Shown here: one piece after another, positions 1-64,000 of the stretch
How positions within the stretch are numbered: the first letter of the stretch is position 1
How the letters are laid out: each line of letters opens with the position of its first letter
Source of the DNA: Flavobacterium sp. HSC-32F16
GTDB taxonomy: Bacteria > Bacteroidota > Bacteroidia > Flavobacteriales > Flavobacteriaceae
Reading direction: 5' to 3'
Assembly: GCF_024171645.1 (NCBI RefSeq)
Contig: NZ_JALKAC010000002.1
Span: forward strand, 682,001-746,000
Length of the DNA: 64,000 nucleotides
Position numbers and translations under genes: made by a program
The notes under the pieces: model-generated
Database searches by the model: none
Told to the model about the DNA's origin: nothing
Seen by the model: the letters and a program-made list of their open reading frames with translations, nothing else

Positions 1-801
1 TTAACTAAAATCGAAAGAGATAGAATTATAGTAATTTATATCGTTTCGTTCTTTATTATTTTCTTCTGGGCGGCGTTTGAGCAGGCTGGTTCATCTTTAA
101 CTTTTATTGCTGATAATCAAACAGACAGACATTTCTTTGGTTGGTTAATGCCTCCGTCGATGGTTCAAATTTTTAACGGATTATTTGTTGTTCTTTTGGC
201 AGTGCCTTTTAGTGTTCTTTGGGACACTTTAAGAGCTAAGGATAAAGAGCCTATTTCTCCGGTAAAATTAGCTGTAGGTTTAGTCGTGATTTCGATCAGT
301 TTCTTTATGATCGCTACTCAGGTTTCTTACATTGGGACTTCAGGACTGTTATTAGTAAAATGGCTTATCTTATTATATTTCTTAAATACATGTGCTGAGT
401 TATGTTTGTCTCCAATTGGTTTATCATTGGTAGGTAAATTATCTCCAAAACGTTTTGCATCATTATTATATGGAGTATTCTTTTTGTCTAACGCTTCCGG
501 TTATGCTTTAGGAGGAACTTTAGGTTCTATCTTGCCTGCAACCGGAGATAAATTTGCAAAAGCAAAAGAATTAGGAATCGATCTTCAGGCAGTTTTAGAT
601 AAAAAATTAACACCCACAGCAGAGCAGATCGCTTTGCTTGATCAACATCAAATTAGTGCTCAAAACCCAATTTTTGCAGGATTTGAAATCCATAACTTAT
701 ATGAATTCTTTATGGTATTTGTTGTCCTTACTGGTATTGCGGCTATTTTATTATTTGCTTTAACACCACTATTAAAAAAATTAATGCACGGTGTTAGATA
801 G
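1..801 (+). CDS. POT/PTR2 family peptide transporter, C-terminal part
   Basis: The gene enters from the left edge; the reading frame is open from base 1, so the N-terminus is missing. About 266 residues remain. The POT signature AAFEQAGSSL lies near residue 25 of the visible part, and the late motif AELCLSPIGLSLVGKLSPKR is typical of proton-coupled oligopeptide transporters. Several hydrophobic membrane segments follow, ending in a short basic tail. Such proteins import di- and tripeptides across the inner membrane using the proton gradient. The next gene is a full-length paralog starting 2 bp after this stop, so the two are probably co-transcribed. Family assignment is firm; substrate range is not readable. 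Confidence 0.93.
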   Translation, partial: LTKIERDRIIVIYIVSFFIIFFWAAFEQAGSSLTFIADNQTDRHFFGWLMPPSMVQIFNGLFVVLLAVPFSVLWDTLRAKDKEPISPVKLAVGLVVISISFFMIATQVSYIGTSGLLLVKWLILLYFLNTCAELCLSPIGLSLVGKLSPKRFASLLYGVFFLSNASGYALGGTLGSILPATGDKFAKAKELGIDLQAVLDKKLTPTAEQIALLDQHQISAQNPIFAGFEIHNLYEFFMVFVVLTGIAAILLFALTPLLKKLMHGVR

Positions 802-802
802 A

Positions 803-2287
803 ATGGAAAACAATATTACTTTAGAAGAAATTCAAAATTTTAAAGGCAAGTACCCAAAGCAATTGTGGTACTTGTTTTTTGTTGAAATGTGGGAACGTTT
901 TTGTTTCTACGGAATGCGTGGGGTATTAACTATTTTTATGGTAGATCAGCTTTTTTTGAAAGAAGATCACGCCAATTTGCAATACGGAGCCATTCAGGCC
1001 TTTGTTTATGCATTTACTTTTATTGGAGGAATTTTTGCTGATAAAATTTTAGGATTTAAAAAGTCATTATTATTTGGGGCAATAGTTATGATTCTTGGCA
1101 ACCTTTTGATTGCTGTTGCGCCACACGATTTATTTTATTACGGTATTGCTTTCTCTATTATTGGAACAGGTTTTTTTAAGCCAAATGTTTCGTCAATGGT
1201 TGGAGAGCTATATAAAGAGGATGATGGAAGGCGAGATGCCGGGTACGGAATGTTTTATGCGGGCATAAACGTTGGTGGTCTTTTAGGAGGTGCTTTATGT
1301 GTGTATTTAGGGAAATATTATTCTTGGGAGTTGTGCTTCTTATCAGCAGCGATTGTAATGTTTCTAGGTTTGATTACGTTTTTAGCAACTAAAAAATATC
1401 TTGGACCAATTGGAGATTCTCCTTTGTTGGAAATGGAATCAGGAAAAAGGAAAATACGTGAGATTTTGGTTTACACACTTTCACTTTTAAGTATTCCGCT
1501 TATTTATATAATGGTCAAAAATACTGATTATACAGATTATTTCATGTATACAATTGGTATCGTTGCTGTTTTCTATTTCACTTATGAACTAATTAAATTA
1601 GGAGATGTAAAACTTCAAAAAAAGCTTTTTGCAGCATTTTTATTTGTATTTTTTTATCTATTGTTTAATGCAATTTATGAGCAGAGTGGTGGATCATTAT
1701 CGCTTTTTGCAAAAGACAATTTAGATGATAAATTGTTGTTTTTTACAATTGACCCAAATATTGTAAATAACAGTTCAAATACGCTCTTTGTGGTCGTTTT
1801 AAGTCCGCTTATTGGATTACTGTGGATTTGGATGGGCAAACGAAAAATTGAGCCAAATACTTTGATTAAATTTGGAGTTGGATTTTTGTTCCTTGCTGCT
1901 TCATTTTATATTTTCTATCTCACTAAATTCTTCGCAGATTCAAAAGGTATTGCTTCGCTAAATGTGTTTACTTTTGCGTATTTAATTACAACAATTGGAG
2001 AGCTTTGTTTAGGACCAATTGGAATGTCCATTATTACTAAATTATCTCCAAAAAGATTGTTTGGTATGATGATGGGATTGTGGTTTTTAGCGTCTGCTTT
2101 TGGACAGTTATTTGCTGGTAAACTAGGTGCCGAAATATCAAAATCAAATACTGGAGCTACGCTGGTTTCCAAATTGCAGTCTTATACTGAAGGGTATTAT
2201 CAATTAGCGATTTATTCGCTTATAGCAGGTGTTGTTCTAATTGCAATTTCGCCTATTATTAGAAAACTAATGCAAGAAGTAAAATAA
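803..2287 (+). CDS. POT/PTR2 family proton-coupled peptide transporter
   Basis: Full-length 494-residue inner-membrane transporter for short peptides. The N-terminal PTR2 motif is visible as VEMWERFCFYGMRG (E..ERF.(F/Y)YG) near residue 30, the FEQ-type motif as IYEQSGGSLSLF in the middle, and the late motif GELCLGPIGMSIITKLSPKR near residue 400. About 12-14 hydrophobic segments are present. I chose the ATG at 803 because the GTG twelve bases upstream overlaps the preceding transporter gene. It is the tandem partner of the truncated transporter before it, and the pair may serve amino-acid nutrition from peptides made by secreted proteases. Confidence 0.94.
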   Translation: MENNITLEEIQNFKGKYPKQLWYLFFVEMWERFCFYGMRGVLTIFMVDQLFLKEDHANLQYGAIQAFVYAFTFIGGIFADKILGFKKSLLFGAIVMILGNLLIAVAPHDLFYYGIAFSIIGTGFFKPNVSSMVGELYKEDDGRRDAGYGMFYAGINVGGLLGGALCVYLGKYYSWELCFLSAAIVMFLGLITFLATKKYLGPIGDSPLLEMESGKRKIREILVYTLSLLSIPLIYIMVKNTDYTDYFMYTIGIVAVFYFTYELIKLGDVKLQKKLFAAFLFVFFYLLFNAIYEQSGGSLSLFAKDNLDDKLLFFTIDPNIVNNSSNTLFVVVLSPLIGLLWIWMGKRKIEPNTLIKFGVGFLFLAASFYIFYLTKFFADSKGIASLNVFTFAYLITTIGELCLGPIGMSIITKLSPKRLFGMMMGLWFLASAFGQLFAGKLGAEISKSNTGATLVSKLQSYTEGYYQLAIYSLIAGVVLIAISPIIRKLMQEVK

Positions 2288-2304
2288 CCAATCTCTTTTT
2301 TGTT

Positions 2305-2312
2305 TAAATTTG
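2305..2312 (+). promoter_or_regulatory. -7 box (TAAATTTG) of thioredoxin-like gene
   Basis: Exact match to the Bacteroidota -7 consensus TAnnTTTG, 16 bases before the ATG at 2329. No TTG at the -33 spacing is visible. Confidence 0.45.
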
Positions 2313-2328
2313 CGAAAAATAACACATT

Positions 2329-2796
2329 ATGAAAAGAATATTATTGATAGCCTTTTTTGTAGTTGGAGCATTTGCTGGTCAGGCTCAGGAACTAAAATGG
2401 TATACTGATGTTAAAGAAGCAATCACGATAAGTAATAAAGAGCAAAAACCAATGTTAATGTTCTTTACAGGAAGTGATTGGTGCGGATGGTGTATTCGTT
2501 TGCAGAATGAAGTTTTGAAAACAGCAGAATTCAAAAAATGGGCTTCGGATAATGTTGTTTTAGTAGAGTTGGATTATCCAAGAGGTGTCCCTCAGACTCC
2601 GGAATTAAAAAGTCAAAATAGTGAATTGCAGCAAGCTTTTGGAATACAAGGATTTCCAACTGTATTCTTTACAAGTGCCCAAAATAAAGATGGAAAAATT
2701 AACTTTACAGGTCTTGGAAAAACAGGATATGTTGCCGGTGGTCCGTCTGCTTGGTTAACAGTGGCCGAAGGTATTGTTCATCCTAAAAAGTCTTAA
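2329..2796 (+). CDS. Secreted thioredoxin-family protein with CGWC site
   Basis: A 155-residue protein with a signal peptide (residues 1-20, ending GQAQ) and a thioredoxin fold of the Thioredoxin_7/DUF255-like type. The active site WCGWC sits at residues 51-55 and the cis-proline loop appears as GFPTVFF near residue 108. It probably acts as a periplasmic thiol-disulfide reductase or isomerase. It is followed by two shorter paralogs that share the frame (SN.EQ.KPML..FT, LQNE..KT, AFG.Q..P) but lack both cysteines. It has its own -7 box and a strong terminator downstream, so it is likely monocistronic. Physiological substrate unknown. Confidence 0.85.
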   Translation: MKRILLIAFFVVGAFAGQAQELKWYTDVKEAITISNKEQKPMLMFFTGSDWCGWCIRLQNEVLKTAEFKKWASDNVVLVELDYPRGVPQTPELKSQNSELQQAFGIQGFPTVFFTSAQNKDGKINFTGLGKTGYVAGGPSAWLTVAEGIVHPKKS

Positions 2797-2830
2797 ATAA
2801 AGAACTTTAAAATTATAAGTTATATATAAA

Positions 2831-2861
2831 ACTCCTTACAGTAATGTAAGGAGTTTTTTTG
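2831..2861 (+). terminator. Rho-independent terminator after CGWC protein
   Basis: Perfect 10-bp stem ACTCCTTACA / TGTAAGGAGT with loop GTAA, followed by a T run. Confidence 0.85.
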
Positions 2862-2962
2862 TTTAGTAAGAAAAAGTGTTCATATATGATTTCCGAAATT
2901 ATTATTTATGTATTTATTTATCTATAAAAAAACATATAATATATTTTTTAATGCTATATAAT

Positions 2963-2992
2963 TTGGATAATTAAAATATTGTGTTAATTTCG
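2963..2992 (+). promoter_or_regulatory. Promoter of second thioredoxin-like gene
   Basis: TTG (2963-2965), 19-bp spacer, then TAATTTCG (2985-2992), close to TTG-N17-23-TAnnTTTG. The same layout occurs before the third paralog at 3683-3712, and both are followed by an ACCAAAACCAAT leader. Confidence 0.5.
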
Positions 2993-3022
2993 TCATGCTA
3001 TACTAACCAAAACCAATATAAT

Positions 3023-3475
3023 ATGACTAAAAAATTACTTATCCTACTGTTTTTTTTAGGTTCATTTTTCGTTCAGGCACAAACTCTTGCATGGAGAACT
3101 AATATGACTGATGCAATTGCAATTAGTAATGAACAAAAAAAACCAATGTTAATCTTATTCACTGCCTCAGGTGTACCGGAAAATCTTCAAAATGAAATCT
3201 TTAAAACCCCAGACTTTGCCGTGTGGTCTCGTGACAACGTGGTGCTGGTAAAATTAGATTTATCAGATGAAACAGCATCTGATGGAGATAAAGAACAAAA
3301 TGTCAGATTAAAAAATGCCTTTGGAGTTCAGGATTTGCCTGAAGTGTGCTATGCGGTCGCTTCAGTGAGAAAAAATAAAACGACTTTTAGTGCTCTTGGA
3401 AAAATTTCGTATAAACCAGGAGGAGCAAAATCGTGGATTGCAGAATCAAATAACATCCTGCATCCAAGCGAGTAA
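3023..3475 (+). CDS. Secreted thioredoxin-like protein lacking CxxC
   Basis: A 150-residue protein with signal peptide (residues 1-20, ending VQAQ). I use the ATG at 3023; the upstream in-frame GTG would add 14 residues ahead of an otherwise normal signal peptide. It is clearly paralogous to the CGWC protein before it, but the active-site segment reads TASGVPENLQNE, so both redox cysteines and the tryptophan are gone. One cysteine remains in the mature chain, just after the cis-proline (LPEVCYA). Thiol-disulfide exchange by the usual CxxC route is therefore impossible; a binding or chaperone role is an inference. It has its own promoter and terminator. Confidence 0.8.
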   Translation: MTKKLLILLFFLGSFFVQAQTLAWRTNMTDAIAISNEQKKPMLILFTASGVPENLQNEIFKTPDFAVWSRDNVVLVKLDLSDETASDGDKEQNVRLKNAFGVQDLPEVCYAVASVRKNKTTFSALGKISYKPGGAKSWIAESNNILHPSE

Positions 3476-3494
3476 TAAATTTAAATTAAGTTTC

Positions 3495-3537
3495 TTAGTT
3501 TAATTTGTAGAATCCCTTTTCAGTAAATATTGAAAAG
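3495..3537 (-). pseudogene. Relic of the comEC 3' end (duplicated tail)
   Basis: Read on the minus strand, 3495-3521 encodes EKGFYKLN followed by a stop; the true comEC ends EKGFYRLN-stop at 4200-4226. The two 27-bp stretches match at 24 positions. Two differences are synonymous (Phe, Tyr codons) and one is Arg/Lys. The adjoining hairpin arm (TGAAAAGGGATATTTTTT) is also shared (3531-3548 with 4237-4254). No other comEC sequence is present here. This looks like a fragment left when the neighbouring thioredoxin-like gene was tandemly duplicated together with its 3' flank. Confidence 0.7.
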
Positions 3538-3548
3538 GGATATTTTTT
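3512..3548 (+). terminator. Terminator of second thioredoxin-like gene
   Basis: Stem ATCCCTTTTCA / TGAAAAGGGAT with an 8-base loop and a T run. Its sequence is the duplicated comEC-tail hairpin. Confidence 0.8.
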
Positions 3549-3682
3549 AAACAAATATTAAATGTAAATTATACATTTAATACTAAAACGGGAATTATTT
3601 TCCGTTTTTTTTAAATATTGAACTATAAAAAGAGAATTTCATTTTAATGTATTTTTTTTGTAACTATTTGTTTTAAAGAGTA

Positions 3683-3712
3683 TTGTTTGGTGTTGCTTTT
3701 ATGTTAATTTAG
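3683..3712 (+). promoter_or_regulatory. Promoter of third thioredoxin-like gene
   Basis: TTG (3683-3685), 19-bp spacer, TAATTTAG (3705-3712), matching the layout before the second paralog. Confidence 0.5.
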
Positions 3713-3743
3713 TCGCATTAACCCAAACCAAAACCAATTACTT

Positions 3744-4193
3744 ATGAGCCGAAAATTACTTACCCTACTTTTATTTTTAACTGTTTGTTTAGCTGAGTCG
3801 CAAAATCTGGAATGGAAGACTGACATGACGGATGCGATTAACGTGAGCAATGAACAAAGAAAACCATTATTAATTTTATTTACTGCGGCCGGAGCTCCGG
3901 AAACTTTACAAAACGAAGTGTTTAAAACTGCTGATTTTGAGAAATGGTCTAAAAAGAATGTAATTCTGGTAAGACTTGATTTATCTGATCCCAATATAGA
4001 CAGCGAAATTAGAGAACAAAACTTAAGATTGAAAAATGCTTTTGGTATTGAAAATTTTCCAGAGGTTTGTTATGCAAGTGCTACCATTCGAAAAGGAAAA
4101 ACAAACTTTAATACACTAGGCAAACTTGCGTACAATTCTGGAGGTGTAAAGACATGGATTACAGATTCTGATTTAATTTTAAATCCAGAATAA
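3744..4193 (+). CDS. Secreted thioredoxin-like protein lacking CxxC (third paralog)
   Basis: A 149-residue protein with signal peptide (about residues 1-19, ending AESQ). It closely resembles the second paralog: SNEQRKPLLILFTA, LQNEVFKT, LKNAFGIENFPEVCYA, LGKLAYNSGG. The catalytic CxxC is replaced by AAGAPETLQNE, while a single cysteine after the cis-proline is kept, as in the second paralog. It converges with comEC, 6 bp away, and its terminator hairpin lies inside the comEC coding end. Function unknown; the conserved fold without redox cysteines suggests a non-enzymatic role. Confidence 0.8.
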   Translation: MSRKLLTLLLFLTVCLAESQNLEWKTDMTDAINVSNEQRKPLLILFTAAGAPETLQNEVFKTADFEKWSKKNVILVRLDLSDPNIDSEIREQNLRLKNAFGIENFPEVCYASATIRKGKTNFNTLGKLAYNSGGVKTWITDSDLILNPE

Positions 4194-4199
4194 AAAAGA

Positions 4200-6236
4200 T
4201 TAGTTTAATCTATAAAATCCCTTTTCGGCTGTGGCGTGAAAAGGGATATTTTTTTTCTCGCAGCTTATCTGCCATATTTTTTGAAGCGCATAAGAATTGG
4301 ATCCATCTGCAATAATAATTTTTGGATCCAGTTCAGTCAAAATCCTGTCAAGATTTATTTTTGGTGATTGAGTTAAAATTAAAATATCCGGCTTTATTCT
4401 GCTTTCATAAATTCCTGTACTGTCAATTATCGAAATTTTATGCTCATTAAAAAACAAAACATTTTTGAGTTGTTGGGATTGATTCAAAACACCAAAATTA
4501 CCAACCAGGTAAGAATTGAAAATGTTACTTTTTGTGCTTTTATCGCTAGTTGTATCGCTCGCAAAAAGCGTAATGTTTTTTCCGTTTCTTTTAGAAATTA
4601 AACTGTTTTTCTTCACATTATAAACAATCAATTCCTTCTGATTGGATATTTCTCTTTTCGTATAGATCAAAGCAGACTGAAATAAAATTATAGTGGTAAA
4701 TACAATAATTAATTTTTTGTAACTCGGTTTTTTTGACCACATTGCTGCGCTTATTATTACTAAATAAAGTGTAATCAGGTGGTAGAAATTAAAACTGATA
4801 CCTTGAATAACAAAAGATTCAAAAGAAGCAACATAATGAATAAGCAGGTTTAAAATATAAATGCTCTTTTCAAAAATATAAATTAATATTTCGGGCGGAC
4901 TTTTGAAAATTGCAAAAAGCATAACAATGATTCCAGCAATCATTATAAAAGATAAAACAGGCAGGATTATAATATTGGTAACAAAAAATAATCCGGGAAA
5001 TTGATGAAAATAATAAAGACATAAAGGTAAAGTGCCAATTTGAGCAGCGAACGAAACTGTTAAAGCATTCCAAATGTAAAGGATGAATTTATTTTTTGGA
5101 TTCCATATTTTATCCAATTCCGGCTGGAGCCAAACAATAAAAAATAATGCTAAGTAACTCAGCTGAAATCCAACGTCGAATAGAAAGTATGGTTCAAAAA
5201 GTAATATCAATAAAATTGAAACTAACAGCGTATGATAAATGTTGCCGCTTCTTCGCAAATGATTTCCAATTGCCACAAACGAAAACATTACAACAGAGCG
5301 CAATACAGAAGGCGACAAACCTGAGATAACGGCAAATCCGGCCAGCGAAATTAAAATGGAAATTAATTTTATGGCAGAACCTTTTCGGGTATTTGGAATT
5401 GGTTTTAAAATAAACATTATAAAAAGCATTATAAAACCAACGTGAAGCCCTGAAACAGAAAGAACGTGTGTTGCTCCCGAATATTGATAATCTTTTATTA
5501 TATCTGCTGAAATTTCCTGCTGTTGTCCTAAAATCAAGGCGAGCGCCACATTCATTTCATCTTTATTGAAATGAGCGCTTTCGAGATTTTTTAGAATAGT
5601 TAAATGCAGACGTCCCGAATAATACCAAATATCCTTTGTAATTGTTCTGCTGATTTTTATTTCTGATTTTTTGCAATACAATTGTGCGTAAATCTGTTTG
5701 TTTGCTAAATATTCTGAATAATCAAATTGATTTGGATTTTTATTTGAAACCGTTTTTTGTAAACTTGTTTTAACCTTAATGATATTTCCAATAATCAATG
5801 GATTTTTTAAACTGTCTCTTTGAATATTGACGATAATTCTGCCTGAATATACTTTGTAATCAATGTTGTTTATAAGTCCAATGTATCGGTCATTGTAATC
5901 GTTGCTTTTAAGTTTTTCGCGCAATGTAAAAGTTATAAACTGCGGTTCTTCAAAAACAATTTTCGAATGCGTATAATTAGATTTGTCAAAAGTATCAGTA
6001 TGAAAAAGCAATACACATACTCCAACCGAAAAGGATATAAAATAGCTGTTTATACCAAAGAAGATATTCGCTTTTTTGTTTTTAATTGAAAGAAAAAAAG
6101 AAATACAAAATATGATTGTTGAAAACCCAAGAAATACAAGAGAAACGTTAAGCGAAGGCTGACAATAATATGAAATTAAAATTCCGAAAAGAAAGCTGAT
6201 CGTAATTTTAATTAAAGGAAAATCTAATACTTTCAT
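4200..6236 (-). CDS. comEC: ComEC/Rec2 family DNA-uptake channel protein
   Basis: A 678-residue inner-membrane protein of the ComEC/Rec2 family, which moves single-stranded DNA into the cytoplasm during natural transformation. The N-terminal part has two or three membrane helices and a DUF4131-like soluble region (about residues 1-200). The Competence domain follows, with the motif THVLSVSGLHVGFIM near residue 255 and many membrane helices to about residue 530. The C-terminal 150 residues resemble a degenerate metallo-beta-lactamase-like domain, without an obvious HxHxDH. The last codons overlap the terminator of the convergent thioredoxin-like gene, and a copy of this tail occurs 700 bp away. 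Confidence 0.9.
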   Translation of the reverse strand: MKVLDFPLIKITISFLFGILISYYCQPSLNVSLVFLGFSTIIFCISFFLSIKNKKANIFFGINSYFISFSVGVCVLLFHTDTFDKSNYTHSKIVFEEPQFITFTLREKLKSNDYNDRYIGLINNIDYKVYSGRIIVNIQRDSLKNPLIIGNIIKVKTSLQKTVSNKNPNQFDYSEYLANKQIYAQLYCKKSEIKISRTITKDIWYYSGRLHLTILKNLESAHFNKDEMNVALALILGQQQEISADIIKDYQYSGATHVLSVSGLHVGFIMLFIMFILKPIPNTRKGSAIKLISILISLAGFAVISGLSPSVLRSVVMFSFVAIGNHLRRSGNIYHTLLVSILLILLFEPYFLFDVGFQLSYLALFFIVWLQPELDKIWNPKNKFILYIWNALTVSFAAQIGTLPLCLYYFHQFPGLFFVTNIIILPVLSFIMIAGIIVMLFAIFKSPPEILIYIFEKSIYILNLLIHYVASFESFVIQGISFNFYHLITLYLVIISAAMWSKKPSYKKLIIVFTTIILFQSALIYTKREISNQKELIVYNVKKNSLISKRNGKNITLFASDTTSDKSTKSNIFNSYLVGNFGVLNQSQQLKNVLFFNEHKISIIDSTGIYESRIKPDILILTQSPKINLDRILTELDPKIIIADGSNSYALQKIWQISCEKKNIPFHATAEKGFYRLN
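4217..4256 (+). terminator. Terminator of third thioredoxin-like gene, inside comEC end
   Basis: Stem ATCCCTTTTC / GAAAAGGGAT followed by a run of eight T. It lies within the last codons of the opposing comEC gene. Confidence 0.75.
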
Positions 6237-6288
6237 GGTGTAAAAGTATTAAATATTTGTAAGAAAATAAATATATTTTTAATTATAG

Positions 6289-6786
6289 TTATTCGATTAC
6301 TCTGTTTACTTGCTCAAACGAATTCTTATAATAAGGTTCTTTTGTAGAAGAAATTATGACGCCTTTTGAAGTAGAGGAATGCACAAATTTTATTTCATCT
6401 GAATTTGTTTCTGTAATGAGTCCAACGTGATTGATTTGTCGGCTTTTGTTGGTTTTAAAGAAAATTAAATCTCCTTTTTTTGCATCATTAAGCGGAATTA
6501 CTTTTCCAACTTTGGCCTGTTCGAAAGAACTTCGTGGAAGTTTTATATTTTCAGATTCAAAAGTAGTATAAACCAATCCTGAGCAGTCAAAACCACTTTT
6601 GGTAGTTCCTCCTGCTTTGTATTTTACGCCAATATTATCTGTCGCAGTGTCGATTAAATTTTTAACCAAAGATCTGTTTTCTTTTTTCGATTCGTTTTTA
6701 CCTGTACTTTTATTTACAGTAGTTGAAGTCGATTTGCAAGAAACCAATGCGATAGATAAAAGAAGAAAAACGAATACTTTTTTCAA
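6289..6786 (-). CDS. NlpC/P60 family cell-wall peptidase, lipoprotein
   Basis: A 165-residue lipoprotein (lipobox ALVSC near residue 17) with a C-terminal NlpC/P60 (peptidase C40) domain. The catalytic cysteine lies in SGFDCSGLVY near residue 84 and the catalytic histidine in INHVGLIT near residue 134; a third polar residue is plausible in FVHSS. Such enzymes cleave D-gamma-Glu/diaminopimelate bonds in peptidoglycan stem peptides. A short serine/lysine-rich linker separates the lipid anchor from the domain. It lies in a minus-strand run between lpxB and comEC, 11 bp after lpxB. Confidence 0.9.
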   Translation of the reverse strand: MKKVFVFLLLSIALVSCKSTSTTVNKSTGKNESKKENRSLVKNLIDTATDNIGVKYKAGGTTKSGFDCSGLVYTTFESENIKLPRSSFEQAKVGKVIPLNDAKKGDLIFFKTNKSRQINHVGLITETNSDEIKFVHSSTSKGVIISSTKEPYYKNSFEQVNRVIE

Positions 6787-6797
6787 AACAGTAATAT

Positions 6798-7913
6798 TTA
6801 AGATTTTAAATCAGCAACTATAAGTTTTGCCGTTTTTTTACTTGCGCCTATACCACCCAGTTTTTGTTCTAAAATATCATAGTTTTTGAGCAGTTTTTCG
6901 CGGTGAGAAGGTTCAAGGAGTTTGTTCAATTCTTCCTTGATACGTTTTGTATTGCATTCGCCCTGAATCAATTCAGTTACAACTTCCTGATCCATAATTA
7001 AATTTACAAGCGAAATGTATTTTAGCGTTATAATTCGCTTTGCAATTTGATAGGAAATCGAACTTCCTTTATAGCAAACCACTTCGGGAACTTTAAAAAG
7101 TGCCGTTTCTAAAGTTGCTGTTCCTGAAGTAACTAAAGCCGCGGTAGAAGAACGTAATAAATCATACGTTTTATTCGAAACAAATGCGATATTTTTGTTT
7201 TTTATAAATTGCTGATAAAATTCATAATCCTGACTTGGCGCACCGGCAATAACAAATTCATACTCCTGAAAATCATCAACAACACTCAGCATTACGCTCA
7301 GCATTTTGGTTATTTCCTGTTTACGGCTTCCCGGTAAAACAGCAATAATTGGTTTTTCTCCCAATTTATATTCTTCTCTAAAAGCAGCTTCATTAAAAGC
7401 AGGCTGATTTTGAATAGCATCAATAAGAGGATGCCCGACAAAATCTACAGGGAAATGATGTTTGTCTTCATAAAAGCTTTTTTCAAAAGGTAAAATCACA
7501 AACATTCTGTCAACGTCTTGTTTTATAGCGTTGATTCGATTTTCTTTCCAAGCCCAAATTTGTGGAGAAATATAATAATGTGTTCTGTAATTGAGTTCTT
7601 TAGCCCATTTTGCAATACGCATATTAAAGCCTGGATAATCAATAAAAATGATAACATCCGGTTTAAAATCAGAGATGTCTTTTTTACAGATTTTTATATT
7701 GTTTAATATGGTTTTTAAATTAAAAATGACTTCAATAAAACCCATAAAAGCTAAATCGCGATAGTGTTTTACTAATGTTCCGCCGGCTTTTTGCATTAAA
7801 TCACCACCCCAAAATCTAATATCTGCCTGAGGATCTTCCTCATATAATGCTTTCATTAAGTTTGAACCGTGTAGATCTCCAGAAGCCTCACCAGCTATTA
7901 TGTAGTATTTCAT
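6798..7913 (-). CDS. lpxB: Lipid-A-disaccharide synthase
   Basis: A 371-residue glycosyltransferase (GT19) joining UDP-2,3-diacylglucosamine and lipid X into the lipid A disaccharide. Recognisable features are the N-terminal YYIIAGEASGDLHGSNL, the conserved IDYPGFNMRIAKWAKE near residue 95, PQIWAWKENRI near residue 120, LPFEKSFYE, and VGHPLIDAI. Length is usual for the family. It acts on the cytoplasmic face of the inner membrane. A consensus -7 box lies 24 bp upstream of the ATG, so it has its own promoter even though it follows surE and a small membrane gene on the same strand. Confidence 0.96.
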   Translation of the reverse strand: MKYYIIAGEASGDLHGSNLMKALYEEDPQADIRFWGGDLMQKAGGTLVKHYRDLAFMGFIEVIFNLKTILNNIKICKKDISDFKPDVIIFIDYPGFNMRIAKWAKELNYRTHYYISPQIWAWKENRINAIKQDVDRMFVILPFEKSFYEDKHHFPVDFVGHPLIDAIQNQPAFNEAAFREEYKLGEKPIIAVLPGSRKQEITKMLSVMLSVVDDFQEYEFVIAGAPSQDYEFYQQFIKNKNIAFVSNKTYDLLRSSTAALVTSGTATLETALFKVPEVVCYKGSSISYQIAKRIITLKYISLVNLIMDQEVVTELIQGECNTKRIKEELNKLLEPSHREKLLKNYDILEQKLGGIGASKKTAKLIVADLKS

Positions 7914-7936
7914 ATCAACGAATTTTTATTGCAGCA

Positions 7937-7944
7937 CAAAGATA
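7937..7944 (-). promoter_or_regulatory. -7 box (TATCTTTG) of lpxB
   Basis: Exact TAnnTTTG match on the minus strand, 23 bases before the lpxB ATG. No well-spaced TTG seen. Confidence 0.45.
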
Positions 7945-7948
7945 GGAT

Positions 7949-8221
7949 TTAAATAATTATAGTAGAAATTGCCAGAACAATCACGGCTAAAATTACGCCC
8001 CGAGCCATCATTTCTTTATTTCTGTTTAACAGAAGTAAGAAAACGGCAAGGTCTAAAGTGGTGCCAATTGTAATTATTTTTCCCAAATATCCCATTTCTT
8101 TTATAGTCTGAATTCCGGTAGAAATATCAAATTTCGTAAAGAACTTAATAAATAAATAACTCCCTAAAAGAGCTGTAAAGATTCCAACAATAAATCCAAT
8201 CAAAAAGTCTTTTTTATCCAT
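7949..8221 (-). CDS. Small membrane protein, function unknown
   Basis: A 90-residue protein with three hydrophobic segments (about residues 8-28, 50-64 and 72-90) and few charged residues. The start overlaps the end of surE by 8 bp, so the two are translationally coupled and co-transcribed, upstream of lpxB. I do not recognise a domain. The gene reads as real because of its operon position and its clean hydrophobic pattern. Confidence 0.75.
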   Translation of the reverse strand: MDKKDFLIGFIVGIFTALLGSYLFIKFFTKFDISTGIQTIKEMGYLGKIITIGTTLDLAVFLLLLNRNKEMMARGVILAVIVLAISTIII

Positions 8222-8993
8222 TTAATTTCCATGTATTAAGTTGCTGCATAGTATGATGTGCGGTTAAGTCGAATTGAACAGGAACTACAGAAATGTATCC
8301 ATTTTCAAGTGCCCATTCATCTGTATCTTCGCCGTTGTCTTCGTTTGTAAATTTGCCTGTAAGCCAGTAATAATCTTTTCCGAAAGGTGTTTGTCTCTTA
8401 TCAAATTTTTGCGCGTAGTAGGCTTTTGCCTGACGACAAATTTTTATTCCTTTAATTTCTTTTTCGCTTAATTTTGGAAAATTGACATTTAAAACAACTC
8501 CTGGAGGAAGTTTATTTTTGAGTGTTTCTAAAGCTATTTTTTTTACAAATTCTTTAGCAGGTTCAAAATCGGCATTCCAGTCAAAATCCAAAAGTGAAAA
8601 ACCTATAGCCTGAATTCCTTCAATTCCTGCTTCGACAGCTGCACTCATGGTTCCTGAATAAATAACATTAATCGATGAATTTGATCCGTGGTTAATTCCG
8701 GAAACGCATAAGTCTGGTTTTCTTTTTAAGATTTCATTTACAGCCAGTTTTACACAATCTACAGGCGTTCCGGAACAGCTGTATTCTGTAATCAGATCAT
8801 CATCTTTAGAAATTTTATCCAAAAACAAAGTATTATTTATGGTAATGGCATGTCCCATTGCACTCTGAGGTTTGTCTGGAGCGACTACAATAACATCACC
8901 AATAGTTTCCATTACGCTTATTAAAGCTCTAATTCCGGGAGCCAGAATTCCGTCGTCATTGGTTACTAATATAAGGGGTTTTTCGTCTTTCAT
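8214..8993 (-). CDS. surE: 5'/3'-nucleotidase SurE
   Basis: A 259-residue metal-dependent nucleoside-monophosphate phosphatase. The N-terminal metal-binding DD is in LVTNDDGILAPGI, the conserved serine is in QSAMGHAITI near residue 44, and GINHGSNSSINVIYSGT near residue 100 supplies the metal-binding Asn and the family signature. Length fits the family. It is the first gene of a surE / small membrane protein pair, with a -7 box TAATTTTG 25 bp upstream, and is divergent from the tail-specific protease gene. Confidence 0.96.
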   Translation of the reverse strand: MKDEKPLILVTNDDGILAPGIRALISVMETIGDVIVVAPDKPQSAMGHAITINNTLFLDKISKDDDLITEYSCSGTPVDCVKLAVNEILKRKPDLCVSGINHGSNSSINVIYSGTMSAAVEAGIEGIQAIGFSLLDFDWNADFEPAKEFVKKIALETLKNKLPPGVVLNVNFPKLSEKEIKGIKICRQAKAYYAQKFDKRQTPFGKDYYWLTGKFTNEDNGEDTDEWALENGYISVVPVQFDLTAHHTMQQLNTWKLNG

Positions 8994-9018
8994 GATGAGA
9001 TTACTATTTTTGATTTTT

Positions 9019-9026
9019 CAAAATTA
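9019..9026 (-). promoter_or_regulatory. -7 box (TAATTTTG) of surE
   Basis: Exact TAnnTTTG on the minus strand. A second match, TACATTTG at 9040-9047, lies just upstream, so there may be tandem start sites. Confidence 0.4.
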
Positions 9027-9111
9027 AGGCTTGTAAAAACAAATGTAGTAACAGATTTTGGTAGATTACTAACAAATAAATAAAAATTGTAAACTAAATT
9101 CAGGAAGACTT

Positions 9112-9139
9112 TTGAACAACAAACATTTTTATATCTTTA
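9112..9139 (+). promoter_or_regulatory. Promoter of tail-specific protease gene
   Basis: TTG (9112-9114), 17-bp spacer, TATCTTTA (9132-9139), one base off the Bacteroidota consensus. The leader would be about 60 nt. Confidence 0.45.
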
Positions 9140-9205
9140 ACAAAAAATTATACTGATCTTGGCATGTTAGGATAGTTTTTACCGTAACTTAGATTAAAAA
9201 ATTTG

Positions 9206-11392
9206 ATGAATGCTATTATTAAGTTTATGAAAAGAAATTATAAAATACTTATAGCCGTATTATGCTTGTCCTTAACCCTGTTTGCTTTTAAGATAAATGC
9301 TGACAAGAATGATGATCCGGATCCAAATAGAGACAAGACACTTTTAGAATTACTGGCTTTTGTTATTGAGAAAGGACACTATAGTCCGGCAGAAATAAAT
9401 GACGATTTTTCAAAAGGTATTTTTAAAGATTATATCGATGCGCTGGACCCTTCAAAGAGGTTCTTTCTGCAGTCGGATATTGACGAGTTCAAGCAATATG
9501 AATTAATGCTTGATGATCAGTTTTTGAACAAAGATTTGACATTCTTTAATTTAACGTATACAAGGTTAATGAAAAGAATGGAGGAGAGCAAAAAACGTTA
9601 TAAAACGATTTTAGCGCAGCCTTTCAATTATACTGCAGATGAAACTTTTAATGCAGATTATGAGACTCTTCCTTATGCAAAAAACTTGGCGGAAATTAAT
9701 GAAAGATGGAGAAAACAAATTAAGTTGTCTACACTTTCTTCGCTTGTAACAAAGCAAAAAATTGAAGAAGAGAAAAAGAAAAAAGATCTTGCATATAAAG
9801 AAAAATCTTTTGAAACTTTAGAAAAAGAAACGCGTGAGAGTTCTTTAAAATCTTTAGATGATAATTTTAGTGTTATTAAAGATTTGAATAAAGATTACTG
9901 GTTTTCAGTGTATTTGAATTCTATTATGACTCGTTTTGATCCACATACAAGTTATTTTGCTCCAGAAGAAAAAGATCGTTTTGATGTAAACATCAGCGGT
10001 AAACTAGAAGGAATTGGTGCAAGATTAACTAAGAAAAATGACTTTACTCAAATTGATGAATTGATTTCTGGCGGACCAGCATGGAAAGGAAAACAACTTG
10101 AGGCCGGCGATTTAATTTTGAAAGTAGCTCAAGGTAACGAAGAGCCTGTTGATGTTGTTGGAATGCGTCTTGATGATGTTGTGAAAAAAATTAAAGGTCA
10201 TAAAGGAACTGAAGTTAAATTGACAGTTAAAAAAGTTGACGGAAGTATTAAAGTAATTTCAATTATAAGAGATGTTGTTGAAATTGAAGAAACGTATGCA
10301 AAATCAAGTATCGTTGAAAAAGACGGATTGAAATACGGTGTTATTTATCTTCCTAAATTCTATATTGATTTTGAAAATAAAGACGGTCGTGATGCTGGAA
10401 AAGATATTGCTCTTGAAGTAGAAAGACTGAAAAAAGAAAATATAAACGGAATTGTTCTTGACGTTCGTGATGACGGTGGAGGATCTCTTTCTACAGTTGT
10501 TGACATTGCTGGATTATTTATTGAACAAGGACCAATTGTTCAGGTGAAATCTGCCGGTAAAAAGAAAGAAGTTTTATACGATAAAGACAAAAAAATAGAG
10601 TGGGACGGGCCATTAGTAATTATGGTTAACAGTTTCTCTGCTTCGGCTTCTGAAATTTTAGCGGCTGCTATTCAGGATTACAAACGTGGGGTTATCATTG
10701 GTAGTAAACAAACTTATGGTAAAGGAACTGTGCAAAATGTACTAGATTTAAACCAATTTGTTCGTAATGCCAATTACGGAGATTTGGGAGCATTGAAAAT
10801 TACAGGTCAAAAATTCTATAGAATCAATGGCGGTTCTACACAATTAGAAGGAGTTCATAGTGATGTTGTAATGCCAGATCGTTATGCTTATTTAAAAATG
10901 GGAGAACGTGATATTGATAACGCAATGCCATGGGATAAAATTGATCCTGCTGATTACAGTACATGGACTTCTAACCAGAATTTTAGCAAAGCGATTGAGA
11001 AAAGCAGAACCAGAATTGCGCAAAATCCTCAATTTCGATTAATTGAAGACAATGCTAAATGGATTGATGTTAAAAACAAAGAAAACATTTACAGCCTGAA
11101 TATTAAGAGTTTTAAAGAAACTCAGGAACAAGTTGAAAATGAAGGTAAAAAATACAAACCAATTTCAGATTACAAAAACAGTTTGGTTTTTAAATCTTTA
11201 CCTTACGAAGTACAAGAAATGAACAATGATGCTACGTTGAAAGAAAAAAGAGAAGCTTGGCACCAGGCTTTATCTAAAGATGTATATGTCGAAGAAGCAT
11301 TAAATGTGTTAGATGATTTACAATCTGCTTCGTATGTAAAAGCTAATGTTCAGCAGCCTAAAATGAAAAAGGAGAAATTAGTAAAATCTTAA
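9206..11392 (+). CDS. prc: Carboxy-terminal processing protease (Tsp/Prc, S41A)
   Basis: A 728-residue periplasmic or membrane-anchored protease; an N-terminal hydrophobic helix spans about residues 13-28. A long N-terminal Prc-type domain carries the HTSYFAPEE motif. A PDZ domain follows near residues 265-350 (GIGARLTKKNDFTQIDELISGGPA), then the S41 catalytic domain with DVRDDGGGSL. The catalytic Ser (about 480, in SFSASASE) and Lys (about 506, in TYGKGTVQ) match E. coli Prc spacing closely. A C-terminal domain of unknown function completes it. I use the ATG at 9206, not the TTG before it. It degrades or trims envelope proteins from the C-terminus. Confidence 0.94.
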   Translation: MNAIIKFMKRNYKILIAVLCLSLTLFAFKINADKNDDPDPNRDKTLLELLAFVIEKGHYSPAEINDDFSKGIFKDYIDALDPSKRFFLQSDIDEFKQYELMLDDQFLNKDLTFFNLTYTRLMKRMEESKKRYKTILAQPFNYTADETFNADYETLPYAKNLAEINERWRKQIKLSTLSSLVTKQKIEEEKKKKDLAYKEKSFETLEKETRESSLKSLDDNFSVIKDLNKDYWFSVYLNSIMTRFDPHTSYFAPEEKDRFDVNISGKLEGIGARLTKKNDFTQIDELISGGPAWKGKQLEAGDLILKVAQGNEEPVDVVGMRLDDVVKKIKGHKGTEVKLTVKKVDGSIKVISIIRDVVEIEETYAKSSIVEKDGLKYGVIYLPKFYIDFENKDGRDAGKDIALEVERLKKENINGIVLDVRDDGGGSLSTVVDIAGLFIEQGPIVQVKSAGKKKEVLYDKDKKIEWDGPLVIMVNSFSASASEILAAAIQDYKRGVIIGSKQTYGKGTVQNVLDLNQFVRNANYGDLGALKITGQKFYRINGGSTQLEGVHSDVVMPDRYAYLKMGERDIDNAMPWDKIDPADYSTWTSNQNFSKAIEKSRTRIAQNPQFRLIEDNAKWIDVKNKENIYSLNIKSFKETQEQVENEGKKYKPISDYKNSLVFKSLPYEVQEMNNDATLKEKREAWHQALSKDVYVEEALNVLDDLQSASYVKANVQQPKMKKEKLVKS

Positions 11393-11419
11393 TCTTTAGA
11401 AAAATTTAATTTGTTATTG

Positions 11420-11458
11420 AAAAACGCTTCTTAAATAGTAATTTAGGGAGCGTTTTTT
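11420..11458 (+). terminator. Terminator of tail-specific protease gene
   Basis: Stem AAACGCTTCTTAAAT with ATTTAGGGAGCGTTT (G-T pairs allowed), then six T. Confidence 0.8.
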
Positions 11459-11473
11459 AGTTAAATATTGTTT

Positions 11474-12253
11474 ATGAAAAATACTTTAGTTTGCTTTTTA
11501 GTTGGTTTACTGGCTTTTTCCTGTAAAAAAGAAAATGTATCGAGTGTAGAAATAGTGCAGGAACAAAATACATTTGTTTCGGATCAAAATACTACAGGTT
11601 CACTTTATTCAATTGCGTATCAGCCAACTTCAACAACAAATCAAATCGTAAAACATAAATATTACACCTTATCTTATAATGAAAAATTTGAGCAGGCAGA
11701 ATGGGTAGCTTACGAATTAAAAAAAGAATATTTAAAAAATGGAAATTTTAAGCGTCCGTATTTTATAGAAGATCCAAAAGTAACCACAGGTTCTGCAGAT
11801 TGGAGAAACTATAAAAAATCGGGTTATGATAAAGGACATCTTTGCCCTGCCGGAGATATGGAGTTTAGTGAAGAAGCGTATAATGATACTTTTTATACTT
11901 CGAATATTTCGCCGCAAAAACATGATTTTAATAGCGGCATATGGAATAGAATAGAACAGAAAACGCGTTATTGGGCTGATAAATACAATGATATTTATGT
12001 AGTAACGGGTGGCATTTTAAAAGATTCTGATAAAAAAATAGGAACAGAAAAAGTTTCTGTTCCTAAATATTTCTATAAAATTGTTTTGTCAAAATCAGGA
12101 AAGGAACATAAAGCAATTGCATTTTTGGTTCCAAATGAAGACAGTGATAAACCTATTTATGATTTTGTAGTTCCTATTGAAACTGTGGAAAAAATGACCG
12201 GAATCGACTTCTTTCCGAATTTAAAAAATTTAAAAAGCAGTAAAGATTTTTAA
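11474..12253 (+). CDS. DNA/RNA non-specific endonuclease, lipoprotein
   Basis: A 259-residue lipoprotein (lipobox LAFSC near residue 18) of the NUC1/NucA beta-beta-alpha-metal endonuclease family. The catalytic motif, usually DRGH, reads YDKGHLCPAGDM near residue 120. The magnesium-binding asparagine region is SNISPQKHDFNSGIWNRIE near residue 145. I use the ATG at 11474; the TTG two codons earlier is less likely. A surface nuclease would degrade external DNA and RNA for nutrients. It lies 80 bp after the protease gene, beyond its terminator. Confidence 0.92.
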   Translation: MKNTLVCFLVGLLAFSCKKENVSSVEIVQEQNTFVSDQNTTGSLYSIAYQPTSTTNQIVKHKYYTLSYNEKFEQAEWVAYELKKEYLKNGNFKRPYFIEDPKVTTGSADWRNYKKSGYDKGHLCPAGDMEFSEEAYNDTFYTSNISPQKHDFNSGIWNRIEQKTRYWADKYNDIYVVTGGILKDSDKKIGTEKVSVPKYFYKIVLSKSGKEHKAIAFLVPNEDSDKPIYDFVVPIETVEKMTGIDFFPNLKNLKSSKDF

Positions 12254-12297
12254 GCTAGTAATTCTCAATTCAATTTAAAAAAAATTAGATAAAAAGG

Positions 12298-13833
12298 TTA
12301 TAAATTTTGTCTCTTACTTTTAAAATTGAATGTTATAAAACTGATGAGAGCCAAAATCCAGACTCCGATTCCTCCATATAAAAGTACAATTTCAAAGCCG
12401 TGAGAAAGGGCATTATGTGCAATATTTCCGAATGAGTCTAATTGAGCAAGTTCAGAAAATTCCTGATTAAGAGATGAAAAATTTCCTGCTGCTATTTTTT
12501 CTGCAGCAGAGTGCAGTGTTATTGTGTTTACAGTGCCGGAAAAAGCCGTATTTAAATAAGAAGAAATTCCCTCAACCAATAAAAAGCCCATTAATGCAAT
12601 ATTTATAGATAAAGTAATTAATCTGGCGCTCATATCTATTCCAGAAGCAATTCCTGCGCGACTGGCAGGGACAGAACCTGTTGTTGTATTAGTTACAGGT
12701 GTATTGGTTAAACCTAATCCAATTCCGGCCAATAAAGAACCCGGAAGCATTGTCAGCCAGCTGGCATGTTCTGCCATTGCGCCGTATCTCATTAAAATAA
12801 ATCCCAATCCTATTACAAATAATCCTAACGGAATTACAATTCCTGAACGATATCGAACGGAAAGATACTCGGCTAAAGGAGGAATAACCAGAGTAGGAAG
12901 TGTGTAAGCCAATAAAGAAAGACCAACGGTTACAACATCATATCCTAAATAACTTTGAAAATATATAGGCAGGTAAATGATAAAAGGCCAGAAGCTGAAA
13001 TTCATACCAATAGACCCAAAAATGGCGCCTGAGAAATTACGTATTTTGAATATTGAAAAATCAAACATTGGGTAAGGAATTCTTTTTTCGATCCATAAAA
13101 ACAGAATAAAACTTATTACAGCAATTATTATACTGCTCAAAGTTATGGGGCTGAAAAAACCAGGATCTGAACCTTGTGTAATAAAATAAGTTAGCCCAAA
13201 AATAGAGATAGATAAAGTGATCATTCCCCATATGTCTAATTTTACCGTATTAGAATCTTTAGACTCGTCTACATATCCATAAACAAGAATCACAGCCAGA
13301 ACAGCTATTGGCACATGAATCAAAAATACCCACTGCCAGGATAAAAATTCTATGATTGCTCCGCCTATAATTGGCCCAAAACCAAGTCCAATACCGAGTA
13401 TAACTCCCCAAATGCTAAAAGCTTTACTTCGTTCTTTTCCTTCCTGAAATTGATGAGAGAGTGCGGCGATTTGACAAATTAACATTGCACCTCCGCTTAT
13501 ACCTTGAAAAAGACGGCTGATAATTAAAACGGATATATCTTGTGCGATACCACAAATTAAAGAGGAAACAGCAAATAAAATTAAGGTAATAATTAAAATT
13601 CGTTTTCGGCCATATCGATCAGCCAGAGTTCCTGTTGCCATTAAAACGCTGGTACAGCCTATTGTGTAGATATTCATGATCCATTGCATATCTTTTAGAT
13701 CTGCTTTTAGTATTTTTTCAAGTGTTGGAAGTATTACCGGCACGCTTGAAATCTCTAGAGAGAACATTAATGTGGCCAGACAAATGGCTGTTAAAACTAA
13801 TATGTTTTTGAGTGTATAAAAATTTTGTTTCAT
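12298..13833 (-). CDS. MFS drug exporter, DHA2 (QacA/EmrB-like) family
   Basis: A 511-residue inner-membrane transporter with 14 predicted membrane helices, the DHA2 count. The MFS motif A is GTLADRYGRKRILI near residue 70, and the antiporter motif C is GVILGIGLGFGPIIGG near residue 150. Such proteins expel cationic drugs or toxic metabolites against protons. It is divergent from an AraC-type regulator; the 84-bp gap holds back-to-back -7 boxes, so the regulator probably controls it. Substrate cannot be told from sequence. Confidence 0.93.
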   Translation of the reverse strand: MKQNFYTLKNILVLTAICLATLMFSLEISSVPVILPTLEKILKADLKDMQWIMNIYTIGCTSVLMATGTLADRYGRKRILIITLILFAVSSLICGIAQDISVLIISRLFQGISGGAMLICQIAALSHQFQEGKERSKAFSIWGVILGIGLGFGPIIGGAIIEFLSWQWVFLIHVPIAVLAVILVYGYVDESKDSNTVKLDIWGMITLSISIFGLTYFITQGSDPGFFSPITLSSIIIAVISFILFLWIEKRIPYPMFDFSIFKIRNFSGAIFGSIGMNFSFWPFIIYLPIYFQSYLGYDVVTVGLSLLAYTLPTLVIPPLAEYLSVRYRSGIVIPLGLFVIGLGFILMRYGAMAEHASWLTMLPGSLLAGIGLGLTNTPVTNTTTGSVPASRAGIASGIDMSARLITLSINIALMGFLLVEGISSYLNTAFSGTVNTITLHSAAEKIAAGNFSSLNQEFSELAQLDSFGNIAHNALSHGFEIVLLYGGIGVWILALISFITFNFKSKRQNL

Positions 13834-13852
13834 TTTTAGAAATTTTTTTTGT

Positions 13853-13860
13853 CAAAAATA
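13853..13860 (-). promoter_or_regulatory. -7 box (TATTTTTG) of MFS exporter
   Basis: Exact TAnnTTTG on the minus strand, 19 bases before the exporter ATG. Confidence 0.4.
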
Positions 13861-13900
13861 AACTGAATTAATTATTTTTATCAGTACAAAAACAGGATAA

Positions 13901-13913
13901 AAAAGTACTTTTG
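13901..13913 (+). promoter_or_regulatory. AraC-gene -7 box within palindrome AAAAGTACTTTT
   Basis: The -7 box TACTTTTG (13906-13913) overlaps a perfect 12-bp palindrome (13901-13912) and ends only 4 bases before the ATG. The palindrome is a candidate operator for autoregulation, and the spacing suggests a leaderless transcript. Confidence 0.4.
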
Positions 13914-13917
13914 TGAC

Positions 13918-14757
13918 ATGAAAAAAGAAAATATGCATCAATCTGTTGAAGTGATTTATGAAAAAGTAGACCAATGTCCACTGGTAAAATCACATCTTAG
14001 TTTTTTTCAGATGGTTTATGTTATTTCAGGTACAGGATTTCTTTATATTAACGGAAATGCCATGTCGTATCAGCAAGGAAATTTAATGCTTCTTACTCCA
14101 AATGATCATTATACATTTGAAATTAGTACAACAACAGAGTTTTTACTTGTAAAGCTTAATAGTGAATATGTAAAAGAGTATAGATCAAAAAGTATTGATC
14201 ACATTGAGTGTCTGTTGTATTATGCAACTCATTTATCGGGTTGTATTTTAAAACGAAAAGAAGATGAATTTCTGGTAAAAATGATATCTGATTCCTTGCT
14301 TCATGCTGCACAGAATAAAGATATTTATGATGAAGATTTAATAACGCATTATGTAAATGCTCTTATTGTTATTGCCGCAAGAAATATTGCCAAGATAAAA
14401 CCGTCTGGAGTAAAAGAGAATGCAGACAAAAGGATTTTAGAAATTATTAATTACATTCAGGCTAATATTTTCTTTCCTCAAAAAATAAAAGTTTCAGTAA
14501 TCGCAGCTCAATTTGATATATCAGATACATATCTGGGAAGTTATTTTAAAAATCATTGCGGAGAAACGATTCAGTCTTTTATTTCAAATTATAAAATCCG
14601 ATTGATTGAACACCGATTAAGTTTTAGTGATATGAGGATTAATGAAATTGTATCTGAATTTGGTTTTTCTGACGAAAGTCATCTCAATAAATTTTTTAAA
14701 AAACACCGAAATATCAGCCTGACGGGATATAGAAAGGCAAAAGTTCTTCAGATTTGA
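13918..14757 (+). CDS. AraC-family transcriptional regulator
   Basis: A 279-residue regulator. The N-terminal half is cupin-like (FFQMVYVISGTGFLYINGN, QGNLMLLTPNDHYTFEI). The C-terminal 100 residues hold two helix-turn-helix units of the AraC/XylS type: VSVIAAQFDISDTYLGSYFK near residue 200 and INEIVSEFGFSDESHLNKFFKK near residue 245. It probably binds a small ligand and controls the divergent DHA2 exporter. Its own -7 box ends 4 bp before the ATG, giving little or no leader. Confidence 0.93.
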   Translation: MKKENMHQSVEVIYEKVDQCPLVKSHLSFFQMVYVISGTGFLYINGNAMSYQQGNLMLLTPNDHYTFEISTTTEFLLVKLNSEYVKEYRSKSIDHIECLLYYATHLSGCILKRKEDEFLVKMISDSLLHAAQNKDIYDEDLITHYVNALIVIAARNIAKIKPSGVKENADKRILEIINYIQANIFFPQKIKVSVIAAQFDISDTYLGSYFKNHCGETIQSFISNYKIRLIEHRLSFSDMRINEIVSEFGFSDESHLNKFFKKHRNISLTGYRKAKVLQI

Positions 14758-14772
14758 TCTGTTTTTTTAGAA

Positions 14773-14808
14773 TAAAAAAAAGCCGAAGATTATTATTTTC
14801 TTCGGCTT
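14773..14808 (-). terminator. Terminator of rpe
   Basis: Stem GCCGAAGA / TCTTCGGC with a U run on the minus strand; it may also stop the AraC transcript. Confidence 0.75.
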
Positions 14809-14826
14809 GTAATTTTATTTAGAAAT

Positions 14827-15489
14827 TTAAAAAGCAGTCAAAGCTTTTAAATCAGCGATTGTATGAGTTGGGTTTTCTGCTTTAAACACAAAGCTTCCGG
14901 CAACCAAAACATCAGCTCCGGCTTCTACTAATTGTTTTGCATTTTTACTGGTTACACCGCCGTCAATTTCAATAAGAGTCAATGCTTTTTTGCGAGTAAT
15001 TAAATCTTTTAGTTTTTTAACTTTTGTATACGTATTTTCAATGAAAGATTGTCCGCCAAAACCAGGATTCACACTCATGATGCAAACCAAGTCAATGTCG
15101 TTTATAACATCTTCTAATAAGTCAATATTGGTATGCGGATTAACAGCAACTCCAGCTTTCATTCCTTCGGCTTTAATTGCTTGAAGTGTTCTGTGTAAAT
15201 GTGTACAAGCTTCGTAATGTACCGTTAAATTATTGGCTCCTAAATCGGCAAAAGTTTTAATGTAACGATCCGGATCGATAATCATTAAATGTACATCAAT
15301 TGTCTTTTTTGCATGTTTTGAAATGGCTTCTAAAACCGGCATTCCAAAAGAAATATTCGGAACAAAAACTCCATCCATAATGTCAATATGAAACCAATCG
15401 GCCTGACTGTTGTTAATCATTTCGATATCACGCTGTAAATTCGCAAAATCGGCAGCAAGAACTGAAGGAGCAATAAGAGTATTTTTCAT
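14827..15489 (-). CDS. rpe: Ribulose-phosphate 3-epimerase
   Basis: A 220-residue TIM-barrel enzyme of the pentose-phosphate pathway, interconverting ribulose-5-phosphate and xylulose-5-phosphate. Visible motifs: IAPSVLAADFANL at the N-terminus (catalytic Ser), HIDIMDGVFVPN near residue 35 (metal His, catalytic Asp), VHLMI, MSVNPGFGGQSF near residue 143, and EIDGGVTSKN with the second Asp. The frame stays open 68 codons further upstream, but that stretch is translated repeat DNA; the family-conserved start is the ATG at 15489. A -7 box lies 26 bp upstream. Confidence 0.96.
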   Translation of the reverse strand: MKNTLIAPSVLAADFANLQRDIEMINNSQADWFHIDIMDGVFVPNISFGMPVLEAISKHAKKTIDVHLMIIDPDRYIKTFADLGANNLTVHYEACTHLHRTLQAIKAEGMKAGVAVNPHTNIDLLEDVINDIDLVCIMSVNPGFGGQSFIENTYTKVKKLKDLITRKKALTLIEIDGGVTSKNAKQLVEAGADVLVAGSFVFKAENPTHTIADLKALTAF

Positions 15490-15515
15490 TGTGTAGTTGT
15501 GTGTTGTTTTTTTTA

Positions 15516-15523
15516 CAAAGATA
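15516..15523 (-). promoter_or_regulatory. -7 box (TATCTTTG) of rpe
   Basis: Exact TAnnTTTG match. The leader that follows is A/C-rich and ends AACTACACA just before the ATG, as in purH. Confidence 0.45.
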
Positions 15524-15547
15524 AATTTTTTATGCTGTGCATTGTAA

Positions 15548-15636
15548 TTTAACCGCAAAGCACGCAAAGATTTTTGGCTTGTAAGATTCTGTAAAAAACG
15601 CAAAGTTCGCAAAGCTTTGTGTGCTTTTCGGTTAAA
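15548..15636. repeat. 89-bp inverted-repeat element in the rpe/rpoD gap
   Basis: The 313-bp gap 15490-15802 holds the rpe promoter, this element, the rpoD terminator and a TTTCAAGTT repeat. The element is bounded by 22-bp arms, TTTAACCGCAAAGCACGCAAAG (15548-15569) and its near-perfect inverse (15615-15636), matching at 20 of 22 positions. The interior holds a further ACGCAAAGTTCGCAAAG. It looks like a small non-autonomous or REP-type dispersed repeat. Confidence 0.6.
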
Positions 15637-15658
15637 TTTAAAAAAAGATAAAAATAAA

Positions 15659-15683
15659 AAACTCCGGTAATCAGCCGGAGTTT
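15659..15683 (-). terminator. Terminator of rpoD
   Basis: Perfect stem AAACTCCGG / CCGGAGTTT with a 7-base loop, followed on the minus strand by a T-rich tract. Confidence 0.8.
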
Positions 15684-15737
15684 CAATCATCAATCAAAAA
15701 ACGAACAGTCAATCAAACTGTTGTTTGCGTTACAAAG

Positions 15738-15795
15738 GTTTCATGTTTTATGTTTCAAGTTACGCAAAATAACCTGAAATTTTAAACTTGAAACA
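15738..15795. repeat. TTTCAAGTT/AACTTGAAAC dispersed repeat, copy 1
   Basis: Contains GTTTCAAGTT and its inverse AACTTGAAAC around ACGCAAAATAACCTGAAATT. A related copy lies between accD and fbaA at about 53817-53872. Confidence 0.45.
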
Positions 15796-15802
15796 AATAT
15801 TA

Positions 15803-16666
15803 TTATCCTAAATAGGTTTTAAGAATTTTACTTCTGGAAGTGTGTTTTAATCTACGGATTGCTTTTTCTTTAATCTGACGAACACGCTCACGAGTTAAGT
15901 CGAAAGTTTCTCCAATTTCTTCTAAAGTCATTGGGTGCTGATCGCCAAGACCAAAATACAAACGAACAACATCTGCCTCTCTTGGAGTTAATGTTTCTAA
16001 CGAACGCTCGATTTCAGTACGTAATGATTCGTGAATTAATTCTCTGTCAGGGTTTGGAGATTCTCCAGAACGTAATACGTCATAAAGGTTAGAATCTTCA
16101 CCTTCAACAAGAGGTGCATCCATCGATAAGTGACGACCAGAGTTTTTCATAGACTCTTTTACGTCATTTACGGTCATGTCAAGTTCTTTTGCAATTTCTT
16201 CAGCAGAAGGCGGACGCTCGTTAGACTGCTCTAATAACGCATACATTTTGTTGATTTTATTGATAGAACCAATTTTGTTTAGTGGTAAACGAACAATACG
16301 TGATTGTTCTGCAAGAGCCTGAAGGATCGATTGACGAATCCACCATACGGCGTAAGAGATGAATTTGAAACCACGAGTTTCATCAAAACGCTGAGCTGCT
16401 TTAATAAGACCTAAGTTTCCTTCATTAATTAAATCAGGAAGAGTTAATCCTTGATTTTGATATTGTTTAGCAACCGATACAACGAAACGCAGGTTGGCTT
16501 TTGTTAATTTTTCTAATGCTCTTTGATCACCCGCCTTTATTCTTTGTGCTAATTCTACCTCTTCATCAGCGGTAATTAGGTCAACTTTTCCGATTTCTTG
16601 TAGATATTTATCTAACGATGCAGTTTCACGATTGGTTACCTGCTTGGTGATTTTAAGTTGTCTCAT
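15803..16666 (-). CDS. rpoD: Primary sigma-70 factor RpoD
   Basis: A 287-residue vegetative sigma factor of the short Bacteroidota type, lacking the long N-terminal region 1.1 and the non-conserved insert. Region 1.2 is [20 protein letters not shown]. Region 2 has [20 protein letters not shown] and the -10 recognition segment [15 protein letters not shown]. Region 3 follows ([15 protein letters not shown]). Region 4 ends with [20 protein letters not shown]. It directs RNA polymerase to TAnnTTTG-type promoters. Unusually for this phylum, a Shine-Dalgarno sequence sits at a correct distance from the ATG. Confidence 0.97.
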
Positions 16667-16675
16667 GTTATTTGT

Positions 16676-16681
16676 CTCCTC
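16676..16681 (-). promoter_or_regulatory. Shine-Dalgarno sequence (GAGGAG) of rpoD
   Basis: GAGGAG ends 9 bases before the ATG at 16666. Most genes in this window have only A-rich leaders. Confidence 0.6.
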
Positions 16682-16750
16682 AATTTTTAAGTGTACAAGT
16701 GATTATACGTATGAAGTATCAAAAAAGTTACAACTATTTAAAAAATATTT

Positions 16751-18217
16751 TTAAAATTTATATGAAAGCCCGGATTGAAGCGATAAACTATAAGGTTTAG
16801 CGTCGTTGTCATCTTTAAATGTATTGAAATAATATTTGAATAAAGGGTTTATTTCTAATTGTAGTTTTTTTGTCAATTCATAACTAAAACCTAACCCAAT
16901 ATTTGAGGCAATATTAACTTTTGAAATATTTCTGGAAGATCCAATATTTTGTGATAGAACTTCATCAGATCTCATTTCTAGAGTATTAGTTTTTAAAAGC
17001 ATTGTGCTTAAACCTCCAAAAGCCTCAATATTAAATCTGCTTTTGTCTTTTTTTACAGCATAATTAAATTCGATTGGAAGTTCGTAATAAGAAAGTGTCT
17101 GTGTCAGCTCTACATCAGTTGAATTAGCAAACGTATTATTAATTATAGCTGGCGAAAGATTCGTTTTTAATTCAATATTACTGTAGGATGGTATTAATTC
17201 ATTTTGATCTAATAGAGTAGATGTTTTTAAGCTTAGATGAGAAAAACCTACTCTAAATCCGGTTTTTCTATACATAATTTTAATATAAACACCATAAAAA
17301 GCGGTTACAGGTTTGCTTGTAGGCTGTTTAGATAAACTAGGATCAATTAGAGATTTATTGTTTAGTGAACTAAAAACAGCGGGACCATAATAAATATGTA
17401 CTCTGCGTTCTGGCGGATTATTAACGACTATTTTTTCAGGAGTGTTTTCCTTAATTTTAGGTACCCTTTTCTTTTTGACCGGAACGCTGTCAATTACGGG
17501 TATGCTGTCTTTCTTTTCTTCTGTTATAACAGGAATCGTTTCAGTAATTTTTGGTTCAACAGTTTCTGGTATTACAGGAACGACGTTTGTTTTAGGTAAT
17601 TCTGTTTCGGTTTTCTGCTTTGTAATTTTTGAAGGACTCTTTTTTCCTTTGAATGGTTTTGGTTTTGTTTTTGATGATACAGTAGTACCATAATATTTTT
17701 TCTTAACCGGTAACGATTTACTCGCTTTATTCGTTTTAGTTGGATTTATTTTAGGAGTATCTTTAATGTGTATTTTTTCCTTTTTTATTGTGATTTTATA
17801 TTTTTTGGTAACCTCATATTCTTCATATTCATTTGTTGATGAAACGAGTTTGCTGGACTGTTTAATTAGTTTAACATTTTTGCTTTTTCTAATTAATACG
17901 GTATCATTATTATTGGGTTCTTTTTTTTCTGTCTTTTTTTTCGGACCGGTACTTTGTTGTACGGTTTGATTTTGAAGTAAATGAATAGGCGTTTTTTGAG
18001 TGCCGCTTATTTCGTTTTGGTTTTTGTTGTTTAAAACTGCAACAGTTGACAAAAGCCCCATTAATAGTATACTCGGGATAAGCCAGATTAAAAATCTTCG
18101 ACGACGTTTTTTATTTAAATCCTCTTCAATTCTAGACCATACAAAATCTCCTGGAGCTTGATCCAGGTGTAATAATTTGTTTTTAATTGCTTTTCCTATT
18201 TCGGTTTTATTTTCCAT
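16751..18217 (-). CDS. Anti-sigma-like / outer-membrane beta-barrel protein
   Basis: A 488-residue protein with four zones. Residues 1-41 are cytoplasmic and basic at the end (PGDFVWSRIEEDLNKKRRRR), like the anti-sigma-like heads seen in many Bacteroidota proteins paired with ECF sigma factors. Residues 42-62 form one membrane helix. Residues about 63-270 are a Lys/Pro/Thr/Val-rich low-complexity linker. Residues about 272-488 look like an outer-membrane beta-barrel: alternating strands, repeated aromatic girdle residues, final Phe. The gene overlaps the ECF sigma gene by 11 bp. I infer a protein that senses at the outer membrane and holds the sigma factor at the inner one. Confidence 0.75.
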   Translation of the reverse strand: MENKTEIGKAIKNKLLHLDQAPGDFVWSRIEEDLNKKRRRRFLIWLIPSILLMGLLSTVAVLNNKNQNEISGTQKTPIHLLQNQTVQQSTGPKKKTEKKEPNNNDTVLIRKSKNVKLIKQSSKLVSSTNEYEEYEVTKKYKITIKKEKIHIKDTPKINPTKTNKASKSLPVKKKYYGTTVSSKTKPKPFKGKKSPSKITKQKTETELPKTNVVPVIPETVEPKITETIPVITEEKKDSIPVIDSVPVKKKRVPKIKENTPEKIVVNNPPERRVHIYYGPAVFSSLNNKSLIDPSLSKQPTSKPVTAFYGVYIKIMYRKTGFRVGFSHLSLKTSTLLDQNELIPSYSNIELKTNLSPAIINNTFANSTDVELTQTLSYYELPIEFNYAVKKDKSRFNIEAFGGLSTMLLKTNTLEMRSDEVLSQNIGSSRNISKVNIASNIGLGFSYELTKKLQLEINPLFKYYFNTFKDDNDAKPYSLSLQSGLSYKF

Positions 18218-18755
18218 TTTTCGTCTGATTGTAAAATGTACTTTTAGATTTTATTTTTTCTTTCAAAAGATGCTTTGCTCTATGCAGATTAGATTTTGAG
18301 GTGCTTTCGCTTATTCCTAAAAGAGAGGCAATCTCCTGATGCGAATAATCGTCTAATTCATATAAATTAAAAACGAGTCGATATTGATTGGGTAAATCCT
18401 GAATAAAGGTTAGAATTTCATCGAGAGGAAGATCAATTTCTTTATCGATTATTATTTCTTCCTGCTGATGATCGTCTTTAATTGGGGTTAAGAAATAGGA
18501 TTTTTTATATCTGTTTATAGCTTTGTTAATTGTGATTCGCTTTATCCATCCTTCAAAACTTCCTTTTCCTTTGTAATTTTTAATATTTGTAAAGATTTCA
18601 ATAAAGGCATCATGCAGATTGTCTTCGGCTTCATCCCGATTTTGACAATATTTTAGACATAGCACAAACAAAACATTCTTATACACTTGGTATAATTGTT
18701 CTTGCGCCTGCCTATTCTGTTTAATGCAGCCTTTTATGAGTTGATCTAAATTCAA
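18207..18755 (-). CDS. ECF-type sigma-70 factor
   Basis: A 182-residue extracytoplasmic-function sigma factor. Region 2 is DEAEDNLHDAFIEIFTNI with GSFEGWIKRITINKAINRYK (about residues 45-100); region 4 holds the helix-turn-helix SHQEIASLLGISESTSKSNL near residue 145. The start is TTG at 18755, four bases after the stop of the upstream lipoprotein gene; no ATG fits, and MNLDQLIKGC is the usual beginning for this family. Its 3' end overlaps the membrane-spanning anti-sigma-like gene. The three genes form an operon, suggesting a cell-surface signalling unit. Target genes unknown. Confidence 0.92.
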   Translation of the reverse strand: MNLDQLIKGCIKQNRQAQEQLYQVYKNVLFVLCLKYCQNRDEAEDNLHDAFIEIFTNIKNYKGKGSFEGWIKRITINKAINRYKKSYFLTPIKDDHQQEEIIIDKEIDLPLDEILTFIQDLPNQYRLVFNLYELDDYSHQEIASLLGISESTSKSNLHRAKHLLKEKIKSKSTFYNQTKNGK

Positions 18756-18758
18756 ATC

Positions 18759-19190
18759 TTATTTTTCAAGTTTTGTAATTTCTATTTTGTTGCTGCACAA
18801 TAAGCCGGCTTTGTTATAGGCTTGAATGGCACCATTTGTAAAATTTTTACCAATATAAAATATAGCCTGATGGGTTCCCTGACCTTTTTTTAATGTTATA
18901 TCGCCGCTAACTACTTCCCATTTAATGTCAGAAGACTTTTGGTTACCCCTGTAAGAATAGGTATAAGTACTATTTGTTTGAACAAAAAGACTTCCGTTTA
19001 CTACGCAGCAAGTTCCGGAAATTATATCTTCACAACCGCCTGTGTACCAGTATTTATCTGGAGTATCATGTTCTGAAATTATATCTGTTTCTTCCTTATT
19101 GTCAACGTTTTCAATTTCTTTACTCTCAGATTCATTACAGCAGGAAAATATAAAGAGTAGTATAATGGATATAGGAATTACTTTTTTCAT
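18759..19190 (-). CDS. Lipoprotein with PKD/Ig-like domain, first gene of ECF operon
   Basis: A 143-residue lipoprotein; the signal peptide ends at LFIFSC-C near residue 17. After an acidic linker, the mature part (about residues 45-143) carries a beta-sandwich pattern like PKD-type domains: SYRGNQKSSDIKWEVVSGDI, GQGTHQAIFYIGKNFTNGAI, and CSNKIEI at the end. Four cysteines lie in the domain (GGCED, GTCCV, LLCSN) and may form disulfides. It is 3 bp upstream of the ECF sigma gene, so it is likely part of the same sensing system, but no specific role can be assigned. Confidence 0.75.
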   Translation of the reverse strand: MKKVIPISIILLFIFSCCNESESKEIENVDNKEETDIISEHDTPDKYWYTGGCEDIISGTCCVVNGSLFVQTNSTYTYSYRGNQKSSDIKWEVVSGDITLKKGQGTHQAIFYIGKNFTNGAIQAYNKAGLLCSNKIEITKLEK

Positions 19191-19253
19191 GATTAAATAA
19201 TTATCGTTATAATTGATAGTATTAAAAAATAAAAAAGGTTGCGTAATAAAATA

Positions 19254-19296
19254 AAAAAAAACTCTTCGTTCAGTTTTCTTGAAGGAAGAGTTTTTT
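19254..19296 (-). terminator. Terminator of the TonB-receptor operon
   Basis: Stem AACTCTTC / GAAGAGTT with a T run on the minus strand, between the end of that operon and the ECF operon. Confidence 0.7.
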
Positions 19297-19319
19297 AAAT
19301 GATGAATGTTTTCTAAATA

Positions 19320-21116
19320 TTAATTGATTTGTGAATCTTTCACCTCAATAATTTCTTTTGTATAAACGGGTTTTCCAGAAGAAGAAAATCCTTCAACAAT
19401 AATTTCAAATGGACCATTTACGTCAGATGCCGCGAATGAAATGTTTTCTTCTGTTGTTTTTAATTTAAAATCCGGAAGCCATAATAATTGATGTCTGTAA
19501 TCTGGAATTCTGGCGTTTTTTGTTTTATCGCTGTAATCTGGCTGATAGTAATTCTTTTTACCCAAAGGTCTTAAAATCTCGGGTTTAATTATAAAGCTTC
19601 CATCTAATTTACTAACGTAATCAAAGTTTTTGGTAGTAAATGAAATCAAACCATTAAACAATTTTGTTCCATAAAAATAACCTCCATTAACAATGTTAAT
19701 TTTGTAAACGTTACTCATTTTGTATTCAAAAAGCTCATTGATATCTTGTACTATTAAACCGTCTACAAGTACCAATGCAGGAGATGATAATTCGTAATTC
19801 ACATCATAATCATGTAAGTGCAGTTCATACTTGCCTTTTGTCTGCGTGAAATACATTTCTTTTACAATCTCGATAATGGTTTCTTTTAATGTAGGGAATC
19901 GGTTAAAATCATCTAAAACATATTGTTTAGATATTGGATCATAGAACTTTTTCGAATCTTTTACCAATGCAATACTATCCTTTGTGATATTATAATACGC
20001 ATTTTCAATTTGACTTGCGATTGCTCTTTCTTTCAAAATTTCATTAAAATTTGAACTCAATTCAAAAGTATTAAACTTTAGAGATTCAAGATTTAATGAT
20101 TTTGGTTTGTCTATTTCAATGCCGTAATTCTCTTTGTCAGAATCAATAAGTTGTATAATAATATTTGAATTTGGGGAAGGTTTGTCTAAAATGAACGAGA
20201 ATTGTCCGTTTTGATCCGTTTTGGAAATTTTAAATTCAAAATTCTTTTCCGGAATTGAGATTGCAATATTTTTATTGACAAGGCTGTTTCCTGCCGTTTT
20301 TGCAATTATTTTACCAGATATTATTTCGCCGCGCAATTCAGGGATTGCGAAATTTTCAGTTTTAATGCTGTTGCTTTGGTTTGGGTTTGAGGCATTATAT
20401 TCTGTAAAGTTTAATTTGCTTTTAGAAACCAGAGCATCAATTTTTCTAACTGAAACAGTATAGTTTCCTTTCGAAAAATCTTCAGATTCTGTTTTTATCT
20501 TCAGGTCAATAAGTTCCCTGTTTGCAAATATTTTTTTTGCTAATGATAATGCTAATCCAGAAGTTGAAACGCTTGATGAAGCTGTTATATCTTGAGGAAT
20601 TGATGATTTTTCAGGTTTAGGATTTTTATTGGTTTGATAAGGATTTACAATATAAATATCAATATTGAAATAATTTGAATCTGATTTGTTCAGCATCCAG
20701 CTAGTGTAGCCAACAAGCTTGTAATTTCCGGTTTCTAATGTTGTTGGAATAAAGAAATCCCCATTTGCAACACCTTTTTCCAGGAATAATTTATGTTTAA
20801 AAACACTTTTTTTGCTGTTGTCAACCAACTCAACATAGGCGATTTTGCTATATGGCGAAACGGTATTATTTAATTTGTTAAGACAAAATAAATTATAACG
20901 AAGTGTTTCGCCAGTCAAATAAGAATTTGAGTTTGGCGTAATGAAAATAGATTCATTAATTTTTGTGTCAATCGCCATTAACTCAACTTCTGAGCTTTTG
21001 CTTTGAGCTTCACTATTTTGCTGGAAAAACAGTGCTGTTATTACGAGTAAAGAAAGTTTTAGTCTATCCAAAATAATGGTTTTATGTTTGATGAAAATGA
21101 TGTGCAGTCTCCGCAT
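19320..21116 (-). CDS. Secreted MG2/plug-like partner protein of TonB receptor
   Basis: A 598-residue exported protein. An N-terminal macroglobulin-like (MG2) stretch is suggested by NSNSYLTGETLRYNLFCLNK and LETGNYKLVGYTSWML (about residues 60-150). A carboxypeptidase-regulatory-like domain lies near residues 255-335. A TonB-receptor plug-like segment appears near residue 455 (ALVLVDGLIVQDINELFEYK, then YFYGTKLFNGLISFTTK), without a barrel. The ATG at 21116 overlaps the upstream gene by 58 bp; a TTG at 21071 would give a cleaner signal peptide (LDRLKLSLLVITALFF). It ends the receptor operon and is probably an envelope partner of the receptor. Confidence 0.7.
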   Translation of the reverse strand: MRRLHIIFIKHKTIILDRLKLSLLVITALFFQQNSEAQSKSSEVELMAIDTKINESIFITPNSNSYLTGETLRYNLFCLNKLNNTVSPYSKIAYVELVDNSKKSVFKHKLFLEKGVANGDFFIPTTLETGNYKLVGYTSWMLNKSDSNYFNIDIYIVNPYQTNKNPKPEKSSIPQDITASSSVSTSGLALSLAKKIFANRELIDLKIKTESEDFSKGNYTVSVRKIDALVSKSKLNFTEYNASNPNQSNSIKTENFAIPELRGEIISGKIIAKTAGNSLVNKNIAISIPEKNFEFKISKTDQNGQFSFILDKPSPNSNIIIQLIDSDKENYGIEIDKPKSLNLESLKFNTFELSSNFNEILKERAIASQIENAYYNITKDSIALVKDSKKFYDPISKQYVLDDFNRFPTLKETIIEIVKEMYFTQTKGKYELHLHDYDVNYELSSPALVLVDGLIVQDINELFEYKMSNVYKINIVNGGYFYGTKLFNGLISFTTKNFDYVSKLDGSFIIKPEILRPLGKKNYYQPDYSDKTKNARIPDYRHQLLWLPDFKLKTTEENISFAASDVNGPFEIIVEGFSSSGKPVYTKEIIEVKDSQIN

Positions 21117-22333
21117 TGAATATTGTAAATTTCTATTAAAAGAGGGGTTGGTATTTTTGAAGGATATGGCACAATACCAAGAGAATTGTAACCTGAAAAA
21201 TAAACACTATTGCCTAGGCTGATATTGCTGTAGACAACAGGCCCGCCACATCCGCCGTTAACTTCAAAACAATACGGAAAAATATGTTCTTTTTCTAGTG
21301 CAGGTGTTGAAAGTGCCAGAGGGCAGTCGTAAGGGTAAGCTGGTAGTTTTTCGTTTGGAAATACATCCGAAAAATTAAAGAAAATCCTTTTTTCGCTGTA
21401 AGCAGAAACATCAAAAAAGCCAATTACTTTTTCTGAACTATCAGTATCCGATTTAATGTTTCCTGCCAAAAAACCAGGCTGATTTTGTGATAAAAGACTT
21501 TCTGAACCCGACATTTTACTTAAGGTTTGGTAAAAAGTAAAAGCACTGAGATTTTGAACAAACTGTTTAACAAGAATAGAATATCTATTGGCGATACTAT
21601 AGTCTGTACTAGCGATAAAACGCACTGGGAAATCAACACGATCTTCAGATAAATCATTTGTGCTGGTTAAAATGATGGCATCTGATTTTTTATTGGAATA
21701 ACAGGTTTTGGCTTCTTTCGTTCTCATTTGAATAACAAGATCACCAGGAGCAAGACTGCTATTAGGACCACTATAGGGAACTGCAATAGCTTCATAAGGG
21801 GACCATTTTGGAGCTACTACTTTGTAAGTTTCATCATATTCGTAACGGTAATATTTTGAGCTGTTTGAAGGATCGTAACTTTTTGCTTTAATCTCAACAC
21901 CTAAAATTCCTTCCTTAGTTGTTACATTTTTGTATAGATCTTCGATATTGGTTTCTTTTGTTAGTTTTTCGGCAGTTGAACTATACGATTTACCATCTTT
22001 CGTTTTTACATGAAGCTGGTAAGTTCTGTCTGCAGAGGCTTTAAATTCTGCCTCAGAAAGGTAAATTCCGCTTTCTTCATCAAACCCATATACGGTTCCT
22101 AGATCATCTGTAATACTTATAGTTGCGCCATTTTCAAAAACAGGCCCTTCATCTTCAAATTTATAAGTTCTGGATAGTTTTATTTCCTGTTTTTTTAATT
22201 GGTTTGTAATTGTTGCCTCTATTACAATAGCATTTTCAAAACCATTTGTTGTATAATTATATGGTGTTGTGCAACTAGTAATTAGTGCAATTAATGCTAG
22301 TAGAAATATTTTATATGACAATTTTTTTTTCAT
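21059..22333 (-). CDS. DUF4249 family lipoprotein (copy 2)
   Basis: A 424-residue lipoprotein (lipobox LITSC near residue 21) of the DUF4249 family, found in Bacteroidota beside TonB-dependent receptors. A TTG two codons upstream is ignored in favour of the ATG. It is a close paralog of the DUF4249 gene 48 bp upstream. The block QNQPGFLAGNIKSDTDSSEK through SEKRIFFNF is identical in both, while the segment between PAYPYDCP and the C-terminus diverges. The conserved end IQCGDCTSF holds a CxxC. It is probably a surface partner of the receptor in this operon; ligand unknown. Confidence 0.85.
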   Translation of the reverse strand: MKKKLSYKIFLLALIALITSCTTPYNYTTNGFENAIVIEATITNQLKKQEIKLSRTYKFEDEGPVFENGATISITDDLGTVYGFDEESGIYLSEAEFKASADRTYQLHVKTKDGKSYSSTAEKLTKETNIEDLYKNVTTKEGILGVEIKAKSYDPSNSSKYYRYEYDETYKVVAPKWSPYEAIAVPYSGPNSSLAPGDLVIQMRTKEAKTCYSNKKSDAIILTSTNDLSEDRVDFPVRFIASTDYSIANRYSILVKQFVQNLSAFTFYQTLSKMSGSESLLSQNQPGFLAGNIKSDTDSSEKVIGFFDVSAYSEKRIFFNFSDVFPNEKLPAYPYDCPLALSTPALEKEHIFPYCFEVNGGCGGPVVYSNISLGNSVYFSGYNSLGIVPYPSKIPTPLLIEIYNIQCGDCTSFSSNIKPLFWID

Positions 22334-22387
22334 TAACAATTTTTGATCCTTATTGCTTAATTTTAATTATTAAAGAGTAAACTCAAT

Positions 22388-23650
22388 CTAGTCTACCCAA
22401 AATAAAGGTCTAATATTTGACGAAAATGAAGTACAGTCTCCGCATTCCGTATTGTATATTTCTACTGTAATTGTTCCGTCATTTGGGATAGTACCAAGGA
22501 AATTGTAACCACCATAATAAACGCTAATGCCCTGAGAAATTCGTGCATAAACGGTGTTTCCAAAACACGCAGGAATAGCATTGTCTGAAAAACAATATAA
22601 TAACTTATGCTCTTTTATTTGTGTAGACGTTGTTAGTGCCATTGGGCAATCGTACGGATAAGCTGGTGTTTTTTCAGTTGGAAATAAATCCGGAAAATTA
22701 AAGAAAATCCTTTTTTCGCTGTAAGCCGAAACATCAAAAAAGCCAATTACTTTTTCAGAACTGTCAGTATCTGATTTAATATTTCCTGCCAAAAAACCTG
22801 GTTGATTTTGTGACAAAAGACTTTCTGAGCCTGATATTTTACTTAACGTTTGATAAAAGGTATAAGCACTAAGATTTTGAACAAACTGCTTTACAAGAAT
22901 ACTGTATCTATTGGCAATAATATAATCTGTACTTGGAATAAAGCGCACCTGAAAATCTACACGGTCTTCGGATAAGTCATTCGTACTTGTTAAAATAATA
23001 GCATCTGATTTTTTAGTTGAATAACAAATTCTGGCTTCTTTTGTTCTGTTTTGAATAAAAAGATCACCTGGAGCCGGACCGCTGCTTTTAGGAATTGCTA
23101 TAGCTTCATATGGCGTCCATTTTGGAGCTATCACCTTGTAAGTTTCAGCATATTCGTATCGATAATATTTTGAACTGTTCGCAGGATCGTAACTTTTTGC
23201 TCTAATCTCTACACCTAGTACATTTTCTTTAGTTGTTACGTTCGCAGCGATATCTTCCAAACTGGTTTCAGTAGTTAGTTTTTCTACACTCGAACTATAC
23301 GATTTTCCATCTTTAGTTTTTATATGAAGCTGGTATGTTCTTCCAGGCAGAGCTTTAAATTCTGCTGCAGAAAAATAACTTCCGTTTTCTTCATCAAATC
23401 CATAAATAGCGCCCAGATCATCTGTTACGGTTACAACAGCACCGCTTTCAAATACTGGCCCTTCATCTTCAAATTTATAAGTTCGGGATAGTTTTATCTC
23501 CTGTTTTTTTAATTCATTTGTAATTGTTGCTTCAATTACAATTGCATTTTCAAAAGAGTTAGTCTTATAAGGATATGGAGTTGTACAGCTGGAAACAGCT
23601 GCAAACAATACGAGTAAAACTAATTTATATGTGGTGATTTCTTTTAACAT
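22388..23650 (-). CDS. DUF4249 family lipoprotein (copy 1)
   Basis: A 420-residue lipoprotein (lipobox AVSSC near residue 22), paralog of the next gene. N-terminal halves share FENAIVIEATITN.LKKQEI and LSRTYKFEDEGPVFE. Its C-terminal third differs, carrying ALTTSTQIKEHKLLYCFSDN where copy 2 has a different Cys/Gly-rich loop, and ends TECGDCTSFSSN. The start overlaps the stop of the TonB receptor by one base (TAATG), indicating translational coupling. It likely sits at the cell surface with the receptor. Confidence 0.85.
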   Translation of the reverse strand: MLKEITTYKLVLLVLFAAVSSCTTPYPYKTNSFENAIVIEATITNELKKQEIKLSRTYKFEDEGPVFESGAVVTVTDDLGAIYGFDEENGSYFSAAEFKALPGRTYQLHIKTKDGKSYSSSVEKLTTETSLEDIAANVTTKENVLGVEIRAKSYDPANSSKYYRYEYAETYKVIAPKWTPYEAIAIPKSSGPAPGDLFIQNRTKEARICYSTKKSDAIILTSTNDLSEDRVDFQVRFIPSTDYIIANRYSILVKQFVQNLSAYTFYQTLSKISGSESLLSQNQPGFLAGNIKSDTDSSEKVIGFFDVSAYSEKRIFFNFPDLFPTEKTPAYPYDCPMALTTSTQIKEHKLLYCFSDNAIPACFGNTVYARISQGISVYYGGYNFLGTIPNDGTITVEIYNTECGDCTSFSSNIRPLFWVD

Positions 23651-26421
23651 TAGAATTTAAAGTTATAGGTGATTGTTGGTACAGGAACACTAAAGATTGA
23701 TGTTTGGTACGCCTGAACTTTTCCTTCTTTTGTGACAAAAAATACAGAGTATGGATTATTTCTTCCTAAAACATTATAAATAGAAATATTCCAGAAACTG
23801 TGCGCTAATTTTTTTATTTTATGATTTCCTTCAATATTAAATCCGATGTCTAATCTGTAATAATCTGGAATTCTAAATTTATTTCGATCGCTGTAAAGCG
23901 TGTATTGAGCACCTCCATAATTATATTGGCCAATAGGATAGGTTATTGGACGACCTGTTTGGTAAATAAAATTAGTAGAAAAACTATAACGATGTGTAAG
24001 TTTATAATTTAATACGGTACTAAAATCATGTGGTTTGTCAAAATTTGTAGGGAAAAAATCTCCGTTGTTTACCTTTTCTTCATTATACTGACTGTCTAGT
24101 TTTATAAATGCTCTGGAATACGTATATCCGATCCATCCGTTTAATCTTCCTTCTGTTTTTTTAATTAAAAATTCTACACCGTACGATTTTCCTTCTCCTT
24201 GTAATAATTCAGTTTCTAGGTTTTCATTTAGCAATAAGTTGGCACCGACTTTATAATCTAAAATATTATTAGATTTTTTGTAATATCCTTCAATACTCAA
24301 TTCAAGGTTTTTATAGTCTGTTTTTTTAAACAATCCTAAAGAAAACTGCTGTCCGCTTTGAGGTTTCACATTTAAGTCAGATAATTTCCAGGTATCTGTT
24401 GGCGATTGTGTTGTGTTATTAGATAATAAATGGATGTACTGAAACGTTTTGTCGTAACCTGCTTTTATAGAAAAAGTTTCATCAAACAAATATCGAACAC
24501 CTATTCTAGGTTCAAAACCAGTATAAGTTTTAATAGTTTCATTACTGCCATACGTTTTTTCCTCAACAACAGTTGAAGGATTTAAAGGAACTCCTTCTTC
24601 ATAAATTTTTTGCGTTGATGGGCCCATTGCAGAATAAACAGAAAAACGCGCACCATAATCTAATAGTAATTTATCTGTGATTTTAAAATTATCCGAAAGA
24701 AAAGCGGCAGATTCTAACCCTTTTTCTTTTTGAATATGAGTTGCTAAAAGCAAAGAATTTGGATCTTTTGGGGTCAAATCACCAGGGTTTACATTGTATA
24801 ACTTAGTTGAAATTCCATAAATAAATTTATGTTTTTCATTAAAGTTATAATTGAACTTTAATACAGCTTGCGTCTCAGTAATTTTATATCCAAAATCAAA
24901 AGCATTTGAATTATTAGAATCATAATCAATGTTGAATTTGTATTCGCTGTTGGTAACGTTCAATTCTCCGTTATGTTTTTCATTAAATGCATGTTTCCAT
25001 TTTAAGGAAGCCATTCTGTTGCTGTATTTGTATAATGAGTCAGATGTAATACTGTACGCATCTTTACTATAATACACAGTTCCTTCTATAGAATTTTTTG
25101 CATTGATTTTGTGCGTGTATCTGGCAAACAAATCGTAAAAAGAAGCCTGGCTTTTTTTAAGTTTTTCGTTATCTAAAGTTTTTAAAATCCAATCAGAATA
25201 AGTAGCTCTTCCTCCAACTAATAAACTTGATTTTCCTTTTACAATTGGTGTTGAAAAAGTTAAGTTACTCGTTACAGGTCCAATTCCTCCTTCACCTGCA
25301 AATTTATCAACGTTACCGTTTTTTGAGGTTATGTCGAAAACAGAAGATAGTCTGCCTCCAAATTCAGGTGGAATTCCTCCTTTATAAATGTCAACTTTGT
25401 TTACAGTATAGGGATTAATAGCCGAGAAAAAACCAAAAAAGTGACTTGGATTGTAAATCGTACCGTTATCAAGAAGTATTAAGTTTTGATCTTCTTTTCC
25501 GCCTCGAACATTAAATCCTGCAGAGCCTTCTCCAGCTGTTTTTACTCCCGGAATCGTAAGCGCTACTTTTAAAATATCTCTTTCACCTAAAATTACAGGA
25601 ATATTTTTTATTCCTTCGGCTTCAATAGTGGTAACTCCTGTAATAGCAGTTCTAATATTTTGTGTTGCTTTGCTGTTTACCACAACTTCATCAAGTTGAT
25701 TTAGTTTTTCGGTAAGGAATAAATCTAATTTTCCATCACTGTAAACCATAATCTTTCGGGTAATATTTTGATAGATTATAGATTCAATGTCAATGATATT
25801 TACTTCTGTAGGAACTTTTAGAAAATAATAACCCTCAGCATTTGTTACCGTGCTGATAGAAGTATTTCTAATCTTAACATTTATATCTGCAAGAGGTTCG
25901 TTAGTTTTTATATCTTTTAAGTAACCGGATAAAGTGTATAAGCCATTATTTGATTCACTAGATTCTTTACCAACCAAAACAATATTAGTGTTCGCACCTT
26001 TTGATCCTGATTTTTTTACAGAATCAAACTGTCCAAAAAACACTGGATTTGCCGATTTTGAAGGTTTATTTACAATATCTGGTTTATTAGTTTCGTAATC
26101 AGGAAAACTATCATAAATAATACTGTTTTTAGTAAGTACTATTTTATTATTGTCAATAAAATAATTCAAATCAGTATCCTCTAATATCTTTGATACTATT
26201 TCAGAAATTGTTTTGTTAACGTAATTTCCAGATATCAATACATTATTTTCAAACCAGCCTTCCTGATAATAAATTTTGTATTTAGAATTAGCTTCAATTT
26301 TTTGTAAAGCTGCGGTTCTGCTGATATTACTAAACTCGATACTTATCGCTGAATTTTTGTCTTGTGAAAATGATAACTGACTAAAAATCAAGAAAATTAT
26401 AGTGGTAATTAATGACCTCAT
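23650..26421 (-). CDS. TonB-dependent outer-membrane receptor with STN domain
   Basis: A 923-residue outer-membrane receptor. After the signal peptide (about residues 1-19) comes an STN (secretin/TonB N-terminal) domain, about residues 25-115. A carboxypeptidase-regulatory-like domain (LSGYLKDIKTNEPLADINVK) lies near residues 163-240. The plug domain is around 245-370 (VPVILGERDILKVALTIPGV, with FNVRGGKEDQNLILLDNG). The barrel follows to the final Phe. It imports a large or chelated nutrient using TonB energy. The coupled DUF4249 genes and the plug-like protein suggest a four-component uptake complex. An STN domain often signals to an anti-sigma factor, but none of the FecR type is adjacent. 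Confidence 0.92.
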   Translation of the reverse strand: MRSLITTIIFLIFSQLSFSQDKNSAISIEFSNISRTAALQKIEANSKYKIYYQEGWFENNVLISGNYVNKTISEIVSKILEDTDLNYFIDNNKIVLTKNSIIYDSFPDYETNKPDIVNKPSKSANPVFFGQFDSVKKSGSKGANTNIVLVGKESSESNNGLYTLSGYLKDIKTNEPLADINVKIRNTSISTVTNAEGYYFLKVPTEVNIIDIESIIYQNITRKIMVYSDGKLDLFLTEKLNQLDEVVVNSKATQNIRTAITGVTTIEAEGIKNIPVILGERDILKVALTIPGVKTAGEGSAGFNVRGGKEDQNLILLDNGTIYNPSHFFGFFSAINPYTVNKVDIYKGGIPPEFGGRLSSVFDITSKNGNVDKFAGEGGIGPVTSNLTFSTPIVKGKSSLLVGGRATYSDWILKTLDNEKLKKSQASFYDLFARYTHKINAKNSIEGTVYYSKDAYSITSDSLYKYSNRMASLKWKHAFNEKHNGELNVTNSEYKFNIDYDSNNSNAFDFGYKITETQAVLKFNYNFNEKHKFIYGISTKLYNVNPGDLTPKDPNSLLLATHIQKEKGLESAAFLSDNFKITDKLLLDYGARFSVYSAMGPSTQKIYEEGVPLNPSTVVEEKTYGSNETIKTYTGFEPRIGVRYLFDETFSIKAGYDKTFQYIHLLSNNTTQSPTDTWKLSDLNVKPQSGQQFSLGLFKKTDYKNLELSIEGYYKKSNNILDYKVGANLLLNENLETELLQGEGKSYGVEFLIKKTEGRLNGWIGYTYSRAFIKLDSQYNEEKVNNGDFFPTNFDKPHDFSTVLNYKLTHRYSFSTNFIYQTGRPITYPIGQYNYGGAQYTLYSDRNKFRIPDYYRLDIGFNIEGNHKIKKLAHSFWNISIYNVLGRNNPYSVFFVTKEGKVQAYQTSIFSVPVPTITYNFKF

Positions 26422-26445
26422 TAGTTTGCTGTTAGGGTAGTATTT

Positions 26446-27171
26446 TTAAATGCTGTTGATGTATCTCATTAAATTTTCCATGAATCTGCTTTCATTTTCA
26501 CTTTTTAGATTCCTGTTCATGAGATAAAAGTCATTAATCTTGTCTTTTTCATTAGGAAATAATTTAATAAGTTCATTTTTAGAATTTATTAAATTATACT
26601 TCCCCTGAGTAAATAATAAAAATTGGTTTTTATAATAATAATCAACAAAAGTCTCCGTACCCTTTATTATATCTTTCTTCTCTTTATAGTGTTTAATGTA
26701 AAAGACGAAATTTTTGCCAGTTTGATTTTCTTCATAATAACCGCCGCGAAAGTTTGACGGCAGTTGTTTATCAAAATTTAAATTGACAAATTTTTTATCA
26801 TACAGTTTAAAAGACTGTACATTTTCTTTGATAAGGTTAATTTCAATCAAACCTTCTTCTTGAGATTTTAATATAAGTTCATCTTTGTAGATGTCATATT
26901 TAAGACTGACATCAAAATATCCCTGATTTTCATAACCAAGATTTCCAGGGGAGAATTTGTCAGAAATGTAATAACGATCGACTGCGCCAAGAAGTTTGTC
27001 AAAATTGGTATGGAGCTTACCATTATTAATTGGCAGGTTTTCTTTTTTTATAGTATTGTCAAACCAATTGTAAACCGATGATTGGTTGCTTGATTGGCTG
27101 TGTAAATTATAAAAATTAAAGAATATTGCAAAGAAAAGTATTTCTATAGACTTTTTTCTGAGATTTTTCAA
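26446..27171 (-). CDS. Secreted protein of unknown function, TonB-operon leader gene
   Basis: About 241 residues with a signal peptide (KNLRKKSIEILFFAIFFNFY, cleavage after LHSQ). The frame opens with a TTG at 27208-27210, but that codon lies inside the -7 box, so the likely start is the TTG at 27171. The mature protein is rich in Asn, Lys and Tyr, with GAVDRYYISDKFSPGNLGYE and FVDYYYKNQFLLFTQGKYNL. I do not recognise a family. It lies 24 bp upstream of the receptor gene and is probably the first gene of the operon. Confidence 0.65.
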   Translation of the reverse strand: MKNLRKKSIEILFFAIFFNFYNLHSQSSNQSSVYNWFDNTIKKENLPINNGKLHTNFDKLLGAVDRYYISDKFSPGNLGYENQGYFDVSLKYDIYKDELILKSQEEGLIEINLIKENVQSFKLYDKKFVNLNFDKQLPSNFRGGYYEENQTGKNFVFYIKHYKEKKDIIKGTETFVDYYYKNQFLLFTQGKYNLINSKNELIKLFPNEKDKINDFYLMNRNLKSENESRFMENLMRYINSI

Positions 27172-27207
27172 AGGATTGTTGGGTATTTGATATGTTCTGG
27201 TTGCGAG

Positions 27208-27215
27208 CAAAAATA
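27208..27215 (-). promoter_or_regulatory. -7 box (TATTTTTG) of TonB-receptor operon
   Basis: Exact TAnnTTTG match upstream of the TTG start at 27171; no well-spaced TTG at -33. Confidence 0.4.
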
Positions 27216-27285
27216 TTAAAAAAATGTTATGAATATTACTATTAAGTGTTAAAATGTAATAAAATATTTATTTTGTTAAAAAGAG

Positions 27286-27317
27286 AAACCCTAATTCAAA
27301 TTATGAATCAGGGTTTT
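27286..27317 (-). terminator. Terminator after 83-aa membrane protein gene
   Basis: Stem AAACCCTaATTC / GAATcAGGGTTT. The same stem recurs at 30898 and 33461. Confidence 0.65.
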
Positions 27318-27357
27318 TCATTTAAATAATTTTGGGCAAAAAGAGTTTTATTTTTTT

Positions 27358-27609
27358 TTAATCATAAGAATCATCCGTGCTGTCCAGGATCTGATCAAAT
27401 ATTTTTTTTAATGACTTTATGTATAATGGAAAAAATATTATAAGTAAAAGATATTCCATTCTTAAAACAGTAACGTCATCAAGTATTTTATATAAACTCG
27501 GAATAATAATAGCTAACGAAACTGCAACACCAACCCAAGGATTATCTTTTATTTTTTTTAGAATAGGTAAAATTTTCATTTCCGGTTGTTTTATTATTGC
27601 TGTTTTCAT
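27358..27609 (-). CDS. Small hypothetical membrane protein
   Basis: An 83-residue protein with two hydrophobic segments (about residues 27-44 and 52-68) and an acidic C-terminus (DSTDDSYD). The position between two hairpin terminators and the coherent hydrophobicity support a real, separately transcribed gene. No family recognised. Confidence 0.55.
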   Translation of the reverse strand: MKTAIIKQPEMKILPILKKIKDNPWVGVAVSLAIIIPSLYKILDDVTVLRMEYLLLIIFFPLYIKSLKKIFDQILDSTDDSYD

Positions 27610-27740
27610 CTATAATATTTTGATTTAGGTAGGATAAAAGTAATTTTGAAACCAGTTTTTTATTGTGAAAATGTCACGAAAGCCATTTTTTGTGTCATGA
27701 AATATGCGAATCGTTCAGCATTCTAAAGCTTTTCCTTCAA

Positions 27741-27774
27741 AAAATAAAAAATCCCCTTTGTGTAAAGAGGATTA
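27741..27774 (-). terminator. Terminator of the kinase/regulator operon
   Basis: Imperfect stem AATCC.CTTT / AAAG.GGATT with an A-rich plus-strand flank (U run on the minus strand). Confidence 0.6.
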
Positions 27775-27805
27775 GTTTTAAGGAAATGTTTTTTAAATTT
27801 TGTAA

Positions 27806-28552
27806 TTATGACAGAATGTTCATGTTTTTTATGAAGTCCTTGTAGGTATCGCTTAGGTTTATTCGATGATTTCCTTTTAAGATAATAAGATTATCAGTAA
27901 GGAAAATCTCTTCGATTTTGGATGAATTTACAATAGTATTGCGATGTGTTTTTATGAATTTGGTTTTATCAAGCAGTTCACTGATTTTTGTGAGTGAAAT
28001 TAAAATCACAAACTTTTCTTTCTCGGTAATGATATTACAGTAACGTTCTTCAACTTCGATATAGATAATATCTTCTAGGGCAACTTTTTTTAATGAGTTT
28101 TTCTTTTTAATAAATAGCGAATCGTTACTGATAACAGTGTTTTGTTCTTCGCTCAAAAATACATTGGTTTGTTCATAGAATTTTTCAACAGCCATTTCTA
28201 TGGCGTATAAAATTTCCAGCTCATTAAAAGGCTTCATTAAAAAACTGAATGGCTTGGTAAGTTTAGCTCTTTCAAAAATCTGACGATCCTGAGAACTGGT
28301 TAAAAACACAAAAGGTTTTGATGCCTGAGGAATAATATTTATAGATTCAGCAAAAGTTATTCCGTCTGGCTTTCCGTCAAGAAAAACGTCGATGATTATT
28401 ACGTCAACAGCAGTTTCATAAAATAATTTTAAAGCATCTGTAAAATTGCGTGCAACTCCTGCAATATTGTAATTGTTGTCGATTAATACTTTCACAAGCG
28501 CATCACTTTGTTCAGGAGTATCTTCTATAATTAAAACATTAATATTATCCAT
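27806..28552 (-). CDS. LytTR-type response regulator
   Basis: A 248-residue two-component response regulator. The receiver domain (residues 1-125) shows the acidic pair (LIIEDTPEQ), the phospho-acceptor Asp in VIIIDVFLDG near residue 55, the Thr/Ser in FLTSSQ and the Lys in FLMKPFN. The C-terminal LytTR DNA-binding domain (about residues 150-248) includes DIIYIEVEERYCNIITEKEK and FIKTHRNTIVN. The start overlaps the kinase stop by one base (TAATG), so the two are translationally coupled. Target promoters unknown. Confidence 0.95.
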   Translation of the reverse strand: MDNINVLIIEDTPEQSDALVKVLIDNNYNIAGVARNFTDALKLFYETAVDVIIIDVFLDGKPDGITFAESINIIPQASKPFVFLTSSQDRQIFERAKLTKPFSFLMKPFNELEILYAIEMAVEKFYEQTNVFLSEEQNTVISNDSLFIKKKNSLKKVALEDIIYIEVEERYCNIITEKEKFVILISLTKISELLDKTKFIKTHRNTIVNSSKIEEIFLTDNLIILKGNHRINLSDTYKDFIKNMNILS

Positions 28553-30282
28553 TATTTCGTTTTAGGAAAAGTTAATATCATTTTAGTTCCTTGATTGAGC
28601 TCGCTTTCTATTTCAAATGTGCCGCTATTTTTCTTAATCATCTGCTTGCATAGCTGTAAGCCCAAACCGGTTCCAATAATTTCTGAATTGCTTTTTTTGG
28701 CTAGTAATTCTCCTTCCTGAAGCAGTTCGTCAATAGTGTTTATACTCATTCCAATTCCTGTGTCCTGAATAATGACCTGACAGAAATCAGAATCAATTTC
28801 ATTGGCAGAAAAGGTTATTTGTCCGTTTTCTTTCGAAAATTTTATAGCATTGTCTAATAAATTTCTAAATACAATTTTTAAGGAATCAAGATCAACAAAC
28901 AAAAAGATGTTTTTTGAAACCGAATTCTCAAATGTAATCGCTTTGTCTAACAATAAAGGCTTGTAATTATATTCTATTTGTTGTATAACAGAATGCAGAT
29001 GAACCGATTCTTTATGAAAATACAACTGTTTGGTTTGTAATAATGCCCAATGTAATAAATTATCTAAAAGGCTGTAAGCGCCATTTGCGATACCGCTGTT
29101 TTGAATAATTAATTGATTTAATTCATCATAATTTTTGGTTTCCAGCGTGGCAGATAATTTAGAGTTACTGGTTTTTAAAGCATTTACAGACGAACGTAAA
29201 TCATGACTTACAATTGAAAATAATTGATCTTTTGTGGTATTAAGTTCGTCAAGTTTGTTTTTTTGACGTAATATGGTTTTGCCATTTTTTACTTTTTGTG
29301 CGTATAAGTAAACACCTCCGGTTAGAATTAATAATAAACCAATTGCTGAGAAAAACAAAGCATTTCGCTGCGTGTCTTTTAGTTTATTTTCTACTTCAAG
29401 AACCTTGATTTGTTTTTGTTTTTGGGCAACTGCGAATTTTTTTTCATAATCTGCCAGCTCCCAAACTTTATTTTGGTTATTTAAAGAATCTTTCCATTGC
29501 TCAAATTCTTTTCTATAGACTAGAGCTTTTTTAAAATTGCCTCTATTTTCTTCAATAACTGCCATATTCATTGCAGCACCTCTTTTTTTATTAAAATCAT
29601 TTACTTTTTTCGATAATCCATATGATTTTTCGAAATATGGAATAGCAAGATTGTCTTTGTATTGAAGATAGTACAAATTTGCAATATTCATATATACATT
29701 AATCAACTCAGAATCATTTCCATCTTTTTCTTCTAAAACTTTACTTTTAAATAGATATTCTTCGGCTTTTTCAAATTCATTCAGATGTAAATAACAAGTT
29801 CCGATATTTTGATAAACTATCGATTTTTTAAAACCTTGTTTGTTTGCCAGTGGATACTTTTCAATTTCTTTAAAAAAATCGATAGCTTTTTTGAATTCTT
29901 TTAATTCTAAAAAAATTTCTCCTAATGTTTTGTTTACAAGTGGATAAAAAACGAATTTTTTTGATATTAATCTTAATTCTGAATTAGCTTCCTTGAATAA
30001 TTTTTTTTTCTTAAAACTAAATCCTCTAAAATAATGACAATAATCGTTTAATTCTTTGTTTCGGCTTATGCTTAAATGTTTCATGGAATAAACTAATGTC
30101 GAATCCCAATTGTTGGCATGAAAATAATATTGTGCTTTAGAAAAATGAATTTCTTCTTTAAAAGTGAGAGCTTTTTTTTTACTTTCAAGATTCAGTACAG
30201 AATTAATCGTTTGATTTTGAGAGAAAAAACAAGTTGGAAAAAAAATAAGTAATAGAAAAAAAGAAAAATTAATTTTATCCAT
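28552..30282 (-). CDS. TPR-containing sensor histidine kinase
   Basis: A 576-residue kinase: signal peptide, a periplasmic region of tetratricopeptide repeats (about residues 35-275, e.g. YQNIGTCYLHLNEFEKAEEY), one membrane helix near residue 305, a short coiled coil, then HisKA with the phospho-His in SIVSHDLRSSV near residue 355, and HATPase with NLLDNAIKFS, DTGIGMS and GTGLGLQLCKQMI. The periplasmic TPRs imply sensing through a protein partner. It is coupled to the LytTR regulator downstream. Confidence 0.93.
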   Translation of the reverse strand: MDKINFSFFLLLIFFPTCFFSQNQTINSVLNLESKKKALTFKEEIHFSKAQYYFHANNWDSTLVYSMKHLSISRNKELNDYCHYFRGFSFKKKKLFKEANSELRLISKKFVFYPLVNKTLGEIFLELKEFKKAIDFFKEIEKYPLANKQGFKKSIVYQNIGTCYLHLNEFEKAEEYLFKSKVLEEKDGNDSELINVYMNIANLYYLQYKDNLAIPYFEKSYGLSKKVNDFNKKRGAAMNMAVIEENRGNFKKALVYRKEFEQWKDSLNNQNKVWELADYEKKFAVAQKQKQIKVLEVENKLKDTQRNALFFSAIGLLLILTGGVYLYAQKVKNGKTILRQKNKLDELNTTKDQLFSIVSHDLRSSVNALKTSNSKLSATLETKNYDELNQLIIQNSGIANGAYSLLDNLLHWALLQTKQLYFHKESVHLHSVIQQIEYNYKPLLLDKAITFENSVSKNIFLFVDLDSLKIVFRNLLDNAIKFSKENGQITFSANEIDSDFCQVIIQDTGIGMSINTIDELLQEGELLAKKSNSEIIGTGLGLQLCKQMIKKNSGTFEIESELNQGTKMILTFPKTK

Positions 30283-30301
30283 ACTTTATATATTGATGTA
30301 C

Positions 30302-30334
30302 AAAAAAACATCATTTAAAAAAATGATGTTTTTA
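30302..30334 (-). terminator. Terminator between 130-aa gene and kinase
   Basis: Stem AAAAACATCATTT / AAATGATGTTTTT, symmetrical with T runs. Confidence 0.7.
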
Positions 30335-30348
30335 TCTATTTATTGAAT

Positions 30349-30741
30349 TTATTCCCCAACACCTGTTGTTGTTCCTCTAGATGTTTCTGGGTCGATATCA
30401 CTTAAATAAGATATCACTTTAGTGATGTTCTTCACGGTATCAGATGTATAATCTACTTCTACATACCAAACATCATAAGTTTCTGGTGTCTCTTCATCCC
30501 AGTCATAAGTAAAATAAATTTCAACAGTAGTATCATTTTCTATTAGTTTTCCAATGACAGGATTTTGTGAATCTTTAGAGTTGATGTATAAAGTAGCACA
30601 GATTTTTAAAGTACTTATCCCTTGATTTTTGTAAATTTTTGCCGAAGCTAAAGGAGAAATAGGAAAAGTTAGGTTGGTTTTGTCTACGAATGCAAAATCG
30701 TTTGTGTTAATTCTTGTGATTTGGATGACGTTAAAGTTCAT
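30349..30741 (-). CDS. Hypothetical protein
   Basis: A 130-residue, probably cytoplasmic protein without signal peptide or membrane segment. It is rich in beta-prone residues and Thr, with an acidic YDWDEETPETYDVWYVEVDY segment and a Thr/Gly-rich tail. Terminators on both sides suggest its own transcript. I do not recognise a family. Confidence 0.6.
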   Translation of the reverse strand: MNFNVIQITRINTNDFAFVDKTNLTFPISPLASAKIYKNQGISTLKICATLYINSKDSQNPVIGKLIENDTTVEIYFTYDWDEETPETYDVWYVEVDYTSDTVKNITKVISYLSDIDPETSRGTTTGVGE

Positions 30742-30897
30742 AACAAGGTTTTTAGGGTTAATAAATTTATTTTTGGAGGTCTAAAGATATTTCATTTCTT
30801 TAAAAAAATGTAAGTTAAGCCCTGTTTTTTTATAATTTTTACATTTTCTTCACCAAAGAATGTGTAATATTAAGATTACGATATGGTTTAGAAAATT

Positions 30898-30934
30898 AAA
30901 AACCCTAATTCAAATAGATGAATTAGGGTTTTTG
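30898..30934 (-). terminator. Terminator of XRE-like regulator gene
   Basis: Stem AAAAACCCTAATTC / GAATTAGGGTTTTT, 14 bp, perfect. Confidence 0.75.
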
Positions 30935-30945
30935 ACTATATTTTT

Positions 30946-31905
30946 TCAAAAAAATAAATCGACCTGAGAATTAATCTTTTCCAGATAATAATCTATTTTC
31001 CGGATGGCTCTATTAAAAAAAAGATTTTGTTCTCTAATTCCAGATTGACCTAAAGGTATTGAGTTGGTTATTTGTTGTTTAAAAAACTGATGAACGTTTT
31101 TACAGCTGTCTTCATTATCTGTAATAAAATAACCAAGTAGAGTGTAGGGAACAAACATGGTTAGTTTTTCTTCAGTTTCTATAAGCATATTATTATTCAA
31201 TAATATAAGTTCGTTGTAGTAAAGGGCAAAATTAGTATCGCTATTACATCTTTCCTGTATAAAATTTATAATTCTTTTTAAGTCTTTACAAAGAGCATTC
31301 GCATTTTTTAGATTTAAAAGACCAGCTTCATAAAAATAGAGAATTTGTTGTAAACTGCTGTTTATAGTAGTATCGTTCCAAATTTCATTTACCTGCGCGT
31401 TTTCATATGCTTTTTTTAAGGTTTGCATATATTCTGAAAATGATTCTTCGATTACAAAATTTTCAAATGATACTTTCTTCTGATTCGTATTTAAAAGGTT
31501 CAGCCAGACAAAAGCCTTAAATTTTGATAAAATGGTTCCATCCATAAAATAAAACAACGGAATGTCTTTAGCCGAATAGTATAGTTTTGTTTTGGGATTT
31601 TTTGTCAATATTTCAACTTGCTGTGCAGATGCTTTAAAATACTGAAGCATATCCTTTAAGTTCTCAATCTCGATTGTTTTTTCAACAATAACTTTTTCTC
31701 TTTTTGAAAATAAATTGTCCAGCGAAATATTAAAATGATCCGCTAATTTGATGGTTTCATCTATTGAGAATTTACTTTTTTGGGAAATTCTTCGATGCGA
31801 TGCATCATAACTGATTTCCAGAATTGAGGCAATTTCTTCTATCAACGAATCTGATTTCGAAATTTTGCTTCTAATGACTTTTAAGAATGATTCCTGATAT
31901 TTCAT
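30946..31905 (-). CDS. Helix-turn-helix transcriptional regulator
   Basis: A 319-residue protein whose N-terminal 70 residues form a lambda-repressor-like HTH (SLIEEIASILEISYDASHRR then DETIKLADHFNISLDNLFSK). The remaining 250 residues are an alpha-helical region that may act as ligand or oligomerisation domain. It is divergent from a secreted surface-repeat gene across a 103-bp gap that holds two GCGATAA motifs, one just beyond its own -7 box. It is likely the regulator of that neighbour and of itself. Confidence 0.8.
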   Translation of the reverse strand: MKYQESFLKVIRSKISKSDSLIEEIASILEISYDASHRRISQKSKFSIDETIKLADHFNISLDNLFSKREKVIVEKTIEIENLKDMLQYFKASAQQVEILTKNPKTKLYYSAKDIPLFYFMDGTILSKFKAFVWLNLLNTNQKKVSFENFVIEESFSEYMQTLKKAYENAQVNEIWNDTTINSSLQQILYFYEAGLLNLKNANALCKDLKRIINFIQERCNSDTNFALYYNELILLNNNMLIETEEKLTMFVPYTLLGYFITDNEDSCKNVHQFFKQQITNSIPLGQSGIREQNLFFNRAIRKIDYYLEKINSQVDLFF

Positions 31906-31909
31906 AATT

Positions 31910-31917
31910 TGCGATAA
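31910..31917. promoter_or_regulatory. TGCGATAA motif 1 (candidate operator)
   Basis: TGCGATAA just downstream of the -7 box of the HTH regulator gene; a second identical copy lies 52 bp away at 31962. Confidence 0.35.
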
Positions 31918-31920
31918 TCA

Positions 31921-31954
31921 CAAATGTAAAGATTTTTTTTATTGGTTTACGCAA
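31921..31954 (-). promoter_or_regulatory. Promoter of HTH regulator gene
   Basis: TTG (31952-31954 on the minus strand), 23-bp spacer, TACATTTG (31921-31928). Confidence 0.45.
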
Positions 31955-31955
31955 A

Positions 31956-31983
31956 TTGATATGCGATAAATGCAATAGGTTTG
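31956..31983 (+). promoter_or_regulatory. Promoter of surface-repeat gene with TGCGATAA in spacer
   Basis: TTG (31956-31958), 17-bp spacer, perfect -7 box TAGGTTTG (31976-31983). The second TGCGATAA motif (31962-31969) lies inside the spacer, where a bound protein would affect polymerase. Confidence 0.55.
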
Positions 31984-32008
31984 TCCTGTAATTTAAAAAA
32001 GAAATAGT

Positions 32009-32842
32009 ATGAAAATGATAAATCAAGTTAGAAACCTCAAATCGTTTAGTCGTTTTTACAGTGCTCAGTTTGTTGGAATAATGTTGTTTACTTCACTATG
32101 CTTTGGACAGGATGATCAAAAGAAAATGGCAGATACTTTGGTCAGCAGCATTCCTGCAAACTCTTTTACAGTATTTGAATTAGAAAATGTTGATCTGCAT
32201 TATTTCAAATGGAAATCAGATGATAATTTAAGAAATGACAGCATCAAGATTTTTAGCTTATCGCCAATATCTAAAAAAGTTAATAAAGTAAATGGTTTTG
32301 CATTGGGAGTAGGTCATTATGAAAACAAAAACATTAATCTTCAAACTATTAATGGATTAAATGTTGAAGCTAGTCCGTTGTCGTTAGCTTTGTTCACCGT
32401 TTCAATTAATGTTCCGTTTGAATCTCTTTTGGTTGGAATAAATGATAATGTTATTAGTAATGCGGCATTTTTTGATGATTGTACTGATACTTACATTAAG
32501 ATCAATGGATTAAATATTAGTTCAGGAGGATTTATGGGAGGTGCAGAATTAAGAGGTATAAACATTTCGATAATTTCAGGGATGAATAAAATGAACGGAC
32601 TCTCTGTTGGAGGGATATTAAGTACGAAGAGTTTTTCTGGTGTGAGTATTTCGGGATTGGCAAATGTGTCTGATTCTGGAAACGGGATTCAAATTGGATC
32701 GTCAAATGTTTCCAGAAGACATAACGGAATTCAGATTGGATTGTTTAATAATTCTAAAGAATTAAGAGGAATGCAGTTTGGTCTTTGGAATACAAACGGA
32801 AAACGTCAACTTCCTTTTATTAACTGGCAGTTTAAAAAATAA
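32009..32842 (+). CDS. Secreted LA_2272-type surface repeat protein
   Basis: A 277-residue exported protein; the hydrophobic signal region is around residues 20-35 (QFVGIMLFTSLCFGQ). The C-terminal half is built of short glycine-rich beta repeats: GLNISSGGFMGGAELRGINI, MNGLSVGGILS, FSGVSISGLANVS, GNGIQIGSSNVS, HNGIQIGLFNNS, LRGMQFGLWN. These fit the LA_2272 surface-repeat family and suggest a solenoid or barrel-like surface structure. It is followed 14 bp later by a CDP-alcohol phosphatidyltransferase gene, likely in the same operon, and is divergent from the HTH regulator. Role unknown. Confidence 0.75.
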   Translation: MKMINQVRNLKSFSRFYSAQFVGIMLFTSLCFGQDDQKKMADTLVSSIPANSFTVFELENVDLHYFKWKSDDNLRNDSIKIFSLSPISKKVNKVNGFALGVGHYENKNINLQTINGLNVEASPLSLALFTVSINVPFESLLVGINDNVISNAAFFDDCTDTYIKINGLNISSGGFMGGAELRGINISIISGMNKMNGLSVGGILSTKSFSGVSISGLANVSDSGNGIQIGSSNVSRRHNGIQIGLFNNSKELRGMQFGLWNTNGKRQLPFINWQFKK

Positions 32843-32856
32843 AAAAAACAGAAGAA

Positions 32857-33456
32857 ATGAAAAATATACCTATTTTACTTATCGCTTTCAGGCTTTTATT
32901 AGGCCCGATTTTAATAACACTAACGTATAATTTTGGAACCGAAATTAGAAAAGAACTAGTTGTTTTAATTTTTCTTGGATTACTTTCTGATATTTTCGAC
33001 GGAATTATTGCCCGCCGAGCAGGGACTTCTTCAGAAAAACTTCGGAGAATGGATAGTCAGACAGATTTGGTTTTTTGGTTGTGTGTTGCCTGGTGTTCGT
33101 GGATATTAAATCCCGAAATAATAATAGAAAATGCCTATCCAATCGCTGTGATTTTCGTAATGGAAGCATTGACTTATGTTTTCAGCTTTATGAAATTTGG
33201 TAAAGAAACCTGTACGCATGCATTTCTTTCTAAATTATGGGGAATTACTTTATTGCTTGCCTTTGTTGGAATGATTGGTTTTGGGTATTCTGGAATTACA
33301 TTTTCTTTAGCAGTTATTGTTGGAATCGTCGGCCATATAGATGTTTTGCTTATTATACTTATTCTTCCAAAATGGACATTTGATGTTCCCAGTTGTTATC
33401 ATGCCTATTTAATTCGCAATAAAATTCCATTCAAAAAGAATAAACTATTTAATTAA
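32857..33456 (+). CDS. CDP-alcohol phosphatidyltransferase family protein
   Basis: A 199-residue integral membrane protein with about six hydrophobic helices. The family motif D-x2-DG-x2-AR-x8-G-x3-D-x3-D is readable as SDIFDGIIARRAG then RRMDSQTD near residues 46-70. All aspartates are kept, but the glycine after AR-x8 is leucine. Such enzymes move a phosphatidyl or related group from a CDP-linked donor to an alcohol, as in phospholipid synthesis. The exact substrate is not readable. It is second in the operon with the surface-repeat protein. Confidence 0.85.
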   Translation: MKNIPILLIAFRLLLGPILITLTYNFGTEIRKELVVLIFLGLLSDIFDGIIARRAGTSSEKLRRMDSQTDLVFWLCVAWCSWILNPEIIIENAYPIAVIFVMEALTYVFSFMKFGKETCTHAFLSKLWGITLLLAFVGMIGFGYSGITFSLAVIVGIVGHIDVLLIILILPKWTFDVPSCYHAYLIRNKIPFKKNKLFN

Positions 33457-33460
33457 ACTT

Positions 33461-33495
33461 AAAAACCCCAATTCAATTAATGAATTGGGGTTTTC
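33461..33495. terminator. Bidirectional terminator between phosphatidyltransferase and pnp
   Basis: Stem AAAACCCCAATTCA / TGAATTGGGGTTTT, loop ATTAA, A and T runs on each side. Confidence 0.8.
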
Positions 33496-33527
33496 TATAA
33501 ATAAACCTTTAGTAAACTAAGATCTGA

Positions 33528-35663
33528 TTACTCTTTTTTCTCCTCGCGTGGAGGTCTTGGAACAAGTGCTTTTTTAGACACTTTTTCTTTTTTAGTTTTA
33601 GGGTCAACTCCTAAGTATTTTACTTGGAAAACATCTCCCATTTTAACTACGTCAGCAACATTTTCAGTACGTTCCCAAGCTAGTTCAGAAACGTGTAATA
33701 AAACTTCATTTCCTGGCGCAGCAGTATATTCAACTACAGCTCCAAAATCTAACATTTTAATTACTTTAACTTCGTAAGCTTCTCCCATTTGCGGCTTGAA
33801 AGTGATTGACTTAATTTTAGCCAATACTGCTTCAATTCCAGCTGGATCTGTACCTAAGATTTCGATAACACCTTGCTCGTCAACTTCGTTGATTACAATA
33901 GTTGTTCCGGTAGCTTTTTGTAATTCCTGAATTACTTTTCCACCAGGTCCAATTAATGCTCCAATAAAGTTTCCAGGAATAGTTCTGGTAATGATTTTTG
34001 GTGCATGAGCTTTTACATCAGCTCTTGGAGCAGCGATTGTCTCAGTTAATTTTCCTAAAATGTGTAAACGTCCATCACGAGCCTGAGCTAAAGCCTGTTC
34101 CATAATGTCATAACGTAAACCATCAATTTTGATGTCCATTTGACAAGCAGTGATTCCATCAGCAGTTCCGGTTACTTTAAAGTCCATATCTCCTAAGTGA
34201 TCTTCGTCACCTAAAATATCAGACAATACAGCAAATTTCTCTCCGTCAGTGATCAATCCCATAGCTATACCAGAAACTGGTTTTACCATTTGAACTCCAG
34301 CATCCATCAAAGCCATTGTTCCGGCACAAACTGTTGCCATAGAAGAAGAACCATTAGATTCTAAAACCTCAGAAACAACACGAATTGTATATGGACAATC
34401 TGCAGGAATCATATTTTTTAAAGCTCTTTGAGCTAAGTTACCGTGACCAACTTCTCTTCTTGAAGTTCCTCTTAGTGGTTTTGCTTCACCAGTTGAGAAA
34501 GGAGGGAAGTTATAGTGTAAGTAGAATTTCTCTTCACCTTGTTCAGATGGAGAATCGATTTGGTTAGCTTCTCTGGAAGTTCCTAAAGTTACTGTAGCCA
34601 AAGCCTGAGTTTCTCCACGTGTAAATAAAGAAGATCCGTGTACTCTTGGTAAATAATCAGTTTCACACCAGATTGGTCTGATATCTGTAGTTTTTCTACC
34701 ATCTAAACGAACACCTAATTCTAATACTACATTACGAACAGCTTCTTTGTTTGTTTTGTAGAAATATTTAGAAACTAAATCGCCGTCAGCAGCTAATTCT
34801 TCTTCAGTAAATAAAGCTTTTACTTCTTCTTTTACTTCAGCAAATGCAGCGCCTCTTTCGTGTTTAGCTGAACCAACCTTTGCAATAGCATAAATTTTAT
34901 CGTATGCAGCAGCTTTTACTTTTTTGTAAATGTCTTCGTTTTCTTTCTCACCTTCGTAAGTACGAATTTCTTTTTTACCAAAAGCAGCTTGTAAACGTAA
35001 TTGTGCTTGAATTTGAACTTTGATAGCTTCGTGAGCAAACTTAATAGCTTCGATCATTTCAGCTTCTGAGATTTCTTTCATCTCACCTTCAACCATGGCA
35101 ACAGAATCCATAGAAGCTCCAATCATCATATCGATATCAGATTTTTCTAATTCTTCTCTGCTTGGGTTAATCACTAATTTTCCGTCGATACGTGCAACAC
35201 GTACTTCAGAAATTAAGTTGTAAAATGGAATATCTGAAACAGCTAATGCTGCAGATGCTGCTAAACCAGCTAAAGCATCTGGCATAACAGTTTCGTCATG
35301 AGACATTAATTGAATCATAACTTGTGTTTCAGCATGGTAATCGTCTGGGAAAAGCGGACGCAATACACGGTCAACTAATCTCATTGTTAATACTTCGCTG
35401 TCGCTTGGACGTGCTTCTCTTTTAAAGAAACCTCCCGGGAAACGACCTGCTGCTGCAAATTTTTCGCGGTAATCTACCGTCAATGGTAAAAAATCAACGC
35501 CTGGGTTTGATGTGCGAGCTGAAACTGCTGTTGCAAGAATCATAGTGTCGCCCATTCTTACTACTACAGAACCGTCAGCTTGTTTTGCTAAACGTCCTGT
35601 CTCGATTGTGATGCTTCTTCCATCACCTAAATCGATTTTTTCTACAAATAATTGTGGAATCAT
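33528..35663 (-). CDS. pnp: Polyribonucleotide nucleotidyltransferase (PNPase)
   Basis: A 711-residue 3'-5' phosphorolytic exoribonuclease. It has two RNase PH domains (N-terminal with [17 protein letters not shown]; second with [18 protein letters not shown] and the active-site [19 protein letters not shown]), an alpha-helical linker, a KH domain ([19 protein letters not shown] near residue 560) and an S1 domain ([16 protein letters not shown], near residue 630), then a basic tail. It forms trimers in the RNA degradosome. It lies downstream of rpsO, the common bacterial order. Its leader contains a long hairpin that may serve autoregulation. Confidence 0.97.
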
Positions 35664-35689
35664 AAATTTTTTCCTTATTGATTATACAA

Positions 35690-35745
35690 TGGGTTTTAGT
35701 TGTGTTGTAGTGTTGTTGTGTGTAGTTGTTGTAATCTAAAACCCA
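35690..35745 (-). ncRNA. pnp leader hairpin with G-free loop
   Basis: On the minus-strand RNA, a 10-bp perfect stem (TGGGTTTTAG with CTAAAACCCA) encloses a 36-nt loop made only of A, C and T, in CAA/CTA-like repeats. It lies 27 nt upstream of the pnp ATG. In E. coli a pnp leader hairpin is the site of autoregulation by RNase III and PNPase; the same role here is an inference. Confidence 0.45.
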
Positions 35746-35804
35746 ATGAAAAACCAAACTTTTTTTCTTGTAATATGCTTGTAAGCAGTTGTAATTGTAA
35801 AAAC

Positions 35805-35830
35805 AAAAAGAGGCACTTTCGCACCTCTTT
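35805..35830 (-). terminator. Terminator/attenuator between rpsO and pnp
   Basis: Stem AAAGAGGtgC / GtgCCTCTTT with GAAA tetraloop and U run on the minus strand. Confidence 0.75.
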
Positions 35831-35840
35831 TCTATATTGA

Positions 35841-36107
35841 TTATTTTCTGATATTCAATACTTTGATAATCTCACGATATCTGTTAATTTCTTTCTTTTT
35901 CAAGTAATCCAACAAAGATCTTCTTTTACCTACTAATAGTACAAGAGAACGTTCTGTGTTGTAATCGTGACGATTTTTTTTCAAGTGTTCAGTTAAGTGA
36001 GAAATTCTGTAAGTGAACAATGCGATTTGAGCTTCAGCTTTACCAGTGTTTTTTGCATCACCGTGTTGTGCGAAGATTTCTTCTTTTTTTTCTTTACTTA
36101 AATACAT
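35841..36107 (-). CDS. rpsO: 30S ribosomal protein S15
   Basis: An 88-residue primary 16S rRNA-binding protein of the small subunit platform. The classic sequence is clear: GDAKNTGKAEAQIALFTYRI, LTEHLKKNRHDYNTERSLV and VGKRRSLLDYLKK. Length is standard. It has a full consensus promoter and precedes pnp, from which it is separated by a hairpin terminator, so pnp may be expressed partly by read-through. Confidence 0.98.
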   Translation of the reverse strand: MYLSKEKKEEIFAQHGDAKNTGKAEAQIALFTYRISHLTEHLKKNRHDYNTERSLVLLVGKRRSLLDYLKKKEINRYREIIKVLNIRK

Positions 36108-36163
36108 TCCAATATTTATTTAATGATTTTTATGTATGTCGTACATCCTTTGTAAGACGGGTG

Positions 36164-36194
36164 CAAAATTAGATTAAAAAAACAGAAAAATCAA
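36164..36194 (-). promoter_or_regulatory. Promoter of rpsO
   Basis: TTG (36192-36194), 20-bp spacer, perfect -7 box TAATTTTG (36164-36171), read on the minus strand. This is among the best matches to the Bacteroidota consensus in the window. Confidence 0.6.
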
Positions 36195-36354
36195 AAAAAA
36201 ATAGAAGAATCTAAAAATAAGACCCTAACAAATTCTTTTATAATGATTTGAAGGCCGTTTTTAGCTTAAAAATGATCTATTTATAATGGTCAAATCAAAT
36301 GAAAAAACAGGAGTGAATATTCTTTAAAAATAAGTTGAATTTGACCTTATAAAT

Positions 36355-37050
36355 TTACTTTGTTTTCTGAACCTTCTTGCCTGTTTGTTTTTCATTTAAA
36401 GACGAATAAGAAAATTTTATGTTGTTTTCGTCTATGCTTATTCCAGAAATCAAAATGCCTTTATCATAATTATCAACAAAGGTAATTTTGCGCACCATAT
36501 CATTTCCCTGCCAAACATCTTGTTTTAAACCATTTTTGACAACTCCTTTTTGTGTTACAAATTGATCTGTTTCTTCATATTCGCCATTTCCGTCAACAAC
36601 AGTTTGATTTTTATTTTCATCCCAAAAATTAAGAATTAAGGTTTGAGATTTTTTAGTTTTCGGATCCCATGAGTTTTGTTTCTCAGACTTTTTGCTTTGG
36701 TTTTCGTACCAGTTAATTTCTTTGCCGGACTTATGATCGTCTGAATAATTTACAACAGACTCTTTTGTTCCGTTTTTGTAATAGTAAATAAACTCGCCGT
36801 CTTTTTTCAGGTTATCTCTGTCTAAAGTTGCGCCTGTCATTTTCTTTCTTCCGTTTTTGTAAAAATCAGTTACCACATACCGAACGCTTTTCTGCGAATA
36901 ATTTGTAATTACTCTCGTGTAGATATAGTTCTCGGGTGTGGCTTCACGATTTAAAGAGTCAAGAAAAATTTTCTTTGAGACTACATTAATTTGTGCAAAT
37001 AGATTAGCTGAAATTATAAGGTGAAATACTATGAAGATGCTTTTTTTCAT
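36355..37050 (-). CDS. YwqK/MORN-like repeat protein, secreted
   Basis: A 231-residue protein with a signal peptide (about residues 1-19, ending LFAQ). The middle holds toxin-antitoxin YwqK-like (MORN variant) repeats: FYKNGRKKMTGATL, GEFIYYYKNGTKESVVNY, GKEINWYENQSKKSEKQ. These give beta-hairpin repeats, usually without enzyme activity. Neighbours do not explain its role. The 247 bp upstream, to rpsO, holds the rpsO promoter and otherwise nothing I recognise. Confidence 0.75.
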   Translation of the reverse strand: MKKSIFIVFHLIISANLFAQINVVSKKIFLDSLNREATPENYIYTRVITNYSQKSVRYVVTDFYKNGRKKMTGATLDRDNLKKDGEFIYYYKNGTKESVVNYSDDHKSGKEINWYENQSKKSEKQNSWDPKTKKSQTLILNFWDENKNQTVVDGNGEYEETDQFVTQKGVVKNGLKQDVWQGNDMVRKITFVDNYDKGILISGISIDENNIKFSYSSLNEKQTGKKVQKTK

Positions 37051-37085
37051 TCAGATCTATTTTTTATACATTAAAAATAGGTCTT

Positions 37086-37541
37086 CTAGAATAATTGAGC
37101 AACTTCTTGATTCACAAACTCCAGAAATCTTTCATCAGCTTCTGTAAAAGGATCTATAACATGGCTGTCAATATCAATTTGACCAATGTTAATTCCGTTT
37201 ACAAATAAAGGTACTACGATTTCAGATTTAACAGTTAAACTGCAGGCTATATAATTGTCTTGCGCTTTAACATCCGGCACTACAAAATTAGCATTACTTT
37301 CGGCAACCTGACCGCAGATTCCTTTCCCGAAAGGGATAACGGTGTGGTCAGTTTCTGCACCAACATACGGGCCTAAATGAAGCGTTTTGTTTTCGTGGTT
37401 GGCAAAATAAAATCCTACCCAATTGTAATATTCTATATTTTCGTTTAAAAGCTGGCAGACTTCTAATAGTTTTTCGTCTCTAACTTTGTTATTATCAGCT
37501 ATAATAATGCTTATTTTGGGTTGTAATTCTTGAAATGTCAT
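37086..37541 (-). CDS. msrC: Free methionine-(R)-sulfoxide reductase, GAF domain
   Basis: A 151-residue single GAF-domain protein. It fits the fRMsr family: NWVGFYFA, LGPYVGAETDHTVIPFGKGI, then CGQVAESN, NYIACSLTVKSEIVVP and the C-terminal DIDSHVIDPFTE. Two cysteines of the catalytic set are visible (GICG and IAC); the third position of the E. coli enzyme reads Ser-Glu-Ile here without cysteine, which should be checked by alignment. It reduces free methionine sulfoxide. It is divergent from xrtF, with a -7 box on each strand in the gap. Confidence 0.85.
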   Translation of the reverse strand: MTFQELQPKISIIIADNNKVRDEKLLEVCQLLNENIEYYNWVGFYFANHENKTLHLGPYVGAETDHTVIPFGKGICGQVAESNANFVVPDVKAQDNYIACSLTVKSEIVVPLFVNGINIGQIDIDSHVIDPFTEADERFLEFVNQEVAQLF

Positions 37542-37558
37542 GATTTGAAAATTTTATA

Positions 37559-37599
37559 CAAAAGTATTTAAAGCTAAACTCAAAAAATACATAAATTTG
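37559..37599. promoter_or_regulatory. Divergent -7 boxes of msrC and xrtF
   Basis: TACTTTTG on the minus strand (37559-37566) for the GAF protein and TAAATTTG on the plus strand (37592-37599) for xrtF. Confidence 0.45.
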
Positions 37600-37612
37600 A
37601 AAAAAAAATCTG

Positions 37613-38149
37613 TTGAGAAAATATCTAATTCAATTCAAGCCATTTTTAATTTTTATCGGAACTTTTTTTGCGGCTTATATTGCACTTACTGTTGTCTATA
37701 AATTTTACCTTAACAGTCTTAAAGCCGATGAAGTAGACGCAGTTACCAGCTGGGTGGGGCATAATGTGGAGCAATTGCTTTCGGCATTCAATTATGATAT
37801 TAAAGTACAGCAGGGTTTTGCTTCTCCGTGGTTAGAAGTATGGTTCAATACTAAATATCAAATTCGTATTGTTGAAGGTTGTAATGCAGTCAGTGTTATC
37901 ATTTTATTTGTCTCGTTTGTACTTGCTTTTTCAGGTAGACTAAAAGTTACACTGCTTTATATTTTGTTTGGAATAATTTTTATTTATATCCTAAACGTTG
38001 TTAGAATAGCATTGTTAACGGTTCTTTTATTTCATTTTCCTGATCAGTCACATTTGCTCCATGGTGTTTTATTTCCATTAGCTATTTATGGATCTGTTTT
38101 TTTATTATGGGTAATTTGGGTAAATAAATTTTCAAAATATGCTAAATAG
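37613..38149 (+). CDS. xrtF: Exosortase XrtF
   Basis: A 178-residue multi-pass membrane protein of the exosortase/archaeosortase superfamily, XrtF type. The catalytic triad is readable: Cys90 (VEGCNAVSV), Arg131 (NVVRIALL) and His147 or His150 (SHLLHGVLF). Exosortases recognise a C-terminal sorting tag, cut it and hand the protein on for anchoring. The start is TTG at 37613; no ATG fits and the -7 box is 13 bases upstream. The next gene overlaps by 11 bp and encodes the XrtF-associated protein. No protein in this window shows an obvious sorting tag, so substrates are unknown. Confidence 0.9.
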   Translation: MRKYLIQFKPFLIFIGTFFAAYIALTVVYKFYLNSLKADEVDAVTSWVGHNVEQLLSAFNYDIKVQQGFASPWLEVWFNTKYQIRIVEGCNAVSVIILFVSFVLAFSGRLKVTLLYILFGIIFIYILNVVRIALLTVLLFHFPDQSHLLHGVLFPLAIYGSVFLLWVIWVNKFSKYAK

Positions 38150-38585
38150 AATACTGGAGCAAAAAAAGAAAATTGCTGTTTCAGTAATTATTATCGTCTG
38201 TTTTGGATTAATTCGAGCTTTTGAAAAAACATTGTTTTACGATCCCTTATTGGATTATTTCGAAACTACTTCTAAAAATGTGCCTTTGCCCAATCTTGAT
38301 TTCTTTAAGCTCTTTTTTAACCTGTTGTTTCGTTTTACATTAAATACAATTTTGTCACTCGTTTTAATTTATGCACTTTTTAATGACAAAGGAATTTTAA
38401 GTTTTAGTACATTTTTATATCTATTTTTTGGAATACTGCTTTTTGGAGCATTTTTTATAATTGTTGGATATTTTCCTGAAAACAGCTGGCTTCTTTTTTA
38501 TGTACGTCGATTTATAATTCAGCCCATATTTGTATTGTTATTTATTCCTGCATTTTATTATCAGTTTCAAAATTTTAAAAAATAA
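38139..38585 (+). CDS. Exosortase F system-associated protein
   Basis: A 148-residue membrane protein with about four hydrophobic helices, matching the family always found beside XrtF in flavobacteria. It begins 11 bp inside xrtF, so translation is coupled. Shared features include FEKTLFYDPLLDYF in the first loop and PENSWLLFYVRRFIIQPIFV near residue 110. Its role is not known; co-occurrence suggests it is needed for XrtF activity or for assembly with its substrates. Confidence 0.88.
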   Translation: MLNRILEQKKKIAVSVIIIVCFGLIRAFEKTLFYDPLLDYFETTSKNVPLPNLDFFKLFFNLLFRFTLNTILSLVLIYALFNDKGILSFSTFLYLFFGILLFGAFFIIVGYFPENSWLLFYVRRFIIQPIFVLLFIPAFYYQFQNFKK

Positions 38586-38620
38586 CATTTCATTTAGAAT
38601 TTTATTCAAGCCATTTTTGG

Positions 38621-38628
38621 TACTTTTG
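38621..38628 (+). promoter_or_regulatory. -7 box (TACTTTTG) of HYC_CC_PP gene
   Basis: Perfect -7 box ending 4 bases before the ATG at 38633, implying little or no leader. Confidence 0.4.
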
Positions 38629-38632
38629 CCGT

Positions 38633-39031
38633 ATGAGTTTAAAGAAATGCACAGTATTGTTTTTAGCGTTCCTATTGTTGGTTTCCAACACAGGGTTTGC
38701 TTTTGATGTACATTATTGCGGCGGAAAAATCGCTTCAGTTTCTTTAAACACTTCTGCATCGGCATCTCCTGAAAAAAAATGCTGCGGAGATAAAGAAGGA
38801 AAATCATCTTGTTGTAAAGATAAAGTGGTTCATCTTGAAAAGAAATCAGATGATGCTACTTTTAAGATTTTCTTTTTTCAGCTTGCATTTCCGGCAGTAA
38901 TTCAGGAATACAAACCCATTGCGTTTTTGTCAATTCCAAATTTCAAAAACAATCAAGTCATTTCGTATTATTCAGATGCAAATGCGCCCCCCTTATTCAA
39001 ATTATATAATCAATACATTTTTTATTCCTGA
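38633..39031 (+). CDS. HYC_CC_PP family cysteine-rich secreted protein
   Basis: A 132-residue exported protein with signal peptide (about residues 1-24, ending GFAF). The diagnostic motifs are all present: HYC (DVHYCGGK near residue 27), CC pairs (KKCCGDKEGK and SSCCKDK near residues 50-62) and the late PP (NAPPLFKLYNQ). The family occurs in Bacteroidota next to TonB receptors. The cysteine pairs suggest metal binding. The next two genes, a TonB receptor with its own CC and an HMA-domain protein, support a copper or similar metal role; that remains an inference. Confidence 0.85.
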   Translation: MSLKKCTVLFLAFLLLVSNTGFAFDVHYCGGKIASVSLNTSASASPEKKCCGDKEGKSSCCKDKVVHLEKKSDDATFKIFFFQLAFPAVIQEYKPIAFLSIPNFKNNQVISYYSDANAPPLFKLYNQYIFYS

Positions 39032-39143
39032 TTTTAATATTTAGAATCAAGCCTCCACTGTATGGCTTGTATTGTGTTGTTTGAATGTTTCGTACTCAAG
39101 AAACTTTAAACATAAATTCTAAATAATATTAAAATCTTTTTTT

Positions 39144-41150
39144 ATGCAAAAAAATATCATGCTTTTTGTGGTGTTTTTGCTTTCTGTTTCTGTGTTTTCA
39201 CAGGAAGATTTAGAGGAAGTAAAAATCACAAAGAAGCAAAAAGGAATTAAAAAATCTTATACGCTCACTTCAAATACTACTTTAATTACCAGCAAAGAAC
39301 TTTTAAAAGCGGCTTGTTGTAACCTGGCCGAAAGCTTCGAAACAAATCCATCAATTGATGTTAATTTTTCTGATGCTTTAACAGGAACTAAACAAATAAA
39401 AATGCTTGGATTAACAAGTCCGTATTTAATGATTACCGAAGAAAATATTCCTTCGGTACGTGGTGCTTCACAAGCTTATGGTTTGTCTTTTACGCCAGGT
39501 ACCTGGATCGAAAGTGTTCAGATTACTAAAGGTGCCGGAAGTGTTATTAACGGCTACGAAAGTATTTCGGGACAAATTAATACTGAGCTTTTAAAACCAT
39601 TAAGCGATATTCCATTTTTCGTAAATGCTTATGGCTCTACCGATTCCAGATTTGAGCTGAATACCCATTTCAATAAAAAATTATCTGACAAATGGGCAAC
39701 AAGTCTGTTTGTTCACGGAAATGCTCGTGTGGCAAAAAACGACATGAATGATGACGGATTTCTAGACAATCCTCTAGGAAAGCAAATCAATGTTTTAAAC
39801 CGTTATCAATATTATGATCCGGAAAGTGGTTTGGTAAGTTTTATCAATTTTAGATATATGAATGATAAAAAACAAACCGGAGAAGTTGATTTTGATAAAG
39901 ATCGTGATCGCGGCACAACAAACCTTTGGGGATCTGAAATCAATACAGAACGTTTTGATGTTTCGACAAAAATTGGTTACGTTTTTAAAGATATGCCGTA
40001 TCAGAGTATTGGTTTTCAAAATGCCTTTAATACTCACAAACAAGATTCGTATTTTGGTTTGAATCTATATGATATTAAACAAAATAGCTTTTATTCGAAT
40101 TTAATTTTCAATTCGATTATCAACAATACGATGCACAAGTTTACAACAGGTTTAAATTTTACGTACGATCAATATCAGGAATTTGTGAATGCTAATGATT
40201 ACAGCCGAATCGATAACTCGATTGGAGCATTCTTTGAATATACTTATGACAATACAGATAATTTCAGCATCATTTTAGGCGGAAGAGTTGATAATCATAA
40301 CCGATTGGGTTTTTTCGCAACACCGCGTCTGCATGTGCGATACAATCCATGGAAGGATGCAGTACTCCGTTTTTCTGCAGGAAGAGGAAAACGTTCGGCT
40401 AATATTTTTGCAGAGAATCAACAACTTTTCGCAAGTTCAAGAACGTTCTCGATTTTAGATAAAAATGGAAAAATATATGGTTTAAATCCTGAAATTGCCT
40501 GGAATTACGGAATTAGTTTTTCTCAGAAATTTAAACTTTTCGGTAATAATGCCGATGCCGGATTTGATATCTACAGAACCGATTTTCAAAATCAGGCAAT
40601 TGTAGATATAATGCAGAGTCCGCAGGATGTTTTGTTTTATAATTTAAAAGGAAACTCTTTTGCAAACAGCCTTCAGGTTGAGTTTAATTATGAGCTTATT
40701 CATAACTTAAACTTAAGAACGGCTTATAAATATTATGACATTCAAACTGATTATTTGAGAGGAACTTTTCAGCGTCCACTTCAGGCAAAACATCGTTTTC
40801 TTGGTAATTTAGAGTATGAAACGACTTTAAACAAAGATAAACAATGGAAGTTTGATTATACTTTTAACTGGTCAGGAAAGCAGCAATTGCCTTACACAGC
40901 TTCAAACCCTGCTGAAGATCAGTTTCCTGATTTTTCACCTTCTTATGCAGTAATGAATGCTCAGGTAACAAGAGTTTTTTCGTCTGTTTTTGAAGTATAT
41001 CTAGGCGGAGAAAACATTGGGAATTACAAACAGCAAAAAGCAATTTTAGGAGCAAATGATCCTTTCGGACCAAATTTTGATGCCTCTGTAGCATACGCTC
41101 CAATTTTTGGGCAGATGTATTACGCAGGATTACGATTTAAGATAAAATAA
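39144..41150 (+). CDS. TonB-dependent receptor, metal-locus type
   Basis: A 668-residue outer-membrane receptor with signal peptide (about residues 1-20). It has no STN or carboxypeptidase-like domain. The plug carries an unusual cysteine pair: LLKAACCNLAESFETNPSID near residues 52-70, then GTKQIKMLGLTSPYLMITEE. The barrel ends MYYAGLRFKIK. It is followed by an HMA-domain protein and preceded by a Cys-rich secreted protein, so it may import or handle a metal or metal complex. Substrate not established. Confidence 0.9.
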   Translation: MQKNIMLFVVFLLSVSVFSQEDLEEVKITKKQKGIKKSYTLTSNTTLITSKELLKAACCNLAESFETNPSIDVNFSDALTGTKQIKMLGLTSPYLMITEENIPSVRGASQAYGLSFTPGTWIESVQITKGAGSVINGYESISGQINTELLKPLSDIPFFVNAYGSTDSRFELNTHFNKKLSDKWATSLFVHGNARVAKNDMNDDGFLDNPLGKQINVLNRYQYYDPESGLVSFINFRYMNDKKQTGEVDFDKDRDRGTTNLWGSEINTERFDVSTKIGYVFKDMPYQSIGFQNAFNTHKQDSYFGLNLYDIKQNSFYSNLIFNSIINNTMHKFTTGLNFTYDQYQEFVNANDYSRIDNSIGAFFEYTYDNTDNFSIILGGRVDNHNRLGFFATPRLHVRYNPWKDAVLRFSAGRGKRSANIFAENQQLFASSRTFSILDKNGKIYGLNPEIAWNYGISFSQKFKLFGNNADAGFDIYRTDFQNQAIVDIMQSPQDVLFYNLKGNSFANSLQVEFNYELIHNLNLRTAYKYYDIQTDYLRGTFQRPLQAKHRFLGNLEYETTLNKDKQWKFDYTFNWSGKQQLPYTASNPAEDQFPDFSPSYAVMNAQVTRVFSSVFEVYLGGENIGNYKQQKAILGANDPFGPNFDASVAYAPIFGQMYYAGLRFKIK

Positions 41151-41193
41151 GAACTCAAACAATAATAAATTTATAACACTAAGTAATAGACAA

Positions 41194-41538
41194 ATGAAAA
41201 ATTTGATTTTAATCGCAATGATCACTTTTTTAGGATTTTCGGCTCAGGCTCAAACTAAAAAGAATAAAAATTTAAAATATACGACAGAAGTAAACGGTAA
41301 CTGCGAACAATGTAAAAAACGTATCGAAAAAGCAGCGTATGGTGTTCCGGGAGTAAAGACTGCATCTTGGGATGTCAGTTCGCATCAATTGGCCGTAATT
41401 TTGAATGAAGAGAAATCTTCTCCAAAAGATTTAAATCTGGCAATTGCAAAGGCAGGTCACGATACTAAAGAGGCTAAAGCAACTGATGCCGATTATGATA
41501 ACTTGCATTCTTGCTGCAAGTACGAAAGAGAAAAATAA
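41194..41538 (+). CDS. Periplasmic heavy-metal-associated (HMA) domain protein
   Basis: A 114-residue exported protein, signal peptide about residues 1-19 (FSAQAQ). The HMA domain spans about residues 28-95, with the metal-binding GNCEQCKKRIEKAA and typical ferredoxin-like pattern (VPGVKTASWDVSSHQLAV). A CC pair lies near the C-terminus (LHSCCKYE). It probably binds Cu(I) or another soft metal in the periplasm, and is the third gene of the HYC_CC_PP / receptor locus. Confidence 0.9.
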   Translation: MKNLILIAMITFLGFSAQAQTKKNKNLKYTTEVNGNCEQCKKRIEKAAYGVPGVKTASWDVSSHQLAVILNEEKSSPKDLNLAIAKAGHDTKEAKATDADYDNLHSCCKYEREK

Positions 41539-41544
41539 TTTTTT

Positions 41545-41574
41545 AAGCCCGAGTTTATAATTCGGGCTTTTTTA
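41545..41574 (+). terminator. Terminator after HMA gene
   Basis: Stem AAGCCCGA / TTCGGGCTT followed by T run. Confidence 0.8.
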
Positions 41575-41667
41575 ATAGTTAATTTATCTTTAAAATATGG
41601 CTTTTAATTGTGGTTAAGGCAAATTATTGTTAATTTCACGAACTTATAAATATAACCAAATTCATTT

Positions 41668-42348
41668 ATGAGTAATTTTGATTGGACCCAGTTAATAAAC
41701 CCTGAATTTTATATCACTTTAAGCATCGGAGGTTTTCAAATTGGGTTGTTTATTGTTCTGTTTATTGTTTTTGCAGAAACAGGACTTTTCGCAGGTTTTT
41801 TTCTGCCAGGAGATAGTTTGCTGTTCTTAGCTGGTATTTATAGCCGCGATTTAATGCAAAATGTTGTTCATATTCCAAGCGATTTCATTAATGTATTTTT
41901 ACTTTCAACGGCTGTTGCCGTTATGGGGGTTTTAGGTAATATGACGGGATATTGGTTTGGTGCAAAAAGCGGTTATTATTTATTTAAAAAAGAAGACTCA
42001 TTCTGGTTTAAGAAAAAGTATCTTTTGCAGTCAAAAGACTTCTTTGAAAAATATGGAGGAAAAGCAATTATTTATGCGCGTTTCCTTCCAATCTTTAGAA
42101 CTTTTGCTCCTATTATTGCTGGAATAGTTTCTATGGATAAAAAGAAGTTTATGTTTTATAATGTTTTGAGTTCTTTTTTGTGGTCATTCATTTTAATCTT
42201 TGCTGGACATTATTTATATGGAGTGTTCTTAAAACAAGGTATAGATCTAAAACACCACATAGAATATATCATTATTATAATTGTTATTATATCAACATTT
42301 CCGGTTATTCTAAAACTTTTGAAGAAGAAACCTGTTGAAAAAATATAA
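41668..42348 (+). CDS. DedA family inner-membrane protein
   Basis: A 226-residue membrane protein with the DedA/VTT signatures: FAETGLFAGFFLPGDSLLF near residue 40, GVLGNMTGYWFGAKSGYYL near residue 95, and the conserved FFEKYGGKAIIYARFLPIFR plus TFAPIIAGIVSM. Family members flip phospholipids or undecaprenyl phosphate across the inner membrane. It lies between the metal locus and the rod-shape cluster and is flanked by strong terminators, so it is transcribed alone. Confidence 0.92.
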   Translation: MSNFDWTQLINPEFYITLSIGGFQIGLFIVLFIVFAETGLFAGFFLPGDSLLFLAGIYSRDLMQNVVHIPSDFINVFLLSTAVAVMGVLGNMTGYWFGAKSGYYLFKKEDSFWFKKKYLLQSKDFFEKYGGKAIIYARFLPIFRTFAPIIAGIVSMDKKKFMFYNVLSSFLWSFILIFAGHYLYGVFLKQGIDLKHHIEYIIIIIVIISTFPVILKLLKKKPVEKI

Positions 42349-42370
42349 TTCTATAAAAGCTAAAAACTAA

Positions 42371-42406
42371 AAAGTCCGAAGTTCTAAACTTCGGACTTTT
42401 TTTTAT
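42371..42406 (+). terminator. Terminator of DedA gene
   Basis: Perfect 13-bp stem AAAGTCCGAAGTT / AACTTCGGACTTT, loop CTA, long T run. Confidence 0.85.
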
Positions 42407-42510
42407 CTATTGCCAAGGTTTGAACTTTGGTATGTAGATGTTTATGTATATAGCGGTTGGAAACTGCCGGCAATGTTTATGCGATAAATTGAGTTTGAAA
42501 TGTACGCAAT

Positions 42511-42558
42511 AAAAAAGAAAAGCTTCGACTCAGTATTTTAAAATCTGAGTTGAAGCTT
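42511..42558 (-). terminator. Terminator of the rod-shape operon
   Basis: Stem AAGCTTCgACTCA / TGAGTtGAAGCTT with a U run on the minus strand, 73 bp after rodA. Confidence 0.75.
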
Positions 42559-42630
42559 TAAATTATTTATTATTCAGAAAATTATTTCTGCAAATTGAAT
42601 TTAAATCTTTGAGTATTTAAATATTACCTA

Positions 42631-43866
42631 TTACCATTCATTTACTTTATTAGCATCCATTTTCAAGAAGATAAACAGCAGAATAGTGAATCCCCAAAGT
42701 CCGGAACCTCCATAAGAAAAGAAGGGCAGAGGAACCCCAATTGTAGGGAATATGCCAATGACCATTGCAATATTTACAAAAAAGTGTATAAATAAAATTC
42801 CGGCAACGCAGTAACCATAAACCCGGCTGAATTTTGTTTTTTGTCGTTCGGCTAAATAAATTACCCTTAAAAATAAACCCGTAAAAAGTAAAATAACAGC
42901 CAAAGAACCTGCAAATCCCCATTCTTCACCAACTGTTGTAAAAATATAATCGGTATGCTGTTCAGGAACGAATCCTCCTTTAGTTTGTGTTCCTTCTAAA
43001 AAACCTTTTCCAATCCATCCTCCAGATCCAATAGCAATTTCAGATTGATTTGTATTATATCCAATACCTTTCATGTCAACCGTTTTTCCTAAAAGGATAT
43101 TAAAACGATCTCTGTGGTGCTGTTTAAAAACATTGTCAAAAACGTAATCTACAGAAAGAACAAATCCCGAAATAAGAGCAAGTAAAATCGCACTTAGAAG
43201 AATGTTTCTGTCAACTGCTCTGCCTTTAAAATGTATAATAATAAGCACGCCAAGCGCTATTAGAATTACGACATAAGGTTCCAGGATCAGAGTTAAGACA
43301 AATAATAAAATAGTGATAAAACCAGTCCAGACATACCATGATGGTAATCCTTCTCTAAACAATACCAAAATGAAAACACTGTAAATTAATGCACTTCCAG
43401 GATCGGGTTGAGGTAAAATAAGTATTACAGGCAGGAAAACAATTGCTAATGCTTGTAATTGCCTGTTAGTTTCTTTAAGGTTAATTTGTGTGTCGCTTAA
43501 ATATTTGGCTAATGCCAATGATGTAGCGGCTTTTGCAAATTCAGAAGGCTGAATCGTAAAACTTCCAATTGCATACCAACATCGCTGACCTGCAATAGTT
43601 TTACCAAATAAAAACAATCCTGCCAAAGATAACAGTGCAACACCAAAAATAATACTGGCATATTTTTCATAAAATTTACCATCAACAAAAAGCACAACAA
43701 AGATCAACGGAATCGTACATCCGATAAAAATAAGCTGTTTTTGATATGTACCATCAGTTGATAATAAGGAAGACGAATAGATATTCAGCCAACCTAAAGT
43801 TACCAGCGCAATGTAGATAAAGACACTTATCCAATCGATATTATTTTTTACACTCTGATTTTTCAT
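42631..43866 (-). CDS. rodA: Rod-shape glycosyltransferase RodA (SEDS)
   Basis: A 411-residue SEDS-family peptidoglycan polymerase with about 10 membrane helices. Recognisable motifs include IGSFTIQPSEFAKAATSLAL near residue 105, PQPDPGSALIYS near residue 152, the long loop with GWIGKGFLEGTQTKGGFVPE and QHTDYIFTTVGEEWGF near residue 300, and FPTIGVPLPFFSYGGSG near the end. It works with the transpeptidase PBP2 encoded 15 bp upstream to elongate the lateral wall. Last gene of the mreBCD-mrdA-rodA cluster. Confidence 0.96.
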   Translation of the reverse strand: MKNQSVKNNIDWISVFIYIALVTLGWLNIYSSSLLSTDGTYQKQLIFIGCTIPLIFVVLFVDGKFYEKYASIIFGVALLSLAGLFLFGKTIAGQRCWYAIGSFTIQPSEFAKAATSLALAKYLSDTQINLKETNRQLQALAIVFLPVILILPQPDPGSALIYSVFILVLFREGLPSWYVWTGFITILLFVLTLILEPYVVILIALGVLIIIHFKGRAVDRNILLSAILLALISGFVLSVDYVFDNVFKQHHRDRFNILLGKTVDMKGIGYNTNQSEIAIGSGGWIGKGFLEGTQTKGGFVPEQHTDYIFTTVGEEWGFAGSLAVILLFTGLFLRVIYLAERQKTKFSRVYGYCVAGILFIHFFVNIAMVIGIFPTIGVPLPFFSYGGSGLWGFTILLFIFLKMDANKVNEW

Positions 43867-43881
43867 TTGAAATAATCTTTC

Positions 43882-45855
43882 TTAATTTTTCTTAGTAGTG
43901 TCTACCGCTGTTTTTTTAACTTCAGTTTTTGGTGCCGTTGTAACGGGTGCTTTTGGTTTTACGATTTTTGCCTGCAAGACAGAATCTTTAGGGACAGACT
44001 CAATTTTAAGAGCTTCACTTATTCCGCCTAACTTAGCATATTCTGAAAGTAAACTTTTGTTTAATACTCTTACTTCCAGGTCAGTTCTGGTAATCTTATG
44101 TCTTAGGTATTTTTCGATCATTAAACTCGCAATCGGACCAGCGACTGTTGCTCCAAAACCTCCATTTTCAATCATGACTGCAATAGCAATTTTTGGATTG
44201 TCTTTTGGTGCAAATGCAACAAATATAGAGTGGTCTTTAAGCTGTGTTCTTTTTCCATTAATTTTAGCAAAGTTCTCGGCAGTACCGGTTTTTCCACAAA
44301 TATCAATTCCGTTTACTCTAAGAGAGTAAGCTGTACCTTTGTTGTATACATCAAACAAACCACTGATAACCGGAGGGAAATATTTTTGATCAATTGTGGT
44401 TACGTGTTTTGTTGTGAACTTAGGATCAATTTTTTCTCCCTCAATTTTCTTAATGATGTGAGGCGTGTAATAATATCCTTGATTAGCAACTGTTGCCATC
44501 ATATTAGCCAGCTGAATAGGAGTCATTAAAACTTCACCCTGTCCAATTGCGTTTGATACAATAGTTGAGCTTCTCCATCCTCCGTTAGGATAAATTCTTT
44601 TGTATGTTTTTGATGTTGGAATATTTCCTTTTTTACCAATTGGTAAATCATATCCCATAAATTGACCTAAACCAAAACTTTTTACGTGATTGCTCCAAAC
44701 ATCAACCGCTTGTCCCGGATCTTTATACTTGTTGATAGTCAGCATGTATGCCTGTCCGAAATAGGTATTACAAGAATTGTAAATCCCGTTATGCAATTGA
44801 TGAGGTCCAAAACCGTGGCACTTCATGAAACGACCACCTCCATAGCTAAAACCGTGATGGCACATAAAAGAGGTTTGTTCATTAACAACTCCTTCTTGCA
44901 ATGCAACCAGACCAGTTAAAATTTTAAATGGAGAACCTGGAGGGTACTCAGCTAAAAGTCCTCTGTCGTATAAAGGTTTTGCAATCGAATCGTGATATAA
45001 AAGTGTGTAGTTTTTAGATTTTTGTCTTCCCACTAAGATACCAGGATCATAAGATGGCGCAGTTACTAATGCCAGAATTTCACCAGTTTTAGGTTCAAGG
45101 GCAACAATTCCGCCTCGTTTATTAATCATCAACTCCTCACCGTATTTTTGAAGTTCGGCGTCAATGGTTAGGTTGATGTCTTCTCCGGCAACGGCAATCG
45201 TGTCGTATTTCCCTTCTTTATATGGGCCGATTTCTCGGTTGTATTTATCTTTTTGAATGTATTTTACACCTTTTACGCCACGTAAAATTTCTTCGTAGCT
45301 TTGCTCTACACCTTGTTGTCCAATTAAATCTCCACTGTTATAGTATGGGTTTTTGGCAATTAAATTTTCGTTTACCTGAGTAATGAAACCAAAAATGTTG
45401 GCACCATAATCTACTTCGTAATCACGCAGGGAACGTTTTTGAAAATAAAAACCTTCATATTTTCTGATTTTCTCCTGAAAAGCAGCAAATTCGTTTTTAT
45501 TTAATTGTGATAAGAAAACCGATGGAAGTCTTGGACTATAAACTTTTGCCTTTGCGATTCTTTTATCATATTCTTCACGAGTGATATTTAATAACGAGCA
45601 AAACTCTGTAATGTTTATATCTTTTCCAATTTCTCTTGGGATAACCATGATGTCATATGAAGCCTGATTGGCAACCAATAGTTTACCATTTCGGTCGTAA
45701 ATGTAACCTCGCTCAGGATAATCATAGGCTTTTTTAATCGCATTATTTTCTGATTTCAGTTTGAATGAATCGTCAATAATCTGCAGATAAAATATCCGAA
45801 TCACTAGCAAAGATGCTGCAATAATAATTAAAGAGGGCAGCAGAACTTTTCTCAT
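43882..45855 (-). CDS. mrdA: Penicillin-binding protein 2 (elongation transpeptidase)
   Basis: A 657-residue class B PBP with an N-terminal membrane anchor (about residues 5-25), a PBP dimerisation domain, and a C-terminal transpeptidase domain. The catalytic serine is in YPPGSPFKIL near residue 308, the SxN motif reads SCNTYFG near residue 363, and KTGTAEN lies near residue 526. A Lys/Pro/Thr/Ala-rich tail (about 30 residues) follows. The start overlaps mreD by 4 bp. It crosslinks wall material made by RodA. Confidence 0.95.
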   Translation of the reverse strand: MRKVLLPSLIIIAASLLVIRIFYLQIIDDSFKLKSENNAIKKAYDYPERGYIYDRNGKLLVANQASYDIMVIPREIGKDINITEFCSLLNITREEYDKRIAKAKVYSPRLPSVFLSQLNKNEFAAFQEKIRKYEGFYFQKRSLRDYEVDYGANIFGFITQVNENLIAKNPYYNSGDLIGQQGVEQSYEEILRGVKGVKYIQKDKYNREIGPYKEGKYDTIAVAGEDINLTIDAELQKYGEELMINKRGGIVALEPKTGEILALVTAPSYDPGILVGRQKSKNYTLLYHDSIAKPLYDRGLLAEYPPGSPFKILTGLVALQEGVVNEQTSFMCHHGFSYGGGRFMKCHGFGPHQLHNGIYNSCNTYFGQAYMLTINKYKDPGQAVDVWSNHVKSFGLGQFMGYDLPIGKKGNIPTSKTYKRIYPNGGWRSSTIVSNAIGQGEVLMTPIQLANMMATVANQGYYYTPHIIKKIEGEKIDPKFTTKHVTTIDQKYFPPVISGLFDVYNKGTAYSLRVNGIDICGKTGTAENFAKINGKRTQLKDHSIFVAFAPKDNPKIAIAVMIENGGFGATVAGPIASLMIEKYLRHKITRTDLEVRVLNKSLLSEYAKLGGISEALKIESVPKDSVLQAKIVKPKAPVTTAPKTEVKKTAVDTTKKN

Positions 45856-46358
45856 CGTTTATTGGGCTTTATAATATAAATTATTATAATTGAAGTGATT
45901 ATTGTAAATATAGTGCTAAACAGCGTTCGCAGTAAAATATCTATTATGAACTTAAACTGAAAAGCTTCCAGTGTAAAAAGTACAATATGGTGTAATAAAA
46001 CAGATACTAATATAAATGAGAACCGTTCGGGCGTAAGGGAATCATTTAGTTTAATAGTTTGGTATTCATAACTTAAACCAAATGAAAATTTAAAGAAATA
46101 GGGCCTGTAATACGCTAGTATAACGCAGGCTGTAGCATGAATTCCGCCTGAATTACAGAACATATCCATGACTAATCCCAGCAGAAAACTGGAAATAATA
46201 AGTCCGGCTCTGTTACTGTTTACTGGGTATAAAATGATATACAAAATATATGGAAAAGGACTTATGTAGCCTAAAAAATTCATGTTATTAAAAATAACAA
46301 CCTGAATTGCCAGCAACATGATAAATCGAAAAATATTTACTAACAAAGCGCTACTCAT
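45852..46358 (-). CDS. mreD: Rod-shape determining protein MreD
   Basis: A 168-residue integral membrane protein with about five hydrophobic helices, in the usual place between mreC and mrdA. Sequence is poorly conserved in this family; FNNMNFLGYISPFPYILYII and GLVMDMFCNSGGIHATACVI fit Bacteroidota MreD. Overlaps mreC by 8 bp and mrdA by 4 bp. Confidence 0.88.
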   Translation of the reverse strand: MSSALLVNIFRFIMLLAIQVVIFNNMNFLGYISPFPYILYIILYPVNSNRAGLIISSFLLGLVMDMFCNSGGIHATACVILAYYRPYFFKFSFGLSYEYQTIKLNDSLTPERFSFILVSVLLHHIVLFTLEAFQFKFIIDILLRTLFSTIFTIITSIIIIYIIKPNKR

Positions 46359-47181
46359 CTTTTCCTTTGCTTTTGTTTTCTAAATTAATAAGTTCTTCTC
46401 TGTCCTTACTCTTAATAATATATACATGTCCTAGGTTTGTCATATCATTAAATAGCTTAACGTCTATAACATAGTAACTTGTATTCTTTTTAATGTAAAT
46501 CTTATTTACAGTTCCAATGTTTATTCCTTCAGGGAAAATTACTGATTGTCCTCCTGTAACAATAGTGTCACCTTTTCTGATAGAAGCTAATCTAGGAACA
46601 TCTTCCAGCTGAACAAATCCTGTACTTTTTCCATCCCAGGTTAAAGAACCAAAGTGATTTGATTTTTTGATTTTAGCATTAATCTGCGATTTCATATTCA
46701 AAATACTAACCACAGTTGAGTAATTTGGCGAAGTATTGTCTACAACTCCAATTATTCCTAAGCTATTAATAACACCCATATCTTGTTTAACACCTTCATT
46801 TCTTCCAGAGTTTAAAGTGATATAGTTTTCGTGTGTATTATAAGAGTTGTGAATTACTTTTGAAACGATGATGTCGGCAGGTTTAACTCCTTTTATACTA
46901 TCTGGCAGTGGTGCTTTTGTAGTGTCTTCTTTATTAAATAAAAGACTTTTTAACCTTGCGTTTTCAAGTACAAGTTCGTCATTTTCGGCTCTTAAACTCA
47001 AATATTCGTTTACACGATTGATTCTTTCATAAACACCTCCGCTTAAAAAATTAGCTGAACTGATTACTCTGCTTCTGTGATAGGAATGCGATTGAATTGT
47101 AAGAGTCAACGAAATACCTAAAAGCAGCAAAAACAGCAATCGATTACTGTTTCTTATAATGAAATTAAAAATTTGCTGCAT
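46351..47181 (-). CDS. mreC: Rod-shape determining protein MreC
   Basis: A 276-residue bitopic protein: membrane helix about residues 12-30, a coiled coil (YERINRVNEYLSLRAENDEL, about residues 50-85), then two beta-barrel subdomains with NSGRNEGVKQDMGVINSLGI and GDTIVTGGQSVIFPEGI. It links MreB to PBP2 and RodA in the elongasome. It is separated from mreB by 111 bp that contain a strong hairpin. Confidence 0.94.
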   Translation of the reverse strand: MQQIFNFIIRNSNRLLFLLLLGISLTLTIQSHSYHRSRVISSANFLSGGVYERINRVNEYLSLRAENDELVLENARLKSLLFNKEDTTKAPLPDSIKGVKPADIIVSKVIHNSYNTHENYITLNSGRNEGVKQDMGVINSLGIIGVVDNTSPNYSTVVSILNMKSQINAKIKKSNHFGSLTWDGKSTGFVQLEDVPRLASIRKGDTIVTGGQSVIFPEGINIGTVNKIYIKKNTSYYVIDVKLFNDMTNLGHVYIIKSKDREELINLENKSKGKDE

Positions 47182-47230
47182 TTCGTGTCTGGTTATTTTG
47201 TTTCAGGATATGCTTTAAGGTTTCAAATTT

Positions 47231-47263
47231 ATTAGAGTCAAATATTAAAAATTTGACTCTAAT
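47231..47263 (-). promoter_or_regulatory. Hairpin in the mreB-mreC gap
   Basis: Perfect 13-bp stem ATTAGAGTCAAAT / ATTTGACTCTAAT, loop of 7 bases. There is no U run on the minus strand, so it is not a canonical terminator; it may stabilise the mreB transcript end or lower mreCD expression. Confidence 0.5.
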
Positions 47264-47292
47264 AAAAGTATATTGATTGTTATTTTTAAATC

Positions 47293-48321
47293 TTATTTGA
47301 TTAAGATACTTTTAAATTTCGCGATGTTTTTAAGAGCCATTCCCGTACCGCGAACAACTGCTCTTAATGGATCTTCGGCAATGTAAACAGGTAAATCTGT
47401 TTTTTGAGAAATACGTTTGTCAAGACCTCTTAACATAGACCCGCCACCAGCTAAATAAATACCAGTGTTGTAAATATCGGCAGCTAATTCAGGAGGAGTC
47501 TGAGATAATGTTTCCATTACAGCATCCTCAATACGCTGGATCGATTTGTCTAATGCTTTTGCAATCTCACGGTAAGAAACATCAACTTGTTTTGGTTTAC
47601 CAGTAAGTAAATCTCTACCCTGAACTGACATATCTTCTGGAGGTCCGTCTAAATCTTCGATAGCCGCCCCAATTTGAATTTTAATTTTTTCAGCAGTACT
47701 TTCTCCAACAAAAAGGTTGTGTTGTGTACGCATATAATACACGATATCATTTGTGAAAACGTCACCTGCAATTTTTACAGATTTGTCGCAAACAATTCCG
47801 CCTAATGCGATAACCGCAATTTCAGTTGTACCCCCTCCAATGTCAACAATCATGTTTCCTTTTGGCTGCATGATATCGATACCAATACCAATTGCGGCTG
47901 CCATTGGCTCGTGAATCAAATAAACTTCTTTTCCGTTTACTCTTTCACAAGATTCTTTTACCGCTCTCATCTCTACCTCAGTAATACCAGAAGGAATACA
48001 AACTACCATGCGTAATGCAGGAGTAAACATTCTTTTTTTCAATGCTGGAATACTTTTAATGAACATATTGATCATTTTTTCCGAAGCATCAAAATCGGCA
48101 ATTACACCATCTTTCAAAGGCCTTATGGTCTTGATGTTTTCATGCGTTTTACCTTGCATCATGTTGGCTTCCTTACCAACAGCAATGATTTTGCCTGATA
48201 CTCTATCACGTGCAACGATAGACGGACTATCAATGACAACTTTATCATTATGTATGATTAAAGTGTTTGCGGTTCCAAGGTCTATCGCAATATCCTCGGT
48301 CATGAAATCAAAAAATCCCAT
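47293..48321 (-). CDS. mreB: Rod-shape determining actin homolog MreB
   Basis: A 342-residue bacterial actin that positions cell-wall synthesis. The phosphate-1 loop is DIAIDLGTANTLI at the N-terminus, phosphate-2 is VDIGGGTTEIAVIALGG near residue 160, and the adenosine motif is GIYLAGGGSMLRGLD near residue 288. Length is standard. It is the first gene of the rod cluster. A -7 box TAACTTTG (48365-48372) overlaps the space after purH, so it has its own promoter. Confidence 0.97.
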   Translation of the reverse strand: MGFFDFMTEDIAIDLGTANTLIIHNDKVVIDSPSIVARDRVSGKIIAVGKEANMMQGKTHENIKTIRPLKDGVIADFDASEKMINMFIKSIPALKKRMFTPALRMVVCIPSGITEVEMRAVKESCERVNGKEVYLIHEPMAAAIGIGIDIMQPKGNMIVDIGGGTTEIAVIALGGIVCDKSVKIAGDVFTNDIVYYMRTQHNLFVGESTAEKIKIQIGAAIEDLDGPPEDMSVQGRDLLTGKPKQVDVSYREIAKALDKSIQRIEDAVMETLSQTPPELAADIYNTGIYLAGGGSMLRGLDKRISQKTDLPVYIAEDPLRAVVRGTGMALKNIAKFKSILIK

Positions 48322-48364
48322 AAGTTTTTTAGGGGTTTAAAATGTTATAAAATTATTTATCGAA

Positions 48365-48372
48365 CAAAGTTA
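48365..48372 (-). promoter_or_regulatory. -7 box (TAACTTTG) of mreB
   Basis: Exact TAnnTTTG match 43 bp before the ATG, abutting the purH stop codon. Confidence 0.45.
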
Positions 48373-48378
48373 AACAAA

Positions 48379-49905
48379 TTAATGTTTAAAATGACGTGTT
48401 CCTGTAAATACCATTGCAAGATTGTTTTCATTGCAATAATTTATGCTTAATTCGTCTTTTATTGAACCTCCTGGCTGAATAACAGCAGTTATTCCTGCTT
48501 TTTTAGCTAATTCAACACAATCCGGAAATGGGAAAAATGCATCACTCGCCATCGAAGCGCCTGTTAAATCAAATCCAAAAGCTTTTGCTTTGTCAACTGC
48601 TTGAACTAAAGCGTCAACTCTTGAAGTCTGACCTGTACCTGAAGAAATTAATGTTCCGTTTTTTGCAAATACAATAGTGTTTGATTTTGTATTCTTGCAA
48701 ATTTTCGAAGCAAAGATCAAATCTTCGATCTCTTGAGCAGTAGGTTCTGTAATTGTAACGGTTTTTAAATGCTCTTTATTATCCGTAATATTATTTCTGT
48801 CCTGAATTAACATACCATTAAGACAAGTTCTTACTTGACGAGATGGTAATTCAACTTCGTTTTGAACTAAAATAATTCTGTTTTTCTTTTCTTGTAAAAC
48901 TGTAATGGCTTCATCATCATAACTTGGAGCAATTACAACTTCACAGAATAATTTGTTGATTTCCTGTGCAGTAGCTAAATCAATTTTAGTATTTGCAATC
49001 AAAACACCTCCAAATGCCGATGTAGGATCGCAAGCCAAAGCTGCTAAATAAGCTTCGCTTATGGTTTTTCTTGAAGCTAAACCGCAAGCATTATTATGTT
49101 TTAAAATTGCAAATGTTGGTCCGTCAGTCTTAAATTCATTTATTAAGTTTACAGCTGCATCTACGTCTAATAAGTTATTGTAAGACAACTCTTTTCCATG
49201 AACTTTTTTGAACATAGCGTCAAAATCTCCAAAGAAAAATCCTTTTTGATGTGGGTTTTCACCATATCTTAAAACCTGTCCATCGGCAATACTTTCTTTA
49301 TAGATTGTTTCATCTGTATTGAAATAGTTAAAAATAGCACCATCATAATGAGAGGAAACATGGAACGCTTTAGTTGCTAACAATCTTCTGTTTTCTAGAG
49401 TTGTTGCTCCATCTTGCTCTGTAATCAAATCTAAAAGTAAACTATATTCATTAACCGAAGCAACAATTACTGTGTCTTTGAAATTTTTTGCACCCGCACG
49501 AATTAAAGAAATCCCGCCAATATCAATTTTTTCAATAATATCTTGTTCGCTTGCGCCAGAAGCAACTGTTTTTTCAAAAGGATACAAATCAACAATTACT
49601 AAATCAATTTGAGGAATGTCAAATTCTTTCATTTGCTGCACATCACTCTCATTATCCTGACGATTTAAAATTCCGCCAAAAATTTTAGGGTGTAATGTTT
49701 TTACTCTTCCGCCAAGAATTTCAGGGAAAGAAGTAATATCTTCTACAGGAACTACCGGAATTCCAAGGTTTTTAATGAAATCTTCTGTTCCTCCAGTTGA
49801 GTAAAGTGTTACGTTTTGCTCGTGTAATTTTCTAACGATTGGCTCTAATCCATCTTTCGAAAAAACAGATATTAACGCTGATTGTATTTTTTTAGTTGTG
49901 CTCAT
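48379..49905 (-). CDS. purH: Bifunctional AICAR formyltransferase / IMP cyclohydrolase
   Basis: A 508-residue enzyme for the last two steps of IMP synthesis. The N-terminal methylglyoxal-synthase-like IMP cyclohydrolase domain shows TLYSTGGTEDFIKNLGIPV and GGRVKTLHPKI. The C-terminal AICAR formyltransferase domain shows RYGENPHQKGFF, ILKHNNACGLAS and SDAFFPFPDCVELA near residue 455. I use the ATG at 49905; the frame extends nine codons upstream without conserved sequence, and the -7 box lies in between. Confidence 0.97.
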   Translation of the reverse strand: MSTTKKIQSALISVFSKDGLEPIVRKLHEQNVTLYSTGGTEDFIKNLGIPVVPVEDITSFPEILGGRVKTLHPKIFGGILNRQDNESDVQQMKEFDIPQIDLVIVDLYPFEKTVASGASEQDIIEKIDIGGISLIRAGAKNFKDTVIVASVNEYSLLLDLITEQDGATTLENRRLLATKAFHVSSHYDGAIFNYFNTDETIYKESIADGQVLRYGENPHQKGFFFGDFDAMFKKVHGKELSYNNLLDVDAAVNLINEFKTDGPTFAILKHNNACGLASRKTISEAYLAALACDPTSAFGGVLIANTKIDLATAQEINKLFCEVVIAPSYDDEAITVLQEKKNRIILVQNEVELPSRQVRTCLNGMLIQDRNNITDNKEHLKTVTITEPTAQEIEDLIFASKICKNTKSNTIVFAKNGTLISSGTGQTSRVDALVQAVDKAKAFGFDLTGASMASDAFFPFPDCVELAKKAGITAVIQPGGSIKDELSINYCNENNLAMVFTGTRHFKH

Positions 49906-49929
49906 TGTGTAGTTATGATTTTCAGACTG

Positions 49930-49937
49930 CAAAAGTA
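49930..49937 (-). promoter_or_regulatory. -7 box (TACTTTTG) of purH
   Basis: Exact TAnnTTTG match 24 bp before the ATG; leader ends AACTACACA, as in rpe. Confidence 0.45.
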
Positions 49938-50069
49938 GTTTTTTTATATATTATTTTAAAAGATTTAGTGTAACAATCTCGCAAAAAAATCTACTGATGA
50001 GTAAGTTAACTTTTATTAGGTTTTTGTTTTTAAATTATTGAATTTTACTTGATTGAAAAATACTACTAT

Positions 50070-51317
50070 ATGCTTCTTTATCTAAGATTATTAAAAGAAA
50101 GTCTAAGCTTTGCCATAAACGCTTTGCGAAATAATAAACTACGTACTTTGTTGTCGTTATTAGGCGTTACAATTGGTATTTTTTCAATAATTGCCGTCTT
50201 GGCTGCAGTTGATTCTTTAGATAAAAAAATCTCTAAAGATTTGAGCAGCTTAGATAAAAATACGATTTATTTAATGAAATTCAACTTTGGACCATCGGAA
50301 ATTCCACAATGGAAGAGAGAGCAGTTTCCAAATGTAAAATATGATGAATACGTAGGATTGAAAAATTCCATAAATAATACAGATCAGGTAGGTTACCAGC
50401 TTTTTGTAAATCATGAAACTTTAAAGTACGATTCGAAAACGGTTGCAGATGTAAACATCGTTCCGTCTTCTTTTGAAATGGTCGATATCGATGGGTTAAG
50501 TTTTGATAAAGGAAGATTTTACAACGAATCCGAATCGAACTCGGGAACAGCCGTTATTGTTTTAGGGTATGAAATTGCTCAGGGACTTTTTGGAGATATG
50601 GATCCGCTTGGAAAAAACATTCGTCTTTACGGACAGCGTTTTACCGTAATTGGAGTAATTGCAAAACAAGGAGCAGGTTTTTTTGGAGACAGTAATGATA
50701 CTTCGGTTTATTTGCCGGCAAACTTTTTACGCCGAATGTATGGCGACAGCGATGCCATGACTCCGGTAATTGTTTTAAAACCAACAAAGGGTGTAGATAT
50801 GGAAGCTTATAAAGCTGAAGTAGCACAAAAGTTAAGAGCAATCCGCGGTATGAAAGCCGGCGAAATGGATAACTTCTTTATCAACGTGCTTTCTGGTTTT
50901 ACTGATTTTATTGATGGAATTCTGGGACAGATGAATGTTGTAGGATGGATTATCAGTGGATTTTCTCTTTTGGTAGGCGGTTTCGGAATTGCCAATATTA
51001 TGTTCGTTTCGGTTAAAGAAAGAACGAATTTAATTGGAATCCAAAAATCATTGGGAGCCAAAAACAGATTTATATTGTTTCAGTTTTTATTTGAAGCTAT
51101 AATTCTTTCTGTAATTGGCGGTATTATTGGTTTATTGATGGTTTGGGCAATTGCTGTTATCTTAACAAAAGCATTGGATTTTGAATTTGTACTAAGTTTT
51201 GGAAATATAATCTTGGGTACAACTTTAGCAGCTCTTATTGGGTTGATATCCGGAATCCTGCCTGCAATTTCTGCTGCAAATTTAGACCCGGTTGAAGCGA
51301 TTAGAACGGGAATGTAA
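50070..51317 (+). CDS. ABC transporter permease, FtsX/MacB type
   Basis: A 415-residue protein with the MacB/FtsX layout: first membrane helix about residues 27-48 (LLSLLGVTIGIFSIIAVLAA), a large MacB-type periplasmic domain (about residues 50-270), then three helices near the C-terminus (GWIISGFSLLVGGFGIANIM; FLFEAIILSVIGGIIGLLMV; LAALIGLISGILPAISAA). It ends DPVEAIRTGM, typical of this family. Such permeases need an ATPase partner, but none is adjacent. Likely export or mechanotransmission of an envelope or small-molecule substrate. I prefer the ATG at 50070 over the TTG at 50049. Confidence 0.9.
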   Translation: MLLYLRLLKESLSFAINALRNNKLRTLLSLLGVTIGIFSIIAVLAAVDSLDKKISKDLSSLDKNTIYLMKFNFGPSEIPQWKREQFPNVKYDEYVGLKNSINNTDQVGYQLFVNHETLKYDSKTVADVNIVPSSFEMVDIDGLSFDKGRFYNESESNSGTAVIVLGYEIAQGLFGDMDPLGKNIRLYGQRFTVIGVIAKQGAGFFGDSNDTSVYLPANFLRRMYGDSDAMTPVIVLKPTKGVDMEAYKAEVAQKLRAIRGMKAGEMDNFFINVLSGFTDFIDGILGQMNVVGWIISGFSLLVGGFGIANIMFVSVKERTNLIGIQKSLGAKNRFILFQFLFEAIILSVIGGIIGLLMVWAIAVILTKALDFEFVLSFGNIILGTTLAALIGLISGILPAISAANLDPVEAIRTGM

Positions 51318-51593
51318 AGAATGTTTGTTTTTGACCAGCTTGGAGGAAGATACTAACGGGGGTCATATAACTTGACAAAAAAAAGCAAATGCAATTATTT
51401 CTATTTGTATATATCAATGCATTAATGGAAACAATGGGATTCATCTCAATGATAAAATAATTTCTAGAATAAATAGATTGAATTTGGGAATTGATATAGA
51501 TCAATATGTTTATGCAGAAGAATCAAAATAAAAAAAGTCCTAAGAAGCAATTTCTTGGGATTTTTTGTAGAATTCAATACGTTTTTGAAAACC
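51318..51593 (+). pseudogene. Possible gene remnant and terminator in a gene-poor gap
   Basis: This 276-bp gap lacks a full gene. One plus-strand frame is open from about 51371 to the TAA near 51530 and ends in a protein-like segment (GIHLNDKIISRINRLNLGID, then QYVYAEESK), with no start codon or homology I recognise. It may be the tail of a decayed gene. An imperfect hairpin at about 51533-51565, with a U run on the minus strand, lies downstream of the XRE gene. Confidence 0.3.
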
Positions 51594-51995
51594 TTATTTA
51601 TCTTTTAATAATTTTTCCAAGTACTCAGCTTTTTCTTTTTCCGACTGCAGCATACGCTCATAAAGTTCAATAACTTTATCTAATGGATTGAATGTACAAT
51701 GAGTTGGATTGAACATTCCATTTATTCCAGTACTAGTGCTATTGTCATAAAAACTATTAAAATAATTTATCATATTTTCTTCGGTAAAGTTTTTTATTGC
51801 TTCAACACTAACACCAAGTGCTTTTGCTACTTCTGCAAGTTTTGCATCTTCTATGGTTTCGCTGTTTTCCATAGCAGAAATCGACTGTTGATTTGTACCC
51901 AAAGCCTGCGCAAGAGCTTCCTGCTTCATATCTTTAAGTTCACGAATACGGCTTATTTTTCGTCCTATATGATTTGGTTTTGTTGCTGTGCTCAT
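51594..51995 (-). CDS. XRE-family helix-turn-helix regulator
   Basis: A 133-residue protein. Residues about 10-70 form a Cro/CI-type HTH (IGRKISRIRELKDMKQEALA, QALGTNQQSISAMENSETI, LAEVAKALGVSVEAIKNFTE). The C-terminal half is a short linker and a helix with heptad features (DKVIELYERMLQSEKEKAEY), which may dimerise. Similar small regulators are common in flavobacterial accessory DNA. Neighbouring sequence is repeat-rich and non-coding, so its target is unclear. Confidence 0.85.
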   Translation of the reverse strand: MSTATKPNHIGRKISRIRELKDMKQEALAQALGTNQQSISAMENSETIEDAKLAEVAKALGVSVEAIKNFTEENMINYFNSFYDNSTSTGINGMFNPTHCTFNPLDKVIELYERMLQSEKEKAEYLEKLLKDK

Positions 51996-52172
51996 AGTTC
52001 AAAGATATTTATAATGCTTTAATAAAAATTGGTTTTGGTAAAAAACAAGTCCGTTTCTGTAAGATACATTTTTTAATAGTTCGCTTGGGATAAAACTATT
52101 ATTGCAATAACAAAAATACAATTTTTCAGACAAGTATTAATCAGTTGAGATTGAAATTACAAGTCAGGAAAT

Positions 52173-52267
52173 ATTCCGTAGAAACGAAATGTCGGTAGCA
52201 ACGAAATTTATTCCGTTGGAGAATAGAAATCCCGCATTCAGAAGTTCCGTAGGAACGATACATTTTA
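52173..52267. repeat. Dispersed CCGTAG-AACGAAAT repeat cluster
   Basis: Part of the 269-bp gap 51996-52264, which has no gene. Several related units follow one another: ATTCCGTAGAAACGAAAT (52173-52190), GTCGGTAGCAACGAAAT (52191-52207), a degenerate TTCCGTTGGAGAATAGAAAT, and GTTCCGTAGGAACGATACAT (52244-52263). The last unit runs into the stop codon of the next lipoprotein gene. Confidence 0.5.
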
Positions 52268-52858
52268 TTTAGGAAGTTTAATTTTTGACTTGTCCCATTT
52301 AATTTCGACTGAAAAGTAAGAGTAATTATTTTTCTTGTATTTCAAAACAGTATCTTCTTCTTGCGTTGTTCTTCTAATTGCATAAGCTTGCAGTTTATTT
52401 TTATTTATAAAATTGAAAAATGAAGTGTTTTTTATAGTGTCAGTTTGAGATGCAACAATTAATATTCGCCTATTTTTCTCTTTGCTTAGAATGTTTTCTG
52501 ATAAAAAATCACTTATACTTGTTTGAGGTACTTTTATAATATCTTTTGGTTGTAAATCCAAAAAATACGGTAGTGTATCATTTTCTCTACCTGTGCCACA
52601 GCCAATTCCAATATATCTATTTTGATAATAATAAAAATCACCTTGTTTATCAATAATAAGCTGGCTTTCGCCATAAAATCCTTTAGGTCGTAGTGCTACT
52701 GTATTGCTGTTTTTCTTTAATGAGTCAGCATACTTATCGAATTTTTCATTTTCATACGAAATAATATAAGGTTTGTTTTTGATTACAATCTTTTCTTCTT
52801 GCTTAGTGCAATTCAAAAGAAGAAAACAAACCATGAAACCAATAAAAACTCTCGCCAT
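52265..52858 (-). CDS. Lipoprotein of unknown function
   Basis: A 197-residue lipoprotein with signal peptide ending at LLLNC near residue 14. I use the ATG at 52858, which begins the signal peptide; 15 further codons are open upstream. The mature protein is about 180 residues with GFYGESQLIIDKQGDFYYYQ and a Gly/Cys segment (YIGIGCGTGRENDTLPYFLD). No family recognised. It lies next to dispersed repeats and an XRE gene, which suggests an accessory gene, although base composition is not clearly different. Confidence 0.65.
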   Translation of the reverse strand: MARVFIGFMVCFLLLNCTKQEEKIVIKNKPYIISYENEKFDKYADSLKKNSNTVALRPKGFYGESQLIIDKQGDFYYYQNRYIGIGCGTGRENDTLPYFLDLQPKDIIKVPQTSISDFLSENILSKEKNRRILIVASQTDTIKNTSFFNFINKNKLQAYAIRRTTQEEDTVLKYKKNNYSYFSVEIKWDKSKIKLPK

Positions 52859-52883
52859 AGAAATAAGATTTAAATAAAGATAT

Positions 52884-52917
52884 AAAAAAATCCCATCAGC
52901 CAAAGCGAATGGGATTT
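52884..52917 (-). terminator. Terminator of accD
   Basis: Stem AAATCCCAT / ATGGGATTT, U run on the minus strand. Confidence 0.75.
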
Positions 52918-52939
52918 ATATGTTTTAGAAGTTCGAAAA

Positions 52940-53794
52940 CTATCGAATATCATTATTTTGAATCAAATCGATATATAAGTTGATCTTATCTTTCAATTCT
53001 TTTCTAGGCGTGATAAAGTCTAAGAAACCGTGCTCTAAAAGAAATTCAGCAGTTTGGAAACCTTCTGGTAAATCTTTTCCTGTAGTATCACGTACAACAC
53101 GTGGACCAGCAAAACCAATCAAAGCGCCCGGCTCAGAGATGTTAATGTCTCCTAACATTGCGTAAGATGCAGTTGTTCCTCCTGTTGTTGGATCTGTACA
53201 AAGAGAGATATAAGGTAACTTAGCTTCTGCTAATTGAGCTAGTTTTACAGAAGTTTTTGCTAATTGCATTAAAGAATAAGCAGCTTCCATCATACGAGCT
53301 CCACCAGATTTAGAAATCATAACAAAAGGCAGTTTGTTTTTGATCGCGTGATCAATACCTCTTGCAATTTTTTCCCCTACAACAGCTCCCATAGACCCGC
53401 CAATAAAGGCAAAATCCATACAGCAAATTACAAGTTCTCTTCCTTTAGATTTTCCTACTCCCGTACGTACAGCGTCTTTAAGATGAGTTTTTTCCATTAC
53501 ATCTTTCAATCTTTCTGCATATTTTTTTGTATCCACAAAATGCAGAGGATCTTTTGATGTCATGTTTTTATCTAACTCAACAAATTCGTTGTTGTCGAAT
53601 AAAATTTCAAAATAGGTTGCGCTTCCAATTCGAACGTGAAAATCATCTTCAGGGCTTACGAATAAGTTTCTTGCTAATTCGTCTGCATCAATAATTTTTC
53701 CTGTTGGAGATTTGTACCACAATCCTTTCGGAACGTCCATCTTATCTTCTGTCGCGGTCGTAATCCCTTTTTCTTGTCTTTTAAACCAAGCCAT
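52940..53794 (-). CDS. accD: Acetyl-CoA carboxylase carboxyltransferase beta subunit, zinc-ribbon Cys lost
   Basis: A 284-residue subunit that, with AccA, transfers CO2 from biotin to acetyl-CoA to make malonyl-CoA. The crotonase-fold core is well conserved: [55 protein letters not shown] and [13 protein letters not shown]. The N-terminal zinc ribbon that has four cysteines in E. coli is aligned here with [20 protein letters not shown] and [10 protein letters not shown], with no cysteine at all. I use the ATG at 53794 ([10 protein letters not shown]), equivalent to MSWIERI of E. coli; the frame opens 10 codons earlier. Confidence 0.95.
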
Positions 53795-53816
53795 ATTGAA
53801 TGTTTTTTTTGTTTGA

Positions 53817-53875
53817 GGTTTCAAGTCTCAAGTTGCGAAACCTGAAACTTGAAACGTTAAACTTGAAACTTTTTA
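53817..53875. repeat. TTTCAAGTT/AACTTGAAAC dispersed repeat, copy 2
   Basis: Between fbaA and accD: GTTTCAAGTCTCAAGTT, then CCTGAAACTTGAAAC and AACTTGAAAC. It resembles the copy at 15738-15795. Confidence 0.45.
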
Positions 53876-54943
53876 TTATAGTGTATTCACGTTGTTTAAG
53901 TCAGCAAAAGCTTGTTCAAGTCTTGCGTTGAATGTTACTTCGCTTTCACGAACCCATCTTCTTGGATCGTAATATTTTTTGTTTGGAGCATCAGCACCTT
54001 CTGGGTTACCAATTTGTGATTTTAAATAGTCAATGTTTTTAACCATATAATCACGAATTCCTTCAGTGTATGCAAACTGTAAATCAGTATCGATGTTCAT
54101 TTTGATAACTCCGTAGCTAATTCCTTCTCTGATTTCTTCAAGTGTAGAACCTGAACCTCCGTGGAAAACGAAATCAACTGGATTATGTCCAGTGTTGAAT
54201 TTGTTTTGAACGAAATCCTGAGAATTTTTTAAGATTTTTGGAGTTAATTTTACGTTTCCTGGTTTGTAAACACCGTGAACGTTTCCAAAAGCAGCAGCAA
54301 TTGTAAACTTAGGACTTACTTTAGATAATTCTTCGTAAGCATAAGCTACTTCTTCTGGCTGAGTGTATAATTTTGAGCTGTCTACGTCTGAGTTGTCAAC
54401 GCCATCTTCTTCACCACCTGTAATACCAAGCTCGATTTCTAATGTCATTCCCATTTTGCTCATTCTAGCCAAATATTCTTTACAGATTTCAATGTTCTCT
54501 TCGATTGGCTCCTCAGACAAATCGATCATGTGAGAACTAAATAATGGTTTTCCTGTTTCTGCAAAATGTTTTTCAGAAGCATCTAATAAACCATCGATCC
54601 AAGGCAATAATTTTTTTGCACAGTGGTCAGTATGTAAAATTACAGTTGCACCGTAAGCCTCTGCTAAAGTGTGGATGTGTTTTGCTCCGGCGATTCCACC
54701 AGCGATAGCTGCTTTTTCGCCTGCGTTAGATAAACCTTTTCCAGCGTTAAATTGTGCTCCTCCGTTTGAAAATTGAATAATAACTGGCGCATTTAGTTTT
54801 GCTGCAGTTTCAAGAACTCCATTGATTGTGCTAGACCCAGTAACGTTTACTGCAGGTAATGCAAAACCTTTTTCTTTCGCATAATTAAAAATTTCCTGAA
54901 CTTGATCTCCTGTAGCTACTCCAGGTTTAATGTTGTGTGCCAT
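53876..54943 (-). CDS. fbaA: Class II fructose-bisphosphate aldolase
   Basis: A 355-residue class IIA zinc aldolase that splits fructose-1,6-bisphosphate in glycolysis and forms it in gluconeogenesis. Zinc ligands appear in ILHTDHCAKKLL near residue 108, FGNVHGVYKPG near residue 225, and FVFHGGSGS near residue 263. The GITGGEEDGVDNSD loop is characteristic of the E. coli FbaA type. A -7 box TATTTTTG lies about 40 bp upstream. It precedes accD on the same strand, with a repeat element between. Confidence 0.97.
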   Translation of the reverse strand: MAHNIKPGVATGDQVQEIFNYAKEKGFALPAVNVTGSSTINGVLETAAKLNAPVIIQFSNGGAQFNAGKGLSNAGEKAAIAGGIAGAKHIHTLAEAYGATVILHTDHCAKKLLPWIDGLLDASEKHFAETGKPLFSSHMIDLSEEPIEENIEICKEYLARMSKMGMTLEIELGITGGEEDGVDNSDVDSSKLYTQPEEVAYAYEELSKVSPKFTIAAAFGNVHGVYKPGNVKLTPKILKNSQDFVQNKFNTGHNPVDFVFHGGSGSTLEEIREGISYGVIKMNIDTDLQFAYTEGIRDYMVKNIDYLKSQIGNPEGADAPNKKYYDPRRWVRESEVTFNARLEQAFADLNNVNTL

Positions 54944-54981
54944 TGTAATTTTTTTTATAGTTGTTTTTAGTTTTTAGGTTG

Positions 54982-54989
54982 CAAAAATA
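54982..54989 (-). promoter_or_regulatory. -7 box (TATTTTTG) of fbaA
   Basis: Exact TAnnTTTG match on the minus strand, 38 bases before the ATG. Confidence 0.45.
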
Positions 54990-55003
54990 AGAATTAATTA
55001 GCA

Positions 55004-57559
55004 TTAGAACGGATAATTTATTCCAAAATTTAAAACCGAGTGACCAAAATTGTATTCTTTAAACCATCTGTCTCCCTTGTCATGCGCCGGATTATAGGTC
55101 TTAAAGCCTAAATCTAAGCGAATAACAAAAAAGCTTAAATCGTATCGTAAACCAAATCCTGAACCCAAAGCAATTTCATCTAAATCGTTTAAGTTGTTAA
55201 ATCTTGCCTTGTCATCAATCACATTATCGAGCACATTCCAGATATTTCCGGCGTCTGCAAAGAGTGCTCCTTTAACATCACCAAAGATTTTAAAACGAAA
55301 TTCGGCACTAAGTGCAATCTTCATATTGGCCTCGTTAAAATCGTTTAAAGCATTTGTGCTTCCGGGACCAAGTGAGTAAGGCTGCCATGCTCTATTGTCG
55401 TTTGAACCTCCAGAATAATAACTTCGTGAAAACGGAATGTAATTAGAGTTGCCAAACGGAATTGCAATTCCAAAAAAGCTTCTTACAGCCAGTACTTTTT
55501 CTTTTCCAAAATCCCAGTGTTTGATATAATCAAATTCTCCTTTTATGTATTCAGCATATTCTAAATTGAATATTTCGTAATTCCCGTTTGCATTTTTGGT
55601 TAATTTTCCAATGCTTGAAACCGCAGATAATAATGTTCCCGCAGATTCTAATTTAGTTTTAAACTGATAAAAAGTGTTGTCTGCTAAATCGGTTTTAGTG
55701 GTTTTGGTGAACGTATAACTTGTAGAAAGAATAAAGTCATTTTCGGTCAAACGAACCCTTCTTTCTTCAATACTTTCTACGTCTTTATATTGAGACATTC
55801 CCGGTGTTAAAGCAGTTTGATTGGTTAAAACCTCATTTGTAAAATTTGTTGTTCCATCTGGAATTCGTAAGTTTCCGTTGTCATCAAGATTCGAATCAAT
55901 AGTATTGTAGTTTTGTGCAATACCATTTAATTCATTGTAAGAAGATTTGTAAACATTGAAATAATTATTCGGATTTAAGTTTCGAACATATTGTGCATTC
56001 AATAAATCAAACTTTACAGTATTACGTCTTTTAGGAGACCAGTTGTAAGCGATTCCTCCGGTAAAATTTTCCTTATCTAAACCAATATTTTGCTGTTTAG
56101 AGAAACCTGCAGCAATTGAAGTAGAAGGAATCATTCTTTTCGGAATAATTTTTTCTGTTCCAAATGGCATCAGAATTCTTGGGAAATTTAGTTTTAAATC
56201 CAATCCATATTCCGAAACGTTAAAAAAGTTATCGTTTGGATTCGCCATATCTTTTGATGAACCAATATTAGCACGTGCCGAAATTTCTAATGTTTCTGCC
56301 CTGTTGAATACATTACGAATCGTTTCTGAAATGCTGGCTCCAATACCAAAATCCTGAATATTAGAATGCGTAAGATCTAATGTGGCGCCAAAACTGTATT
56401 TTTTTCTTGGAGTTAAATAAACCTTCGCAATCAAAGACTGCGCTGTAGAATCGCGTTTGTCGACTTCATATTGTATCGAAGGATAATTGAATATTTTAAG
56501 ATTATTTAAATATCGGGAAGAAAGCGTAGTTCTTGTGTCCGAAAAGGTGCTTCCTTTAGTAATAAAAATAGCATCTGTAATAGCACGAGGCTTATATTTC
56601 AGCTTTTTATAACTGTACAAATTAAAGTTATTATAAGTTGTGCTGTCATTAATCTGGCTTTTTGAATTAGCAGGAGAATAATCAGTATAAATATTTACAT
56701 CACTGATTTTGTATAATTTAAAAGGCTCGGTTCTACTGGAATCTCTTTCCTGAATATTATTGTTATTGATGATTAAAGTTACATCGGCTTTGTTTTTTTT
56801 ACCAATTGTGTCAATGTCAAAAGTAACATAAGTAGGCTGAAAAAAATAAGCACCATGATTTCTGTAATACGTTGTAATTCTGTTTTTTTCTTCCTCAAAA
56901 TCAGAAGTTTTATATTGATTTCCTGATTTTAAAAATGAAGGTTCATTGCTCGTTTTATATAATGAATCCAGAGCCGGAGTTAATATTTTGGTTTTTATAG
57001 TATCAAGCGTATATGCAGGTCCGGTTGTAATGTTGTAATTTATTTGGGCTTTTTTTCTGGCAATGCTGTCTATTGTATAATCTGTTGATACGTTAAAATA
57101 GCCATTATTAAAATAGTAGAATTTTAAACGTAATAAAGATTTTTTTGTTTTTGCCGTATCAATAATTACAGGCGGTTCTCCCGTGTTTTTTAAAAATTCA
57201 TGAATTCCTTTGTATAAAAAAGACTGGCCGAGTCTATCTACTTGTTTAGCAGATAATATTTTAGCCTGACGCTCGTATAAACCGGGATTATTTTTAAATT
57301 TTGCCTGATAAGTCGAGTCAGGATTTAAATTAGCTAAATTGTATAAATTCAATCGAAGTTTGTACCCTAATAATGTACCATTGGGTTTTTGATACATTTG
57401 ATTAGATGCATTTTCATCATTTGTAGACTTTCCGTTTACAAGAATATTATTTTTTACAAGAAGGTTTTTTCCATCCGGAACTCTTTTTACAGCATTACAA
57501 GCGCAAATAAGTATTGCTATTAGAATAAATGCTGTTATTTTTGTGGAATTATTTTTCAA
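55004..57559 (-). CDS. tamL: TamL, lipoprotein form of TamA/BamA family assembly protein
   Basis: An 851-residue outer-membrane protein of the Omp85 family. It begins with a lipoprotein signal peptide (KITAFILIAILICAC, lipid Cys near residue 21), the hallmark of TamL in Bacteroidota. POTRA domains cover about residues 30-380 (e.g. LLRLKFYYFNNGYFNVSTDY). The C-terminal 16-stranded barrel has the Omp85 motifs RAWQPYSLGPGS and GFGLRYDLSFFVIRLDLGFK, and ends in Phe. It helps place proteins or lipids in the outer membrane with TamB. Translation starts at TTG (57559); no ATG is possible, and a -7 box lies 20 bases upstream. Confidence 0.93.
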   Translation of the reverse strand: MKNNSTKITAFILIAILICACNAVKRVPDGKNLLVKNNILVNGKSTNDENASNQMYQKPNGTLLGYKLRLNLYNLANLNPDSTYQAKFKNNPGLYERQAKILSAKQVDRLGQSFLYKGIHEFLKNTGEPPVIIDTAKTKKSLLRLKFYYFNNGYFNVSTDYTIDSIARKKAQINYNITTGPAYTLDTIKTKILTPALDSLYKTSNEPSFLKSGNQYKTSDFEEEKNRITTYYRNHGAYFFQPTYVTFDIDTIGKKNKADVTLIINNNNIQERDSSRTEPFKLYKISDVNIYTDYSPANSKSQINDSTTYNNFNLYSYKKLKYKPRAITDAIFITKGSTFSDTRTTLSSRYLNNLKIFNYPSIQYEVDKRDSTAQSLIAKVYLTPRKKYSFGATLDLTHSNIQDFGIGASISETIRNVFNRAETLEISARANIGSSKDMANPNDNFFNVSEYGLDLKLNFPRILMPFGTEKIIPKRMIPSTSIAAGFSKQQNIGLDKENFTGGIAYNWSPKRRNTVKFDLLNAQYVRNLNPNNYFNVYKSSYNELNGIAQNYNTIDSNLDDNGNLRIPDGTTNFTNEVLTNQTALTPGMSQYKDVESIEERRVRLTENDFILSTSYTFTKTTKTDLADNTFYQFKTKLESAGTLLSAVSSIGKLTKNANGNYEIFNLEYAEYIKGEFDYIKHWDFGKEKVLAVRSFFGIAIPFGNSNYIPFSRSYYSGGSNDNRAWQPYSLGPGSTNALNDFNEANMKIALSAEFRFKIFGDVKGALFADAGNIWNVLDNVIDDKARFNNLNDLDEIALGSGFGLRYDLSFFVIRLDLGFKTYNPAHDKGDRWFKEYNFGHSVLNFGINYPF

Positions 57560-57579
57560 GTGTTTTTTAATATTTAATT

Positions 57580-57587
57580 CAAAAGTA
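57580..57587 (-). promoter_or_regulatory. -7 box (TACTTTTG) of tamL
   Basis: Exact TAnnTTTG match in the 37-bp gap between tamL and the divergent methyltransferase gene. Confidence 0.5.
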
Positions 57588-57596
57588 CATTATTTT

Positions 57597-58325
57597 ATGG
57601 TTAGTAAAAACCAAATAAAGCTTATATCAAGTTTACATCAAAAAAAGCAGCGTTTTGCCAATCAATTATTTTTTGCCGAAGGAGTAAAAGTAATTCAGGA
57701 ATTGCTGCAATCCAATTTTGAATTAGAACATTTATACACCACGTTAAATGATTTTGAAGCAGTTCAATCTTCAAAACGTACTCTTATTAATGAACAAGAA
57801 CTAAAAAAAATAAGTGCTTTGACAACTCCAAATTCTTGTTTGGCGGTTTTTAAAATGCCTGTTGAAAATCAAATTATAAATTCAGGTTTAATTTTGGCAT
57901 TAGACGATATTCGCGACCCGGGAAATTTGGGTACAATAATGCGTCTTTGTGACTGGTTCGGGATAAGACAAATCATTTGTTCTAAAGAAACAGTCGATAT
58001 TTATAATCCTAAAGTAGTGCAGGCCACAATGGGATCTATCGCCAGAGTAAACGTGAATTATGTTGATCTTAAAACCTTTATAAGTCAGACAAAACTTCCT
58101 GTTTTTGGAACATTTATGGACGGCGACAATATTTACCAATCGATTTTACCGAAAAACGGAATCATTATTATGGGTAATGAAGCCAACGGTATTTCGGCAG
58201 AGATTGAAAAAACAGTAACCAGCCGACTCACAATTCCAAGATTTGGAGAGCTGCAAAAAACCGAAAGTTTAAATGTAGCTACAGCAACAGCAATTATTCT
58301 TAGTGAATTTAAACGAAATAGTTAA
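57597..58325 (+). CDS. SpoU/TrmH-family RNA 2'-O-methyltransferase
   Basis: A 242-residue SPOUT methyltransferase. After a small substrate-binding domain (residues 1-95, FANQLFFAEGVKVIQEL), the three SpoU motifs are clear: motif 1 LDDIRDPGNLGTIMRL near residue 103, motif 2 IIIMGNEANGIS near residue 195, motif 3 IPRFGELQKTESLNVATATA near residue 215. It methylates the ribose of a specific rRNA or tRNA nucleotide; which one is unknown. I start at the ATG 57597; the frame opens 18 codons earlier inside tamL. Confidence 0.93.
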   Translation: MVSKNQIKLISSLHQKKQRFANQLFFAEGVKVIQELLQSNFELEHLYTTLNDFEAVQSSKRTLINEQELKKISALTTPNSCLAVFKMPVENQIINSGLILALDDIRDPGNLGTIMRLCDWFGIRQIICSKETVDIYNPKVVQATMGSIARVNVNYVDLKTFISQTKLPVFGTFMDGDNIYQSILPKNGIIIMGNEANGISAEIEKTVTSRLTIPRFGELQKTESLNVATATAIILSEFKRNS

Positions 58326-58334
58326 TATTTTGTT

Positions 58335-59048
58335 TTAATGAAATGTGAAATTTATTAAAATTGCTCTAGATTTCATTGAATCGATGTTGTCTGTCCATGG
58401 ACTAGGACCGTTTATAGGTTTATCGCGAATTAATTCATCGGTAATACCAAACATTCCTCTTATAGAAGGAGAGAAGATGAAGTATTCTGTAAAGAAATCA
58501 ATTCCAAAACCTAACTCATAAGCGGCAGTCCATTTTTTTACTCTAAATTTACCCTCAAAGTTATCATCTGTAGATTTTGAATTACTAGATAAATTTAAAG
58601 TAGTCGACATTCCTCCAAGTAAATACGGACGTATGTTTCCTGTTCGTAATGACGAAAATTTTAATAATAACGGAAAGTGAATATAAGTGCTGTTTACTTC
58701 ACGTAAATAGTCTTTTTGAAGGGTAAAGTCTGGATAATTTAAATCACGTTTTGTATAATACAAACCAGGTTCAAAACGTAAATTAATATATTCCTGAAGT
58801 CTTAAATCTGCTACAACACCCACATTAAATCCAGTTGTTTTTTTTACCTCAATATCTTCCTGTACAGGATTTTTGTAATCGATTTTAAAGTCAAAGCTGT
58901 TAAATCCTAAATAATAACCAAAATACAGGCGTTGTTTCTGCCAGTTTTCGAGGTTAATGATCGGGTCTTTGCTAAACATGCTTTTAGCAAATTGAGAATA
59001 TCCTTTTGTCGTTAAGACCAATAAAATGACGATTACAATTTTTCTCAT
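58335..59048 (-). CDS. porT: Type IX secretion protein PorT/SprT
   Basis: A 237-residue outer-membrane beta-barrel protein with signal peptide (about residues 1-18, GYSQ). It fits PorT, needed in Bacteroidota for type IX secretion and gliding: FSKDPIINLENWQKQRLYFG near the N-terminus, FNVGVVADLRLQEYINLRFE and YLREVNSTYIHFPLLLKFSS, then IRPYLLGGMSTTLNL. It starts 1 bp after ubiE, which is a common neighbour of porT in flavobacteria. No other T9SS component is in the window. Confidence 0.88.
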   Translation of the reverse strand: MRKIVIVILLVLTTKGYSQFAKSMFSKDPIINLENWQKQRLYFGYYLGFNSFDFKIDYKNPVQEDIEVKKTTGFNVGVVADLRLQEYINLRFEPGLYYTKRDLNYPDFTLQKDYLREVNSTYIHFPLLLKFSSLRTGNIRPYLLGGMSTTLNLSSNSKSTDDNFEGKFRVKKWTAAYELGFGIDFFTEYFIFSPSIRGMFGITDELIRDKPINGPSPWTDNIDSMKSRAILINFTFH

Positions 59049-59049
59049 A

Positions 59050-59781
59050 CTATTTTTTAGATGCTGAATAAATGGTTGCTACACCAAAAGTTTGCGGCAT
59101 TGCTACAACATCTATAAACCCAGTTTTTCTTAAAATATTGTTTAAGGCTTCTCCGTAAGGAAACGCTGCTGCAGATTCAGATAAATATCCGTAAGCTGAG
59201 TTGTCTTTCGAAAACAATTTTCCAATAAGTGGAAGTATATTTTTGCTGTAAAATTTATATCCTTGTTTATAAGGTGTTTTATCAGGAACAGAAGTTTCCA
59301 GAATTACAAAAACCCCGTTTGGTTTTAAAACTCGTAAAATTTCGGCAAAACCTTTTTCTAAGTTTTCAAAATTACGTACGCCAAAACCTACTGTAATTGC
59401 GTCAAAGTAATTATCTTCAAAAGGAATATTTTCAGAATCGCCTAAAACTAAATCAATAACATTAGATAATTTCTTTTCTTCTACTTTCTTTTTTCCAACT
59501 TCAAGCATTCCGGCAGAAATATCAAGACCAATAATTTTTTCGGCTTTAGTCTGTGCCATTAAAATGGCTAAGTCACCCGTTCCTGTAGCAATATCCAGTA
59601 TTACTTTTGGTTTAGAATCAGAAACTATTTTCAATACTTTTTTTCTCCATTTAGTATCAATACCAAATGAAATTACGCGATTCAAATTATCGTAGTTCCC
59701 AGAAATGTTATCAAACATTTGAGCGACCTGCTCTTTTTTACCTAAAGAAGAGTCTTTATATGGAGTTATTTTTTCAGACAT
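59050..59781 (-). CDS. ubiE: Demethylmenaquinone methyltransferase (UbiE/MenG)
   Basis: A 243-residue SAM-dependent methyltransferase that makes menaquinone from its demethyl precursor; flavobacteria use menaquinone. Motif I is [17 protein letters not shown] near residue 60, and [20 protein letters not shown] near residue 127 is the UbiE signature, followed by [15 protein letters not shown] -7 box TATATTTG lies 14 bases before the ATG. Co-transcribed with porT. Confidence 0.96.
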
Positions 59782-59795
59782 TATTATAATTTACG

Positions 59796-59803
59796 CAAAT
59801 ATA
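59796..59803 (-). promoter_or_regulatory. -7 box (TATATTTG) of ubiE-porT
   Basis: Exact TAnnTTTG match on the minus strand, 14 bases before the ATG. Confidence 0.5.
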
Positions 59804-60325
59804 AACAATCTAGTTTAACTGTAATTGAGTTTTTTAAAATGTCAATTAAATGTTTTAAAACAAAAGCTCAAATCAAGTTTTGCATTATTTTTTAAGGCAT
59901 CACCAAAAGTGGGTATTTTGAAAAAATCACTAAAAGTGGGTATTGTACCGCGCTGATTTTATGCACAACTTTGTTGAAGTAAAAATGATAAAAGTTTTTA
60001 AATGATTGATAGTTTGAATTGACTTAATCAGATGGTTGCTTTTTTTGCACTGGTAATCATTTGTTCAGGTAAGTAGTTTTTAAAGTGTTGTTCTTGGGGG
60101 AATACTATTTTAAAAGTGCGAAGTACGTTCTTAGGATTAAATTTGTTTTTGGAAATTTTAATTTTCTTGCCTTTAATATCTTAGTGGTATTTGTTGTTAA
60201 AGGCGTTTTTGAGATTTATCTCAATTAACATTAAATGTTATTCAGTTATTTCAAGTGTTTCTTTTTAACATTTGTGATTTTTACAAAAACTATTTCTTGA
60301 GCAAGTCAAGAGTCAATCGTTTTCT

Positions 60326-60357
60326 AAAAAACATCCTCCAAAAGAGGATGTTTTTTT
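60326..60357 (-). terminator. Terminator of folA
   Basis: Stem ACATCCTC / GAGGATGT with A and T runs, immediately after folA. Confidence 0.75.
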
Positions 60358-60359
60358 AT

Positions 60360-60842
60360 TTATTTTCTAATGTAAGTTTCATAAGTATAATCATAAAGAT
60401 GTTTTTCATCTTTAAAATTTTCTTCAGATTCTACTAACTGCCATTCACTTTTGCTGAATTTTGGAAAAAAAGCATCTGCATCAAAAGTATGGTGTACTTT
60501 GGTAATTTCAATTATATCGGCAAAAGGCAAACCTAAATTGTAGATTTCACCGCCTCCAATAATATACGAATCTTCGTTTTCAGGACAGGCTGCAATAGCT
60601 TTTTCAATACTGTCAACCACAATACACCCTTCCGGGTTATAATCGGTTTGGCGTGTTATAACAATGTGTGTTCTGTTTGGTAAAGGTTTTGGGAAGCTTT
60701 CAAAAGTTTTTCTTCCCATAATAATATGATGATTAGTCGTAAGCGACTTAAATCTCTTAAAATCATTTGGCAGATGCCATACTAACTCATTGTTTTTTCC
60801 AAGAGCATTGTTTTCGGCAACAGCCGCTATCACTATAATCAT
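60360..60842 (-). CDS. folA: Dihydrofolate reductase
   Basis: A 160-residue NADPH-dependent enzyme that regenerates tetrahydrofolate. Motifs: IIVIAAVAENNALGKNNELV and WHLPNDFKRFK (catalytic acidic residue) at the N-terminus, IIMGRKTFESFPKPLPNR near residue 40, and YIIGGGEIYNL near residue 93. It follows a 2TM membrane protein gene by 12 bp. ThyA, the partner that uses the folate cofactor, lies 1 kb away on the same strand. Confidence 0.97.
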   Translation of the reverse strand: MIIVIAAVAENNALGKNNELVWHLPNDFKRFKSLTTNHHIIMGRKTFESFPKPLPNRTHIVITRQTDYNPEGCIVVDSIEKAIAACPENEDSYIIGGGEIYNLGLPFADIIEITKVHHTFDADAFFPKFSKSEWQLVESEENFKDEKHLYDYTYETYIRK

Positions 60843-60854
60843 GGTATGCTGTAA

Positions 60855-61199
60855 CTAAATTTTATTCTCAGTTTCTTCGTTTATTTTCGATTCTAATTGA
60901 CTAATTCTTTTTTGCTGTAAAGCAACAAGTCTGTCAATTTGTTCTCTTTCCCATTTTTTGTTCATAAAGCGATCTGTGATATACACTTTTATGAAATGTA
61001 AAATGAAAATAAAAAGCCAGATGGTAATGCCCCAGACGCACCAGTTTTGAGTTGTTCCTTCGCCAAAACCAAAAAATCTATTGGCAATGAATAAAAATAA
61101 ACTCCCTAAAAGGAAAAGAACAAAATGAAAATATAAGACTTTTTTTTGTCTTAATCGTCTTCGGGCATACTCATATTGTTCGTGCGCTTCTTTTTCCAT
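60855..61199 (-). CDS. 2TM domain-containing membrane protein
   Basis: A 114-residue protein with two hydrophobic helices (about residues 22-42 and 53-74). The N-terminal YEYARRRLRQKKVLYFHFVL matches the 2TM domain common in Bacteroidota. The C-terminal 35 residues are charged and probably coiled coil (DRLVALQQKRISQLESKINE). Co-transcribed with folA. Function unknown. The 238 bp upstream carry only a -7-like box for the CBM48 gene. Confidence 0.85.
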   Translation of the reverse strand: MEKEAHEQYEYARRRLRQKKVLYFHFVLFLLGSLFLFIANRFFGFGEGTTQNWCVWGITIWLFIFILHFIKVYITDRFMNKKWEREQIDRLVALQQKRISQLESKINEETENKI

Positions 61200-61381
61200 A
61201 AGATAAAAATGAGATTATAAAGTTAAAATTTATTTTTGAAAGACAATATTTTGGGTGTAGAATATTTGTTATAAAATGCCTTATCAATTTGAAATACAAA
61301 ATTTTAAGTATCTTAAATTATGGATGTAATTAAAAACATACGCTGTTTTTGGTATTATCGTAAATCGATTGTCTATTATTC

Positions 61382-61389
61382 TATGTTTG
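61382..61389 (+). promoter_or_regulatory. -7 box (TATGTTTG) of CBM48-like gene
   Basis: Exact TAnnTTTG match, 48 bases before the ATG; no good -33 partner. Confidence 0.35.
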
Positions 61390-61437
61390 ACGGAATTTAC
61401 TTAATTTTAGAGATATAAATCTAAAAACTAAATAGTT

Positions 61438-61734
61438 ATGTCTTTGAAGAAACAATTTATCAAAACGAAACCTGTTGTTAAAGTCACATTTTCTATTGAC
61501 GCTAAAGATGCTGATTCGGCAGCAGTCGTTGGCGATTTTAACAACTGGGATGCTTCAGAAGGAGTTTTAAGCAAGTTGAAAAACGGAACTTTTAAAGCCA
61601 CTTATGACTTGGTGAAAGATGCGATTTACGAATTTAAGTATGTAATCGACGGAGCGTATGTTAATGACCCAGAAGCTGATTTTTACAAATGGAATGATTA
61701 TGCCGGAAGTGAAAATGGGGTTGTGGCCGTTTAA
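61438..61734 (+). CDS. Isoamylase early-set / CBM48-like domain protein
   Basis: A 98-residue cytoplasmic protein made of one glycogen-binding (CBM48, isoamylase N-terminal) domain: VKVTFSIDAKDADSAAVVGD, FNNWDASEGVLSKLKNGTFK, IYEFKYVIDGAYVNDPEADF. No catalytic domain is attached. Such stand-alone domains may bind glycogen or maltodextrin or act as a regulatory subunit. A 36-bp perfect palindrome follows its stop. Confidence 0.9.
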   Translation: MSLKKQFIKTKPVVKVTFSIDAKDADSAAVVGDFNNWDASEGVLSKLKNGTFKATYDLVKDAIYEFKYVIDGAYVNDPEADFYKWNDYAGSENGVVAV

Positions 61735-61768
61735 AAAAATCCGCTTAAATATTTAAGCGGATTTTTTT
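61733..61768. terminator. 36-bp perfect palindromic bidirectional terminator
   Basis: Seven A, TCCGCTTAAAT joined directly to ATTTAAGCGGA, seven T. It serves both the CBM48-like gene (plus) and thyA (minus). Confidence 0.85.
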
Positions 61769-61773
61769 ATAAT

Positions 61774-62625
61774 TTATACAGCAACACTTCCTTTTATGGC
61801 AGGATGCGGATCGTAATCTACGAGCGTAAAATCATTAAAATCAAAATCAAAAATGTTTTTTATCTCTGGATTTAAAACCATTTTTGGTAATGGTTTTGGG
61901 TCCCGCGTTAATTGTAATTCCAATTGTTCAAAATGATTGTTGTAAATATGTGCATCACCAAAAGTGTGAATAAAATCGCCTGCTTCCAGATCACAAACCT
62001 GTGCAATCATCATGGTTAACAATGCGTAAGAAGCAATATTAAAAGGAACGCCCAAAAAGATATCGGCACTTCGCTGGTACAATTGGCAAGATAACTTTCC
62101 TTTAGTTTCTCCTTTTTCTAAATCTGGAGCAGCTACATAAAATTGAAAAAAGGCATGACAAGGAGGCAGCGCCGCTTTATTATTAGCTACATTTTCTTCA
62201 AAAGATTTTTTAGTATCTGGCAGAACCGAAGGATTCCATGCAGAAACCAGCATTCTACGGCTGTTTGGATTCGTTTTTAATTCAGTAATTAATTCAGAAA
62301 TCTGGTCAATTTCTTCGCTATTCCAATTACGCCATTGATGACCGTAAACAGGTCCTAAATCACCATTGGAATCTGCCCATTCATCCCATATTTTTACTCC
62401 GTTTTCCTGAAGGTATTTTATGTTAGTATCGCCTTTTAAAAACCAAAGTAATTCGTATATGATCGATTTTAAGTGTACCTTTTTGGTTGTAACCATTGGG
62501 AAACCTTCACTTAAATCAAAACGCATTTGATAACCAAAAACACTTTTTGTTCCGGTTCCGGTACGATCTCCTTTTTGATTGCCGTTTTCTAAAACGTGTT
62601 TTACTAAATCTAAGTATTGTTTCAT
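61774..62625 (-). CDS. thyA: Thymidylate synthase
   Basis: A 283-residue enzyme converting dUMP and methylene-THF to dTMP and dihydrofolate. The catalytic cysteine lies in [13 protein letters not shown] near residue 160; [20 protein letters not shown] near residue 190 supplies the dUMP-binding Arg/Ser/Asn; the start [20 protein letters not shown] is canonical. The leader contains short repeated CGATTAA and CGAATAAAC words. Confidence 0.98.
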
Positions 62626-62637
62626 TAGTGTGTTTAT

Positions 62638-62700
62638 TCGATTAATTGTTATAATCGTTTAATCGACTGAGCGAATAAACGGTTGAACGATTAAACATAA
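62638..62700. repeat. CGATTAA/CGAATAAAC word cluster in thyA leader
   Basis: In the 77 bp between thyA and the nuclease gene, TTTATTCGATTAA, TTTAATCGA, CGAATAAACG and CGATTAAAC recur in both orientations, allowing alternative stem-loops. Confidence 0.35.
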
Positions 62701-62702
62701 AA

Positions 62703-63326
62703 TTATCGTCTAGAGATTTCGTCTCTGATTTTTGCTGCTTTTTCGTAATCTTCCTGAGAAACGGCTTGATCTAAAAGCTCGTTTAGCTCTTGTAAACTGT
62801 GTTTTGAATACACTTCGCCAGATTGATTGGTTTCTTCTTCGTGTCCAAAAGTTTCTGGATTAGAAAGCACATCGTCGATTTCCTGAGCACCCTGATCAGA
62901 ATCTGAAGTGTTTGATTTTAGATAAATTCCTGCTTTATCCAAAATGTTTTTATAAGTAAAAATCGGTGCGTTGAAACGTAAAGCCAAAGCGATTGCATCA
63001 GAAGTTCGGGCATCGATAATTTCTTCAATTTTATCTCTTTCGCAGATTAAACTAGAGTAGAAAACGCCGTCAACTAATTTGTGAATGATAACTTGTTTTA
63101 CAACTATATCAAATCTTTCTGCAAAGTTTTTAAATAAATCGTGTGTTAACGGACGCGGTGGTTTAATTTCTTTTTCTAAGGCAATAGCGATCGATTGGGC
63201 TTCAAAAGCCCCAATAACGATAGGTAATTTTCTTTCACCATCAACTTCATTCAAAATTAGGGCATAAGCGCCATTTTGAGTTTGACTGTATGAAATTCCT
63301 TTTATGGATAATTTAACTAGACTCAT
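62703..63326 (-). CDS. Bifunctional nuclease family protein (DUF151 + UVR)
   Basis: A 207-residue protein. The N-terminal bifunctional nuclease (DUF151) domain covers about residues 1-130: GAYALILNEVDGERKLPIVI, GAFEAQSIAIALE, and DARTSDAIALALRFNAPIF. The C-terminal UvrB/UvrC (UVR) motif is ELNELLDQAVSQEDYEKAAK and IRDEISRR. It may bind or cut nucleic acids and is common in Bacteroidota. I use the ATG at 63326; seven codons upstream are open but not conserved. Confidence 0.92.
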   Translation of the reverse strand: MSLVKLSIKGISYSQTQNGAYALILNEVDGERKLPIVIGAFEAQSIAIALEKEIKPPRPLTHDLFKNFAERFDIVVKQVIIHKLVDGVFYSSLICERDKIEEIIDARTSDAIALALRFNAPIFTYKNILDKAGIYLKSNTSDSDQGAQEIDDVLSNPETFGHEEETNQSGEVYSKHSLQELNELLDQAVSQEDYEKAAKIRDEISRR

Positions 63327-63412
63327 ATATGTTTGTAAAAAAGGCACTTAGCGCCTCATTTTAAAGATTTTTTGATTGGAAAATGAAAGTGCAATTTTAA
63401 TCAAAAAATATG

Positions 63413-63466
63413 GAACAAAAAAGCTGCCTATAAACAAAGATACAATATCTTGTTTTTAGGCAGCTA
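63413..63466 (-). terminator. etfA terminator hairpin containing a -7 box
   Basis: Outer stem AGCTGCCTA / TAGGCAGCT, continued by an imperfect inner stem, with a U run on the minus strand. The inner arm contains TATCTTTG (63435-63442), a candidate -7 box for the bifunctional nuclease gene downstream. Confidence 0.65.
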
Positions 63467-63488
63467 TATTTTGAAAAGAATTCTTGAA

Positions 63489-64000
63489 TTAAGAATGTTG
63501 TGCTTTAAAAGCTTTTAATTTCTCTGTTAATTGTGGTACAATTTCAAAAGCGTCACCTACAATACCGTAATCAGCTACTTTAAAGAAAGGTGCTTCAGGA
63601 TCGTTATTAATAACTACTTTTACTTTTGAAGAGTTGATACCGGCAATGTGCTGAATCGCTCCAGAAATACCTACAGCAATGTATAAGTTAGTTGCAACTG
63701 GTTTTCCTGTTTGTCCAACGTGCTCGCTGTGAGGTCTCCATCCTAAATCTGAAACTGGTTTAGAACATGCAGTTGCAGCACCTAAAACAGCAGCAAGATC
63801 TTCGATTAATCCCCAGTTTTCTGGACCTTTTAATCCACGTCCGCCAGAAACTACGATATCAGCATCAGCGATAGAAACTTTTCCAGTCACTTTTTCTACA
63901 GATTCTACTTTTACTCCAAAGTCATTGTCTCCAATTGTTGGATTAAAATCTTCTTCAGATGCAGATCCTGCACTTTCGAAAATTCCGTAAGAGTTTTTAG
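63489..64000 (-). CDS. etfA: Electron transfer flavoprotein alpha subunit, C-terminal part
   Basis: The gene runs off the right edge; the frame is open to base 63998, so only about the last 170 residues are visible. The FAD-binding C-terminal domain is clear: [64 protein letters not shown] and [20 protein letters not shown]. EtfAB carries electrons from acyl-CoA dehydrogenases to the quinone pool. EtfB is expected just beyond the window. Confidence 0.95.

Follow-up and report, generated by a model that had tools for sequence, protein, structure and literature searches.

A flavobacterial operon for a predicted Dma/Reo-type dual-membrane anti-sigma factor, its ECF sigma factor and a lipoprotein

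A three-gene operon of Flavobacterium sp. HSC-32F16 includes the gene for a 488-residue protein which, judged by its sequence and predicted structure, is a member of the known Dma/Reo class. It lies in a 64,000-nucleotide stretch of DNA referred to here as the window. Together with an ECF sigma factor and a lipoprotein, the protein probably forms an autoregulating switch of the Dma/Reo type which responds to outer-membrane stress and has the lipoprotein mainly as its output. In the mechanism that we infer, the 488-residue protein would hold the ECF sigma factor with its cytoplasmic head in the rest state. One helix would cross the inner membrane, a Lys/Pro/Thr-rich linker would cross the periplasm and a barrel of eight strands would be inserted in the outer membrane. 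The presumed signal, a disturbance of the barrel or of the outer membrane, would be passed down the chain and free the sigma factor. This would then transcribe its own operon, with the lipoprotein gene in front, from CGCAACC-N16-ACTA and also one other, predicted, lipoprotein locus (L247). With it, a recently described class of one-chain signalling between outer membrane and cytoplasm, found in gut Bacteroidales, would gain a member in a different branch of the phylum. A promoter that can be read from the DNA and a few predicted targets, most of them lipoproteins, are added, and through them the signals and outputs of Dma proteins become testable.

All three genes are on the minus strand. The first encodes a lipoprotein of 143 aa (18759-19190) with a lipobox, IFSC, recognised by eye, further cysteines and a weak PKD_6 match. 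After a gap of 3 bp follows the gene of the 182-aa ECF sigma factor (18207-18755), which has a TTG start and matches Sigma70_r2 (1.9e-12) and Sigma70_r4_2 (9.1e-17). This in turn overlaps by 11 bp the 488-aa gene (16751-18217), whose product is predicted from homology and modelling to be a dual-membrane anti-sigma factor. Coordinates, gap and overlap are exactly those of an earlier note on this DNA, and the 11-bp overlap of sigma and Dma genes also occurs in nine other loci (L005-L010, L012, L017, L038). Downstream of the 488-aa gene are rpoD (15803-16666), a primary-type sigma gene with four Sigma70 regions, and an rpe-like gene (14827-15693); the names rpe, recA, plsC, trpS and fmt are presumptive and were assigned from the sequences. 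Between the operon and the gene upstream lies a terminator-like inverted repeat with a T run (19256-19296, minus strand), seen by eye and absent from the output of a terminator scan whose loop limit was 8. Beyond this repeat, a TonB receptor gene (23650-26421) is found upstream of three other genes. A scan for sigma-70 promoters remained at chance level, with 13 found and 13.3 expected.

The anatomy of the 488-residue protein was computed with AlphaFold2 on a 46-row alignment, a single-sequence run having been uninformative (pLDDT 36.8). The model recovered head helices, one membrane helix, a disordered linker and a barrel. Helices were predicted at residues 4-16 and 24-65. The predicted cytoplasmic anti-sigma head (residues 1-41; 18095-18217, minus strand) is defined by conservation and a profile match, and P22, W27, I30 and L34 are invariant in 19 homologues. 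The inner-membrane helix (residues 42-62; 18032-18094, minus strand) falls within the model helix 24-65 and consists to 71% of FILVMWY. The earlier note had proposed the same head and helix. NCBIfam gave no match for the protein.

The linker had been described as about 208 residues of low complexity. It is indeed mostly disordered and rich in Lys, Pro and Thr, with pLDDT < 50 across most of residues 71-238, but it contains a conserved predicted beta hairpin (residues 109-148; 17774-17893, minus strand; KLIKxSxKLV..NEYEEYEV.KKYK), recognised from model and conservation and with block pLDDT of 57-74. Measured as the mean frequency of the most common residue in the ten closest proteins, conservation is 0.71 in the hairpin segment and 0.72 in the head, compared to 0.37 and 0.42 in the linker on either side. 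Since the hairpin is conserved about as well as the head, the linker is not uniformly of low complexity.

The C-terminal beta-barrel earlier placed at residues 272-488 appears as a confidently predicted eight-strand outer-membrane barrel at residues 266-488 (16754-17422, minus strand), on the evidence of Pfam, model and structure alignment. The eight strands lie between residues 270 and 487, and block mean pLDDT is 88-98 over 271-488. Pfam OMP_b-brl_2 matches residues 355-464 (E 2.5e-5, under the curated cut-off), and two Pfam barrel families are each matched by 23 of the 46 family members. Residues 266-488 align with NspA (Z 18.1, 155 residues), OprF (Z 16.9, 132 residues) and OmpA (Z 16.7, 166 residues), and both Foldseek and a second aligner group them with NspA, OmpW, OprF and OmpA. 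Residues invariant in the barrels of 19 homologues include E379, P381, Y386, G402 and G426.

This architecture may be read in a second way, in which barrel misfolding leads periplasmic or membrane proteases to cut the linker and so free the sigma factor, the linker not being a mechanical link. Regulated proteolysis is a usual route for ECF anti-sigma factors, and a long, mostly disordered and Lys-rich linker is an easy protease target, but no protease gene was recognised among the ORFs listed around the locus. We regard release by cleavage as possible but doubtful and prefer a disturbance passed down the chain from barrel to head. As the earlier note proposed, a single chain would connect the sigma factor in the cytoplasm with a barrel in the outer membrane; the predicted structure, the homology of both ends of the protein to the Dma/Reo class and the sigma-Dma fusions considered below support this.

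Kinship with the Dma/Reo class was assessed by comparing profiles. The reference set consisted of 79 homologues, proteins from 79 of the best 80 of 280 related places in named genomes, for which ten Bacteroidales sequences served as queries. Criteria for their choice were a length of 380-480, a W..[LIV] within the head and a BLAST comparison to L103; two Chryseobacterium and a bin with the label Paenibacillus are also in the list from which they come. Among the best 80 of the 280 places are Phocaeicola vulgatus ATCC 8482 (L111), Bacteroides fragilis (L145, L157), B. xylanisolvens (L137) and Chryseobacterium (L172, L186). A whole-protein profile of ten window-group proteins matched the 79 homologues with a probability of 99.1 (E 1.6e-17). 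The head (residues 1-65) matched with a probability of 95.0 (E 4e-8, score 51.9), the controls reaching at most 18.8 in 40 column shuffles and 15.7 with the reversed profile; the head motif is partly selected for in this comparison because the choice of homologues required W..[LIV] in the head region. For the barrel, 118 columns of the C-terminal half matched with a probability of 96.5 and a score of 71.4, compared to a maximum of 28.9 in 40 shuffles and 18.2 for the reversed profile. The ECF sigma factor is 35-39% identical to the sigma factors of L111, L137 and L157, the value for that of P. vulgatus (L111) being 39%.

Single-gene fusions, with sigma in front and barrel behind, occur in the family f11, where nine are listed and eight are distinct. 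P. massiliensis belongs to this family (L103 is 100% identical to L107). Such natural fusions support the view that sigma and Dma act as one unit. Proteins of the window type were matched in 71 of 150 genomes of the genus at E 1e-6 and in at least 82 of 392 genomes across the phylum, where scoring was limited to three candidates per genome. The HSC-32F16 genome itself has a second full unit (C11:44.7-46.6 kb). It also encodes a third, different protein (C4:47.6-48.3 kb) with the same kind of head and an end which, by eye, resembles a TonB plug.

No described mechanism was known to the author of the earlier note. However, both Dma1 and Dma2 (PMC13088901) and Reo (PMC9308784, PMC13114119) share this anatomy and model. 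The definition of Dma proteins given by Pardue et al. 2026 (PMC13088901) asks for an anti-sigma domain at the N-terminus, then a transmembrane helix, a long disordered tether and a barrel at the C-terminus, and for an adjoining ECF21 sigma factor. Dma1/Das1 and Dma2/Das2 are the systems of Bacteroides thetaiotaomicron with this anatomy and model, Dma3 is a sigma-Dma fusion, and proteins of the class repress their own sigma factor, their loss raising vesiculation (PMC13088901). According to Evans 2022 (PMC9308784) and a 2026 paper on P. vulgatus (PMC13114119), Reo of P. vulgatus is predicted to extend from the cytoplasm to the cell surface and is thought to sense outer-membrane stress, and its regulon in this species includes three nigD genes. 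A recognition sequence for EcfO of B. fragilis has also been published (Ndamukong 2013, as cited in PMC7366714).

Features common to the window unit and to Dma1/Das1 and Dma2/Das2, compared by way of Bacteroides and Phocaeicola relatives, are the head, the single membrane helix, the disordered tether, the C-terminal barrel and the adjoining ECF sigma factor. Work on Dma1 and Dma2 of B. thetaiotaomicron is reportedly also contained in Pardue et al., PNAS, 2024. The gene orders differ: by their numbering, the DUF4943 and DUF4858 genes of the dma2 operon are on the far side of dma2 from das2, whereas in the window the lipoprotein gene comes first, and a search for DUF4943 found none in the HSC-32F16 genome. 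As in the window, a lipoprotein gene, there nigD, adjoins the sigma gene in the EcfO-Reo systems of B. fragilis and P. vulgatus. It is divergent in L111, L137 and L157, whereas the window lipoprotein gene is co-directional within the operon and its product is not a NigD protein by Pfam. A further comparison is offered by FecIR/FecA cell-surface signalling, in which an outer-membrane component controls a cytoplasmic ECF sigma factor via an inner-membrane anti-sigma factor. There receptor and anti-sigma factor are separate, whereas the window unit would use one chain without TonB receptor or FecR domain; neither domain was found up to E 1 in the three window proteins. The order nigD / sigma / anti-sigma in P. 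vulgatus ATCC 8482 (L111) fits the consecutive PvCL10 tags M0N98_03762/03761/03760 in PMC13114119 and PMC9308784.

An rpe-like gene follows the Dma gene in the Reo system of L111, whereas in the window and its relatives L228-L231 it follows rpoD. This neighbourhood was considered as a proof of orthology and rejected: an rpe-like gene is present in 27 of the 80 named loci, in nearly all of them just downstream of the match, and not within the stretch examined in the other 53, and we take it as supporting only.

A predicted ECF-type promoter, CGCAACC-N16-ACTA (19217-19243, minus strand), has its first base 53 nt before the ATG of the lipoprotein gene and is the only match in the window (0.13 expected). 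Alignment of the upstream regions of the window group revealed GCAACC in 11 of 11 and ACTA 16 nt later in 10 of 11, whatever gene follows, L220 having TCTT. The strict motif precedes 30 of 34 operons and GCAACC 33 of 34 within 200 nt, compared to 0.025 and 0.97 in dinucleotide shuffles, operon L227/L006 not having been located in this count and loci with short upstream stretches not being listed. Where the site is strict, the -10 part reads ACTA in all nine operons of the window group and ATCT in the 21 others, operons of other groups mostly combining the same -35 part with ATCT. In a tree of the sigma factors (35 operons and two outgroup rows) the ten ACTA rows, L006 included, form one clade (99/96, 100% of 200 bootstrap trees) and the ATCT variant occurs in two groups; shuffling the -10 labels gave 8.6 changes on average.

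The motif might belong instead to another ECF or general stress sigma factor, the neighbouring sigma factor controlling different genes. Overlapping ECF regulons are discussed for a flavobacterium in PMC9723704, and the HSC-32F16 genome has 29 PF08281 matches. The regular position of the strict motif before the operons and a -10 variant which tracks the sigma clade, not the type of lipoprotein, nevertheless make this improbable, and we favour recognition by the neighbouring sigma factor, which would then be autoregulating. The ECF motif given in PMC9723704 has a CGT -10 box, and in the passages of the literature examined we found no description for flavobacteria of the CGCAACC-type promoter and its predicted targets. 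The Bacteroidales loci have no strict CGCAACC-type site at the operon. They have common 8-mers around ATACTGCA.

The lipoprotein had been thought to carry a PKD-like domain and to be the ligand-binding part of the barrel. The first of these suggestions is not upheld by Pfam: the PKD_6 match (E 0.018) reaches 15.8 bits against a cut-off of 25, and the homologue in L005 has no PKD match up to E 0.1. NigD domains gave no match up to E 1, whereas the neighbours in L111, L137 and L157 match NigD_C at 1.1e-31 or better. Among 348 genomes of the genus, including that of HSC-32F16, 13 matched the lipoprotein, with a clear homologue in G077 only, which has cysteines in common with it; beyond G000 and G077, the matches of the 11 other genomes were weak, with E no better than 1.1e-5, and came from the N-terminus.

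The position before the sigma gene was surveyed in 42 loci: the matches listed contained 58 loci with a Dma match of at least 400 aa, of which 3 duplicates of loci of the same genome, 8 without a complete adjacent sigma gene and 6 whose upstream sequence was too short were excluded, and the window was added to the resulting 41, which include the second unit of the genome. A simple script or inspection by eye served to call signal peptides. In 27 of the 41, the gene of a predicted exported protein ends at most 110 nt before the sigma gene. Another 11 loci, mostly cut at the locus edge, were initially not called, and in longer stretches all 11 revealed, by eye, a signal peptide and lipobox. In total an exported gene precedes the sigma gene in 39 of the 42 loci (37 at a limit of 60 nt), counted among the matches listed and in related species which are not independent; L006, L007 and L056 have none. 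For comparison, the HSC-32F16 genome has 27 other sigma loci with PF08281, and in 2 of them a gene for a predicted exported protein lies no more than 60 nt upstream.

The neighbours of these homologues are often unrelated to each other. Near relatives of the window carry a lipoprotein with a weak Lcl_C match (L008, L009), look-alikes (L010, L012, L017, L038) or a papain-type protein (L011) in this position, and the close relatives L006 and L007 have promoter, sigma and Dma genes and lack the lipoprotein. A second group of loci has another lipoprotein family, whose tested member has no Pfam match, and in the named loci the neighbour is NigD (L111, L137, L157) or DUF4840 (L162, and L172 of Chryseobacterium).

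These observations bear on the idea, which takes the second suggestion of the earlier note further, that the lipoprotein is a surface receptor beside the barrel whose PKD-like fold binds a ligand and gates it, the output of the sigma factor being something else. The lipoprotein gene is co-operonic and close, an exported gene keeps this place in nearly all loci, and cysteines are retained between the two lipoprotein homologues. Against it stand the PKD match under the cut-off, the unrelated or missing lipoproteins of close relatives in which the same sigma, barrel and promoter persist, the same promoter before lipoproteins elsewhere and NigD lipoproteins as regulon outputs in P. vulgatus (PMC13114119). 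A receptor role is thus unlikely. Since this position changes its content in loci which keep sigma, barrel and promoter, and since lipoprotein genes elsewhere also follow this promoter, an output, comparable to NigD in Phocaeicola, is the more likely main role of the lipoprotein, which may also feed back on the barrel.

The computed association of the promoter with lipoprotein genes extends beyond the operon. A loose pattern found 12 sites in the HSC-32F16 genome and 5 with the reversed-pattern control. Of the eight strict sites, six are found 43-60 nt ahead of the start of a lipoprotein gene (L245, L247, L248, L251, the window locus L252 and L255), the longest reading of the L245 ORF covering its promoter site; of the other two, L246 is inside an antisense gene and L250 is without ORF. 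Since the only strict ACTA sites outside other genes are those of the window and of L247, the regulon specific to the window sigma factor may consist of two loci. The CATCT form, searched in 26 genomes including that of HSC-32F16, gave 29 sites, compared to 5 for the control: 16 are before an exported protein (36-88 nt), 7 have no ORF of 40 codons and 6 are of other kinds. Without the four sites of the HSC-32F16 genome, the 25 remaining divide into 13 before an exported protein, 6 ORF-less and 6 other (within 100 nt).

As a broader but tentative model, Dma-type sigma factors of this family might run a surface-lipoprotein regulon for outer-membrane stress from CGCAACC-N16-ACTA/-ATCT, the barrel holding the sigma factor and the first gene being an exchangeable lipoprotein effector, with some species adding a conserved microprotein of 34 residues and a candidate small RNA (recA-plsC intergenic). 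Rfam searches of the seven ORF-less promoter loci gave matches in four, far under the gathering scores. For the candidate small RNA, an alignment of four sequences was compared.

The only other strict promoter of the window type (CGCAACC-N16-ACTA) that stands in front of a gene lies at C1:1129434 (locus L247) in the same organism's genome. It is followed by two lipoprotein genes in succession, and these are the best candidate for a second target of the window sigma factor, as predicted from their promoter.

CGCAACC-type promoters also occur, in five genomes, in the intergenic region between two genes which we take to be recA and plsC (L250, at C2:201087 of the same genome, L257, L269/L275, L271 and L277/L279). 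Four of these genomes carry a pair of CGCAACC sites with a spacing of about 180 nt. Beyond the first lie about 130 nt without an ORF, with a terminator-like hairpin at their end; the second precedes a basic microprotein of 34 residues whose C-terminal end is ISEKIIHR or similar. In L271 there is only a site of the second, microprotein kind. At L223, the gene after recA is instead the start of a lipoprotein-sigma-Dma operon.

The sigma factor and the dual membrane-spanning anti-sigma (Dma) protein can also be joined. In family f11, which includes P. massiliensis, single genes of 547–586 codons (L068, L081, L083, L086, L088, L090, L093 and L094) encode an N-terminal ECF sigma and a C-terminal Dma-type barrel in a Dma3-like arrangement. 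In the window organism's own genome, the L036 product (C4:47635–48270) has a head of the Dma kind and a membrane helix but a C-terminus which, by eye, is TonB-plug-like; its gene adjoins an ECF sigma gene and a SusC-plug-type gene. Similar heads are found elsewhere on frames of about 250, about 330 and about 750–1100 residues.

A gene presumed to be rpe-like is present in 27 of the 80 named loci (the best 80 of 280). In loci of the Phocaeicola type (L100, L103, L105, L111) it directly follows the Dma gene, and in the window group it is one position further away, behind rpoD (14827–18217 in the window).

At window positions 21059–26421, a TonB-dependent receptor gene has two neighbouring, similar lipoprotein-like genes on its downstream side. 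Of these two, the one examined (21062–22339) matches DUF4249, and the whole looks like an ordinary uptake-type cluster.
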